Of a stretch of DNA of 64,000 bases, positions 1 through 64,000 are shown piece by piece (position 1 is the stretch's first letter; each line of letters begins with the position of its first letter). Location of the stretch: NCBI GenBank assembly GCA_037951105.1, contig JBAMJV010008519.1:1-64000 (forward strand), read 5' to 3'. The notes under the pieces are model-generated. The model was given only the letters and a program-made list of their open reading frames with translations, was not told the origin of the DNA and ran no database searches. Made by a program: the position numbers and the translations under genes. Origin of the DNA: Echinarachnius parma (taxonomy: Eukaryota; Echinodermata; Echinoidea; Clypeasteroida; Echinarachniidae).

Positions 1-382
1 ACCTTTTTCAGTTCTGCTTCCATTTCCTTTTTGTCCTTTACTTCCTTTGCTTTTTCTTCCTTACCCTTCTTTTCCCGCATGTTTTGTTGTCGTTTGGTTA
101 CGTCAATCTCAAGCTTTTTAACCAAGTCTACCTTACTTTCATAATGCTTTTTCAATTTATTCATTTTTACTGTTTCCTCGGCCAAGCGCTTTTCTTTCTC
201 TTTCAAGACCTCACCATCAGGCTTCCTCTGTTTGCCCTTCTTCATCCCTGATGCATCTGGAGTCGGTGAAACTTCAACATGACTTGAGCGACGAGGATCT
301 TCCTTCTTTACTTTAACTTTCGGCTCGTCTTTGGTCTGAGAGTTCGCCTTTCGTTTCCTGGCTTTCCCCTCCGTCTTTCGTA
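1..382 (-). CDS. Gene A, exon 2 (partial): lysine-rich coiled-coil region of a death-domain protein
   Basis: Seen: on the minus strand a splice acceptor (TATTTTAG) at 383-390 is followed by an open frame to the left edge. The frame starts with two bases of a split codon, then RKTEGKARKRKANSQTKDEP and a long Lys/Glu heptad-rich stretch (for example EKEKRLAEETVKMNKLKKHY). No stop occurs, so the exon runs out of the window. The exon joins the death-domain exon at 3864-4209: the single donor base G plus TA gives a Val codon and keeps frame. It is clearly paralogous to the exon at 36095-36510 of gene B, sharing EGKA-KRK near its start, a Ser/Pro/Thr-rich linker and then a charged helix. Inference: a basic linker followed by a coiled coil, probably for oligomerisation or nuclear retention. 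The function is not recognised. The intron of 3.5 kb contains hAT elements and AGT microsatellites. Confidence 0.75.
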
Positions 383-842
383 CTAAAATACATAGTAACA
401 ACGTTTGGTAGAAATGTAATACGGATGTAGACCCCGTTGATAAATTATTATGTATTAATAATATGTGTGCGTTTGCACCATGTAAGAGAGGAGGATTGGA
501 GAGTCCTGAGAATTATTATATATGGATGTTGTTTTATTATTCGAAAATAAGGTAATAATAGATATATAATACATAAACTAATATTCGTAAGATAGTCATA
601 GTGACGATTACAGGTAGGCGCATATATAATATTGTACTTACTATATATCATTATGAGAATAACGATAATTTAATAGCAGTGAGAGTGGTAGTCTCACCCG
701 TTTAGGTGGCCCAAAATCATCATAAAAGTTTAATAAATGACCATGGTGGCTACCCAAATGATAATAAAAGATTTACCTTTAGAATAACTAATTGCTTCGG
801 CCAATTTCTGATTTGCCGATGTTTTGTCTGGAAATATAATTT

Positions 843-956
843 TGGTGGAGGCATCGGAGGGAGGGGGGGGGGGGGGGGGGGGGGGCGGCGGGGACGGGCG
901 AGGACGGTCGGGGCAGGCACAAATAATGTGCCCCCCCCCCCCTTTCACGCCCCCTG
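843..956. mobile_element. hAT-like terminal remnant with poly-G and poly-C runs
   Basis: A run of about 23 G followed by GC-rich sequence and a 12-C run ends in GAAGCTACGCCCCTG. That is the inverted form of the CAGGGGCGTAGCTTC-type end seen on other hAT-like copies here. The opposite end is not clear, so it is called a remnant. It lies in the gene A intron. Confidence 0.4.
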
Positions 957-993
957 AAGCTACGCCCCTGGTCGGTAAGAGTTACATGCTCAT

Positions 994-995
994 TG

Positions 996-1050
<55 letters not shown>

Positions 1051-1080
1051 AATTAGTAGTAGTAGTAGTAGTAGTAGAAT

Positions 1081-1127
<47 letters not shown>

Positions 1128-1189
1128 TAGCAGTAGTAGTATTTGTAGCAGTAGTAGTAGTAGTATTAGTAGTAGTAGTAGTAGCAGCA

Positions 1190-1223
<34 letters not shown>
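994..1223. repeat. (AGT)n microsatellite, left part
   Basis: Nearly pure AGT triplets with a few ATT and AGC interruptions. It is interrupted at 1224 by a hAT-like element and resumes at 3632 after two insertions. The poly-Ser and poly-Leu readings across it are artefacts. Confidence 0.95.
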
Positions 1224-3229
1224 CAGGGGCGTAGACAACGGGGGGATGAGGGGGATACATCCCCCCACCTCACAAGGTGGGGGGGGGGGGGGGGGGATGA
1301 CATGTCAATCATCCCCCCCCCCAGGTTTTAGCGAAGGATATATTTGTTTGTGTGTGTATTTGTATTATATGAGTGGGAAAGAAAAGATAACGTTTCTAAC
1401 GTTTAAAAAGGCAATTATTTTTATACATCCATTTTCAATTTTCGCTGCGCGCTTCGCGCGCGAACAGATTATCTCAGTTTGTTGTGTAACTTGCGTATGG
1501 TCTTGGGTGAGTATTTTTTTCTGTCACGTAGTTCCAGTGTAGGCTGGCATTGCTCTGGCTGCTTGTGTGACGTGCACCAAATTGCACCATTTCAAGTATA
1601 TATATAAATGCAAAATCTTCTCCGTGGGAAGGGGATACCCCCTCCCAAACCCTTCCTATTTGGCTCTGCCCCAGCCCTCGGCAGCTTCGCCCCTCGGGGT
1701 TCATTTTTGGCAATAGTCTAAGTTGTTGGATCAATAATGTGGCATATGGTGATGTTGGAACTGTGTATCACGCTAAATATAAATACAATATTTGTGTTTG
1801 TGTTGGGGTGCATATTCATTAGTGTGTCAATTATTTGTTTTCTTCGTGAACATATATTAAAAATGTCTGGTCGATCAAATCATAATACGCTTTCCCAGAT
1901 ACAGTCAATGTTAAGCCCGACTTTCCTATCTAGGTAAGCACCAGATTGCACAATTTCAAGTCCAAAAATGCAAAATCTCCCTACCGTGGGAGGGGGATAC
2001 CCCCCTCCCACACCCTCCCCCCGCTCAGTCTCTTCGCTCCCTGTGTTGGGGTGGATATTTATTAGTGTGCCAATTATGTGTTTTCTTCATGAAAATATAT
2101 TTAACATTTCTGGTCGATCAAATCATAACACGCTTTCCCAGACTAGTCAATGTTAAGCCCGAATTTCCTATCTAGGTAAGGACCAGATTGCACAATTTCA
2201 AGTCCAAAAATGCAAAAGCTCCCTACCGTGGGAGGGGGATACCCCCCTCCCACACCCTCCCCCCCGCTCAGTCTCTTCGCTCCCTCGGGCTTGGTCGCTT
2301 CGCTCCTTGCAATGTCTCACTCTCACATCTGGCTCAAAGTTGGCAGCACTGTGAGTGTGGTTGGGCATAAGCCCAAAAACACATAAAATCGTGAGCCCCC
2401 ATAGGTTTTGCCCCCACCCCCAAATCAAAAACTTCTTCCGGCACGCCTGGTCACGACCATCAAAACATCTAACCCCCCCCCCCCCCACAATTTCAAGTCC
2501 AAAAATGCAAAAGCTCCCTACCGTGGGAGGGGGGATACCCCCCTCCCACACCCTCCCCCCCGCTCAGTCTCTTCGCTCCCTCGGGCTTGGTCGCTTCGCT
2601 CCTTGCAATGTCTCACTCTCACATCTGGCTCAAAGTTGGCAGCACTGTGAGTGTGGTTGGGCATAAGCCCAAAAACACATAAAATCGTGAGCCCCCATAG
2701 GTTTTGCCCCCACCCCCAAATCAAAAACTTCTTCCGGCACGCCTGGTCACGACCATCAAAACATCTAACCCCCCCCCCCCCCACAATTTCAAGTCCAAAA
2801 ATGCAAAAGCTCCCTACCGTGGGAGGGGGGATACCCCCCTCCCACACCCTCCCCCCCGCTCAGTCTCTTCGCTCCCTCGGGCTTGGTCGCTTCGCTCCTT
2901 GCAATGTCTCACTCTCACATCTGGCTCAAAGTTGGCAGCACTGTGAGTGTGGTTGGGCATAAGCCCAAAAACACATAAAATCGTGAGCCCCCATAGGTTT
3001 TGCCCCCACCCCCAAATCAAAAACTTCTTCCGGCACGCCTGGTCACGACCATCAAAACATCTAACCCCCCCCCTCCCCCCCCCCCCCCCCCCCCACTGAG
3101 AGGACTTTCAAGCAATTGTCTTGGTCTCGAAATATTTCGGCAGGTGGTCTCGGCCGCGAACATGCAAATTGGTATTGGTCCGGTGGACGGCAAATCACCC
3201 CCCGGTGTCAGAACCTGTCTACGCCACTG
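1224..3229 (+). mobile_element. hAT-like non-autonomous element, copy 1 (poly-G/C rich)
   Basis: Left end CAGGGGCGTAGACAACGG, right end CCTGTCTACGCCACTG (inverted match CAGkGGCGTAGACA). Flanks: ATTAGTAG on the left and AGTAGTAG on the right, an 8-bp duplication with one mismatch inside the AGT microsatellite. Known: hAT elements make 8-bp target duplications and often begin CAGNGGCG. No transposase is readable. The interior has long G and C runs and a triplicated ~296-bp unit (2191-3077). Copies 33119-34916 and 40817-42194 share ends and interior blocks. Confidence 0.8.
2191..3077 (+). repeat. Triplicated ~296-bp tandem unit inside hAT copy 1
   Basis: Three near-identical units begin at 2191, 2486 and 2782, each starting CACAATTTCAAGTCC and ending in a C run. 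Their identity suggests recent amplification. Related but diverged units recur in the copy at 33119-34916. Confidence 0.9.
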
Positions 3230-3237
3230 AGTAGTAG

Positions 3238-3627
3238 CATTGGCCTATACCCAGGATTGTTTAAAGGTACCTTTAAAGTTGAGAACCCCTCTCAGTGGGT
3301 GGGGGGGGGGGGTCCGTAATTTTATTCAGAAGCCGAGACCAAGTACCTTCAAAGTTGAAAACCCCTCTCAGTGAGGGGGGGGGGGGGGGGGGGTGTCCGT
3401 AAAAAAAAAAAATCCAAGCCGAAACCAAGTACATGTACTTTCAAAATTTTCGATTCCGAGACCAGAGATCTTTGACAAATTTAGTAGGTCGAGACCAGGT
3501 TTTAGTCGGTCAAGATCAGGATTCTGACGGTCGAGACCGCTCAAAAGTAGTCTCCAGACTAAAATTTGAAAGGGGGGGGGGGTTCAAACCCCCCAAAACA
3601 GCAATTTTTGGGTCAAAAGGGTACGCC

Positions 3628-3631
<4 letters not shown>
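3238..3631. mobile_element. Second hAT-like insertion in the AGT microsatellite
   Basis: Ends CATTGGCCTATACCC and GGGTACGCCTATG form an imperfect inverted repeat. Both flanks are AGTAGTAG (3230-3237 and 3632-3639). The interior holds two ~80-bp diverged units containing CCCCTCTCAGTG plus G runs. The microsatellite makes the duplication only weak evidence. Part of the interior (CCGAGACCAAGTAC and following) reappears at 5521-5575. Confidence 0.5.
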
Positions 3632-3666
<35 letters not shown>

Positions 3667-3690
3667 AAGTAGAAGTAGAAGTAGAAGTAG

Positions 3691-3741
<51 letters not shown>

Positions 3742-3815
3742 AAGTAGAAGTAGAAGTAGAAGTAGTAGTAGTAGTAGTAGAAGTAGTAGTAGTAGCAGTA
3801 GTAGTAGTATAGTAT
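3632..3815. repeat. (AGT)n microsatellite, right part
   Basis: AGT triplets with AGA-AGT blocks. It is the continuation of 994-1223 beyond two inserted elements and ends about 50 bp from the donor of the gene A death-domain exon. Confidence 0.95.
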
Positions 3816-3863
3816 TAGTATAGAAGGAGTAGGCTACCCAAGAAATAAGCAAAATTGGCTTAC

Positions 3864-4209
3864 CGCGTTGATCGACCATCTCTGCAATTGCAACTAAACC
3901 GACCTCAGTGAGCGCTGCTTCCAGTTTCTCTTTTTGCTCCTTCTTCGACGTCTCTTTCTTCCACGCCAAGAGGAGCTGCCTAGTCCCTTTCGAAGTTACT
4001 GCGCCTCCATCCCGGTTCGTGGCCTGAAACCCTTTGGCTCTCTGCATTTTCATGCCCAGCTTGAGCGCAAGATCCAGTAGCTTATCGTCGTCTCCGATTT
4101 CGTCGGCGATCTCCAACAGCTTGGCATCGCTTATACCTTTCATTGTCAGCTTGTAAAGGATGTTTATCAGTATATTGGTATCAGCGTCCGAAACGTCGTC
4201 GATAACCCC
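3864..4209 (-). CDS. Gene A, death-domain exon
   Basis: Seen: on the minus strand an acceptor (CTTATACAG) is followed by GVIDDVSDADTNILINIL, then GISDAKLLEIADEIGDDDK, LALKLGMKMQ, QLLLAWKKE and LEAALTEVGLVAIAEMV, and ends at a consensus donor (GTAAG, 3859-3863) in phase 1. Known of the family: death domains are six-helix bundles of about 85 residues with this pattern (Leu-rich helix 1, LG-x-x-W/L, the LLxxW of helix 5, a terminal L-x-x-IAE). They act in apoptosis or innate-immune adaptor complexes. The true start codon is not visible. Either a further 5' exon exists or translation begins at an internal Met (MKGISDAK). The frame also stays open through the acceptor to an ATG at 4251, so an unspliced start is possible. 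Joined to the lysine-rich exon at 1-382. Gene B at 28.9 kb is the divergent paralogue. Confidence 0.75.
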
Positions 4210-5371
4210 CTGTATAAGATTTTTTAAAACACAAAGTTGCACGGATGCCAAAATATATTTAGTTCACATATTTGTTGTAATAAATATAATTACAGACCAC
4301 TAAACATGTCATGTGGTACCCGCGGAACCGAGGGGGGGGGGGGGGGGGGGGGGGGGCTGGGGCCGCAGCTTGTCCCTAGCTTGTCGATATCTCCCCCAGC
4401 GCTAGCGGCGCTGACATGTCTGAACGGGCGGTGGATTTATGAATTTCACAGGCGAATATTGGATTTCTTCCGATATTTCTGTATTTAACGATGCTTAGGT
4501 TCGGATTTTACCACACAAGCCCTATTTCAATACATATTCAACAATATTGATCAATATAGATGTATTCGGCTACTTTCCCGAAACTGGACTTGGGCTTTAA
4601 AACAAAAAAATACATAAGCATAAAATAACAATTATTATAACAATTAAAATGTGGTCAGCCCGTCACTTTCAAAACATTTCTGCGGCCCCTAGCTGCATTG
4701 ATAGAGAATTGATAGAGAATTGATAGAGAATTGATAGAGAATCATGTTTTATGAAATTGTGTGATCCCCAACAATTAATTTTATTGATCGACGAATGCAT
4801 AATGTCACTTACATTATATCATACAAATGAAAAGTAAATTGTATGGTAATTATTGTGTTTATTCTTCGTCACAATGTTTGTTTTTCCGAAATCATGTCAC
4901 CGCATACTGCACAAATTTGGTAAAATGGGGGATTAGCCATATAATTATCAGCGTATTTCTCTTCCACAGTTTTGACATGAGGGGGAAACGATCATTACAA
5001 AAACATTCCGACAGGCTTATTATTATTAAAAAGTATTGTTAAAAGCTTGCAAAATCGTTTCAGAAACAGCTGACATATATCAATGGGTAATTTAGATTAG
5101 AATACATGTTGGGGAACAAACTTTTATTTTAAAAAAGAAAGAAAAAGAATATTTTCTTAAATTCTACACATAAATATACCAAAATGGTATTCAAATTGTT
5201 TGTGGTAATCTTTCTATTGAATACTTTATTATGTGAATCTATAACATTACATAGTCAGAGCCATATAGGCCTATACCAGTATACGGCTCTACAAGAGGTG
5301 TCTAGACTCTATAGAGTCGTGCGATTGTGTGTACTGCTGCTTTAAAAAACAAATTAAAACAGTCCTGTAAC
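4210..5371. other. Upstream of gene A exon; no gene recognised
   Basis: AT-rich unique-looking DNA with a run of about 26 G at 4331-4356 and a short tandem repeat of TTGATAGAGAA at about 4702-4742. A 5' exon or promoter of gene A may lie here, but none can be supported from sequence. Confidence 0.4.
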
Positions 5372-5575
5372 TTAAAGGGATAGTTGAGTTTTGGTAGAGA
5401 GGGCGCTACACATAATAATTTTTTTGTGAGATAATGAAAAGCTGAGTGTAAAATTTGAAAGAGCATAATATTTTAGTGAGAGAATAAACTTTATTTGATG
5501 GGGGGGGGGGGGGGGGGGGGGTGTCCATAACAAAAATTCGAAGCCGAGACCAAGTACTTTCAAAATTTTCGAGAC
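5372..5575. mobile_element. Broken Kolobok-like MITE fused to a poly-G hAT fragment
   Basis: 5372-5499 matches the first ~125 bp of the TTAAAGGGATAG MITE family, up to ACTTTATTTGAT. It then switches at a 21-G run to GTGTCC...CCGAGACCAAGTAC, which matches 3400-3460. The junction lies exactly at the homopolymer. Confidence 0.7.
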
Positions 5576-5655
5576 GTTCCATTATTTTTCATATTCCCGA
5601 AGGCAAATTGGACAAAGAAACCTGCTTGTCTCCAAAGTTCAAGTTGAAAAGTGGA

Positions 5656-6196
5656 TTAAAGGGGTAGTACAGTTTTGGTAAGGCTGAACTTTAGTAACCA
5701 AAACCTGCACAGTAACATTATAAACTAATATTTATAACCCCACCATGCTCGAAAGGTATACAAAAATACAAACGACTAAGTAAAAAGCTTGTTATCATTC
5801 AAAAAGCGCCATTAAAACACAAGAGGACGCTCTCTAATAAGGCATTGGTTTCAACCATTTTTCATACAAAATTATGCACGTGATGTTTTGTTGAAATAAT
5901 GATTAAATAGAGAGATCATCAATAACTATTCAAAAACCGCTTTTGAACATTTTTGAAAAAGTGTAAGCATTTTTACATTGTTTAAAAAAAAAATCATATT
6001 TATTTGGGGCCCGAATAAATAAGATCGGATATATTTATTGATATTTCATCCATTTCTGAACCGATTTTGACCAAATAAAGTTTATTCTGTCATTAAAATT
6101 GCATGTTCTTTCAAGTTCGACACTCAGTTTTTCATTACCTCACGAAAAATTGTGTTGTGCAGCGCCCTCTCTACCAAAACTGAACTACCCCTTTAA
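5656..6196 (-). mobile_element. Kolobok/T2-like MITE, full length
   Basis: Starts TTAAAGGGGTAGTACAG and ends CTGAACTACCCCTTTAA, with TTAA at both ends. Known: T2/Kolobok MITEs have TTAAAGG termini and TTAA target sites. The central GGGGCCC palindrome and a CGCCCTCT block near one end are shared by all copies. It belongs with the GGGGTAG subfamily (also 39369-39915). Confidence 0.85.
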
Positions 6197-6719
6197 ATCG
6201 CCTTTAGGAATTAAGCTTCATAAGGTAGCCTATTGACTTTTATTGTAAGCGTACATTTTCTTAAAATGTACAATTACATTTACAAATTATCATATCCAAT
6301 TTTTTAATATCGTTAACTAAAGTCTTTTAACGCCTTTTGGAAATAACATGACCATTATTGTTTAATACAACAATGATGTTGTGATCATTGAAATGCGTAG
6401 TGGTGTATTTTCTTCCTACGTGTTACTACGTCAGAAAGTTAATTTCCTTTCTATATTTACCTCTAGGTAAACCCGTATATACTACGAAACAAGACACAAT
6501 AAGAAAACGAAAGTGAAACAAAATTGAGTTTAAACATGTAGGTTAAGCTGAGCATCGTGTTGCGGACGAGACGAAATAGCACTTCAAATGTTGTGCACTT
6601 GTGATACTATAGTTTTCATTTGGGTTTTCCCCAGTGAACTTTGACCTACGTCGTAATGGTAATGAACATTGATTTGCAATTATTCTGATTGTAGTTGGTG
6701 CGTATGGTATTATTATGTG

Positions 6720-7870
6720 TACTATGATTATTATTATGATTATTATCATTATTATTATTATTGCTAGCAGAAGAAGTAGTAGTAGAAGTATAGTAGTATA
6801 ATGATTCGTTTTTGTGATGTTCAATTACAGCAAAACAAAACAAACAAATGCAATGAACATAAAAGAAAACCGTTCGATGGGAAAGGCTGTAATATAAACG
6901 TTATTTCTTCTTATTATTACCATTATTATAATTGTAGTGTTATTTGTATTATTTGTATTATCATTATTATTATGATTATTATGTTTATTATGATTATTAT
7001 AATTATTATGATTATTACTATGATTATTATTATCCTCATTATTATTGTTATTATTATAACTAGCAGAAGTAGTAGGAGTAGTAGAGTAGTATAATGATTC
7101 GTTTTTGTGATGTTTTACAACAAAACAAAACAAACAAATGCAATGAACATAAAAGAAAACCGTTCGATGGGAAAGGCTGTAATATAAACGTTATTTCTTC
7201 TTATTATTACCATTATTATAATTTTAGTGTTATTTGTATTATTTGTATTATCATTATTATTATTATTATTATGTTTATTATGATTATTATAATTATTATG
7301 ATTATTACTATGATTATTATTATCCTCATTAGTATTGTTATTATTATAACTAGCAGAAGTAGTAGGAGTAGTAGAGTAGTATAATGATTCGTTTTTGTGA
7401 TGTTTTACAACAAAGCAAAACAAACAAATGTAACGAACATAAAATCAAAACCGTTCGATGGGAAAGGCTGTAATATAAACGTTATTTCTTCTTCATCTTC
7501 TTATTATTATTATTGTTAGTGGTATGTTTATTATTTGTATTATTATCATTATTATTATGTTTATTATGATTATTATCATGATTATTATCATTATTATTAT
7601 TATTACTAGCAGAAGTAGTAGTAGTATAATGATTCGTTTTTGTGATGTTATACAGCAAAACAAAACAAACAAATGCAACAAATTCAAAAAATCTAAATTG
7701 TTCGATGAGAAAGGCTATAATATAAACGTTATATTCTTCTTATTATTATTATCATTGTTAGTGTTATGTATTATTCTTATTATTATCATTAATAATTATT
7801 ATGATTATTCTGATGATTATTATCATAATTGTTAATATCATTATTACTAGCAGAAGTCGAAGTAGTATGG
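6720..7870. repeat. Tandem ~245-293-bp minisatellite with internal ATT-rich microsatellite
   Basis: Units begin ATGATTCGTTTTTGTGATG at 6801, 7094, 7384 and 7629. Each has a conserved non-repetitive block (CCGTTCGATGGGAAAGGC), an ATT/ATG run of variable length, and CTAGCAGAAGTAGTAG before the next unit. Unit 4 is the most diverged. The Ile/Met/Asn-rich readings are artefacts. Confidence 0.9.
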
Positions 7871-7871
7871 T

Positions 7872-8304
7872 AATATAGTATTATAATTATTGGTATTAAT
7901 TATAATAATAATTATATGAATATAATAGCGCAGCTATAAATATATACTCTACTGCGCTTAATTATTTAATTATTATTACCCATGGTCATCAGGTACATTT
8001 CAAACCCACACAATGATATTTCGTACTTTCTCAACTCCCCGGGGAGCATACTAGCCGAGCTGCCACTAATGGTGGCGCTAAGGCTAATTAACACCCGACC
8101 ATGGTACCCATTTCTACACCTGGGTAGAGTGCAGCACTTGTAGATTAATTGTCTTGCTAAAGGACAAACGGACAAACGCAGTGGGACTACACAGGGTAGT
8201 GGGTAGTGGGTAGTGGGACTACAAACGCAGTGGGACTACACAGGGTTCGAACTCGGGATCTCACGATCGGAATGCGCGCGCTCTACCAGTCTTGCCACAC
8301 CACA
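7872..8304 (-). mobile_element. tRNA-derived SINE
   Basis: On the minus strand: tRNA-like head with an A box (TGGTAGAGCG) and B box (GAGTTCGAACCC), a partly duplicated linker (GTAGTCCCACTGCGTTTG twice), then a core with CTCTACCCAGGTGTAGAAAT and GGGTACC, and an AT-rich tail after AAGCGCAGTAGAG. The core resembles the deeply conserved SINE domain described across eumetazoans (Nin-type); this is from memory and not checked. Such elements are transcribed by RNA polymerase III and mobilised by LINE reverse transcriptase. Confidence 0.7.
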
Positions 8305-8529
8305 TCATTTATATCATTATCATCTACATAATTGTTGGTATTACACAAAATACATGCGGACTCTCAAGAAAATGTTAAAATGTATATCATCTTTACATAT
8401 TAAGCGTTAAATATTATAACATTCATAATATAGATTTTACATTTTGATTAAATGTTATCTGTTATCTGATATCTGTTATTATCTGAATGTTGTTATACGG
8501 ATTGGATACTTTACTAATTGCAGACTCTA

Positions 8530-8672
8530 TTGATGTACACTTTTGTCATATTTTGTATATCATTTTTATTTTTTATTTTATTCTACCTGCTAAGCTGTAC
8601 CCCTAAAGCTTAGCAGGTAGAATAAAATTAATAGAAAAATAATATTAAAAATATGACAAAAGTGTACATCAA
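8530..8672. repeat. Near-perfect hairpin, ~65-bp arms
   Basis: Left arm TTGATGTACACTTTTGTCAT and right arm ATGACAAAAGTGTACATCAA enclose CTACCTGCTAAGCT / AGCTTAGCAGGTAG with a ~10-nt loop (GTACCCCTAA). Probably a small foldback MITE. Confidence 0.85.
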
Positions 8673-8906
8673 ATAGTCAAAAGATATGTGATGTATTTAC
8701 TATTAGTTACAGATCAACAAAAGTCAACATGCATTATTTTGTAATTTAGTCACCCTTTAAGTTTATACTAAAACAGATTTAACTATAAACAAACTAAATA
8801 TTTGCACAGTTTACTATCGTCTTCATGAAAATCGAAATAAATCACCTAGGATATAATATTGTTACATGCCAAGGAGCTGTAGACGGTGCCTCAATAATAA
8901 AACGCT

Positions 8907-9493
8907 GTGTTAACACTAGATCGACAAATCTATCGCTTTCATGGCCTTTTTGACATTATTATTGTTATTTTCACTGTCGGCATTCTAGCGATAGACGCAA
9001 CCTATACACTCTGCCTTGCGCAGTAAGAACACCGTAGCTCCGCAGTAAAAGTTACTTACGGAAACTCATTTTTTTTCTTCACATAAAACACCACATTCTC
9101 ACACTTTGAGCGACATTTGTAGCCCTATCAATACATTTAGGGCTGCTATAATACTTTAACTCACCGATATCGTGTGTCGCTATACATGTCATTCTATAAT
9201 TACGGCGAATTGTGAGATTTTCCACAATTTTCCATGCCTCTTCTTCGGTCTTTCGCGGTACTTTTTGTTCAAACTGCCAAAAAAAAAAATATAACGTGCA
9301 TCCGTATGCGCGAACACTTTTTCAGAAACTTAGGCAGCTAGGTACGGTACAGCGCGCGCGCCGCAAAGCTGCTATAACTTGGCGCGCCCAAGTTCTGTAT
9401 AGCGTCTATCGCTAGAATGCCGACAGTGAAAATAACAATAATAATGTCAAAAAGGCCATGAAAGCGATAGATTTGTCGATCTATGTTAACACA
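8907..9493. mobile_element. 587-bp MITE with ~88-bp terminal inverted repeats
   Basis: Left arm 8907-8996 begins TGTGTTAACACTAGATCGAC; right arm 9404-9493 is its near-perfect reverse complement, ending TCGATCTATGTTAACACA. The interior is unrelated and partly CG-rich (GCGCGCGCGCC). No coding sequence. Superfamily not assigned. Confidence 0.85.
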
Positions 9494-10144
9494 TGAATTT
9501 CGATCGAGACAAATTTGCGCATAGACAAAAAATGCACAAATTGATTACACATACAAAAACAACATTATATATGCCTGATTATTTGAAGCTGCTATTTAAT
9601 ACACTGATAAAATTTGTAGGCAACAATTAACATCCCACTGTCATAAACAAATGTACAAAACTATTCAATAAAACCAATTTAGTAGACAAAGACATCGACT
9701 CACCTGTATAATTATGATATCGCTCTCGTTGAATGTGCGTTCGAATGATACCGCCTTTTTAACAAAAATATTGATATTAAATATAGTGCATGCAGTGAGC
9801 TTCCGCGCCGCGCGTACAATGCGTATCACTAGCACTAGCCTGGGCTCTTTGAAAACAGGACACTCTACAAAGAAAACCATTAAAAGCATTTCTATAATGG
9901 GTATAATCGAACGCTGTCTCATTATGGTTTTGTGTTTTTGTTATCATAAATTGCTAATAATTATGTAGTCATTAATCTTGAAGTTTGTTAAATATTTTTA
10001 CACCAATGTTTACCTAAAACAAAACACTTCTATAGGGACTACATTTTTACGGCGGTGGTGATGTGTTTTTTCATTGGCAATTCCCCGGCCCACTGATACC
10101 GGCGGGACCGACAGTTGAGAGATAACATTTCCCGCCTTCGAATG
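9494..10144. other. No gene recognised
   Basis: Both strands carry overlapping short open frames around 9665-9968 with no recognisable domain and no matching splice structure. I see nothing else that can be supported. Confidence 0.4.
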
Positions 10145-10694
10145 TTAAAGGGATAGTTGAGTTATGGTAAGGAGAGTACAGTTTTGGTGAAACTGAATTT
10201 TAGTAACCAAAACCTGCATCATTACATTACAAACTAATAGTTATAACTAGAAAGGAACACAAAATTACAAATGACGTAGTAAAGATCATGTTATCATTCC
10301 AAAAGAGCCGTTAAAACGTAAGAGGGCGCTCTCTAAACACTCATCGGTTTCAACCATTTTGAATAAAATATTGTGCATGTGATGCTTTGTTGAACTAGTG
10401 ATTAGATAGAGAAATAACCAACAGCTATTTAAATACCTATTTTGTAACTTTTTGAAATGAGGAAGCATTTTTTTGAATTTGTAACGGCTGGTTCAAAATT
10501 CTCTAATAAACCTGGGGCCCCAGGTTTATTACAAATTGTTATATTTATGGATATTTCAGCCGTCTCTGAACCGATTTTGATCAAACAAAGATGATTTTAT
10601 TATTTAAATATTATGCTCTTTCAAATTTTACACTCAGTTTTTCATTACCTCACAAAAAAATAAGTAGTCTACCAAAACTCAACTATCCCTTTAA
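10145..10694 (-). mobile_element. Kolobok/T2-like MITE, full length
   Basis: TTAAAGGGATAGTTGAGTT at the left and AACTCAACTATCCCTTTAA at the right, TTAA at both ends. Nearly identical to 29256-29815, so these two represent one recently active subfamily. Confidence 0.9.
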
Positions 10695-11112
10695 TTTTGG
10701 CCCAGGACCAGATGTTGTATTAATAGAAAGGGTCGAAAGGCCAGTACTGTTGTATCAATAACGACAGTATGACATACACGAACATTGTAGCATGAACGAA
10801 GAAGTTCGGTTTTCGGTCAAATAAAATAATGGGGAGACCCCGCACTGATCAAAACGACAGTGGCATGGTTTGGATCAAACGATGGTGTGTTTATTGAGTA
10901 TTTAGAAATGTCACTGTTCTACTATTGCAACTGCATGCAAATTTCCCATGACAGATAAAGGCGCCACCCATTCAGCATCAATTAATTAACATATGATCCG
11001 ATGAAAATAGAATCGGAAAAGGAACATACTATTGTACATGATGAGGCCAATACGTAAATGGTGTAAAGTCATAATCCTATTGTCTAAAGTGCAGCGAGTT
11101 GATGACTTGCTC
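10695..11112. other. No gene recognised
   Basis: Unique-looking AT-rich sequence. I see no domain, RNA gene or repeat boundary. Confidence 0.4.
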
Positions 11113-11245
11113 ACGGGCGTAGATCCCGGGGGGATGGGGGATATACCCCCCCCCCCCCCGCACACACACACTTTTTGGTGCGAGGGGGGGGGGGGGGGGG
11201 GTGGCCTGTACAAACATCCCCCACTTTTTAAAAGTTAAATCTGAA
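11113..11245 (+). mobile_element. Poly-G/C hAT-like fragment
   Basis: GGGCGTAGATCCCGGGGGGATG, C and G runs, then GTGGCCTGTACAAACATCCC. Shared with 16203-16318 (same order of blocks) and loosely with the left end of 22525-23597. An AAT-type microsatellite follows both this copy and 16203. Confidence 0.5.
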
Positions 11246-11398
11246 AAAAAGCATAACAATAATAATTATGATAATAATAATAATGATAATAATAGCAACT
11301 ATACTTCTGAAGTGATATTTTAAACACCAATAAAAAAAAAAAAAACATGTGGAAGGGGGTAAACCCCAGGTCTCTCCTCCCTCATAGACGTGCATATA

Positions 11399-11438
11399 CG
11401 GTGTGTGCGTGTTTGTCTATGTGTGGGTGGGATTTGTG

Positions 11439-11472
<34 letters not shown>
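11399..11472. repeat. (GT)n microsatellite
   Basis: Interrupted GT dinucleotide run ending in about 15 pure GT units. Confidence 0.9.
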
Positions 11473-11477
<5 letters not shown>

Positions 11478-12079
11478 TCGTCTCGAAACTACACAGCTGG
11501 GCCTGGGCCAAAATTAACATGCAAAGGTGGGAAATTTATCCGTCACATGTCAGTCCTATAGCATAGACAGGTCTATGGTCCTAGCCGCCCTTCCATGCAC
11601 TGATCGTATCGGTGGGCCGGGGAAGTCCCATTGAAGATAACCACATCACTCATCAGTGCCTTATCGCCATAGCAATAATATAGTCCATATACAAATCTGT
11701 TTTTGGTAAACATCGATGTAAACATATAGTAAACACACTTTAAAATGATTGACTCCATAATTATAAGCAATTTAATGAGGCAAAAGTGATACCACTGATT
11801 TGCTTTATGCTGGGTACTATACATGTACTTTAAAAAAGCCCATACGCGGGGAAGATCACTATACATACATTGATATGTTTGATAAAAGGCGGTAAAATAT
11901 TACACATGTAATTTGCGTACTGGACAACAGCAACATTATAGGTGAGTCGACATATTTTCCTTTCAATTGTTGTTTTTGTTTAAATCATAATTCTGTAAAT
12001 ATATTATGAAAGTGATGAGTAGTATAAATTTAGTACATTGACATTTTATCAGTGTTATGATTCCAAATATTTCGACAGG
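11473..12079. other. No gene recognised
   Basis: Non-repetitive AT-rich DNA. A GTGAGT donor-like site follows TTATAG near 11940, but there is no open exon to go with it. Confidence 0.4.
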
Positions 12080-14225
12080 AATCAATTCAATTCAATTCAA
12101 TTCAAGGTATTTTATTCAACTATTTGTAGCCAAAGGCTAAATTACAAGTGAATTTACAAGGTAAAAACATCAAAATTACATACAGTGAAAGAAAATATAC
12201 ATATTATATCAATACAATTCAAAATATAAATAAGAATGCAAGTGGTTGGCATGTAAAAGTGGCAGAATGTAAATATTGCCTATCAAAATATGAGGAATAA
12301 CAACACCATTATCAATATGATATCAATCTAGTGTAAATTAACTATCAAATACGTAGTATCAACATTAAAGGCTTTTGCATAAAGTAGCATAACTTATTTA
12401 GTTAATGGGTAATCTTTACTTCAATAAAACTAATTGTAAGAGGGTTTAAAGCGTTATCAAGTTTCTATTAAAACTACAAATAATAATATACATGTACGAA
12501 CACTGCAAACAAAGATTAAATAACTAAACAAGTGGGAATTATAAGTAAATCAATAATAATTCACAATAAAGTAAATAGCTGCCTATCGACTATAAATGAT
12601 AGCATTAAGTTACAGGTTATAAATAAAGCTATATTGGGTTGTATTGAATGACTCAAATGTAAGTGTTTCAATAAAATAAAATAGTATTTAAAATGTCCAG
12701 GGTTTATATTACATGTTTATATTCTAAATACAAACTTAGTGAATTCATATTTATACAATCAAACAATATATTACAAGTTATAATATTAATGAAACTGTCT
12801 AAGTAAAGATGAATAAAAATAGCCATTTTAGAATGTATGCCTGATTAAAAAATTTGAAAGCTCTTATATAACTATCAAGAAGTAACTTGAATACAATTTA
12901 TATAATACATTGTGAGAATTGTTCATGGCACTAACTGGCAAGTCCATCTGAAGAGATTGCACAAAATGAGATTCATAAATATAATTATAAGGTTTTTAAA
13001 AAGTTTATAATAGTAAAAGTTCCAGTATCAATTTTGGTTTAAGAGTCTCACTAGGAATGGCAGAGCGCTCTTCCGATAGCGCTCTGTTCTACATTTCACA
13101 GTCCTGTATTGATCACTAAAACGCAGTGCACGGAGTTCAGACTGCTTTGGTGGCAACCATTGGGGGAAGTTTTTCTCAATTGATTTTGCAAACTTAACAC
13201 ACAATTGGACACGTCTTTCCGCCAAAGTGGTGAGTTTTGTGGTTAAGAGTGCGTTCTCGTAGGTTTGGTACTCTGGGCCGAGTATGATACGTAGCGCCCT
13301 TTTTTGTATACTCTCTATCTGTTCTGATTCCGCTAAGGTAAGGGAGGAGTGCCAAACCGGTGCACAGTATTCAGTGATGGGCCTAATGTAACATTGGAAC
13401 ACGGTCAGTAAGTCGTCTGCTAGAAGGCCGAACTTTTTAAGAGTTCTTAGCATGTACAACTTTCTACTTGACCTTGAGACAAGGTCGCATACATGATTGT
13501 TCCATTTGAGGTCATTCTGGATTGTAACGCCTAGTAATTTTACATGGTCGCACTCTGGGATCGGTTGATTAGCAATTATAACAGGTTCGGGGTCTGCGGG
13601 TTGTCTGCTAAATGATATTTTGAGGAATTGGCATTTAGCTGGATTTAACTTCATACGCGTGGATTCACACCACGCTTCTAACTCACGGACAGTTTGCGAT
13701 ATGTTACTCCCTGTGGTTGGCTTTCGGCTTTCAGCTATAGTCAGGTCATCAACATATTTCCACCTGGGTAAGGTTGATTCGTCTAGTGCATCGTTTACTA
13801 CTGCGAGGAAAAGGATTGGTCCCAGGCGTGTACCCTGTGGAACACCTGCATTTGTCACGACTGGTTCTGAAAGTTTGCCTCGGTATCGGACTTGCTGTGT
13901 TCGCTCTGATAGGAAGCTGGACACCCATGGTACCAGTTCTGGTCTGGCACCCAATGCGTAGATCTTCTGAATGGCAATGTTGTGGTCCACCAAGTCAAAT
14001 GCCTTGGAAAAATCTGTCATCACCACCGTTGATGTATATCCTGTTTTGTCAGCATGTGAATACAAGTATTCCAGTAGATCTACCAGGTAATGAGAGGTTG
14101 ACATACCCGGCCGATTTCCATACTGATGATGATCAATGTTTCCACTGATGTCAGCGAGCAGCATCTTGCAAACAAAGAGTTCAGCAAGTTTTGCGAAATG
14201 ACTGGTAAGTGCAATTGGTCTCAGA
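12080..14225 (-). mobile_element. 5'-truncated CR1/L2-type LINE
   Basis: Minus-strand element: reverse-transcriptase reading frame 14224-13028, a ~950-bp AT-rich 3' UTR, then a 3' end with GGCTACAAATAGTTGAATAA and a terminal (TTGAA)n microsatellite at 12080-12106. Known: CR1/L2 LINEs end in short tandem repeats and are usually 5'-truncated. Endonuclease and ORF1 are absent. The 5' break is near 14225, where recognisable RT sequence begins. A second, shorter 3' end of the same type is at 43094. Confidence 0.8.
13028..14224 (-). CDS. Non-LTR retrotransposon reverse transcriptase (5'-truncated)
   Basis: An open frame of about 400 residues with RT motifs in order: LRPIALTSHFAKLAE (fingers), TDFSKAFDLVDH (motif A, catalytic Asp), NAGVPQGTRLGPILFL (motif B), KYVDDLTI (motif C, catalytic Asp pair), LNPAKCQFLK (D) and KLLGVTI (E), then a thumb/connection region with YCAPVWHSSL and IQKRALRIILG, which is typical of CR1/jockey-like LINEs. 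The frame itself stays open to an ATG at 14314, but homology begins near LRPI, so the first ~30 codons are flanking DNA. It would copy RNA into DNA at a nicked target, but the element lacks the endonuclease and cannot act alone. The catalytic residues are intact and there is no internal stop, so the insertion looks young. It ends LVRLLNQN-stop, as expected before the 3' UTR. Confidence 0.85.
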   Translation of the reverse strand: MRPIALTSHFAKLAELFVCKMLLADISGNIDHHQYGNRPGMSTSHYLVDLLEYLYSHADKTGYTSTVVMTDFSKAFDLVDHNIAIQKIYALGARPELVPWVSSFLSERTQQVRYRGKLSEPVVTNAGVPQGTRLGPILFLAVVNDALDESTLPRWKYVDDLTIAESRKPTTGSNISQTVRELEAWCESTRMKLNPAKCQFLKISFSRQPADPEPVIIANQPIPECDHVKLLGVTIQNDLKWNNHVCDLVSRSSRKLYMLRTLKKFGLLADDLLTVFQCYIRPITEYCAPVWHSSLTLAESEQIESIQKRALRIILGPEYQTYENALLTTKLTTLAERRVQLCVKFAKSIEKNFPQWLPPKQSELRALRFSDQYRTVKCRTERYRKSALPFLVRLLNQN

Positions 14226-14319
14226 ATCATGGTTTTAATGTAATTTGTAATAATTGTCTGCATGTTACTCGTGAGATATGGTCGTTTAATTGTTTGCATT
14301 ACATCGAAATGCAAATTGT

Positions 14320-14400
14320 GCCAGTGTACGTTCTGTGCATTACATGACTTACCAAAATGTTATAATAATGTTTTTCAGAGCAAAACGTGTAGAATACTAG
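14320..14400 (+). repeat. Short dispersed repeat, copy 1
   Basis: CTGTGCATTACATGACTTA followed by TTTTTCAGAGCAAA recurs at 57480-57525. Not assigned to a family. Confidence 0.5.
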
Positions 14401-15584
14401 CATGTATTAAGTAAGTATTCAATTGTTTAAATATGATGGTTGAATATGTTGTTACAACTGCCTAGATTAAATTTTAATGAATGTCACGCATGTTGTTGAA
14501 TCAACAGTTGAGAGGCTTTACAAAATCTTCAAATATTCGTCGACTGAATTAGAGTTTGATTATTAATATCTCTTGAGGAAAGACTCTTTATGTTCTCAAT
14601 ATTCCAACACAAAGCCTTACACATGTACTCATCGATTCCAGTAACAGTAACAAGGCAAACGCCTACAGTTTTGCGTCACATTTAGGGAACTATTGGGAAC
14701 TGTCAAAAGTGCTAGGAATCTGAGGCGATCAGAATCCTGAAGCAAGGTCAACTCCAACTTTGAAGAACTCTATCCAGAAAAATTGCTTTCCAGTATGGAG
14801 ATCTTACCATATTGAACCATCGTTAACCCTTCCAACATCAGAATTTACAAATATTGTTTGCACTCTAGCCCTTATTACATCGTTATTATATCATAATTCT
14901 TTATAAGAAGACCAAATGTGTGCAATGAATGTCCATCGCCATTTTCAGTGCAAACACGAAAACCGGCACCAGACAAAGGTATTTCCCTATCCGCTGGTCA
15001 AATAAAGAGCATCTGTAATCACAACCAAATAACCTTAACATTGTCATATCATCACATTTTAATTATTGTTTTCCCGACTCACTGTACCATTCTTTTTGAG
15101 ACATACTGTATATTTAATCATAAATCCCTATAGGAAGACATTTGACAAATCAAAACTTATTTCATCTTTCTAAAATGTGAAAACATATTTTGGTTATATT
15201 TGACAAGGTGAATGGATCATTTAAACTGATGTTCACTACAATGTATTGCAATACGTTTCGATGACATTTACATCGTCTTTTGTCGGAATTAATATTTTCT
15301 GCAAGTACTCTTATGCAAACTAGTGTACGGTATATAAAATGAAAAAAGACCAATGCTAATAATTTGTATGATATTTCATAATATTATTACTATAAAGAAA
15401 TAACAAACAAGTTTAATAACACTCGGATCAAGCGCAATTTTACACGAATTAAAGTAAGCTATATAGATTTGTCACACTAATTATATATATTTGACATTCA
15501 TAATAATAATAATAATAACATTGTTAATGATAAGAACAAACATTTGCCCATGGGCATAGGAGCACATTTCCCCCCACAAATATT
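14401..15584. other. No gene recognised
   Basis: AT-rich, unique-looking sequence ending in a short AAT microsatellite near 15500-15520. Nothing else supported. Confidence 0.4.
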
Positions 15585-15768
15585 ACAAAAATAATTTGGA
15601 TTTGTTTATGGATATTTTAGCGATTTCTGAACCGATTTTGATCAAATAAAGTTTATTCTGTCATTAAAATTGTATTCTCTTTCAAATTTGACACTCAGTT
15701 TTTCATTATCTCACACAAAATTATTTTGTGTAGCGTCCTCTATACCAAAACTCATCTATCCCTTTCAA
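15585..15768 (-). mobile_element. Kolobok/T2-like MITE, right-end fragment
   Basis: Matches the last ~180 bp of the TTAA MITE (ACCGATTTTGATCAAATAAA, GACACTCAGTTTTTCATTAT), ending ATCCCTTTCAA, where the terminal TTAA has become TTCAA. The left part is missing. Confidence 0.8.
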
Positions 15769-15774
15769 TGACAT

Positions 15775-15945
15775 TAAGTTGCCCGAATGCATATGACTTT
15801 ATTTTGCCCGAATATGACACTGATTTGCCCGAATATGACATGGTTTTGCCCGAATATGACATGATTTGCCAGAATGTGACATGATTTGCTAGTAGAATAT
15901 TACATGATTTGCCCGAATGTGAGGCGCTTTTTTGCCAGGATATGG
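15775..15945. repeat. ~22-bp minisatellite
   Basis: About seven variable units of TTTGCCCGAATATGACATGA. Immediately followed by AGGTGGGCTACAGCCCCCTC, a possible hAT-like end. Confidence 0.8.
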
Positions 15946-16202
15946 TCCCCTCCAGGTGGGCTACAGCCCCCTCTTTGAAATTTGAAACGTCCGAAAAAAA
16001 AACAAGAATATGATTCACAAAGAATACAGTCGATGAACCACAAATTACCACACTAACAATGAACACAACATTATTATACAGCACATAATACAGTTCAGTG
16101 GTCATTGCCTACCACTACCATACTACGGCGCGGCGTGGGTTGTTCTCTGGGGAAAACCCAAGTGACAAAAATACCATCTTTGTTGAAAGGCATTGTATCA
16201 TG

Positions 16203-16318
16203 GGCGTAGATCCCGAGGGGATTGGGGGGGGGGGGGGGGGGGGGGTATATCCCACACACTTGTTGGTGCCGGGGGGGGGGGGGTGACCTGTAAAAACATC
16301 CCCCACTTTTATCAAAGT
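16203..16318 (+). mobile_element. Poly-G hAT-like fragment
   Basis: GGGCGTAGATCCCGAGGGGA, two G runs, GTGACCTGTAAAAACATCCC and AAAGTTAAATCT. Same family as 11113-11245. An (AAT)n run follows at 16336-16365. Confidence 0.5.
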
Positions 16319-16335
16319 TAAATCTTTACAAAATC

Positions 16336-16367
<32 letters not shown>

Positions 16368-16696
16368 TAGTAATAATATTTTTAACACAAATCTAAAAAA
16401 TGTCTCCACGTGGCCTGGAATGGGTTTACCTTTCCTCTGTATTATAAAATGTTTTTCTTACCGATTCGCGTGTGAGAGTGAGGTTCACATGTCAATAATC
16501 TCCCATGCAGTAAATCCTACGACCAAAACCGCTTAGTATAAGGATGCAAATTGTAGGTCAATTTAAAAAACAAACCAAACACCTATATGCCTATCCTTCC
16601 ATAATTGTTATTGATTACTCTGATAAGAGCAATAGAATACGAAGCTATTTTGATATTTTGATTATAACTTATTATTTTATTATCCAATTCACCATC

Positions 16697-16915
16697 AGTG
16701 GCAGTGGCGTAATTGAGCAAAAATCCGCTTATAGCGTAATTGCAGAGTTTGCCAATTTTGACCAAGCGGTGAGTCTGAAACTTTGCGAGCAGGCAAAGCG
16801 ACTGAGCGGTGGGAGGGTGTGGGAGGGCGACGTGTCCCCCTTCCACGGTAGGGAGCTTTTGCATTTGTTGGCTTGAAATTATGCAATTCGGGCTTAACGC
16901 CATGAACTATGTGGG
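16697..16915. mobile_element. hAT-family internal fragment
   Basis: Begins CAGTGGCGTAATTGAG and contains GTGGGAGGGTGTGGGAGG followed by TAGGGAGCTTTTGCAT, the reverse-strand form of the ~296-bp unit in the hAT at 1224-3229. No right end seen. Confidence 0.5.
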
Positions 16916-17321
16916 TAAGTGCGTCATGATTCTACCGACTGGAAAAAATTCCTATTTTTGTTATGAAGAAAACATGATGATAAAATATGCAACCACCAAA
17001 TATTATTAGACCGCGGGCCGAGGTCCATATTATCGTTTCATCTCGTGCTTCAAATTTTGTATCTAGCTAGTTTTTTGTCGACATGTGTACAAAAATAGTA
17101 TTGAAATCATACCTGAAACTCGTCAAGAATAAAACCTGCACATTTTCTGAAAATATGAAAAAAACCAAAAAAAAAATGCCACAATTTTTCATTTTCGACG
17201 GTAAAAATGACCAATCACAGTACGTTGCTCATAGCATGATTTGCAGACTGACTGGCCTTTTGACCAATCACGGACTTCGTTTCATGCGCAAGCGCAAGCC
17301 CGAAAGACAATCACTGGGATC

Positions 17322-17656
17322 ATGGCGGCCACCAGTACGTCATTTGATGCCAGTGCGACGGAAAGTTTCGAAGCAAATAAATCCAACTTCTGTGCCATAC
17401 ATGTCATCGAAACTCAGAGCAAGCTTATACCATTTAGTGATAAAAGCTATCAAAAGTGTAAGGAGTGTGCAGCTAAGTGGATAACCTTGGAAGAGAGTTT
17501 GGAATGTGACGTTGCCGAGAAATTTTTGAAACAAGTACACGGAAGTGAAGGTGTGGGACAAGTCAGTACTGACGAGGTAGAGCCAGAGCCGGAGGTCGAA
17601 AGTGAAGAAGATGACTCTAACTCCAACTTCAAGCGTAAGGAATCGGGAACTGGCAG
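17322..17656 (+). CDS. Gene C exon 1: zinc-binding-type N-terminal protein of the 4.9-kb transposon
   Basis: Start ATG in a good context (ATCATGG), about 315 bp inside the transposon end. Translates MAATSTSFDASATESF, then HVIETQSKLIPFSDKSYQKC, KECAAKWITLEESLECDVAE and an acidic tail EPEPEVESEEDDSNSN, ending at a consensus donor (CAG|GTAAGT) with two bases of a split Arg codon. An upstream in-frame ATG at 17241 exists; the 17322 start is preferred for its context and because the acceptable protein sequence begins there. Known, from memory: many uncharacterised invertebrate transposon-linked proteins start with a Cys/His module of the form (P)F(T/S)-x-K(S/W)-x-K-x-x-x-CA...W followed by GYH-x-x-CYR-x-F. 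This exon provides the first half. Codons run cleanly through all three exons. Likely nuclear DNA binding, which is inference. Confidence 0.7.
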
Positions 17657-18552
17657 GTAAGTTATAATTAATATGAACGGATCTAGGTCTACATCAAATT
17701 AAATATTTCCCAAAATAAAATTGCACTCACTGCCCTTCCTAAACCTAGGCAGGGCGGCCAGACTCAGAGAATAATAAATTAATGTTTGTTGTTAAAAACT
17801 AAAATTTACTAGACTCTAAGTACTGTTGACATTAACTGAATTCAGAACCATTTACATTGTAGATGTGGTAAAGACCATGAATGATTCCATGAAGACACTA
17901 GACAGTTCAGTAAATGTCCAGGGGTGGGCCAGGCCCAGGCACCAGCACTACCACCTATACCGTTTGTGTATAGCATACAGAATCACATTGCCATAGTGCG
18001 TTATTTTTTCGCTCAGCGGACAATTGATTGTGCGAGGGGTGTTGGCGAATTCACTTTGACCTAGTTGACAATGAGTTGTTAATGGTTACGACCGGACGCT
18101 AGCGGTATAGAACAATGGCACCACGTAGTGTGCGGCGCCATGTGTAACATACAAAGTATTTTACACATAAGTACAGGTATGGGCCCAGGGTTCAGCATAT
18201 TATATTTATATGTGGGCAGTACAGATAAACACCAGGCAAGGTCCAAGCAAGGGTGAACACAAGCAAGGCGAGCATAGGTGCTGTAGACAGAACTACTCAT
18301 ACTACTAAAGTACTAGTACTAGTAGTTTATGACTATGATTTATTAATGCAAACATACATGGAGAGGCACATTGATGTTGTTGCTAATTTGTATAATTTGT
18401 ATGGTCTCTGTGGCGTTAACTACTCCCCAGTCTTGTATTTAGACTGAACCTTAAGAGAGTATTTAGTCTTTACTTTAGTCTACTTAGTCATAACTTCTAC
18501 TCATTTACTATAGAGTCTATCAGTATGTCTATTTTTAATTGTCTTTCACCAG

Positions 18553-18668
18553 GTCCAGGAAGCACCATGACCATACTAAACTTCAAGGATATCATGTGGA
18601 TTGCTACCGACACTTCTGCAACACAACAACAATCAGTAGAGCATTGTCAAGATTTCAGAAGAAGAAAG
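18553..18668 (+). CDS. Gene C exon 2: GYHVDCYRHF module
   Basis: Acceptor TTTCACCAG, donor AAAG|GTAACT. Reads in frame from exon 1 (AG plus G gives Arg): SRKHHDHTKLQGYHVDCYRH then FCNTTTISRALSRFQKKK. The GYH-x-x-CYR-x-F motif contributes a His and Cys spaced as in a zinc-binding module together with the Cys pair of exon 1. 116 bp; leaves one base of a split Asp codon. Confidence 0.7.
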
Positions 18669-19623
18669 GTAACTGAACAATGATTGAATGCTGCTAAAAA
18701 AATAATGTAGTCTAAATAGTACAAAGTAGAGAAGGAGTGTTTTATGTGTGTGTGAAAGCCGGGAGTGTATTCTGAAAAAGATTCTAAGCTCAAATGTATT
18801 GTATCTATGTCATATCTACATTAAATTACACTGTACTTAAGGAATAGCGATTTGCTAAAATATATTTTGGTGACGTAGATAAAATTAATTTGAACTTGAA
18901 AATACACCCCCCGTGTCGATGTTGGGGCAACACCAGCCACAACACCGAACTTGAAATAAGTCTGGTGTTTGGATTGACCTCGGAAAATATGATCTGCATT
19001 TCCAGTAGTTTGTGTTTAAAGCTGGTGTTGAATGTTATCTGCTGAACCCAGTACCATGGTTAATGTTGACAATTTACGTGTAATTTCCCTATTAACTAAC
19101 ACCAACCCGTAGTCATTGGGAAATTTGTGATTTAAAGTTTCTTTTAATTGTTGGTTATCTCAAGATCATGAACCAAATGACAACATCACAATAAAATTGG
19201 TTTGACTGAAAATCCTTGGAGCTATATAACATTTGTAAGGAGTAATAACATTTTCTATTTTGGTTTGACAGACAGTATGATTTAAGATTTTACATCCTGC
19301 ATGATGAAATGTAAATGCCTTTTCTCACTGATTTCACTTTGGTTTACAGGCTTTTTGCGTGAAATTGTGAGAGGATTAAATACAGGCGTGACGTCACTCG
19401 GTGTTGAGCTATTGATAATAAATGATGATCTGTATATAATTTTTCTAAAGTACCATCGGTGTTGGAGTTCGCTTTAGCAGCCTGGTCCACGCTCTCAACA
19501 TTACCACCTACAACAATAATCTACTTGAATTGATTTTTAAATTCAGAATGATTTTGATAAAATTGGTTTTAATTGTTCCTTTCTTCCTTCTCCTTTTCTT
19601 GAATTATTTGTAAATATTCACAG

Positions 19624-19976
19624 ATGCTGAGAAGACACAGCTAGCAACAGAAGAGCCCCAGGAAGAGTCAGCAAGTGAGGATTCCCCTGCACCAAAGAGA
19701 CTGCTTCGGTCCAGCTTGTCACACGACCATCAACCCTCTACCAGCCATGTCTTTGACAAGCCGCATGTGTTGCCCGTTCGTTGCCTCATTTGCAGAGGAG
19801 CTAAACTAATGAAATTAAGAAAAATATTATTTTTGTCAATGTTATGTTTAAAAACAAAGACAATATATCATCAGAGGCAAGTAATAGGGAAGTTGATTGT
19901 ATGTCTGGTTTACATGTTTTGTATGAATCAATGTAACAGACACCATGATATTGAATATTTGTTGTATGAATTATGA
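19624..19976 (+). CDS. Gene C exon 3, short C-terminus
   Basis: Acceptor ATATTCACAG. Reads DAEKTQLATEEPQEESASED, then SPAPKRLLRSS (basic, possibly a nuclear signal), HVLPVRCLICRGAKLMK (a further C-x-x-C pair) and an AT-rich tail to a stop at 19974-19976. The full spliced frame is 267 residues. The tail after LMKLRKI looks unlike coding sequence (strongly AT-biased, hydrophobic), so the original exon probably ended or was broken near there. A non-canonical GC donor (AGAG|GCAAGT) at about 19875 is an alternative end. The expected downstream catalytic domain of an autonomous transposon protein is missing. Confidence 0.6.
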
Positions 19977-20449
19977 TATTTTGTATTGCTTACAAGTATA
20001 GTAGACTGTCTTGTTAATACTGTACAATTAACATGTACACACTCTTTTGGGGCAGATAAATAGCTTTGTTATTAATGAGTGAGTTTGGTCGTTGTTATGA
20101 AACAATACAATTATTAAATACATACACCTGGGAGATTTTTGTCAAAAGCAAGAAAATTATACCCCATTATGATAAGAATTCTTGTTATTACATTGAGTCT
20201 ACTTCATAATATGCATTAATTCTACTGTTTTGTATTTTGCCCAATTACCAGAACTTCCAGTGATTTTCAATGCATTTGAGATAGATAAAAGAAGATCATA
20301 AAGATTTTACTAAATATGGAACATTTGACTTATCTTATTTTGTTTACAACTGTTCTAATCGTGTTTTAATATCAATTAATTTGGTTTGATAAATAAGTAC
20401 ATTGTCTGGACTCTGGATTGTTTGTATGTTTGTGTACATATATGTGTTG

Positions 20450-20481
<32 letters not shown>

Positions 20482-20937
20482 ATGTGTGTGTGTGTTAGAG
20501 TAAGATAGATATGGGAAGAGAGAGAAGTTGTCTGTGTATGTGCGTTTTTTATTTTTTTAATTTATGTTACTTATTTCTTTATTTATGTTTTATTTATTTA
20601 TTTACTTATTATTATTATTAATATTATTTATTATTTATTATTATTATAATTTTGTTTAATTTATTTAATTAATTTATTCCTTTTTTTTTGGGGGGGGGGG
20701 GGGGGAGGGGGGATGTTGTAATTGCCGATGGGATGCTGAAGGATGATTTAAGTTGGGGAGTGTGCTGTGTGATGAATCGGAATACCAATAGTCCTGATGC
20801 AAAAACAAAAAAGCTAAATGAACAAACAAATACATAAATACAATTTTTAACAAATGTACATAAGTAAATTAATACCAGTCTACCAAATTTCACAATCTCT
20901 CCGTCTCCCCTCTATTTCTCTCCTATAATTATTTCCT
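19977..20937. other. Interior of the 4.9-kb transposon without coding signal
   Basis: AT-rich DNA with a (TG)n microsatellite at about 20447-20495, TTA-rich low complexity to 20680 and a G run at about 20690-20712. No transposase domain seen. Confidence 0.6.
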
Positions 20938-21270
20938 CAAATAAAAAGCCCACCCTGAAAAAAAGTTGGTTTAAATAGAAGCAGAAAATGTTTCATCATG
21001 GAGTTATCAAGTTGTGTTTGATTGATCACACCTACAAAAATTCATGACTTTCTTATTTTTAATCAGAAATTCAAATTCAGGTTATTGAATAAACATAAAT
21101 ATAAATTATTCATGGTAAAGCAATGCATAGCAATTAAACAACACTTACAATTAATCAAATATAACAAAATAGGCAATATTTACAAAAAGTTAATTCTTCA
21201 CTGTCACGTTCCTCTCTTTTTTATGCCATTATCTAAACTAACTTAGTTTTAGGGTGGACTTTCCCTTTAA
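20938..21270. mobile_element. Degenerate MITE with a CCCTTTAA end
   Basis: Right end AGGGTGGACTTTCCCTTTAA; the left end has AAAGCCCACCCTGAAAAAAAG, an imperfect inverted match. Fits the TTAA-type family, with the left terminus worn. Confidence 0.5.
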
Positions 21271-21700
21271 ATAAAGACAAATATATCACAATCCATTCCA
21301 AGAGTCACTAGGAGGATAGCTTTTTCCCGGGGTAAATGATACTAGATTCATGCTGATGGCGATTGCATTATGCCTCCATGCCACCTTTCGGAGCCGACCA
21401 GTGCCCCGGAGCTCAGGCGACAATAGCCTGATGATCTTTGTTAGCCGAAGTGCTAGTGGCGTATCGGTCTCTTTTCGTAACATTATTTATCAACTTCTAA
21501 TTTGTTTTTGGTAAATTTTCAAGGTGGTACTCATTCCTTATCTATTTCGGAATTAATTCCTCTAAACGAATTAATTTACTGTGAGTTTAGTTTCCATGTA
21601 AACAACAACATCCAGATAAAGTACGTGTCATTACATAGCATCAAAACAAACTTTTAGCACAACGATAAAACAAGCGATCTGATTGGCCCTAGCTTATGGG
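21271..21700. other. Right interior of the 4.9-kb transposon
   Basis: A minus-strand open frame at 21286-21483 is basic (LRLTKIIRLLSPELRGTGRL) but matches nothing I recognise and has no clear splice sites. Listed as uncertain. Confidence 0.3.
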
Positions 21701-21989
21701 ACACTGTTACGTTCTAATGAGAGATGCACTGGGATTGGATTATGTTTCAGAGAGAAAATTCCAAGTTTTTTCTACTTTTTGAAAAATTGTGCACTCTTTG
21801 AGCTTGACGAGCTATGAATTTGTGTTCAGTGACTTTTTCACTACCCACATGCCAAAATTCAGGTAGATACAAGATTTGAAGCACGAAAGTCAAGAAATAA
21901 GGCGATTTTCACGGTTCGGCCCGCGGTCTATATGTTCGCAAAGTGACACACACAGTTCAAACATTGCACCATTATGCCACATTATTTCC

Positions 21990-22195
21990 GATACAACAGC
22001 ATGAAAAAGGTAGAAAAGACGGATTCCCGAGGGAGCGAAGCGACCGATAAGTGTGGGGGGGGGGGGGGGGGGAGGGGGTGTTTGATGGGAGCGGGAGGGG
22101 GAGGGTGTGATGCAAGTGGGTGTCCGCCCTTGCACAGTAAGGAAGCTTTTGCATTTTTAAAACATGAAATTGTGCAATCTGGTACATACCTAGGA
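21990..22195 (-). mobile_element. hAT-family internal fragment
   Basis: CCCGAGGGAGCGAAGCGACC, G run, AGGAAGCTTTTGCAT, GAAATTGTGCAATCTGGTAC: the reverse strand of the ~296-bp unit in the hAT elements. No ends seen. Confidence 0.55.
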
Positions 22196-22327
22196 CAAAA
22201 CATTAATTGACAGGAATTATAATCTTAGTTATAATGTCTCAAGAAATACAATTTGTTAAATTACTGGTATCGAATTAGAAATAAGACACGCTTGAATTTT
22301 ACGCCAGTGATTAATGGTTTAATTATA

Positions 22328-24169
22328 GGTTTTCCCATCCATTTTCAAACAATTGTCATTCAATTTCGATAATTGTTAACTTCAATTTCGTCCCGAGAAA
22401 TCCTGAACTTGCAATTGTTATATACAATTTAGTCATTCATCGTTCAATTTGGTCAATGACCAATCAACTTTAAAATTTGGTCATTCTATTTCGTCATTGT
22501 GCAATGAAAATCGTCCCACCTGGCCAGGGGCGTCGATCACGGGGGGGATGGGGGGGGGGGGGGTATATCCCCCCCAATATTTCAGGTGGGGGGGGGGGGG
22601 GGTGGCCTGTATTATCATCCCCCCCAATATTTGGGGTTCAAAAATATATAATAACATTAGAATTAAGAAGCATAGCCCCCTCTCATGAATGGAAGTTGTT
22701 ACTATTGTCTTCTTTAAACCACTTTTTGATAATGCTAAACTGCCCAAATCCAAAATTTTCCGGGGCTGCGCCCCTGGAACCCCACTTAAGGTTATTTGAC
22801 CCAGTCCCAGCCCTGTACTCATTAAATAGTTTTATTCAGGACTTCTCTCTTGGCAAACTTTCAGGCGATCCTGGCCCACTGTGCGTCTGCGCTTCGCTCA
22901 CTAAAATTGAGCTAACTATTCAATAGATAATTGTATTTCTGGATATTACAAATCCCAAAGCTTCCGGGGGCTTCGCCCCCTGGACCCCCAATAAGCTTTC
23001 CAATGTGGGTATCCCTTGACTTATTCTATTCAGGGTTCCATCAGGATGCTTGCAATCGACAGTATTTGTCTATCAGACTGAAATTCATCCATCCTTGGAC
23101 AGTGCCCTCATAGCAGGAGCTTGCAATGTGCACTTAATAATCTTCCAATCTCTGAACAGCTAAATCAAAAGCCAATTAACTAAAGAATAGTTAACTCTAT
23201 ATTTACATATAGACAACATATTTATATCTGGATATTACAAATCCCAAAGCTTCCGGGGGCTCCGCCCCCTGGACCCCCAATAAGCTTCCCAATATGGGTA
23301 TCCCATGACTGATGCTATTCAGGGTTCCATCAGAATGCTTGCAAATATGTATCTATCAGGCTAAAGTTCATATTGGACAAAGCCCAGCTCATAACATGAT
23401 GCTTGCAATGTACACTTAATAATCTTCCAATTTCTAAACAGCTGAATTCAAAAGCTTTGGGGCCCCCTAACCCCCCCCCCCCCCCCTCAGCCATAAAAAC
23501 CCGGGCACGCTGCTGGGTTGTCGCTTCGCTCCCTCGCCAGAGATGGTCAAAATGACGAATCATCCCCCCCAATGGCGAGAAGAAATCGACGCCCTTGCAC
23601 CTGGCGATTAAATGGGCAATGTTATGTTCGAATTCATCATTGTTCAATCGATTTCAAGAATTTCCCATTCAAATTCGTCCCGTAGCCAATAGATGCATTG
23701 TGAAAATGCCACATTTTCGATTGATTCATAAGCGCTGGGAGTTATCATGACTGAAAATTTTGATAATTTATATGATAGACATTAATTACAACCAACCCAT
23801 GACAATACATCTATATCTCACAACAATCAGCCATAGTGTGATGATTAACAAGATATTTCAACCAAAATTCAATACCATTCACAGCTTGCTATAGTGTGAG
23901 ACGAATTTGAACGAGAAAGAACGAAATCGATCGCAAAATGACGAAATTGATCATCACTTTCTGCCACACAGTCTGCGATTGGACGAAATCGAATTACCTT
24001 TGACTAAAATGTTTATGACATACACGAATTTGATTGGGAACAAACGAAATTGGGTGATAAAAGACGAAATTGAACATGACAAACTGAAAGCCACACATTT
24101 CCGAGACGAAATTGAAGTTAACAATTATCGAAATTGAATGACGATTGTTTGAAAATGGATGGGAAAACC
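22328..24169. mobile_element. TIR element with ~75-bp ends and repeated CAATTTCGTC motifs, split by a hAT
   Basis: Left GGTTTTCCCATCCATTTTC and right GAAAATGGATGGGAAAACC are inverted, and the match continues inward for about 75 bp (TAACTTCAATTTCGTC / GACGAAATTGAAGTTA). Flanks TATA / TATA. Many GACGAAAT / ATTTCGTC motifs occur inside. The hAT 22525-23597 is inserted in it, so the original length was about 760 bp. Confidence 0.8.
22525..23597 (+). mobile_element. hAT-like element with perfect 8-bp duplication CACCTGGC
   Basis: Left CAGGGGCGTCGATCACGG, right AAATCGACGCCCTTG, flanked on both sides by CACCTGGC (22517-22524, 23598-23605). The interior has poly-G/C runs near both ends and a ~289-bp tandem pair (units starting GGATATTACAAATCCC at 22941 and 23230, each with CTTCCGGGGGCT). 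No transposase. Confidence 0.9.
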
Positions 24170-24644
24170 TATATAGTAAAGCCGGATTATGAGGACGGGT
24201 TTATAGCGCTTAATTAATGTGAAAATATCAACCAGTAATAATCAACTTGATTGTTCTTGTTACACCGAATTTTTGATATGATAAGTATCTCAAAATACCG
24301 TTTCAAATTTGTTTACCTGAACAATTTTCACAACAAGTACCAATTCTTACCCCTATTTAAGTGCATAATGCAAACATGCAGTTTAGTGATAGTCCTATAT
24401 AAATGCCTAATAATTCATGATACAATAGTAGCGAAATCTTATTGGGAACTATGATTTAATTATAAATCTAGTCAACAATATAATGCCTGTACAATATTGT
24501 GAACAGCACATGTGACTTTATGCATTGCTTCTGGTTTGTGAAATAATGCTGTTCGATATTCCATCCATTTTGGTTTTCTGATGGCTTGTGTGGTTAAATG
24601 CATTAATGCGCAATTTGAAATTTCTTAATACTCAATAAACTACG
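24170..24644. other. No gene recognised
   Basis: Unique AT-rich sequence between two transposon clusters. Confidence 0.4.
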
Positions 24645-24733
24645 CGCTTTTGAATTTGACACTCAGTTTTTCATTATCTCGCAAAACATTATTTTGTGTA
24701 GCGCCCTCTATACCAAAACATAACGACCCTTTG
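24645..24733 (-). mobile_element. Kolobok/T2-like MITE end fragment
   Basis: TTGACACTCAGTTTTTCATT through TAGCGCCCTCTATACC, then a degenerate end (CGACCCTTTG). Only the last ~90 bp of the family are present. Confidence 0.75.
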
Positions 24734-24767
24734 CTTTACTTCCCGGCTACATTGTGTGCGTGATATT

Positions 24768-25783
24768 TTAAAGGGATAGTTGAGTTGTGGTATAGAGCAT
24801 ACAATTTTAATGACAGAATAAAAATCATCAAAATCGGTTCAGAGACGGCTGAAATATTCATAAATATAACCATTTGTAATTATTGTGGGACGCCACAATA
24901 ATTCAATAATTTTGAACCAGCTGTTGAAAAAAAATGCTTACACTTATCAACAATTTGAATAAGATGTTTTTAAAAAGTTGTTTATGATCTCTCTATTTAA
25001 TCATTATTTTAAAGGGATAGTTGAGTTCTGGTAAAGAGAGTACAGTTTTAGTCAAACTGAATTTTAGTAACCAAAACATGCACCATTACATTACAAACTA
25101 ACAGTTATAACTCCATCATGCTCGAAAGGAATACAAAATTACAAATGACTAAGTAAAAAGCCTGTTATCATTCATAAAGAGCCGTTACAACTCAAGAGGG
25201 CACTCTCTCAAAATTCATTGGTTTGTACCATTTTAAATAAAATGTTGCGCACGTGATGTTTTGTTGAAATAGTGATTCGATAGAGACATAAACAACAACT
25301 ATTTAAAAACCTCTTTTATACATTTATGAAAAGAGGAAGCATTAAACAAAATAATTAACGGCTGGTTCAAAATTCTCTTATAATTGTGGGGCCCCACATT
25401 CATTACAAATTGCTATACTATGTTTATGGATATTTCAGCAATTTATGAACCGATTTTGATCGGAATTTGACACTCAGTTTTTCATTATCTCACAACAAAT
25501 TTGTGGGTGTACCGCCCTCTATACCAAAACTCAACTATCCTTTTAACAAAACATCACATTCAAAATCTTTTTAATTAAAAAAGGGTTGAAACCAATGAGT
25601 TTTTAGAAAACGTCCTCTTGGGTTTTAACGGCTCTTTTTAACTGATGACCGATTTTTTACCTAGTTGTTTGTAATTTTGTATATTCCATTCAAGCATGTT
25701 GGAGTTATAACTATTAATGTAATGTAATGGTTTTGGTTACTCAAATTAAGTTTGACCAAAACTGTACTTTCTATTCCAAAACA
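24768..25783 (+). mobile_element. Kolobok/T2-like MITE (outer, interrupted)
   Basis: Left end TTAAAGGGATAGTTGAGTT; its consensus continues to 25008, is broken by a second copy (25009-25546), and resumes with CAAAACATCACATTC to 25783. The far end has lost its TTAA terminus (CTATTCCAAAACATCG). Confidence 0.85.
25009..25546 (-). mobile_element. Kolobok/T2-like MITE inserted inside another copy
   Basis: TTAAAGGGATAGTTGAGTT to CTCAACTATCCTTTTAA, flanked by TTAA. Removing it restores the ATTATTTTAACAAAACATC sequence of the outer copy, showing directly that one TTAA was duplicated. Confidence 0.9.
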
Positions 25784-26362
25784 TCGATATCGGCAATAAT
25801 ACTATACATGAATTTCATTAATAACTGAATAGCAATATTTAATTTGAAAAAAATCTTTATAAGACAGTCATCATGTTGTATTATTCATCGGATTGTTTTT
25901 AAATGCATAAATGTGTATTGATAAGTATATATACACTGTTAAAACAAGTATTACAAATTGTAATCATATTGGTTAAAATTTCAATCAACCACAGATTACT
26001 ATATGAATCACTCAATTGTGGGTCAAACTTTAATCAACAGCCTGTTGATTAAAATTTAAACTGTGGTTGATTAAAAATTGTAATGGTTTATTGGTTAAAA
26101 CTATTTGCTCAATGTTGGTTACAGTGGTGTTGATTAAACTTTAACAATATGTTGATTAAAACTTTAACCATGTGTTGGTTATAAATGCTTTGTTCAGGGC
26201 TGATTCACATGATGTTGGGTAAACTTACATAGGTCGTTGGTTATAGTTTGAACCATTGTAGGTTAATTCTGTTTTTATTCGCACGATGTTGGTTAAACTT
26301 TCGTGTAGTTTTAACCAATGTTTGCTAATTATGTTTTGATTGACACGATGATGGTTACAATA

Positions 26363-26426
26363 ATGGAGGATGTCGCGAAGACGCTGAGGTAATGGGTGTT
26401 AGGAGGTCTTATCCCCGTGTTTGCAG
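26363..26426 (+). pseudogene. SAM-like first-exon remnant, left copy
   Basis: ATG then MEDVAKTLR, a TAA stop, and GGLIPVFA before a consensus donor (TTTGCAG|GTAAGA), phase 1. Homologous to 27332-27395. The pattern V-x-x-L-x-x-LGF-x-x-LIP-x-F resembles the start of SAM domains. Family call is inference. Confidence 0.35.
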
Positions 26427-26492
26427 GTAAGAAATTATTTTAATTTTATTATCATCAATTCTAAGATTGTAAGGAAGAAGTGAAATAACTTA

Positions 26493-26537
26493 TTTTAATT
26501 TGAGCAAGAACCTAATAGGTTCTTGCTCAAATTAAAA
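26493..26537. repeat. Perfect 21-bp-arm hairpin with a 3-nt loop
   Basis: TTTTAATTTGAGCAAGAACC followed by T, then AAT, then the exact reverse complement. The same GGTTCTTGCTCAAATTAAA occurs once at the mirrored position (~27250-27270), so the hairpin arose by local duplication-inversion. Confidence 0.9.
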
Positions 26538-27331
26538 ACGATTTGTAGCTCAACCAGTAACGGATCACCTACCCAAATTGCATGCATGTGAATCAAAACG
26601 TGGTTAACCAACCGTGGTCAAAACTGTAATCAACAACACACGTAACTTTAACCAACATCGTGTCGATCAAAACAAAAGTAACCGACAATGGTTAAAACTG
26701 TAACCAATCCACTTACGTGGGTTGTTGATGACAGTTTTAACCAATGTTGGTTAACCATGTTTTGATGTCTTGTCTTGTTAATACTGCATAAATCGCCTCA
26801 AGATAGTGGCTATAACCTATAAAATGCAGGCCTTCCTGCAATCAAGGCTTGGCACTAGATTTCTGCTTTTTCAAGCCATTACGTTTCACTAAGTTAGCCG
26901 TGAGCTCCACCACGGTGGAAATCAACTCAACCATATTAATAGCTTTCGTCAACATTCCATGCCCTGTTAACTGCCCCCCGAGACCTAGTGGTATTATAGA
27001 GATAATCTCCTCCGGTTACACGCAGTAAACCGATAAGAACGGTGTAAACGGTGATAAAATTCTACTAGAGGCACGAATCTCTCAACCTCTCCTCAGGCCT
27101 GAGAAGCGGTTATTTTCTAATTTGGGTGAAACGTAATGCAGATCCTTAAAATTTATTAAAGCATGTTGATTCACATGCATGCAATTCGGGTAGATGATCC
27201 GCCCGTGATCCGTTACTGGTTGAGCTACAGCCTACGGGACACAAATCATGTTTAATTTGAGCAAGAACCTTATTTCACTTCTTCCTTACAATCCTAGAAT
27301 TGATGACAATATAATTACAATAATTTCTTAC

Positions 27332-27395
27332 CTGCAAACGCGGGGATAAGAGCTCCAAACCCCAATTTCCTGAGCGTCTTCGCAACACCCTCCTT
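27332..27395 (-). pseudogene. SAM-like first-exon remnant, right (inverted) copy
   Basis: Minus strand: GVAKTLRKLGFGALIPAFAG up to a donor CAG|GTAAG at 27327-27331. No internal stop, but the ATG of the left copy is AAG here. Both copies are therefore broken, in different places. A longer open frame in another phase (to 27639) also spans it and is not preferred. Confidence 0.35.
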
Positions 27396-27718
27396 TTTGT
27401 TCCACGCATATATGCACGGTACGTACTGTACAGGTACGTAACATACATACAATGCAAAGCCGTGTATTGTGTGTGTCGTGCGATCGCAAACATTTTAGTG
27501 TACAAATTATGTTCGCGATGCGCGCTTCGTGATCCGTTGGGTCACGTATTACCAGTCCGGGAGGCGAATTTGCGTTTCCCAAACCATTCAGCAACTCCTT
27601 CATTTGTCCTTGTGAATTAGCGACTTGGTCAGAGACCACGCATACCCGAAATTTCCGACTTGTATAATTTCGAACATTTAGTCGAGTGCCGAACGAATAG
27701 CAAATACAAAAATTATTG

Positions 27719-27790
27719 TACCAAGGTCGGATTCGAACCAGGGAGCTCTAGCGTATCAATCTAACTCTCTATCCACGGAGCTATTTCGGA
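27719..27790 (-). tRNA. Degenerate tRNA-like sequence (pseudo-tRNA or SINE head)
   Basis: Minus strand: ATAGCTCCGTGGATAGAG (A-box-like) and CTGGTTCGAATCC (B-box-like). The anticodon loop would read TTGATAC (GAT, Ile), but the acceptor, anticodon and T stems have several mismatches. Not a functional tRNA by eye. Confidence 0.45.
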
Positions 27791-27861
27791 TTGCTTGATT
27801 GGTGTTGGTTTTTAAGGATATATATACCCTAACACTAACCCTTACCCTAGCCCTAATGTTG

Positions 27862-28020
27862 GTGGCTATAGGTCAGATTTAGTGGCTATAGGTCAGATTT
27901 AGTGGCTACAGATCATATTTAGTGGCTATAGGTCAGATTTAGTGGCTACAGATCAGATTTAGTGGCTATAGGTCAGATTTAGTGGATATTTAAGTCATAT
28001 TTAGTGGCTATAAGTCTATT
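27862..28020. repeat. 20-bp minisatellite
   Basis: About eight units of AGTGGCTATAGGTCAGATTT with small variants (GGCTACAGATCA). A short CCCTAA-like stretch precedes it. Confidence 0.9.
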
Positions 28021-28134
28021 TATAACTCGAATTGAATACGCGCGCTTTGTCTCCATTCAAGTCGCCCGATTCCAATTAAACGGGCATATCTAATGCGTTA
28101 GTGCCATAGCTGAATAGTTTGGGAATCACAAACT

Positions 28135-28577
28135 CGCGTCCGGGAGACGTATATTTTTTTTACACCATTGTTCGACCATGTTCGTTCAAAACGCGCTGGT
28201 AAGCCAAGACTAGCGCCTACTGTATGCGACTAGCGCCTGCTGTGTGCGATACAATTTCTATGCACAAAAGCCTAGCCATTTTCTCAATAAAATCGTAGTT
28301 TCACACACCATGGTGACTGTGAGTGCATACGCCTAGATGAATATTCCAAGTCTCATCGTCGTGGTCGTAGTCCGCATCGAGATCGGCCACTAATTAATGG
28401 TCACCCTCGCCCTTGGACTTGTCTTCGCTAGATCGATATCGCAGAGTCGCAGAGTATAATGCATATAAATTATATGGCATACCGCAGGCTCTAGTCTTGG
28501 CTAACCAGCGCGTTTTGGGCCCGTTTTGAGCGAACATGGTCGAACAGTGGTGTAAAAAAAATATACGCGTCCGGGAG
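28135..28577. repeat. Inverted repeat within the 2.9-kb element
   Basis: CACCATTGTTCGACCATGTT / AACATGGTCGAACAGTGGTG and GCGCTGGTAAGCCAAGACTAG / CTAGTCTTGGCTAACCAGCG enclose about 280 bp. Confidence 0.8.
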
Positions 28578-28913
28578 GGGGCAATCACTCTGTGGGAATT
28601 TTGATGTAATCAATGCTTGGTTACAACGTTTGCCAACGACTTGGACATAACCAACAAAGATTAAAAGGAACAGATTTCATCAACACTGTTTTTAACCAAC
28701 GCAAGATTAAAAGTAAATTTTAATAAACAATACATATAACCACCGTTGAGCGTTTTTTAATCAACAATTTTTAACCCGTAGTTTTGTAATACTTGTTTTA
28801 ACGGCTTTTTTGCATTCATCTAACGAAATAATATCTTGTTCATCTTTGAAACATTTTCTAGTGGTTATCGAGAACAAAATTGAACGACGTATCGGACGCA
28901 TAGCTGACCTACA

Positions 28914-29190
28914 ATGGCTGGGATAGGCGACGCAAAATTGTTGGAGATTGCCCAAGCTATCGGTGACAACGAAAAACTACCGAAGCTCGGTATCAAACTG
29001 GGCTTCAAAAAGCAACAAGTCAATCAATATCAGGCGACAAACCGGGAAGGGGGTAAAGTAGGGTCGAAAGGCACCGAGAACCTACTCCAGTCGTGGAAGG
29101 AAGGAGTCGAGAAGAAGGACCAAAGGCCAACACTTAAAGCAGCGCTCGTATCCGTCGGTTTGAAGGAAATTTCTGAAATGATCGGGAAAC
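28914..29190 (+). CDS. Gene B exon: death domain
   Basis: From ATG: MAGIGDAKLLEIAQAIGDNE, LGIKLGFKKQQVNQYQATNR, NLLQSWKEG, TLKAALVSVGLKEISEMIGK, then donor AAAC|GTGAGC in phase 1. This is a death domain clearly homologous to gene A (GISDAKLLEIADEIG; GFQATNRDGG; LLLAWKKE). Death domains mediate homotypic adaptor assembly in apoptosis and immunity. An acceptor (ATTTTCTAG) lies at 28853-28861, and the first 52 bases of the exon are alignable with gene A, but they carry small indels and an in-frame TGA at 28905-28907. Translation therefore can only start at the ATG at 28914 in this allele. Gene A reads about 20 residues further upstream without a stop. No 5' exon was found. Confidence 0.7.
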
Positions 29191-29255
29191 GTGAGCAAAT
29201 TTCGCATATTTTGTTGGACATTATTTTTTTTAATTGTCTCAAATTGTCAAAACGA

Positions 29256-29815
29256 TTAAAGGGATAGTTGAGTTCTGGTAAGGAGAGTACAGTTTTGGTG
29301 AAACTGAATTTTAGTAACCAAAACCTGCATCATTACATTACAAACTAATAGTTATAACTAGAATGGAACACAACATTACAAATGACGTAGTAAAGATCAT
29401 GTTATCATTCAAAAAGGGCCGTTAAAACGTAAGAGGGCGCTCTCTAAACACTCATCGGTTTCAACCATTTTGAATAAAATATTGTGCATGTGATGTTTTG
29501 TTGAAATAGTGATTAGATAGAGAAATAACCAACAACTATTTAAATACCTATTTTGTAACTTTTTGAAAAGAGGAAGCATTTTTTTGAATTTTTAACAGCT
29601 GGTTCAAAATTCTCTAATAAACCTGGGGCCCCAGCTTTATTACAAATTGTTATATTTATGGATATTTCAGTCGTCTCTGAACCGATTTTGATCAAACAAA
29701 GATGATTTTATTAGTTAAATATTATGCTCTTTCAAATTTTACACTCAGTTTTTCATTATCTCACAAAAAAAAGTAGTCTAGCGCCCTCTCTACCAAAACT
29801 CAACTATCTCTTTAA
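29256..29815 (-). mobile_element. Kolobok/T2-like MITE in gene B intron
   Basis: TTAAAGGGATAGTTGAGTT to CAACTATCTCTTTAA, TTAA at both ends, nearly identical to 10145-10694. It begins 66 bp after the donor of the death-domain exon. Confidence 0.9.
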
Positions 29816-29869
29816 TCCCGAATAGTTTTCATTTATACAAGTAATGTTATTACATGTACTACTAATACT

Positions 29870-29873
29870 AGTG

Positions 29874-29936
<63 letters not shown>

Positions 29937-29993
29937 GTAGTAGTACTACTACTACTACTAGTGACTACTAATATATTACTACTACTACTACTA
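29870..29993. repeat. (TAC)n microsatellite
   Basis: TAC triplets, with a short TAG inversion at 29935-29945, immediately before the end of the CACAC-type element. Confidence 0.95.
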
Positions 29994-30185
29994 CACACTA
30001 AGAAAAAATGGGTCAATCTTACACCTATATAGGTGCAAACCGTTGCCACACTGGGAGCACCTATATGAGTGCAAAACTTCACCTTTTGGTAAAGGTTCAA
30101 ATTTAATCCTTCACCGTTTGCAGTTTGAGGGTGCAATATTGTGTATTTAGGAAAAGGTGCAGAATTGCACCTAAAATAAATACGT

Positions 30186-30250
30186 AGATGTAAGTGTAAG
30201 TGTAAATTTAAGTGTAAGTGTTAATGTAAGTGTAAGTGTAAATATATTAA
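30186..30250. repeat. TGTAAG hexamer minisatellite
   Basis: About ten imperfect GTAAGT units within the CACAC-type element. Confidence 0.8.
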
Positions 30251-30339
30251 GTTAAAGGTGCACAGTTGCACCAGTGTGGTGCAACATTGCACCTTTGATT
30301 TAAGTGTAAAGATGCACCAAAAAAGGTTAAAAGTTGAAC

Positions 30340-31784
30340 ACCCCTTTCCTGCGAGTGCATGTGTGTATTGTCCTATCATCCTAGTCATAATAACCTAAGA
30401 CATAACCTATACATACTTTGCCCTAAGCTATATATCTATCATTCCTAACCATCGGTCCTTGTTCACGTTTAGCTTATAAGCAGGTTACAACACGATGTAT
30501 GTTTTTTAGTGGTTAGTAATTAAACACAGACGTTAAAACGGTATCGCCTTAATTAATTCCCGCCCAAAATGGTTCACAAGTGTAATTTTCACTAAATTGA
30601 ATTACAAATCCATTCTGATAATTATTTCACAAAATAACGAGATTATGAACAGATTTAATGTTCGTTTTGCAAAAGCACAAACTAGCACATGAATATTCAT
30701 GAACATGTTACAAATTACTGCAAATCGTGTGGATTTATTTGTATCCAATGTCAACAACAAAAGAATATGCTTTTTAACAGACCTGGGTAGTAAAATAAAC
30801 AACATGTGCCGTTATATAATTAAACAGGATTGCTGTAAAGATGTGTAAATACAAAATATGGGACAGTCGTAGCTCGTAGCCTCGTAGGTAGTACGAGAAC
30901 ACCGTTTATTAACATTGAATGTGGGTAATTGTAATAAAATATTATTTCTTATAAACTAACAGGATTTTTGTTATTTTACAGGTAAGATCTGAAACATTGA
31001 TAACGGTGAAAAGATCTAATGTTAATGGCAAATAAACCGAATAATTGTACAGTTAATTTTGACAGTGTAGCTGATGACCCAACATTTGTGTAGGACGTCA
31101 TATTACAGTTAAATACTCTAACCATTGCAACCATTTCAACAAAACACATGCAAATACTGTAATTAAAATATTTATATCGATTCTAAATTTCTAACACAAG
31201 ATGCGCCGCTTTGCACATCACATGTGTCTGTGTGTAAAACTTTAATGCAAGACTAACAGCCCCTTCATTGAATAACCAACTGAAACTATACAATTCTATG
31301 GATTTCGCACCTTGTTTGTATCTAGCAAGGTGTTTTAGGTGTCAACAGCATAATAACGCATTTTTTTTTATCGAATCTGCTTTTGTTTGTTTCCTTATAT
31401 TGAACGAATTCGAAGAAGACTTCTCTTTTGTAACAAAATGTAAATATTCCTGGGTTTGATGGTCCAACATCATAAACAATGTTATTCAAACAAATCCGGT
31501 CAATAGACCGTCCAGCGGTGACCTCGAGTCGAACTGTTCAATTGATATAAATGCGATTCAATACGTATACAAAATCGTACACAAATCAGCTGTTGCTGTG
31601 ACGGACAAACCTGAAAAGCCTTTCAAATTGCCATGAGCAACCATTGATGAAAGGCTACGCATGAACTGGTCTTTATAGATCATCGAATTAATGATGTCGC
31701 ATTATTTTATTATTACTCCGGTTATACTGTATACTCTGCATTGTCAATCATGCACCTTCCGTTGTATAGGAACAAAACCAAGAA
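30340..31784. other. Interior of the CACAC-type element; no gene recognised
   Basis: AT-rich DNA with no domain seen on either strand. Confidence 0.5.
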
Positions 31785-31885
31785 TAGTGGGTCTTTGTAC
31801 TTTAGCAAAAATTCACCTAAATAAGTGCACAAAATGGTGCAATGTTACTCCTTTGCCAAGTCTGCACATTTCGCCGTTACTTTGC
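31785..31885. mobile_element. Extra right-end-like block of the CACAC-type family
   Basis: ACTTTAGCAAAAATTCACC, AAAATGGTGCAATGTTACTC and GTTACTTTGCACC match 35030-35120. The terminal CCATTTTTTC is missing. Confidence 0.6.
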
Positions 31886-31970
31886 ACCTTGTTTGATTCT
31901 CGCTTGGTAGCTTATCACGCAAATGACCATTCAAAGAGGCTGTAGCGAATCTACGTGTGAAGAAGAACTA

Positions 31971-32607
31971 CACTGGGCCCAAAAAGAAACTTATATTTTT
32001 TCACATGATCATATCTTAAAATCCTGTCCATCAAAATCAACCAAAATGACACACCGGATTCCTTAAATACTCTACTCTAAACACATGTCAGTGGCCAAGC
32101 AGTTGCCCAACTGACACAACCGCAAAAAGCACTGACATGGAACGGCTTCCGGGACTACATGTCACAGTATAAGGGACAAATCGCCTGTTAATGCACACAC
32201 TCAGAGCAGCTCTACAGGAAGAGAGGAACAATCTCCCCAAGCCTGCATCAGAAACCTGGTGGACATCACGCGTAGGAGATGCACTGAATGATTCCAATCA
32301 CATGGTGGACACACCCACTATTGATGTCTGTGTTTGGGTAACTGACATTACCTTCATTTCAATTTGTTTTGACTTCCTCATCTGCCTTAAACTCTGTAGC
32401 CGAAATGTCCAGACTGTGACATGTGATACAGCTGACGGTTCCATGCCAGTTCATTTTTCAGTTCTGTCAGTGAGGTAACCGTTTGGATATTGACATGTCA
32501 TCGGAGTAGGGTATTTAAGCAATCCCGTGTGTCATTTTAGTTACTTTTGATGGACAGATTTTCAAAATATGTCCATGTGAAAAATAAGTTTCTTTTTGGG
32601 CCCAGTG
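31971..32607 (+). mobile_element. Tc1/mariner-like element
   Basis: Ends CACTGGGCCCAAAAAGAAAC and GTTTCTTTTTGGGCCCAGTG, flanked by TA on both sides. The inverted repeat continues imperfectly for ~120 bp (TGACACACCGGATT / AATCCCGTGTGTCA). It retains a decayed C-terminal transposase segment (32212-32324). Known: Tc1/mariner elements insert at TA. Confidence 0.85.
32212..32324 (+). pseudogene. Tc1/mariner transposase C-terminal remnant
   Basis: Reads LQEERNNLP, shifts one base, then QACIRNLVDITRRRCTE, a stop, and FQSHGGHTHY. The order matches the C-terminal RRC...GGHT/H-Y region of Tc1-type transposases. One frameshift and one stop make it non-functional, and the DDE core is absent. Confidence 0.6.
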
Positions 32608-32834
32608 TATTTTCATATTACGTTACTGCCAATTTCTCTGTTTTTTTTCAAATCCCTGCATAGCTACTATTTCACGCAAGAACCAATAGAGCAGTGATGT
32701 AAATCAACAATTTTGCCTTTACACGCAAAATACATGTGTTTTCTCTCCGTGAGTGTATTTATCTCGGACCCTGTAATTGGTTGATAGCCTTGCTGTGGCC
32801 GTAGTTGTCATTAATATGTTTTTACAGACCCATC

Positions 32835-33018
32835 CAGTGGCGGATCTACGGGGGGGGGGGGGGGGGGGGGGGGGTTAGGGGGTTTAAACCCCCCCTTGGA
32901 AAATGCGATGTGCATAGAAAAAACGCCATCATGATTGTGTCCAGACCCACACAGTATCCGCATCGTCTTTGGGTCAACCCCCCCCCCCCCCCTTAGCAAA
33001 AAGCTAGATCCGCCCCTG
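32835..33018. mobile_element. 184-bp CAGTGGCGGATC element with 5-bp duplication CCATC
   Basis: Left CAGTGGCGGATCTACGG, right AGCTAGATCCGCCCCTG; CCATC on both sides. Contains TTAGGGGGTTTAAACCCCC and G/C runs. Fits hAT-type ends with a 5-bp (hAT5-like) target duplication. Confidence 0.75.
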
Positions 33019-33118
33019 CCATCTAATTCTTTTCAAGATTATATTAAAAATAAGATTGGCACATATTCATTCAAAACCATAAGGGTATACATTCATAATA
33101 GTGCATGATATATTTGAT

Positions 33119-34916
33119 CAGGGGCGTAGACAACGGGGGGGGATGAGGGGGATGCATCCCCCCCACCTCACAAGGTGGGGGGATGACATGTACAATCATC
33201 CCCCCCCCCCAGGTTTTAGGGAAGGATATATTTTTTTGTGTGTAGCTGTATACGAGTAGGAAAGAAAACATAAATTGTATGAGCTAAGACTTGTTAATTC
33301 TAACGTTAAAAAGGGTAATGTATACATCAATTTTCATTTTTTGCCTCGCGCTTCGCGCGAGAACAGATTATCTCAGTTTGTTGTGTAACTTGCGTATGGT
33401 CAGGGGTGAGTATTTTTGGTCTGTATACCGGGCCACGTATAGTTCCAGTGCAGGCTGGCATTGCTCTGGCTGCTTGTGTGACGTGCACGAAATTGCACCA
33501 TTTCAAGCATATAAATGCAAAATCTTCTCCGTGGTAGGGGGATACCCCCTCCCAAACCGGGACCAAACCCTCCCTATTTGGCTCTGCCCCAGCCCTCGGT
33601 AGGTTCGCCCCTCGGGATTCATTCTTGGCTATAGGCTATGTTGTTGGATCATACATAATGGTATTGTGGCATATGGTTTATGTTGAAACTGTGTATGACA
33701 CTAAAATATAAATACAATATGTGTGTGTGTGTGTTGGGGTACATATTAGTGGTGTCAATTATTTGTTTTCTTCGTGAAAATATATTTACAATTTATGGTC
33801 GATCAAATCTAAACACGCTTTCCCAGATCCAAAATTGCAAAAGCTCCCTACCGTGGGAGGGGGGACACCCCCCTCCCACACCCTCCCCCCGCTCAGTCAT
33901 TTCGCTCCCTCGCAATGTCTCACTCTCACATCTGGCTCTAGGTTGGCAGCCCTGAGAGTGTGGTTGGACATGAGCCCCTAAACACATACAATCGTGAGCC
34001 CCCTTAGGTTTTTGCCCTAGGTAAGCACCAGATTGCACCATTTCAAGTTCAAAATTGCAAAAGCTCCCTACCGTGGGAGGGGGGACACCCCCCTCCCACA
34101 CCCTCCCCCCGCTCAGTCACTTCGCTCCCTCGCAGTGTCTCACTCTCACATCTGGCTCTAGGTTGGCAGCCCTGTGAGTGTGGTTGGACATGAGCCCCTA
34201 TACACACATAAAATCGTGAGCGCCCTTAGGTTTTTGCCCCCAAATTCAAAATTGCTTCCGGCGCGCCTGGTATCGACCATCTTAATGAATGATCTTGGGT
34301 GCAACATTTATGGTCGATCAAATCATAACACGCTTTCCCAGTTACAGTCAATGTTAAGCCCGAATTTCCTTTCCAGGTAAGCACCAGATTGCACCAATTC
34401 AAGTCCAAAAATGCAAAAGCTTCCTCCCGTGGGAGGGGGGACACCCCCCTCCCACACCCTCCCCCCGCTCAGTCGCTTCACTCCCTCGCAATGTCTCACT
34501 CTCACATCTGGCTCTAGGTTAGCAGCCCTGTGAGTGTGGATGGACATGAGCCCTTACACACATAAAATCGTGAGCCTCCTTATGTTTTGCCCTCCCCCAA
34601 ATTCAAATTTGCTTCCGGCGCGCCTGGTCTCGAAATTGCACCATTTCAAGCATATAAATGCAAAATCTTCTCCGTGGTAGGGGGATACCCCCTCCCGAAC
34701 CGGGACCAAACCCTCCCTATTCGGCTCTGCCCCAGCCCTCGGTAAATAAATTGACGAGCCCCACCCCCCCCCCCCCCCCCCCAACTGAGAGGACTTTCAA
34801 GCAATTTCCTCGGTCTCGAAAATTTTTGGCAGGTGGTCTCGGGCGCGAAAAAATTGGTCTCGGTCCGGTGATGGCAAATCATCCCCCCCAGGTGTAAGAA
34901 CCTGTCTACGCCACTG
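33119..34916 (+). mobile_element. hAT-like element, copy 2, perfect 8-bp duplication TATTTGAT
   Basis: Left CAGGGGCGTAGACAACGG, right CCTGTCTACGCCACTG, flanked by TATTTGAT (33111-33118 and 34917-34924). The interior carries repeated CTCCCTACCGTGGGAGG units near 33845, 34066 and 34415 and poly-C runs. No transposase. Confidence 0.95.
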
Positions 34917-35146
34917 TATTTGATGATTTACATAGAGTGTACGAATCTTGTATTAACAGAGGAGTACATAAAACCATGCGTGCAGTAGGACCATGGTTTA
35001 TGAACAAGACTAAGAAAGGTGCGACTTTGCCCTTTAGCAAAATGCACCCTAAAAGGTGCATAAAATGGTGCAACTTTAATCCTATGCCGAGTCTGCACCC
35101 CTTTTCGTTACTTTGCACCATTTATCAACCATTTTTTCTTACTGTG

Positions 35147-35855
<709 letters not shown>

Positions 35856-36094
35856 CTTATTTTTTAAATATTATAACCCCCCCAATAAAAAACAAACAAA
35901 CAAACAAACAAAAAAACAAAAACAAAAACAACGTTATGATTGTGCCGGTATGTATAGAATTATGTTCCTCTTTACATTTGTTTACAATAATATGCTCGTG
36001 TTTGCATTCCAATTTTTACAAAAATCAATTAAATGCAATTCAGTCCATTTCAGACATTTATTATTGTACATGTTTATCGTTCCTATCAATTTAG

Positions 36095-36510
36095 GAAGTA
36101 GAAACTCGGAGGGGAAAGCCACGAAACGGAAAACAGCCGTTAAGACCGACAATGGACCGAAACCAAAAGTGAAAAGGGAAGCTTCTCCTTCCCGCTCAAT
36201 CCCAATTCCTGGCGATAATACAGACACTCCGGGTACATCAGGAGAGCAAAAGAAAAGAAAAAAAACAAGGAAAAATGAGGAGATTCTGAAAGAGTTAGAA
36301 GAAATATTGCCTAAGGAAGAGGCCAAATTGACGAAAATGGGAAAGGATTTTAAAAAACAGGAAGAGGTAGTAAAAAAGTTGAAGCGTAAAATAGCCAGTA
36401 GAAAAGAAACATTGGATAAGAAAACGATAAAAGAATTAGAAGCTAAAAGTGTCAACATGGAAGAGGAATTGAAGTCGATTCATGAAACGCTCAAAAAAAA
36501 AAAAAAATGA
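36095..36510 (+). CDS. Gene B exon: lysine-rich coiled coil
   Basis: Acceptor ATCAATTTAG, two bases completing an Arg codon with the previous exon, then SRNSEGKATKRKTAVKTDN, a Ser/Pro/Thr linker (SPSRSIPIPGDNTDTPGTSG), a basic patch QKKRKKTRK (nuclear-signal-like) and a long charged helix (EEILKELEEILPKEEAKLTK ... LKRKIASRKETLDKKTIKEL), ending KKKKK-stop. The joined frame is 230 residues. The stop follows a 14-A run, and GAAACGCTCAAA is repeated on both sides of it, so a slippage indel may have shortened the protein. The gene A exon at 1-382 is the paralogue. The 6.9-kb intron is filled with transposons, and a MITE pair begins 35 bp after the stop. Function not known; a death-domain scaffold that self-associates through the coil is the simplest inference. 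Confidence 0.75.
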
Positions 36511-36544
36511 AACGCTCAAACAAGGATGAAAATCCAAAACCTGT

Positions 36545-37540
36545 TTAAAGGGATAGTTGAGTTTTGGTATTGAGGGCGCTACACAAAATAATTTGTTTGT
36601 GAGATAATGAATAACTGAATGTCAAATTTGAAAGAGCATAATATTTTAATGACATAATGAACTTTATTTGATCAAAATCGGTTCAGAAATGGCTGAAATA
36701 TCCATAAACATAACCATTTTTAATAAATGTGGGGCCCCACAATTATGAGAAAATTTTGAACCAGCCGTTAAAAAAAAAATGCTTCCTCTTTTCAAACATT
36801 TACAAAAAAGGTTTTTAAATGGTTGTTGATTATGTCTCTAAGGTATCACTATTTCAACAAAACATCACATACACAATATTTTATTTAAAATGGATGAAAC
36901 CAATGAGTTTTGACAGAGTGCCCTCTTGAGTTTTAAAGGGATAGTTGAGTTTTGGTATAGAGGGCACTACACAAAATAATTTTTTGTGAGAGAATGAAAA
37001 ACTGAGTGTCAAATTTGAAAGAGCATACAATTTTAATGACAGAACAAACTTTATTTGATCAAAATTGGTTCAGAAACGGTTGTTGATTATGTAATCACTA
37101 TTTCAACAAAACATCACATGCACAATATTTTATTCAAAGTTGTTTAAACAAATTCGTTTTTTTAAAGCGCCCTCTTTCGTTTAAACAGTTCTTTTAAAAA
37201 ATGATAACAGGCTTTTTACTTAGTCGTTTGTAATTTGTTTTATTCCTTTTGAGCATGGTGGAAGTTTAACTATTTAGTTTGTAACGTAATGGTGCAGGTT
37301 TTGGTTACTAAAATTCAGTTTGACAAAAACTGTACTCTCTCTACCAGAACTCAACTATTCCTTCAACGGCTCTTTTAAAAATAAAAACAGGCTTTTTACT
37401 TAGTCATTTGTAATTTTGTATTCCTTTCGAGCATGTTGGAGTTATAACTATTAGTTTGTAATGTATTGGTGAAGGTTTTGGTTACTAAAATTCAGTTTGA
37501 CCAAAACTGTACTCTCGATACCAAAACTCAACTATTGTAA
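36545..37540 (+). mobile_element. Kolobok/T2-like MITE (outer, interrupted)
   Basis: TTAAAGGGATAGTTGAGTT at 36545 runs to GAGTTTTAA (36936), is split by a second copy (36933-37366), and resumes CGGCTCTTTTAAAAATA to AACTCAACTATTGTAA. It begins just after the gene B stop, so any gene B transcript probably carries it in the 3' UTR. Confidence 0.85.
36933..37366 (+). mobile_element. Kolobok/T2-like MITE inserted inside another copy, internally deleted
   Basis: TTAAAGGGATAGTTGAGTT to CTCAACTATTCCTTCAA; the right TTAA has become TCAA. About 110 bp including the GGGGCCC centre is missing. The outer sequence GAGTTTTAACGGCTC is restored when it is removed. Confidence 0.85.
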
Positions 37541-38221
37541 CAGTGTCTCGCATATGATGCAAATGAGAACCTTTATTTCTTAGTTTGTATTAACAATAAT
37601 TAAATCATGACGATTTCTCTGTGAAATCATGTAGACTAAATTACATTTGTTTGATACATGCAAATCCGCATACACTCTCAATGACTCGTGCATAATATTT
37701 CTCATAATGTACAGCATGATATTTTGGACCAACTTTTACCATCAACTCATGAAAATATTGAATTATGTATAGTTTAACTACACACAAGAATGTACGCTTT
37801 CCGACCGCTGACATATCGGGGGTGTTACTCTTTTTGTTTTATTGAATTGCTTTCTGCTTGGTATGCACTCCCTGGACCCCTGCCAGAAGCTTCCATGCGT
37901 ACGCACTCGCAGGTTTTTACTCTAGCAAACGTTCTGGCTATCTAAGCCACTGTTTTTACCTTAACTCTTCTCTAAGGTAGATAATAATCCCTTCAATACT
38001 TTTAATATCATCCATAATCATTGGTGACAATAAATTAGTTCGATCCCTATATTATGAACATAAGTTGGAAAGGCGGTTTATGATTTGCTGTACTCGTACT
38101 TGATTGTAGTCGTAGTCTAGTCACGATCACTGTGGGTTTTTTGCCGAATGGAGTGCCGAAATGTCGAAATTTTTACAGTACGGCATTTGATTAAATTTCT
38201 TATTAAAACTGGGCTCAAAAC
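37541..38221. other. No gene recognised
   Basis: Unique-looking DNA. Nothing supportable found. Confidence 0.4.
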
Positions 38222-38386
38222 TGGGCCCTGTTTCATAAAACTTGCCCAATTATTGTAAGTGTACAATTATTGTAACTGCCTTGACAACAACTTTGTTTGA
38301 TACTAATTAGCTGTTGTCAGAGTAGTTACAATGATTGGACACTTAATACAACAATTGCAAAATGTTTTATGAAACGGGTCCTGTAC
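38222..38386. mobile_element. ~165-bp palindromic MITE
   Basis: GGGCCCTGTTTCATAAAAC and GTTTTATGAAACGGGTCC at the ends, with inner inverted matches AATTATTGTAAGTGTACAA / TTGGACACTTAATACAAC. Similar GGGCCCTGTTTCATAAA ends are common in marine invertebrates (recollection). Confidence 0.75.
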
Positions 38387-39368
38387 ACTCAATCAACGCT
38401 ACGTCACTGATCGTACTTTTGGGAGCATTGCTGCATTGTTGAACCGTTTGAACACACTTGCCTGCCCGATATTGTAACACGTTTTGCTTTTATCCACATT
38501 TGAATAGACGAAGAGTTTTGTCAACTTGCTTATTGACTTTGCTGGCTATACATTATCATAAATTATGTATGTCACATGCAGTGATCACAATGGCACCGGA
38601 TAGCCTACTCAAGAAATAGAGCAAAGTGAGGCAATTCCGTAAGTGTCTCATGATTTAGTGCGGTAAATTTAAATATTTCATCAGAGTTATAATGACATTA
38701 GAAAAATGTCTTTGAAATTAACCAAACTGAGTAAAAACCTTTAAATTATGAAGCAAATCCTTTGATTTGTTCCAAATTTACTGTATTGATAAAAAAATCG
38801 TCCAGACTGCCCCTTTAATAAATTATTACACTTGTAAAATACCCAGGCATACTCTAGCTGTATGAATAGGTAGAGGATGCTAGTCTTGATCTCACTATTT
38901 TCGTGAGTTATGATATACCTTTCTAGTTTCTTTACTTCACGTATTGTTGTATCGATGCTTAATTTTTATTTACATAGTTTGTTGTAAATATTTAAGATGG
39001 TTCTCTTTTATGTGTTCTTATTTTGTAACTTAGATTGTATGTGTACTCATTTCATTGAATTGACAGAGCAGTATACTGTACTCGATACTGAAATGTCTGC
39101 ATGCCCTACCGTATTTGAAATCATGAAACCGGAAATAAATTAATCACCCATTCTTATGAATATCCGCAATGCTATCAAGGCATTGGCATAGGCCCATGTG
39201 GAGAATTTATTCATGGTATTTATAAAACCATGATGTAGACTGACAGCTTAGTGGTAATTATCAGAGCATCAAATTAGTGAAATAATTAGTATTTATAAAT
39301 TAAGTCGTTCTTAATTAGAAAATAAAATCAAACTAATATACACATATTATTTGCTTAGGCCGTAATGT
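38387..39368. other. No gene recognised
   Basis: AT-rich sequence without a recognisable domain, RNA or transposon boundary. Confidence 0.4.
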
Positions 39369-39915
39369 TTAAAGGGGTAGTTCAGTTTTGGTAGAGAGGG
39401 CGCTGCACATCACAATTTTTTTGTGAGGTAATGAAAAACTGAGTGTCGAATTTGAGATAACATGCAATTTTAATGGCAGAATAAACTTTATTTGGTAAAA
39501 ATCGATCCAGAAACGGCTGAAATATCAATAAATATATCTGATCTTATAATTATTTGGGGCCCAAATAATTAGATGAATTTTTCAAAAAATTAAAAAAATG
39601 CATACACTTTTTCAACAATTTTCAAAAGCGTTTTTTTAAATAGTTGTTGATGATCTCTCTATTTAATCATGATTTCAATAAAACATCACATGCATAATTT
39701 TGTATGAAAAATGGTTAAAACCAATGCCATTTTAGAGAGCGCCCTCTTGTGTTTTAATGGCTCTTGTTGAATGATAATGAGGTTTTTACTTAGTCGTTTG
39801 TAATTTTGTATACCTTTCGAGCATGGTGGAGTTATAACTATTAGTTTATAATGTTACTGTCCAGGTTTGGTTACTAAAGTTCAGCCTTTACCAAAACTGT
39901 ACTATACCCCTTTAA
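39369..39915 (+). mobile_element. Kolobok/T2-like MITE, GGGGTAG subfamily
   Basis: TTAAAGGGGTAGTTCAGTTT to CTGTACTATACCCCTTTAA; TTAA at both ends. Opposite orientation to 5656-6196 and the closest relative of it. Confidence 0.9.
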
Positions 39916-39974
39916 GTTTCTCTTCAATTAAGCACTCTCAGTTCGATTTTTTCTTGTACATGTATAAATGTCAC

Positions 39975-40510
39975 CAATGGCGTAGCGTGGGAGGGCCGAT
40001 TGGGGGCAAGTACGTTACCGAGGGGCACACCTTGAATTTATATTTATCTATTTTTCTCAGTTTTATGTATTGATAATGTATACTGACACAGACAGAATGA
40101 CACACATATGACTCGCTTGCTTGGAGACTAAACTACAACTGATTTATTCAAAGCTAGCTCCCTAGCTACCTCAACACATTTTAAGTACAACGTGGCTGGC
40201 TTATATAACCTTGCCTTAGGCATGTTAGGTGGGTGAGGGATGAAGCTGGGCAACGTGGTGGTGGGGATATAATGAGATGACCACGTGTGCATGGGGTCAG
40301 TGGGGGTCGGGCATGGAATGAGGTGAATCGGGTATGATCGTGGGAACATGAGAATGGACGAAGTGTATTATGGAACATCATAATAATATATACAATATAT
40401 TTATTTTACAAACACAATATAACTCAGATTCCCTCATGTTTGAACAGTTTTTGTCAAATTATTGGGGGCACATGCCCCGTATCCCCCCGATTCCCTTAGC
40501 TACGCCACTG
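39975..40510. mobile_element. hAT-like element
   Basis: Left CAATGGCGTAGCGTGGG, right CTTAGCTACGCCACTG. Interior near both ends is GGGGGCA-rich (TGGGGGCAAG / GGGGGCACATGCCCC). No clear target duplication. Confidence 0.55.
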
Positions 40511-40816
40511 ATGATCAATGATAATGACTTGTATATTATTGGGGTACATTTTTATATTCAACATGTATATAGTAATGTATGTTTTCTTTAATATCTTTAT
40601 CTTTCGTTGATGTTTTTGTAATAATGTGATCTATTTACAATTTTCTATGCTTATGCTTTATATCAAACACAAAATCACAATCCAAATAATTTTAAGAATC
40701 TTTTGATAATTTGATAAACAAATATCAAAATACAACATCTGAAGAAGAAAAAAAAACAAGCCTAAATGCTCTAAAATAATAAGGCATGCAGTTTGTAAGT
40801 TAATCAACTATGTGTG

Positions 40817-42194
40817 CAGGGGCGTAGACAACGGGGGGATGAGGGGGATGCATCCCCCCCAGCTCACAAGGTGGGGGGATGCCATGTACAATCATCCCCC
40901 CCAGGTTTTAGGGAAGGATATAATATTTTTTGTGTGTATCTGTATATGATTGGGGAAAGAACATTAGTTGTATGAGCAAAGACTTGTTAATTGTACCGTT
41001 AACAAAGTAATTTGTACATCCACATTCCTTTTTCGCTGCGCGCTACGCGCGCGACCAGATAATCTCAGTTTGTTGTGTACTGTGCGTATGGTCAGGGGTG
41101 AGTATTTCTTGTACACCGGGCCACGTAGCTCCAGTTTAGGCTGGCATTGCTCTGGCTACTTGTGTGGTGTGCACGAAATTGCACCATTTCAAGTATATAA
41201 ATGCAAAATCTTCTCCGTGGGAGGGGATCCCCCCCTTCCAAACCCTCCATATTTGACCCTGCCCCAGACCTCGGTAGCTTCACCCCTCGGGACACATTCT
41301 TGGCGATAGGGTAAGTTGTCGCATCATATAATGCGGCATAATGGTTAAGTTAGAACTGTGTATGATGCTCCATATAAATACAATATTTGTGTTGGGGTCC
41401 ATATTTGTCAACTATTTGTTTTCTCCGTGAAAATGTATTTAAAATTTCTGGTCGATCAAATCATGACACCCTTTCCCAGATACAGTCAATGTAGAGCCCG
41501 AATTTCCTCTCTTGGTAAGCACCAGATTGCACTATTTCAAGTCCAAAAATGCAAAATCTCCCTTGCATGGGAGCCCTCCCGCCGCTCAGTCACTTAATTC
41601 GCTCCCTGTGTTGAGGTGCATATCAGTGACAGATCTACGGGGGGGGGGGGGGGGGGGGGGGGGTATGGGGGTTCAAAATAGCAAAAAAAAATCGCCGCTT
41701 CCTATCTAGGTAAGCACCAGAATGCACAATTTCAAGTCCAAAAATGCAAAATCTCTCTAGCGTAGGAGGGGGACACACCCTCCCCCCCCCCCCGCATAGT
41801 CACTTCGCTCCCACAGTGGCGGATCTACGGGGGGGGGGGGGTTAGGGGGTTTAAACCCCCCCCCCCTTGGGCTGCCAAAAAACGCAAAAAACGCAAAAAA
41901 TGCCAAAAAAATTTCGCCGCTTCGCGGCTTGGGCTACCAAACAACGCTCAAAACGTCAAAAATTTTCGCCGCTTCGCGGCTCGGGCTGCCAAAAAACTCC
42001 CAAAACGCCCACCCCCCCCCTTTGGCAAAAAGCTAGATCCGCCCCTGTCCCACGATCATCTTAACATCTACCCCCCCCCCCCCCCCCCCCACTGAGACGA
42101 CTTTCAAGCAATTGTCTTGGTCTAGAAAAATTGGTCTTGGTCCGGTGAACGGCAAATCATCCCCCCCAGGTGTAAGAACCTGTCTACGCCACTG
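40817..42194 (+). mobile_element. hAT-like element, copy 3, perfect 8-bp duplication TATGTGTG
   Basis: Left CAGGGGCGTAGACAACGG, right CCTGTCTACGCCACTG, flanked by TATGTGTG (40809-40816 and 42195-42202). Contains a truncated CAGTGACAGATCTACGG copy (41626-41700) and a complete 234-bp CAGTGGCGGATC element (41814-42047). Confidence 0.95.
41814..42047. mobile_element. 234-bp CAGTGGCGGATC element with 5-bp duplication TCCCA
   Basis: Left CAGTGGCGGATCTACGG, right AGCTAGATCCGCCCCTG; TCCCA on both sides (41809-41813, 42048-42052). Internal CGCCGCTTCGCGGCT repeated. Nested in hAT copy 3. Same family as 32835-33018. Confidence 0.85.
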
Positions 42195-42330
42195 TATGTG
42201 TGTATTGATGTTCGTCATTTATTTGTATGGAATAAATAAAGGGATAAAATACACGTTACTTTGTAAATGTGTATGTTTGTACGTGTTTGATATACAGTCG
42301 TACACAGTTATACGTAGCACAAACAAACTT

Positions 42331-42653
42331 CAGGGGTGTTCCAACTTTCACGAAGATTCAAAGTTGAACTTAACTCTAAGTTGGACTTAAAAATTATGGA
42401 GAGGCATTTATATCCTTGAAATAACACATAGTCAAAAGCAAACAAAAATAATATTTGAAACTTCCAACAAAGATTAATATCAATTATTTCAAGGCCTCTT
42501 GATAGTAACTTAATTTTCTAATTTGATATAACTTTATGCTTTTTCAAAAGAACTGTTTCAACAATTGTTTTACATAGAACCTAAAGGCTTTCCATAATAG
42601 TTAGGTCCAACTTAGAGTAAAGTTCCACTTTGATTCTTTGTGAAACACCCCTG
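42331..42653. mobile_element. 323-bp TIR element, CAGGGGTGTT ends
   Basis: CAGGGGTGTTCCAACTTTC and right GTGAAACACCCCTG with an inner inverted match ACTCTAAGTTGGAC / GTCCAACTTAGAGT. The flanks do not match. Probably a hAT-like MITE. Confidence 0.65.
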
Positions 42654-43093
42654 CATGCATGGAGTAAAAATATATCCTCGGATACAGAACAAGCGACTTT
42701 GGTTGTCAAACAATTAAATATCGTCCTGAAGATAATGACTGATTAATGTAATAATGGTGACGTTGGTCCTGACAGGTTAGGTGATGATGCATGCTGATCA
42801 TAATGATAGCGGTGATGATTATGATAATGACGGTCGATGATACGATGACGACGGTGATGCCCGGCTCCGTCACTTCATATTCAAATGTGTAACACGCGGT
42901 CGTTCTCGAAAACAAAATGACCCCCTATTCATGTTATTTGTGGCATTTTAAGTACCACATTTTCCAGCAAATAACCCCCTTTTAACAAATTTGAGTCAGG
43001 TACAAATTGGTACAAATTGGCATACAAATTTGAGTCAGGTACAAATTGGCATACAAAAATCACCGTAATGTTTGCTTTTTCGCGTACACGTAT
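42654..43093. other. No gene recognised
   Basis: GAT-rich low complexity at about 42780-42860 and a short tandem of GTCAGGTACAAATTGG at about 42995-43050. Confidence 0.5.
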
Positions 43094-43500
43094 TGTTGAA
43101 TTGAATTGAAATGGTTTTATTGAACAAAATTTGATTAAAACAGCTTGGTAGCTGATACATATCAAATTTACAAAATAATGTATACACAAATGTTGACAAC
43201 TTTGAACAATGACATAATATATACAGTACAGACAATACAGAAAAAAGAACTAGTGAAGTACGTGTAAATATTATTGATGCATACATTTAAATTTTAAAAA
43301 AATAAAAAAATTATACACTTGCAGGTATTAAACTATTGAGAAACGTACTGTGGTAGTACATGAAAAGTCAAATTATTAATAATTGTTATGCTAACCTGTT
43401 TAAGTAAATCAAAGTTGAATTTGCAACATCATAATTAAATAAATCATATAATTGTAATTGTACAAAATTATATGTATCAAAGTGTCCTAACAAAGTGTCC
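43094..43500 (-). mobile_element. CR1/L2-type LINE 3' end
   Basis: TTGAATTGAATTGAAATGG at the left is the inverted terminal (TTGAA)n repeat, followed by a UTR resembling 12100-12200 (TTTTATTGAACAAAATTTG, AGCTGATACATATC). No coding part is recognisable. Confidence 0.6.
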
Positions 43501-43659
43501 TAACATACCCCAAAGTACTATACTTGAGTTCTGCTTATAGGCATCAGGACAATGGGCCCTTTGAAATTCAGTCATAGTATAACAGGTTACCAGAAAAACA
43601 ATGTCCAGGATGATCCAGGACGCAATTTGGCTGATGACCAAAATAATAAACTCGTGTAT

Positions 43660-44235
43660 CATAACATGTGTAATTTGGGGAGAAGTCATCTTTGATTTAA
43701 GATGGTTGCCGTCATGGTGATATATGGAAATAAGTATCTGAAATGGATTTGTTGCCCCCCCAAAACCTAGGAAAAGTGGTATTACTTGTCATTTTTACTT
43801 TCTGGGTTCCCAATATACTCCATTTTGTGGTAAATAACCCAATTATTCTATTAATATGAATAGCCAGAGGTTGCCAAGGTGGCAACTAATCTGAAATATC
43901 TTTTATACAAAATTTTTGAACATGATTGAACAAAAATAACCCGGAATTATTGCTTATTAGAGGTTGTAGCCACTGAAAATCAATAATATTCATAAATATG
44001 CAAATTAGGGGCAGCCATCTTAGATTTCAGGATGTTGCAAATGAGCACCGGGAATGGATTTCTCACCCCAAAATTACCGTACATTAATTGTTTTGATCAC
44101 GTTTGTACTATTTATAGTAGACAATGATCTCTGACCTTATATCAGAAACTTTATGTAAATTAGCTAATTATCTTTATAATGAAAAAATGCCCAAGGTTGC
44201 CAATGAGGCAACCTCGCTGAATTTTCTATAATATA
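43660..44235. repeat. Diverged ~300-bp tandem repeat
   Basis: Two units, each with ATCTTwGATTT, GGATGTTG, AATGGATTT and a later AAGGTTGCCAAGGTGGCAAC / AAGGTTGCCAATGAGGCAAC. No coding sense. Confidence 0.6.
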
Positions 44236-44724
44236 CATTAAGAAAACATGTATAGTTAAAACACATTGGACTAATGAACGTCTCCAGGTCTAATACACAC
44301 AATATAGAACCGTCTAAATATTTGTATTGTGATCAAAAGTTTAAAATAGATTTCATTTTTAAAAATAATTAATAATTCAACTTTTAGCATATTTACGTGG
44401 GCGTAGCTGGGTCAGAATTTTGAAAAGTGCACTTTTCGGCCCAAACAGGGTAAAATTCAATTACTTTTTTTAATTCAAAGACATCTATCTAATGTGAAAG
44501 CATGCAATCCTAGCTTTCAGGCGTACCCCATTATACTGGGAAACTCCATGTGGTTCCGTTTTTATTCACTGTTGAAGTAACCCATCTCCAAAAGGCGAAC
44601 GTCCGTGAGGGATTATGTCGATATAGATTTAGTACCCATATATCTCATTTATGTTCTGTCATATACAGCTTATATTCGGACAATTTACTTCTAAGACTTG
44701 CTTCTCTCTGTATGCCAAACGTGG

Positions 44725-46548
44725 ATTGTGTTTTACTTGCCAAATAGAAAATACAAATGTCCAAACTTTGACTGAATAGTTAAATATTTTTTTAAATAAT
44801 GTGTTATTCGGAACCTTTGCTTTTCTTTAGCCGCATTTTTTAGGAACGCACCTATATACGCTCGTATTCCCGTATCACATATTTTAATGTGAATGTTAAC
44901 AGGATCAATTGCTGTCTAGATCATATATTGCATAATTACATGACCAAAGAAAGTATAGTTTTCATCACGGACGTTCCCATATCGCTCACGGACGTTCGCC
45001 AGAAACAAGAATGTTGGCAGAATGATCTGATCTCATCAAAAAGAGTTTCTATTCTTCGTATATGGCTTTAAAACAGGGTCATTATACAAACAAACTTGAA
45101 CATTGCAATAAATCTGTAAAAATGGTTTGGTTTTTACATGGACCTGGTCGTTATAATGAGTCATATTATTGGTTTAAATTGATTTAATGCTTATAGAACA
45201 TTATGATGATAATACTTTATCTATTCCTATTATATTTAAGCTAGATACCATGTATACATCCTAGTCAGATATAAAAGTAACATTTCCAAGTCGCCTGGTC
45301 CCTCTTTCTTATTATATTGTTTTTAATTACAATTTCACGGACGTTCGCACAAATTCACGGACGTTCTCTGCCTGAACAGTCTTACAGAAATTGATGACAA
45401 CATTTATTTGAATCTCCTCCAGACCAATATAAAACGTATACATTTATCAGTTGATATGATTTTAGCTATCTGAATTAATTATAATCACATGTCTGCTATA
45501 ACTATCACTCTTAGTGGACCTGTGGAAATCGTAACCCCTAATTTTGCCCCGGCTTTCCCCGGTTGGGCACTCTATAACAGAAATGCCAATATACTTCTGT
45601 AAATAAATGATTTTACAACATTTCTGCAATCCTAAATAACATGTATAATCAGAATAAAGGCCATTTTCCTGTTACCAGAATACGGTTTCTCACATGAGTC
45701 TTAATGTCACGGACGTTCGTATTAATTTCATGGACGTTCTCGAATTGCCTATAGTGGTACCCAAGTGTCCCATCTCGAGTCAATTAATTACAGACATATT
45801 TTATGTGTTTGTTATCGCATTTTATTATTATATTTAGAAAGAATATTTTAATAAAATGTAAAACCAATCGCATAATTATAATAATAAATGCAATCATTTT
45901 AAGGGCTAACTGTTTAAATCTAATTTGCAGAGATTATAAATTGTTTTATAACATTAATATGTCAAAGTTAAATCTTGCAAATAATCACGTTGATAGTTAA
46001 TTCCGATGTTTCCTGACCCACATCTCGTTTCCTAATTGTTAACCTCCAATCGGTTTCATTGTTTCAATTAGAATTAAGAACAATGTTGACCTTGAATGGT
46101 TTATTATAAATATTGCGCGAGCTGAAATTTAGTTGACTGTACAATATTATAATGATCCTAGCAAAAACAATATTTTTGATATATCAGGAAAGAAGAAAAC
46201 AGCCAATATTATAAGTAATGTTACGATGAAGTCATCAAAATAATGCATAAATCTTACAATCTCTATTAAATGGAAGAAGTCCAACAAATCTATTCCCTTG
46301 CTAGATATAATTTCAAACGATACCACATAATTTGGCACTATAAGAGATTGAAGCAGAGATGCTTTGAAAACCGATTCATACGTCATCATAATAATAAATG
46401 CGTTTGTCTCTATTAGATCTGCATACTTACGGGCTGGATATTGCGCCTTTGCACATCAGGCATAAATTATGATTATATTGTATTATCAGTATTATCATTA
46501 TTATTTTAATGATTTATTTTCTTTTTTTGAGGGGGGGGGGGGGGGGGG
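44725..46548 (+). repeat. 1,824-bp tandem duplication, copy 1
   Basis: Begins ATTGTGTTTTACTTGCC and ends in an 18-G run. Identical in every part compared to 46549-48372, including the homopolymer length. Confidence 0.95.
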
Positions 46549-48372
46549 ATTGTGTTTTACTTGCCAAATAGAAAATACAAATGTCCAAACTTTGACTGAA
46601 TAGTTAAATATTTTTTTAAATAATGTGTTATTCGGAACCTTTGCTTTTCTTTAGCCGCATTTTTTAGGAACGCACCTATATACGCTCGTATTCCCGTATC
46701 ACATATTTTAATGTGAATGTTAACAGGATCAATTGCTGTCTAGATCATATATTGCATAATTACATGACCAAAGAAAGTATAGTTTTCATCACGGACGTTC
46801 CCATATCGCTCACGGACGTTCGCCAGAAACAAGAATGTTGGCAGAATGATCTGATCTCATCAAAAAGAGTTTCTATTCTTCGTATATGGCTTTAAAACAG
46901 GGTCATTATACAAACAAACTTGAACATTGCAATAAATCTGTAAAAATGGTTTGGTTTTTACATGGACCTGGTCGTTATAATGAGTCATATTATTGGTTTA
47001 AATTGATTTAATGCTTATAGAACATTATGATGATAATACTTTATCTATTCCTATTATATTTAAGCTAGATACCATGTATACATCCTAGTCAGATATAAAA
47101 GTAACATTTCCAAGTCGCCTGGTCCCTCTTTCTTATTATATTGTTTTTAATTACAATTTCACGGACGTTCGCACAAATTCACGGACGTTCTCTGCCTGAA
47201 CAGTCTTACAGAAATTGATGACAACATTTATTTGAATCTCCTCCAGACCAATATAAAACGTATACATTTATCAGTTGATATGATTTTAGCTATCTGAATT
47301 AATTATAATCACATGTCTGCTATAACTATCACTCTTAGTGGACCTGTGGAAATCGTAACCCCTAATTTTGCCCCGGCTTTCCCCGGTTGGGCACTCTATA
47401 ACAGAAATGCCAATATACTTCTGTAAATAAATGATTTTACAACATTTCTGCAATCCTAAATAACATGTATAATCAGAATAAAGGCCATTTTCCTGTTACC
47501 AGAATACGGTTTCTCACATGAGTCTTAATGTCACGGACGTTCGTATTAATTTCATGGACGTTCTCGAATTGCCTATAGTGGTACCCAAGTGTCCCATCTC
47601 GAGTCAATTAATTACAGACATATTTTATGTGTTTGTTATCGCATTTTATTATTATATTTAGAAAGAATATTTTAATAAAATGTAAAACCAATCGCATAAT
47701 TATAATAATAAATGCAATCATTTTAAGGGCTAACTGTTTAAATCTAATTTGCAGAGATTATAAATTGTTTTATAACATTAATATGTCAAAGTTAAATCTT
47801 GCAAATAATCACGTTGATAGTTAATTCCGATGTTTCCTGACCCACATCTCGTTTCCTAATTGTTAACCTCCAATCGGTTTCATTGTTTCAATTAGAATTA
47901 AGAACAATGTTGACCTTGAATGGTTTATTATAAATATTGCGCGAGCTGAAATTTAGTTGACTGTACAATATTATAATGATCCTAGCAAAAACAATATTTT
48001 TGATATATCAGGAAAGAAGAAAACAGCCAATATTATAAGTAATGTTACGATGAAGTCATCAAAATAATGCATAAATCTTACAATCTCTATTAAATGGAAG
48101 AAGTCCAACAAATCTATTCCCTTGCTAGATATAATTTCAAACGATACCACATAATTTGGCACTATAAGAGATTGAAGCAGAGATGCTTTGAAAACCGATT
48201 CATACGTCATCATAATAATAAATGCGTTTGTCTCTATTAGATCTGCATACTTACGGGCTGGATATTGCGCCTTTGCACATCAGGCATAAATTATGATTAT
48301 ATTGTATTATCAGTATTATCATTATTATTTTAATGATTTATTTTCTTTTTTTGAGGGGGGGGGGGGGGGGGG
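46549..48372 (+). repeat. 1,824-bp tandem duplication, copy 2
   Basis: Starts directly after the G run of copy 1 and ends in its own 18-G run. The source junction (ACGTGG|ATTG) and G run share GG, so microhomology-mediated duplication or an assembly duplication could make it. Confidence 0.95.
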
Positions 48373-48533
48373 AAGAGGGATATGCATGTATTCGTTGCTT
48401 TTTCGTAATACAGTCAATATTGTAAAGCAAGTCGCTATCCTCTCGCAAGTATAGCTGACGATCTTTGTGATGTACCTCTTCTTTTCAAACAACTGGCGTC
48501 ATACAGCCATTTAGTTGGACTTAAATCCGACAG

Positions 48534-48677
48534 GCAGATGAGAAAACAGTCTCAAAGCCTGCAGCAGAGGAGGAGCCGACAGTCTCAAGTTTTGCAGAGG
48601 GTGGGGCAACAGTTTCCACTCAGACCTTCGGTTGCAATGTTGTTACTGCGCCATATACCCCCTTTTTTATGTTTTGA
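48534..48677 (+). CDS. Possible exon fragment inside the iteron composite
   Basis: After an acceptor-like CCGACAG: ADEKTVSKPAAEEEPTVSSF, AEGGATVSTQTFGCNVVTAP, YTPFFMF-stop. The composition (acidic, Thr/Ser-rich, TQTFGCN) looks more protein-like than the surrounding frames and resembles linkers of transposon proteins. There is no domain. A different overlapping frame starts at 48538 and is not preferred. Confidence 0.2.
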   Translation, partial: ADEKTVSKPAAEEEPTVSSFAEGGATVSTQTFGCNVVTAPYTPFFMF

Positions 48678-49984
48678 ACAGCTTTCTTTCGCTTGTAGGC
48701 CTGCGACTGTGCACAATCATAATCTTGGGGTTTGCCTTCCTTTAGTATAATGTCTACGCTGCACGGGTAGAAGTAAATATAATATCTAGGGGTATTACAA
48801 AACAGCTAAGCAAGGTGATCAAATGTAAAACGAACCTCCGTGATGGTGACTAAAAATCAACATATTCATGTGTGGTTGGCAGTGACCTGGGTCGAAAGGC
48901 ACACACAAGGGCCACCTGCTGTCAAAAAATTGTGCCAGTACTTGAACTTTTACTAAGATTTGTTGGGCCATAAATGACGAACGAACGTCCGTGAGCACAA
49001 CATTTCATACATTTGTTACAGTTAAATGATTTGCAGGAAATAAATTTATCTGGGATATGAGAGACATAACAATGTACTAACAACATCAAACGGTATCAAC
49101 TTGATGTGAGCGTTTAATATGGTAACATTATTAGAACAATTTTCATGATCGAACGTCCGTGAACGAACGTCCGAGCGAACGTCCGTATCATAAATAGTTG
49201 TCAAAAAAGTTTCGAAAATGCCTGATATAGCTTCTTGGTTAGCTGCTTGCCAAATAAAATTGCTGTACCGGTGTCTACGTGCAGATAAGCAGCCTCAGAT
49301 TCGTAATTGGGTCTACTCTTGCCGGACGTTCGTTTTCATCACGGACGTTCACGAAGATCACTTTTCGGCCTAAACCAAACATTGTATTTGATAGATAGAT
49401 TTCAAATAGGCAAACTACTGTGGCCCTACTGTGAGTTCATCAGACTGACCCCAGCAATTGATGACTAGGATGCACTTCGCTGAGCAGTGATGATACAAGA
49501 CGACAGAACGTCCGTGACGAAATCCAGTATAATTTCATACAAAAAAATGTTACTCCGCGAGCAGGAGTAGTTTGACAACTAAGTAGAATTCTGGTCGTAT
49601 AGATTTTAATGTATGTTCACGGACGTTCACTTATTATGACCTTTCCTATTGAAATTTACCCTGAGATCATATCAATGCCGCTCTACCGCCAATTCTTATA
49701 TGATACATGCTCAAGACATGTCAGATAGAAAATATAGACATTAATGCCTTTAAAGTTGATTAATATTTGTTTTAATCAGGTTAACAAATTCATAATTTTG
49801 TGGGGTGGAAAATGCCAATTTATGTTATTTTTTCACATTTGAGGTCCTGTGGCATGAAACCAAATGTTTGAAATGATATAAAACTATACATTTTCTGAAA
49901 GCCTTAATAATACTCTTTAATATGAGACCAAAAACAGGTATATCAGAGTTAATGGTGAGACACAGCAAATGATAGAAGCGCTCG

Positions 49985-52260
49985 TATGGCAAGCCGTTTT
50001 AACATTTATTCCTATTTCTTGATATCAAGAATTCAATTCTTGATATCAAGAATTCGACTTCTTGATATCAAAAATTCATTTCTTGATATCAAGAATTCAA
50101 TTCTTGATATCAAGAATTACCATTGCTTTACAACAGAAAATCATTTCTTGATATCAAGAATTCATTTCTTGATATCAAGAATTCATTTCTTGATATCAAG
50201 AAATAAATTCTTGATATCAAGAATTCATTTCTTGATATCAAGAATTCAATTCTTGATATCAAGAATTCATTTCTTGATATCAAGAATTCAATTCTTGATA
50301 TCAAAAAATAGAATTCATGATGTCAAGAATTCAATTCGTATTTCGAACGCAAGACTATTGCAAGAATTATTTTGATATCGAGCGCAAAAGTAATGCAAAC
50401 ATTCACAGTTGATTTCGAGCGCAAATGTAATGCAGAAATTCATTCTGATTTCGTGCTCAAAAGTTGCGCTCAAATTCATTGTGATTCGATTTCGAACGCA
50501 AAAGTTGTGCACGAATGAATCCTGCCTGAGTGGTGCGGTGTCGAAAGTCAATGTATCGCGAAAATTCAACTAATGCAAGAATTCATGTTGCCAGTTTGCA
50601 GTGCATTTACTGTCTCTGTGATATTCCTTGTAGAAAATTTTCATTTCATACTGTTTAAACATATGTTTTTTAGACCATTGATTAATGTTACATTGAAAAT
50701 GTTGGATGTGATTTTCCAGTTTAATTACTTGTTATAAAACACGCGTCTTTCAAAAACGTAAAACGGCAACATATCAAGAAATCATTTCGTGATATGTTGC
50801 CAATAGACAATGCGCAAACCTGTAGCAAAGATTACCCCGTGTGTAATAATATATTCACGTTTTTACTGCGCAATTTATTTCAAAATATTTTTGATCACGT
50901 CATTTAAAATAATACTGTCCGATCTGATCATTTTCAGCAAAAAGACATCTAAATTGACTTACAAAACACGCATTGTAAAAATGATAAATTGGCAACATAT
51001 CAAGAATTCATGCGGAACTAATGAATTTGTGATATGTTGCCAAATTGTGCATTTACAATGCGTATTTGTAAGTCTTTTTAGAAGTTATTTTGCTTTAAAA
51101 ATATCACATCTGACGTTACTATTTCAACTAAAATACAAGTATATTTTACAATTGATCATTCAGAAAAACACGTGGACATATTTATTGCACAAGGGACAAT
51201 CTTTACAACAGGTTTACGCAACGTTTATTGGCAACATATCACGAAATGATAAAAACGCACGTGGCCGATATTTGGGCTCAGACTGCAGCAGTTATGTTTA
51301 CTTAGGCTCTAGGGCGGTGTGTACACAGATCTATGGTGTGTGTTCACAAAGCACGCCCTGAATCTGGACTAGAGACTGCTATGCGGCAGTTTTGTGAATA
51401 GGCTCTAGCTATAGCGCGAGTCGTATAGGGCGGTGTGTACATGGTGTGTGTTCACAAAGCACTTCCTGAATCTGGACTAGACACCGCACCGCTCAGGAGG
51501 AAATCGTGCAATACTTTTGCGTTCGAAATCAGAATGTAATCCTGCTCAAATCTTGCGTTCGAAATCAGAATGTAATCCTGCTCAAATCTTGCGTTCGAAA
51601 TCAGAATGTAATCCTGCTCAAATCTTGCGTTCGAAATCAGAATGAATACCTGCACAACTCTCGCGTTAGAATTCAACTGTGAATTTATCCACTACTTTTG
51701 AGCTCGATATCCAAATGAATTCTTGATATCAAGAATTGATTTCTTGATATCAAGAAATCGAATTCTTGATATCAAAAAATAAATTCTTGATATCAAGAAA
51801 TTAATTCTTGATATCAAGAAATCGAATTCTTGATATCAAGAATTCGAATTCTTGATATCAAGAAATGAATTCTTGATATCAAGAAATCGAATTCTTGATA
51901 TCACGAAATGAATTCTTGATATCAAGAAATCGAATTCTTGATATCAAGAATTGAATTCTTGATATCAAGATTTACCATTGGTTAACAACAGAAAATTATT
52001 TCTTGATATCAAGAATTCGAATTCTTGATATCAAGAATTCGAATTCTTGATATCAAGAAATGAATTCTTGATATCAAGAATTGAATTCTTGATATCAAGA
52101 AATGAATTCTTGATATCAAGAATTGATTTCTTGATATCAAGAAATGAATTCTTGATATCAAGAAATGATTTTCTGTTGTAAAGCAATGGTAATTCTTGAT
52201 ATCAATAATTGAATTCTTGATATCAAGAAATAGGAATAAATGTTAAAACGGCTTGCCATA
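49985..52260. mobile_element. 2.28-kb foldback element made of TTGATATCAA palindromes
   Basis: Ends TATGGCAAGCCGTTTTAAC and GTTAAAACGGCTTGCCATA, flanked by CGCTCG on both sides (6 bp). About 13 TTGATATCAA palindromes in the left array (50024-50310) and about 22 in the right (51718-52225), spaced about 22 bp and alternating with GAATTC or GAAATC. Inside each array are mirrored blocks with CGAACGCAAAAG motifs (50335-50570; 51480-51680), and in the centre three GGCAACATATCA...TGATATGTTGCC hairpins (50768, 50991, 51229). No protein. Confidence 0.9.
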
Positions 52261-52318
52261 CGCTCGAGGTCTGGAAATGGCCAAAAGTGCATATTTCAAA
52301 AATCTGACCCAGCTGCCG

Positions 52319-53237
52319 TCTGCGACTGCGCATGCTGCATGGGCATAATGCCAAAATACACATTCAATAGCGGGAAATTCAGTAACGGTCCTGCCCGCTG
52401 TAAACGTACACGTATACAGTCTTCACTTTCACTTGCACATTCAACGAGAGCATACTCATCGGTGAGTCGATATTTGTCTTCCGAGTTAGTTTTTAAAGTC
52501 ATAATTATGGCAGTGGAGAGTGGTATAACTAGGGCATTTATATTGATCAGTATCATTATTCCAATATTCCAACATGAGTCGTGTTTTAATGTAATATTTG
52601 AATCATTTTCTGCATGTTTCTGTCTATGCGCACGGGATGCGCACATGCCTCTTTTCTAAATTCACGCGATAGAACTCTACGTTTTATATTCTTATATTGT
52701 AGAAATATCATTCTAAAATCTATATCATATTTGATTTAAATTTGTTCTGAAATTCGTACAAATGTCGTACAAATTATCGCCCATTCGACAACATTTTCTC
52801 CGTATAATTTAGGTGCGTGAAAGATATTGGAACTTGTTGAGTCATTATACGAGATTATTTCCATACTGTTCTGCTGTTCATTTTATAAAATAGCTATAGT
52901 ATTTCAAGCATGGTAATTGGTCAAAACGCGTCACGTGACATTCAACTTTTTTGGCGCACTGCACGGGCGTGCAGCTAGACGCGCAAAATAAATGATATTG
53001 CACACTCCACAACTGTAAATGCGTTTTTGTGTTGGAAATTGGAGCGTTTCATATTTTTTAAATGTTGTGTACCCTTAATGCCTTATGGATTATGGATTAT
53101 ACTCGATTATACTCGACTCGGGCTTGCAGCAAAATGTGGAATCCCATGGACCTTTAATTCAGTAAGTAAGAATAGCTTATTTGTAATTTTGGATTTTTAT
53201 TTGTTATCAAAACTCGATGTGTCGCTATTTTATAAAA
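52319..53237. other. No gene recognised
   Basis: GC-mixed DNA with a donor-like ATCG|GTGAGT at 52460, but no open exon with a recognisable domain. A plus-strand frame at 52240-52659 has no supporting features. Confidence 0.35.
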
Positions 53238-53418
53238 CCAATAGCGCACTTGCCCTAGTTGTTCGGCAATGTAAGTGCAGTACACGCTCGGTATCTTTAG
53301 ATGGTACGCACTGCGCACTCGCCTAGCGGCTCGTGCACAGAGGCGGCACCAATCTAAAGAAACCTCGCGTGCACTGCACTTACACTATCGAACGCCGTGC
53401 CGTGCGCTATTTGTATAA
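53238..53418. repeat. Imperfect inverted repeat
   Basis: CAATAGCGCAC...GTAAGTGCAGTACACGC...CTTTAGAT mirrored by ATCTAAAG...GCGTGCACTGCACTTAC...GTGCGCTATTTG. About 75-bp arms; a probable small foldback element. Confidence 0.7.
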
Positions 53419-53436
53419 TACTGTATGGTAGGTGTA

Positions 53437-53980
53437 TACAGGGTGGCCCAGAAATAACGGAACGGGGCACTTCCCAAAATAAAGCAACAAAATGAACATG
53501 TCCATCGGATAGGGTGTCCCTTCCAATGAACAACGATACCAAGAAAAGTAATTTTGGACGTGTAGTTTTTGTTTTAGGGCGCTTTGAGTGAGACCATGTC
53601 AGGTTCCTATTTTTGTCAATTTTTACCAAGTGGGTGTCTGATATTTGAGACTTACTGCCCGCCATAATTATGTCCATTCTCTCTGCACCGCTCGGCACAC
53701 AGCTGAATGCACACTAACAATGGCGCGCGGAATACTCGCGTGTTCAGTGGTATGTAGGGCAATGAGTCTCATTTATCAGGCACTGACTTGGTAAAAATTG
53801 AAAAAAATAGGGACCTGACATGGTCTCACTCAAAGCGCCCTAAAACAAAAACTACACGTCCAAAATTAATTTTCTTGGTATCGTTGTTCATTGGAAAGGA
53901 CACCCTATCCGATGGACATGTTCATTTTGTTACTTTATTTTGGGAAGTGCCCCGTTCCGTTATTTCTGGGCCACCCTGTA
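53437..53980. mobile_element. Mariner-like MITE with ~190-bp inverted repeats
   Basis: TACAGGGTGGCCCAGAAAT to ATTTCTGGGCCACCCTGTA, flanked by TA. The arms (53437-53640, 53788-53980) are so alike that reading each arm outward gives the same peptide (KRPKTKTTRPKL), an artefact of the inverted repeat rather than a gene. CG-rich centre. Confidence 0.9.
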
Positions 53981-53982
53981 TA

Positions 53983-54998
53983 GTACTACACATCGGCACT
54001 GTTTTTAATATCGGCACCCCGCGTAATATTTGTTTTTGCGCGTGTTGTAACAAATCGCGCATGAGATGATGCGCGCTACCATTAGAAACTGAACTGGTCG
54101 AAATTTTGAGGAGAAATAATGCGTAGATCGTCCGCTACGAGTAATACAAGTAAATACGATAAATAATACCAACATCGCACAAGAAATTTTGAGTTGCGTG
54201 CATTGTCAATGAGGGTTGAGGGGGTGCCGGTATTAAAAACACTTCGAACTCGTGAAGCCAAAAAACAACGCGCGCGTTCGAAGGCGATATCTCAAAATAT
54301 AATTAATATATCACAAATCTGATCATCGCATCGGAATCTGCACTATTTTCTCAATATGTGAGTACAATTTCAAGAAATTTGAATGATTTTTAAGTCTTAA
54401 ACTGTCGGAAATGTTTTAGGGTGCCGTTGCGGGGGTCACTCAATCATATATTATGTATGGAAAACATTGCTATGCGATTGGTATGTTTGGGTCATTAATG
54501 TCTGAATGGAAGATTTCTGCAACTGTGCACATTAAGCGCCTAAATTAAAAAACAATTGTATACATATTTTAAATAATCTATAAAATCACATACAAAAGGT
54601 TAGAATAGATAGTTTACAAGTGGATGTGGTGCTGATAAAAAGCGTATTGTATGTAGCGTATGAACTTACAAAGAGTCAAATTAACCGAAACTATGAGCAA
54701 AGTTAGATAAAGAATAAAAGATGATGGGCCTAAAATATATTTCTTAGGCTACATGGAAATGTAATATCAAATATTAAGAAAAATATACGTCACGACGATG
54801 ATAATTGTCTGTATTATTTGTATGGAGACTAGTATCTGGACATTTTTTTACATTGGTTAAATTTACCACATGTGCATGCAGCCTGCATACTAACAACATA
54901 ATAATAATGATACAAATACTAATTATGAATAAATGGATAATATAGTAACATGAACAGACAGGAACAACATCAACCGTTCAATAATTATTATTTTTATA
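53983..54998. other. No gene recognised
   Basis: Unique-looking sequence with no supportable feature. Confidence 0.4.
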
Positions 54999-55383
54999 TT
55001 GAAGGTGCACCTGTAAAGTGTCTAACTCTACAAAAAAAAAATTGGGCTTCCACATTTCTCTTCTACCGTGCTGTTTGGCTTATGGTAAGGGAAGAATAAA
55101 TTAGGGTTAGATGTTTTCAAATGCCCCTTTAGTATGACGATATCTATCATTGATAATCATTCAGCTCAAGAGCGTTCATGAACGGTCATAAACCATAAAA
55201 CCATATGCACTTCTTACAGTAATTCGTTGAAAAGCTGACGCAAATTTTCGCTTTTTTAAACCAGGAAAGCAGTGTGAACTTCCACACATCATTCGGAAAC
55301 ATCTTACAATGATTTTGGGTATAGGATTGAAGTCTCCAATGTCATTTTGGGCAAAATCTGACACTTTACAGGTGCACCTTTAA
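54999..55383. mobile_element. 385-bp TTAA-type MITE, AAGGTGCACC ends
   Basis: TTGAAGGTGCACCTGTAAAG and CTTTACAGGTGCACCTTTAA; the left TTAA is now TTGA. The T2/Kolobok-like TTAAAGGTG end suggests a separate family. Confidence 0.75.
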
Positions 55384-56258
55384 CGGTAATCAAATTATTT
55401 TTGTTTTGTCTTCTCGGCATTTATTCATTACTGCACATTTCATACAAATTCATAAGTCATGTTTTTTGTATGATTTCTTACATTAAGCATTTAGTAGATT
55501 ATAGCCACAATGTCTGTTTCCTTCTTCAGAAAGATAATCATTTTATCTGCAAGCGTGCGTAAACTTCTTTTAAGAACGTAAGCCATAAATTGTTTTTCCT
55601 CTCATCTTTTCCATGGTTGTTTCGAATGACTATCAATTTATAAAATCCAAAAAGCTAACGTTAGAATATCATTGATTTTATTTTAAATAAGGTAAATTTG
55701 TTAATTTCTACAAAGATCTTATAAACATATTCACCATCTGTATAAACTTTCTAAAGAATATGTCATTCATGGTGCATTTAAAAAATTCGTGTTCTATGTC
55801 TTATTTACATTGCTTCACATGTATATCTGTGCTACAAATTTCCAGTACAAATGATTTTCTTTTCACAACAATCAAATTATGAATTATCTTTAATTTAAAC
55901 TGTTTCAATTTGTTTCCTTAATATCAATAATATTCCGTTTGTAAACCTGCTTCCAATCAACATCAATGTCTAATGTATTTGTCCAGTATGATGGACCTTC
56001 ATTTACGATTCTCTTTTTTTAACAATGCAACATAAAATAATTTACTCGATAAACTCTCGATGCTTCTTTCCTATCCACTATAACCTCGGTTATCTCTAAA
56101 CAAATATGCTCTTTTATGTTATTCATCCATTGTTTCGGTATTGCTTTCTGTAATTTAAAATATCCAATGGATCGTCAAAACCGTGTATAAAGTGAGTGCA
56201 GTGAGTTAGTGAATTTCACTTTGCATTTTTGATCATTACTCGGCCATATAAAGTCCAT
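55384..56258. other. No gene recognised
   Basis: AT-rich sequence; nothing supported. Confidence 0.4.
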
Positions 56259-56801
56259 TTAAAGGGATAGTTGAGTTTTGGTAGACAGGGCGCTACACAT
56301 AATAATTTGTTGTGAGATAATGAAAAACTGGGTGTAAAATTTGTAAGAGCATAATATTTTAATAGCAGAAAAAACTTTATTTGATCAAAATCGGTACAGA
56401 AACGGCTGAAATATCCATAAACGTAGCCATTTGTAATAAATGTGGGGCCCCACAATTTTGAACCAACCGTTAACAATTTTTGAAAAATGCTTCCTCATTT
56501 CTATGAAGTTTTGTAATAGTTGTTGATTATCTCTCTATCTAATCACTATTTTTACGAACCTTCACATGCACAATATTTTAATTTAAATGGTTGAAACCAA
56601 TGCGTTTTTAGGGAGCGCCCTCTTGAGTTTGAACGGTTCTTTTTTTAATGATACCAGGCTTTTTACTTAGTCATTTGTAAGTTTATATTCCTTTCGAGCA
56701 TGGTGGAGTTAGTTTGTAATGTAATGATGCAGGATTTGGTTACTAAAATTCAGTTTGACCAAAACTGTACTCTCTTTACCAGAACTCAACTATCCCTTTA
56801 A
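56259..56801 (+). mobile_element. Kolobok/T2-like MITE, full length
   Basis: TTAAAGGGATAGTTGAGTT to AACTCAACTATCCCTTTAA, TTAA at both ends. The last bases (GATCCCTTTAA) are duplicated just outside the right end. Confidence 0.9.
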
Positions 56802-57479
56802 GATCCCTTTAAGCATATTTATATCAATAGAACAATTTAAAAGCAGTGTCAGTCATCCAAGAGACTGAAAATAAACATTTGACATCTATATCCTTTTGAA
56901 TTATCTTCTATTTTCCCTAACCATTTGAATCTAAAACTTGCTATTAATTATTCAAGAGCAGTCTTGAATGATAGTCTTAAATTACTTTTTTTGTTTTGTT
57001 TTACTTTATCTACCTTTGAATTCCATACAAAATTATACACAATTTTGTCCAGCCTTTTTATAATATGTTGTGATACTGAATAATACATAATCCAGTTAAT
57101 AACTTATCAGTAATGTTTTTACAAAAAGAACTTTGCCAATGAGTGCGAGGTTTCTCTTTTTCCAATTATCTTCAATATTCTTTGAATCTTCGGTAGTTTT
57201 GGTTCACAATTAATTTTAACAACCAAACAATTCCAAATATTTAACACATCCTTCAGAGTTCAGACCATGAAATACCATATTATAAAGATCCCATCTCTTT
57301 TGTTTTGGGCCTATAGCCATTTTAAAATTGTTTTATTGACGAAACGACTTTGTCGTACAGCACCAGTATCTAGCATATTATGTTCATCAATATAACAATC
57401 CAACTTTACCACATGCCCACCTAATGATTGAAAAAAAAGTGTTTACAGTACATCGAAATCCATTTTGAGCCAATTAACG
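56802..57479. other. No gene recognised
   Basis: AT-rich sequence without supportable features. Confidence 0.4.
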
Positions 57480-57715
57480 GACTGTGCATTACATGACTTA
57501 TCAAAACATAATTTTTCAGAGCAAACAAGTGAAGAGCTCGCAACCAAAAGGCGCTAAATCCACTTTCCACCAAATTGCATGTTTTGCACGATTTGAATAG
57601 ACCTCTCTCATGTGTTTCTAAATCACTAAATTTGTCCTGAAAATTGTTTCAGGAAATATGAAAAATATTGAGATGAAATTTACCCTTTCAACCAAAAGGC
57701 GCTAAATCCATTTGC
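57480..57715. repeat. Dispersed repeat copy 2 and a short tandem motif
   Basis: 57480-57525 matches 14330-14390. AACCAAAAGGCGCTAAATCC occurs at 57541 and 57690. Confidence 0.6.
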
Positions 57716-57775
57716 CAGCATGTGGAAATTCGATCACAAAGCAGGACACAAAGAGGCTTGTGTAATGATGCGATG

Positions 57776-57950
57776 TGTATTAGTCCATGAGCCGAGGCCA
57801 GAAAAAAATGAAATCCGTAGCACCCCCCGAGGGGCACGGAAATTTTGGTATCATGAGGATAGGTTATGAACCCAGCTACCAAGAAATGCTGGCCCCCTCA
57901 ACAAAATATTTGCTCGTAACCATGGCACCGCCAATCACGTGGTACATGTT
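57776..57950 (+). repeat. Dispersed repeat X, copy 1
   Basis: TTAGTCCATGAGCCGAGGCC ... GGTATCATGAGGA ... GAACCCAGCTACC ... TTGCTCGTAACCATGGCACC. Second copy 59244-59430. Confidence 0.75.
57916..57929. promoter_or_regulatory. RFX X-box-like site
   Basis: GTAACCATGGCACC, one mismatch from the RFX palindrome GTNRCCATGGYNAC. Lies in dispersed repeat X. Confidence 0.3.
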
Positions 57951-58117
57951 TAAACTGACTCATTAGCGAGCTTTGTAGTGCTATTTCTGATACTCCATAC
58001 GCCTAAATCACATTTCTCGGAACTTACATGAGCAATACTCAATTTAAGGACTGTATTTCTGTTAGAACATGTTTTAAGGTGAGGGTACCGTTTTAAGGTC
58101 CCTAGGGTCACCGATAA

Positions 58118-58833
58118 TTAAAGGTAAACTTGAGTATTGGTAATTTCCAAAGTGCCCCCCAAACGGATTTTGTTGATTTCAATTCCATATGAAAGATCAT
58201 CGAAAAAAACATGGGAAATAATAATAATTCCCATTCAAATGCTCTAATTGTTGTGAAATTTGCTTTCAAAATTTGTACAAAAGTGATTGACGTCCGGGTA
58301 TCACTTTTTAGAGAACGCTAGCGCGAGGCGCAAGCGTTCTAGGTCCTCTTGAAACGGGACTGAAAATTAATATTTGTAAGCACACTAATTGTGCTTAAAA
58401 CTATACATATGATACGGTACTCACCACCAATTCACTCTCCATTATGATGATCCATGTGATCCAACTATCGGGTGGATTAAAATTATGATTTTCCCTCCAT
58501 TCCGCAAAAAAATCAGTGATATATGCGCCTCCTCGACTTCTCCCCATGTGTTAGCGCGACTCCGAACAGAATACATGAATATGCGCGGTAACTATTACCG
58601 CGCATTACAGTCCCGTATTAGGAGGACCTAGAACGCTAGCGCTTCTCTCTAGAGTTAATTTGACACTTGAGTTGTAACGGCTCTTTTTGAATGATAACAG
58701 GGGTTTTACTTTGTCGTTTGTAATTGTGTACACTTTTCGAGCATGGTGAAGTTATAACTATTAGTTTGTACCGTACTCGTGCAGGTTTTGGTTACTAAAG
58801 TTAAGTTTGACCAATACTCAACGTTACCTTTAA
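58118..58833. mobile_element. 716-bp TTAA-type element, TTAAAGGTAA ends
   Basis: TTAAAGGTAAACTTGAGTAT and ACCAATACTCAACG...TTACCTTTAA. The right third is homologous to the main MITE family (TAACGGCTCTTTTTGAATGA). Contains a nested inverted-repeat element 58310-58654. Confidence 0.8.
58310..58654. mobile_element. Nested inverted-repeat element
   Basis: Left CGTTCTAGGTCCTC..CGGGACT mirrored by AGTCCCG..GAGGACCTAGAACG, with a GCTAGCG block outside both. Confidence 0.75.
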
Positions 58834-58997
58834 CCCCTAATTGTATACTACTGTCACAAATTAGAACTTTAGTGGATTTTTGGCTAGTTATTTCTCTGTA
58901 GTCGGTTTTCTGAGCTATACTATGACACATTTGTAATGGAGGAACGCACATGGCCTCCAGAGTTCAAATCCACCATGTGACATCGGACAGTCTACCC

Positions 58998-59011
58998 GTT
59001 GCCATGGAAAC
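58998..59011. promoter_or_regulatory. RFX X-box-like site
   Basis: GTTGCCATGGAAAC, an exact match to a common form of the RFX X-box. No adjacent gene is recognised. Confidence 0.4.
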
Positions 59012-59243
59012 GCGGATATATGATAACGATGTCTATGTACAGGAAAATGTATTTTTAATGAAACCGGACTATATTCTCGTCATCCAGTCGTGAAAGGCTT
59101 TTATTTTACGGTAGGGAATGGAGATACGTATGATATTAGTTTTAAACTTCTTAAAAATCATGAGTGACCTATAAATATTACGGTCACTTTAGGTTCACCT
59201 CAAGGTCAATGACAACATCCTTACTTCATACATCATGAATATT

Positions 59244-59430
59244 TGTAGTCCATGAGCCAAGTCCAGAAAGAGCCTTATTTTAGGATTTTGCTGCACCCCC
59301 GGTCGGGCATGGATAATTTGGTATCAGAGGAAAGGTCATGAACCCAGCTCCCGATAAATGCTAACCCCCCATTAAAATAGTTGCTCGTAACCATGGCAAC
59401 GCCAATTATATGACACATGCCCCTTTTCAT
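59244..59430 (+). repeat. Dispersed repeat X, copy 2
   Basis: GTAGTCCATGAGCCAAGTCC ... GAACCCAGCTCCC ... TTGCTCGTAACCATGGCAAC. Carries the X-box-like site at 59387-59400. Confidence 0.75.
59387..59400. promoter_or_regulatory. RFX X-box-like site
   Basis: GTAACCATGGCAAC, a full palindromic X-box match, inside dispersed repeat X. Confidence 0.4.
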
Positions 59431-60264
59431 ATGAAATACAAGTGATATTTAGAACAAAAATAGTTACAAACCAATTATTTAATATTTTTAAAAAGTAAAT
59501 GTATGTTTCCAATGATTTAAACACTAATAATGAAATCACAAAATCATTCCGAACAGTCTGACATAATTTGTGAGTAAATATTAATGAAATTGTGTTTCGT
59601 AGCAACATAATTTTCCCTAGCAACCAGTTTAACCTTGCATATACGCTTGCCATTTTCTTTTTTCATCTGAACCATAAATTTCACTTTGATAGACTTCATA
59701 TTGATTCTAAAGTGAAACAATTCAAGAAAAATAAGCATTTCAACAATAGTTTATGATATATGTGTTTGTTAGGATATGCCAAACCAAACCACCATTTTCA
59801 TGAAAATGCCATTTTGCTGTACATTCCTGCACAATTAGAAAAAATCCAGTTGATTAACTTAAGACAATATAACTTGTAGACGTTTACAAATGTAAGTTGA
59901 GTTTTAAAAGTATAAATATACAAGACATACAATAAATAACCTTGATAGTGCAAAACAAATAATATATATATATGATTATCCATGGAGACAATTATGTTAC
60001 GTAGCAACGACTTTTACCTCGCAACCACATATATGACCTATATTTAGCAGTTTTGTTTGCCTTAGAAATGTTATATAGGCCTGTATTACTTTGACAACTC
60101 TGTTAACATTGGTTACACAAACATTTGAAATACTTCAGATTCTCCATGGAAACCGTCATGTTGCCTAGCAACACTATTTTCCCTAGCAACCACACATCTG
60201 ACATATATTCAGATGGTTATTTTGCCTTTCCTAGGCACATTTTTTGCTGTATTGTCCTACATTA
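59431..60264. other. Repeated TTTTCCCTAGCAACC segment, no gene
   Basis: CGTAGCAAC / CCTAGCAACC half-sites at about 59600-59632, 59999-60028 and 60160-60189; GTTGCCTAGCAAC at 60160-60172 is a compact X-box-like palindrome. Otherwise AT-rich. Confidence 0.4.
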
Positions 60265-61160
60265 CCCAGCTAGCCACCTGACGTCGTGCCATCGTTGGGC
60301 CGATGTCATTTTCGTTGTAAGGGGACGTTGGGCCAACATGCGACATGCGACGTCACCGAGACGTTAAAATGTCCGCCAGCCCAACATCAGCTCGGCGTCT
60401 TTTTTTAATGCTGGCCCAACGTCATTTAGCGATTTCGGCCCAACATCAATTATTAACAATGGCCCAATGTCAGTTCTAACGTAGGCCCAACATCGATTCC
60501 TGACGTTGAGAGAATATCAAGTTTTTACGTCGGCCCGACGTTAAAATGTCCGCCAGCCTAACATTGTCCCAACATCATGTTGTGATGTCGGGCAAATGTC
60601 AATTTCCGACAATGGCCCAACACCGAATCCTGACATAGGACAGATATCAAATTCTGATGTGGGCTCGACGTTAAAATGTCCGCCAGCCCAACATCGTCAC
60701 TACGTCATTTTGTGATATTGGCATAACGTCAATTTCCAACAATGGCCCAACATCAACTCATGACATTGGACCAACATAACATTATGATGTCGGCTCGAGG
60801 TTAAAATGTCCGCTAGCCCAACATTGTCACGACATCATTCTGTGATGTTGGTCCAACGTCAATTTCCGCCAATGGCCCAATATCAAATCCTGACGTTGGG
60901 CCAACATCAAATTCTGACGTTGGCCCGACATTAAAATGTCCGCCAGCCCGACATTAGCCCAACGTTATTTTTTATTGTTGGCCCAACATCAAATCTTGAC
61001 GTTGGCCCAACATCAAATCTTGACGTTTGCCCGACGTTTGAATGTCCGCTAACCGAACATTGGCCCAACGTCATTTGCTGATGCTGGACCAACATCAAAA
61101 TTTGACAATGGCCCAATGTCAAATGGCCAACGTAGGACCAACATCAAAAACGTAAAAAGA
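60265..61160 (+). repeat. 130-bp tandem array (array A) of CCCAACATC/GACGTTGG motifs
   Basis: TTAAAATGTCCGCCAGCC at 60364, 60541, 60671, 60801, 60931 and a variant near 61037: spacings 177, 130, 130, 130, 106. Each unit is filled with GGCCCAACATCA / TGACGTTGGCCC. Begins TACCCAGCTAGCCACCTGAC, probably a transposon end. Confidence 0.85.
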
Positions 61161-61701
61161 AATTAGAAAACATGCATAGATTCCACGTCCGATCCATGCA
61201 TTTTGTTTAACCTTTACACACTTTCATTCATAAATCATAATCATCATAATCATAATTCTATAAATATCCTACTCCTATACCTATTGCCTACTCCTAAACC
61301 TATCATCCTATCGTCCTACAAACATAGGTCGCAATCGGTATACTATATATACACCTCTTCTTAGCATGTATGTTTTGTAATAGTTAGTATTTGTAGAGCG
61401 TTGAATTTGAAATAATCCACCTTCAAATCATATTCATAACACTATTTAAGGTGTTATTTATATTCTTATATATCATTCTAAATTATATACAGCAGCAAGG
61501 ACATGACAAAAGTATATTTTTTAATATAAATAATTCCAAAAATCGAAAATTTTCATTTCACTTACGATCGCTTATAATCGATCATGAATTTCCCGATAGC
61601 AATACTTCTTTTTTTTTTACTTTTGAATTACTAATGTTTGTAATCGATTAAACGAAATTCAATTCAGTATAGATTTTCAAAGCAAGTTAACAAAAATATA
61701 A
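61161..61701. other. AT-rich spacer between two arrays
   Basis: No coding or repeat signal seen. Confidence 0.5.
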
Positions 61702-63040
61702 GTACCCAGCTAGCTAACTGACGTCGGACCGGTGTCGGCAGGTCTTCGGCAAGATCGCGGTCGGCAAACAGACGTCGCGCCAACATTACGCCAACGTCGA
61801 AATTAAGTTGGAGGTTTTGGAAATGAAATAAGTCGGAAAATGGTTGTAGTTGAATATCGTGCCGATGTCATTAAGTTGACGAAAAAAATATGTCTCAAAT
61901 AAAACGTCGCACTAAAATCGCACCAATGCCGAAACTGGTACCAATTTAAGAGCTTGATAGAGGGTTGTAATATTAATGTTGGGCCGATGTCAATAAACCA
62001 ACATGAATATGACATCTCAAATATGACGTTGGGCCAATGTTGTACCGATGTCGGAATATATCATTTTAAGAGGTCGGTAAATGGTTGAATGTGGAATTGA
62101 TGTCGGACGGATGTTATTAATTGGACATCAATATGACATCACAAATATGACGTCAAGCCGATATCGCGCCGATGTCAGAATTGGCAGCAATGACACGAGT
62201 CGGCAAATAGTCATGAAATCGATGTTCAGCCGATGTCAATATTCTGACATGAATATGTCATCTCCAATATGACGTCGGGATAATTTCGCGCCGATGTTGG
62301 AACTGGTAGCAATTAAAGAGGTCGGTAAATGGTTGTAACATTGATGTCGGACCAATGAGTTTTATTGGACATCCATATGACATCTCAATTATGACGCCAA
62401 AGCGATATCCTGCCGATGTCATAAATGGCACCAATGAAACTAATCATTAAATAGTCATTAAATGGATGTTGTGCCGTTGTCAATAATTCGACATGAATAT
62501 GACATCTCAAATATAAAATCGGCCTTCTATCGCCCCGATGTTGGAACTGGTAGTAATTTAAGAGGTCGGTAAAATGCTGTGAAATTGATGTCGGGTCACA
62601 GTTATTAATTAGACATAAATATGACATCCAAAATATGACTTTGGGCCTATACCGCACAGATGTCGGAACTTTACGAAATTTTAAAGGTGGGTAAAAGGTT
62701 GTGAAATAGATGTCGGGCGGATGTCATTACTCCTACATAAATATGACATCTCTACTATGACGTCAGTCCGATATTGTGATGATGTTGTATCTGGTAGCAA
62801 TTTAAGAGGTCGGTACATGGTTGTGAAATTGATGTCTGGCCAATGATATTAATTGGACCTCAATATGACATCTCTATATGATGACGCCAAAGCGATATCC
62901 TGCCGATGTCAGAACTGACAGCAATTAAACAAGTCGGCAAATGGTCATTAAACTGATGTTGTGCCGATGTCATTAATCCGACATGAATAAGAGATCTCAA
63001 ATATGACGTTGGGTCAATGTTGTACCGATGTCGGAACTGG
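61702..63040 (+). repeat. ~122-bp array B, ~245-bp dimer periodicity
   Basis: Starts GTACCCAGCTAGCTAACTGA, the same boundary as array A. AAGAGGTCGGTAAATGG-type blocks at about 62068, 62315, 62560 and 62803 (243-247 bp apart) alternate with AGTCGGCAAATGGTCATT-type blocks. Confidence 0.85.
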
Positions 63041-63650
63041 CGACCATTTGCCGGCTTGTTACATTGCTGCCAGTTCTGACATCGGCAGGATATCGCTATG
63101 GCGTCATCATTGAGATGTCATATTCATGTCTAATCATTGACTTCGGCACCATCAATTAAATGACCATTTGCCGAGTTGTTTCATTGCTGCAAGTTCTTAC
63201 ATCAGCCTGACATATTTATCACATTCATGTCTAATTAATAACATCGGACCGATATCAATTTTACTACCATTTACCGACCTCCTTAATTGCTATCTTTTCC
63301 GACATCGGGGCGATATTAGCCCGACGTCATATTGGAGATGGCATATTCATGTCCGACTATTGACATCGGCGCAACATCACTTTTATGATCATTTGCCGAC
63401 TTGTTTCATTGCTGTCAGTTCTGACATCGGCAGGATATCGCATTGACGTCATCATTGAGATGTCATATTCATGTCGGATCATTGACATCGGCTCAACATC
63501 AACTTAATGACTATTAGCCGACTTGATTCACTGCTGCCCATTCTGACGTCGTAGGATTTCGGTTTGACGTAAAAATTGAGATGTCCTATTCTTGTCTCAT
63601 TACTAACATTGTCCCGACATTAATTTCACAACCATGACTGACCACTGACT
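63041..63650 (-). repeat. Array B, inverted arm
   Basis: From about 63041 the same units are read as reverse complement (ACCATTTGCCGACTTGTTTC, GACATCGGCAGGATATCG). Confidence 0.85.
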
Positions 63651-64000
63651 GAATAATTGATGTTGGGTCGAAATCGCAAAATGACGTTTGGCCAGCATTA
63701 AAAACACAAAAACGCCGCGCTGATGTTGGGCTGGCGGACATTTTTACGTCGTGGCGACGTCGGATTTTCAATGTAGGCCCAACGTCTTCGGGCGAACGTC
63801 AAGATTTGATGTTGGGCCAACAATAAAAAATAACGTTGGGCTAATGTCGGGCTGTCGGACATTGTAATGTCGGGCCAACGTCAGAATTTGATGTTGGCCC
63901 AACGTCAGGATTTGATATTGGGCCATTGGCGGAAATTGACATTGGGCCAACATCACAGAATGATGTTGTGACAATGTTGGGCTAGTGGACATTTTAACCT
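63651..64000 (-). repeat. Array A, inverted arm (runs off the window)
   Basis: GGGCTGGCGGACATTTTTAC, GGGCTGTCGGACATTGTAA and GGGCTAGTGGACATTTTAA are the reverse complement of the array A unit start. Confidence 0.85.

What the first reader, a model, noticed from the sequence alone, without database searches (positions are those of the whole stretch)
49985..52260. Foldback element built of phased TTGATATCAA palindromes
Seen: about 35 copies of a perfect 10-bp palindrome in two arrays, about 22 bp apart (close to two helical turns), alternating with GAATTC-type hexamers. The arrays are bounded by 19-bp inverted ends and a 6-bp CGCTCG duplication. Mirrored inner blocks and three GGCAACATATCA hairpins make it a palindrome of palindromes. 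Inference: the array may be a multimer binding platform for its transposase or for a host palindrome-binding factor placed on one face of the helix. I recognise no superfamily with these ends and a 6-bp duplication.
Basis: partly seen in the sequence, partly recalled or inferred. Interest (0 to 1): 0.75.

Follow-up and report, generated by a model that had tools for sequence, protein, structure and literature searches.

The report
Foldback transposon that targets CpG hexamers
This is one copy of a recently active jumping DNA in an unnamed eukaryote: it appears to make no protein, carries dozens of evenly spaced copies of one mirror-symmetric DNA word near its ends, and lands mostly in sites of the form CG-any-any-CG; its ends fit a known but little-studied transposon group (IS3EU).

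Summary
Window 49985-52260 is a complete 2,276-bp foldback element with 34 perfect TTGATATCAA sites in two arrays (spacing 21-22 bp, 43-44 where a site is skipped). It ends TATGG...CCATA inside a 6-bp duplication, CGCTCG. The genome has 1,799 copies of the 19-bp end with at most one mismatch, control 0. Of 52 two-ended copies scored, 46 have an exact 6-bp duplication; without one duplicate locus, 30 of 45 read CGNNCG and 45 of 45 have CG at an edge. The 36 full-type copies lie 0.04-2.2% from their consensus: recent movement, and not an assembly artefact.

'No superfamily with these ends' is wrong: IS3EU has TAYGG..CCRTA ends, TIRs over 30 bp and 6-bp duplications. The array unit is an 18-20-bp palindrome, AWTTCTTGATATCAAGAAWT. 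The seven short elements read (116-300 bp) keep one to five sites.

Best explanation: a non-autonomous, IS3EU-like transposon whose arrays are multiple subterminal transposase sites, as shown for Galileo. The transposase was not found and binding was not tested. Array design and CGNNCG target look new for this superfamily in limited searches.

The parts
49979..49984 (.). left target-site duplication CGCTCG
49985..50018 (+). left terminal inverted repeat, TATGGCAAGCCGTTTTAACATTTATTCCTATTTC, the 34 bp before the first palindrome
   Evidence: 34-bp offset at one end in 47 of 52 copies and at the other in 44 of 52
50019..50337 (.). left array: 13 perfect TTGATATCAA sites (first starts 50019, last 50295) plus a two-mismatch one at 50317
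50119..50141 (+). non-palindromic spacer ACCATTGCTTTACAACAGAAAAT in place of one unit of the left array
   Evidence: spacing 44
50324..50486 (.). left inner 37-bp repeats (TTTCGARCGCAAAAGT type), part of them mirrored at 51599-51716
50765..50801 (.). hairpin GGCAACATATCA...TGATATGTTGCC
50781..51250 (.). inner 470-bp palindrome, 75% self-complementary, with the second full hairpin 50991-51041 at its centre
51517..51675 (.). right inner 36-bp repeats, inverse of the left inner repeats in part
51713..52231 (.). right array: 21 perfect TTGATATCAA sites (starts 51723 to 52217) plus a one-mismatch site at 51895; spacers at 51974-51996 (same sense as the left one) and 52168-52190 (inverted)
52227..52260 (-). 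right terminal inverted repeat, ending CGGCTTGCCATA
52261..52266 (.). right target-site duplication CGCTCG

Best explanation
It is a young, non-autonomous cut-and-paste DNA transposon of foldback form, most likely mobilised in trans by an IS3EU/GingerRoot-type DDE transposase. SHOWN: shared ends TATGG..CCATA, 6-bp duplications, a CGNNCG-type target, many near-identical copies, no ORF over 184 aa in the element and no Pfam match for that ORF. INFERRED: the transposase, as dimers or higher multimers, binds the AWTTCTTGATATCAAGAAWT palindromes (the first TTGATATCAA starts after 34 bp at each end), so that each arm carries a row of subterminal sites that raises the chance of capturing transposase and pairing the two ends. 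The complex then makes cuts staggered by 6 bp at a CGNNCG site. The arrays grew by repeat slippage or unequal exchange. Elements of only 116-300 bp keep one to five perfect sites, so a long array is not needed for movement but some sites may be.
For: 1,799 end sequences in the genome, control 0. Exact 6-bp TSD in 46 of 52 two-ended copies; CGNNCG in 30 of 45 non-duplicate exact TSDs and a CG edge in 45 of 45, against 0.18% and 5.5% of window positions. Divergence 0.04-2.2% from consensus in 36 copies. IS3EU published features: TAYGG..CCRTA, TIR >30 bp, 6-bp TSD; TA..TA and usually 6 bp. End-to-first-perfect-palindrome distance is 34 bp at one end in 47 of 52 copies and at the other in 44 of 52. 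Unit core near-invariant, joining bases variable. Short elements L045, L046 and L068-L072 keep 1-5 perfect sites. ORFs. [quoted passage not shown]
Against: No transposase with these ends was found. PF24764 domains in this genome (34 matches) lie, in the four loci fetched, in stretches of 5.5-7 kb without these ends, and one of them recurs as three near-identical copies including its intron, not clearly a transposon; that PF24764 is the IS3EU transposase is recalled, not tested. NF033577 returned 69 scored matches, none over the curated cut-off; the one read has the zinc-binding H2C2 domain of retroelement-type integrases, which IS3EU lacks. No binding data. Unit conservation may reflect recent amplification rather than selection. 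The same end-plus-palindrome module also lies inside a second kind of inverted-repeat element without a CG duplication, so it is not exclusive to this family. Six of 52 copies lack an exact duplication, two of them wholly (L028, L071).
Confidence: 0.6

Rival explanations
1. Same transposon, but the palindromes are sites for a host palindrome-binding protein (chromatin or transcription factor) that aids or silences the element, not for the transposase.
For: The site is a clean palindrome, as for dimeric host factors; the module also occurs in another element type, which a host factor used by both would explain.
Against: The first site starts at a fixed 34 bp from the end in most of the 52 copies scored, as expected of a transposase site; all seven short elements of this type that were read keep at least one perfect site.
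Confidence: 0.2
2. No protein binds the palindromes. The arrays are a by-product of replication slippage and hairpin formation in a foldback, kept alike by recent origin and gene conversion.
For: Full-type copies are very young, so there was little time to diverge; the sequence is strongly self-complementary.
Against: Within one copy, units differ in their joining bases while the 16-bp core hardly varies (37 sites); skipped sites keep the 43-44-bp step.
Confidence: 0.18
3. It belongs to another superfamily with a 6-bp duplication, for example Dada or a Polinton-like integrase system.
For: Dada makes 6-7-bp TSDs and Polinton 6-bp TSDs.
Against: No terminal inverted repeats were found in Dada. 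Polinton ends were not compared here. TAYGG..CCRTA plus 6 bp is published for IS3EU.
Confidence: 0.12
4. Assembly artefact or ordinary satellite.
For: Tandem arrays are prone to misassembly; this assembly holds identical contig stretches (L014/L015).
Against: Defined ends with different TSDs at different loci and near-constant site number in 36 copies.
Confidence: 0.01

Closest known systems
IS3EU/GingerRoot superfamily (PMC10045372: passages and section 3.3; PMC12730594: passages)
   Same: TAYGG..CCRTA ends (rust-fungus group), TIR longer than 30 bp, 6-bp TSD
   Different: No transposase found here; no palindrome array and no CGNNCG target mentioned in the passages read. Styx, an element whose transposase is related to IS3EU, has 6-bp TSDs ATCGAG, CGTGAT, TGTGAT and CATAAG (PMC10853768 passages), so CGNNCG is not general.
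Oyster satellites assigned to DNA/IS3EU (PMC8268682, table passage)
   Same: Tandem repeats attributed to IS3EU elements: CgiSat35 (690 bp) and CgiSat47 (129 bp)
   Different: Repeat units much longer than 21-22 bp; palindromes and ends were not compared
Galileo (P superfamily, foldback-like, Drosophila; PMC3688188 passages)
   Same: Long, internally repetitive inverted ends; several transposase-binding sites shown in the repeats
   Different: Different superfamily; sites are THAP sites, three in the copy described, not a phased row of perfect palindromes
Tetris, suggested to be a Mutator-type foldback (PMC4079207 passages)
   Same: Foldback form with tandem repeats inside the inverted ends; autonomous partner not found for Tetris either
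   Different: 8-10-bp TSDs; the repeat unit (TIR-220; about 220 bp by its name) is not a short palindrome
Dada (PMC3706591 passages)
   Same: 6-7-bp TSD with GCG-containing targets
   Different: No terminal inverted repeats found; targets specific small RNA genes

Membership tests
IS3EU/GingerRoot | 6-bp target-site duplication | tested here: met
   46 of 52 two-ended copies exact
IS3EU/GingerRoot | TA..TA termini, in one published group TAYGG..CCRTA | tested here: met
   TATGG..CCATA; published motif
IS3EU/GingerRoot | TIR longer than 30 bp (published for the rust-fungus group) | tested here: met
   about 70 bp at 99%
IS3EU/GingerRoot | DDE transposase of the IS3EU lineage encoded by an autonomous member with the same ends | tested here: inconclusive
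   Not found; four PF24764 loci lack the ends, but most of the 1,799 end sites could not be read
Foldback (structural class) | Long inverted repeats with internal tandem repeats | tested here: met
Dada | No terminal inverted repeats; insertion at a fixed site of a small RNA gene | tested here: not met
   Long TIRs and many different sites; one insertion is in a tRNA-Phe-like sequence
Mutator-type foldback | 8-10-bp TSD (as in Tetris) | tested here: not met
   6-bp TSDs

The most novel reading that the evidence does not exclude
A transposon lineage whose integration complex reads a CGNNCG palindrome, so that it inserts almost only at CpG-edged hexamers, while its ends carry about 36 closely phased operator-like palindromes that load a filament-like row of transposase. 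The end-plus-palindrome module is portable: a second inverted-repeat element type with outer ends AAGGAGTGGTCACAC carries it inside, as if non-autonomous elements of different kinds exchange or exploit the same recognition module.
Probability: 0.2. Interest if true: 0.75.

Novelty: new variant of a known kind. Interest (0 to 1): 0.5.

Why it matters
IS3EU is a thinly studied eukaryotic superfamily related to bacterial IS3/IS481 elements. A young, abundant family with a sharp CpG-edged target and a natural dose series of site number (1 to 47 perfect sites in the 52 copies scored) makes two questions testable: whether multiplying subterminal sites raises transposition, and whether a transposase can choose CpG-edged targets, with a possible link to methylation. 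It would also show foldback form arising outside the Mutator and P superfamilies, if the IS3EU assignment holds.

Tried and rejected
Dada was rejected for lack of TIRs. PF24764 (rva_4), recalled as a possible IS3EU transposase family, gave 34 matches, 0 of 14 control genomes. Four loci were read (L062-L065): no TATGGCAAGCCGTTTTAAC with up to 3 errors; its first 12 bases with 2 errors occur singly, twice in L064 and once in L065. L062 (PF24764 confirmed) recurs as three copies, 99-100% identical over 3.1 kb including the intron, so it may be one locus assembled three times. NF033577 (IS481) gave 69 scored matches, none over cut-off, and rang in 9 of 14 control genomes; the one read, L066, has Integrase_H2C2 and rve domains. 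Longer elements between these ends did not carry a transposase: L042 (4.0 kb) contains a reverse-transcriptase-like ORF, judged by eye (its longest ORF gives only a sub-threshold RVT_1 match, E 0.15), and L047 (5.2 kb) has about 3 kb of other sequence inside the left array. L058 looked like an end next to an ORF, but only one end is present and the 107-aa ORF has no Pfam match. A pattern for variant inner sequence gave 37 sites, control 0; 6 were read: five short two-ended elements, one one-ended, no transposase. The exact 19-bp end has 0 matches in viral contigs and genome contigs. Rfam: no match in the window at gathering score. ARAGORN did not call the tRNA-Phe-like insertion site a gene. 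Paper searches, listings only: none of the 5 listed of 11,237 papers holds CGNNCG, so no paper held all three terms, but a paper with CGNNCG and one other term could be unlisted; others (IS3EU, foldback, palindrom, MITE; 10 of 773 listed; 35 papers with IS3EU) showed no title or abstract start on a palindrome-array foldback of IS3EU. Figures, supplements and Repbase entries were not available.

Rows dropped before the duplication count: 20 of 72 loci. They are 9 loci with the longer outer repeat (L041, L044, L054-L057, L059-L061; L041 and L054 are the same place), 4 one-ended or complex copies (L012, L038-L040; L039 lies within L047), 2 one-ended (L058, L067), and 5 that are not this element (L062-L066). 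L015 (identical to L014) was removed before the CGNNCG count. Samples were not random: L002-L040 are the best matches, L042-L053 were picked for paired ends among the first 100 places, L067-L072 for unusual inner sequence. Among the 13 end-to-palindrome offsets that are not 34 (5 + 8), 10 are in the seven short elements.

Full report
WHAT IS THERE. The feature at 49985-52260 is a complete element. It starts TATGGCAAGCCGTTTTAACATTTATTCCTATTTC and ends with the reverse complement, inside a direct CGCTCG duplication. It contains 34 perfect TTGATATCAA, 13 in the left array and 21 in the right, at spacings of 21 or 22 bp, or 43-44 where a site is replaced or worn. Inside lie partly mirrored 36-37-bp repeats and a 470-bp inner palindrome around the GGCAACATATCA motifs. 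Its longest ORF is 184 aa and has no Pfam match at E up to 1.

IS IT MORE THAN CHANCE, AND MOBILE? The 19-bp end occurs 908 + 891 times in the genome with at most one mismatch, against 0 for the backwards control. Of the 40 loci fetched as best matches (window copy included), 36 show both ends. These have 25-38 perfect sites, nearly constant spacings, and lie 0.04-2.2% from their majority consensus; two of the 36 (L014, L015) are identical stretches. Over all 72 loci, 52 two-ended copies could be scored: 46 have an exact 6-bp duplication, 6 do not (four of these look like mutated or imperfect duplications with one or two mismatches; L028 and L071 show none). Without one duplicate locus, 30 of 45 duplications are CGNNCG and 45 of 45 have CG at one or both edges; the window background is 0.18% and 5.5%. 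The bases outside the hexamer show no comparable preference in the 33 copies tabulated. Departures are partly TG or CA in place of CG: 36 of 45 have CG, TG or CA at both edges, as decay of methylated CpG would give, though imprecise choice is equally possible. One insertion (L014/L015) sits in a tRNA-Phe-like sequence; the joined flanks give an unbroken tRNA-like stretch with a single AGAGCG, though ARAGORN calls no gene there.

SMALLER AND LARGER RELATIVES. Short elements with the same ends were found: 143 and 118 bp (L045, L046) and 116-300 bp (L068-L072). All seven keep one to five perfect palindromes; four have exact CG-type duplications, two differ by one base, and one (L071) has none. 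The first perfect palindrome lies 34 bp from the end at one end in 47 of 52 copies and at the other in 44 of 52; 10 of the 13 exceptions are in these seven short elements, five of which were chosen for unusual inner sequence. The two longest pairs read (L042, L047) are full-type elements with insertions, one holding a reverse-transcriptase-like ORF. A second kind of element carries the same TATGGC-to-palindrome module but inside a longer inverted repeat (AAGGAGTGGTCACACTGAACACGA...GGTACAAATC|TATGG), with no CG duplication at TATGG. Seven of the eight unpaired ends fetched were of this kind, so a good part of the 1,799 ends may belong to it. Its own duplication could not be fixed.

WHAT IT IS. 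The ends and the duplication length match IS3EU: published families end TA..TA and usually make 6-bp duplications (PMC10045372, passages, section 3.3), and the rust-fungus group has TIRs over 30 bp, TAYGG..CCRTA ends and 6-bp duplications (PMC12730594, passages). I therefore file it as probably IS3EU/GingerRoot, non-autonomous, in foldback form.

HOW IT MOST LIKELY WORKS. [quoted passage not shown] The common 34-bp offset and the survival of sites in the short elements agree with this. The phase is good between neighbours but not rigid: coherence is best near 10.65-10.75 bp per turn and poor at 10.5 for the right array, so 'one face of the helix' holds only locally. A host factor, or no protein at all, remains possible.

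NOVELTY. The kind (a foldback DNA transposon) is known, and satellites assigned to IS3EU are reported in oyster with longer units (PMC8268682, table passage). A foldback of probable IS3EU type built of closely phased short palindromes, with a CGNNCG target, did not turn up in my limited paper searches, and Styx, whose transposase is related to IS3EU, shows duplications without that pattern (PMC10853768 passages). I rate it a new variant of a known kind.

Noticed in passing
L054-L057, L059-L061 (and L041, L044): A second inverted-repeat element type holds the same TATGGCAAG-plus-palindrome module inside longer outer ends AAGGAGTGGTCACACTGAACACGA (in variants); no CG duplication; its own duplication is unclear.
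   Followed up: partly
window 60300-64000: A different palindrome-rich inverted structure (motifs such as TTGGGCCAA and GACGTC; arms 60798-61008 and 63790-64000 are 97% complementary), reaching the window end; possibly another foldback element.
   Followed up: partly
window 44723-48373: A 1,827-bp direct tandem duplication, 100% identical: very recent, or an assembly artefact.
   Followed up: no
G000:C2312:37124-40801: Three variant ends with identical inner sequence spaced about 1.82 kb, suggesting a tandem array that contains an end.
   Followed up: no
L014, L015: Insertion inside a tRNA-Phe-like sequence (perhaps a pseudogene or SINE head); two contigs carry the identical 3,153 bases.
   Followed up: partly
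L062 (C5134), C5440, C3561: An intron-split gene with a PF24764 integrase-like domain occurs three times at 99-100% identity including the intron.
   Followed up: partly
window 13028-14359 (-): Reverse transcriptase ORF of 443 aa (RVT_1, E 1.2e-27), a non-LTR element by the look of it.
   Followed up: no
window 28908-29267 (+) and 3613-4263 (-): Two ORFs alike by eye; the first has a weak Death-domain match (E 0.0085, below the curated cut-off), the second none.
   Followed up: no
L003 and L034 flanks: The copy in L003 sits inside another inverted repeat (CCCCCATATATCGCGTAACCCGG type); L034 has similar sequence on one side.
   Followed up: no
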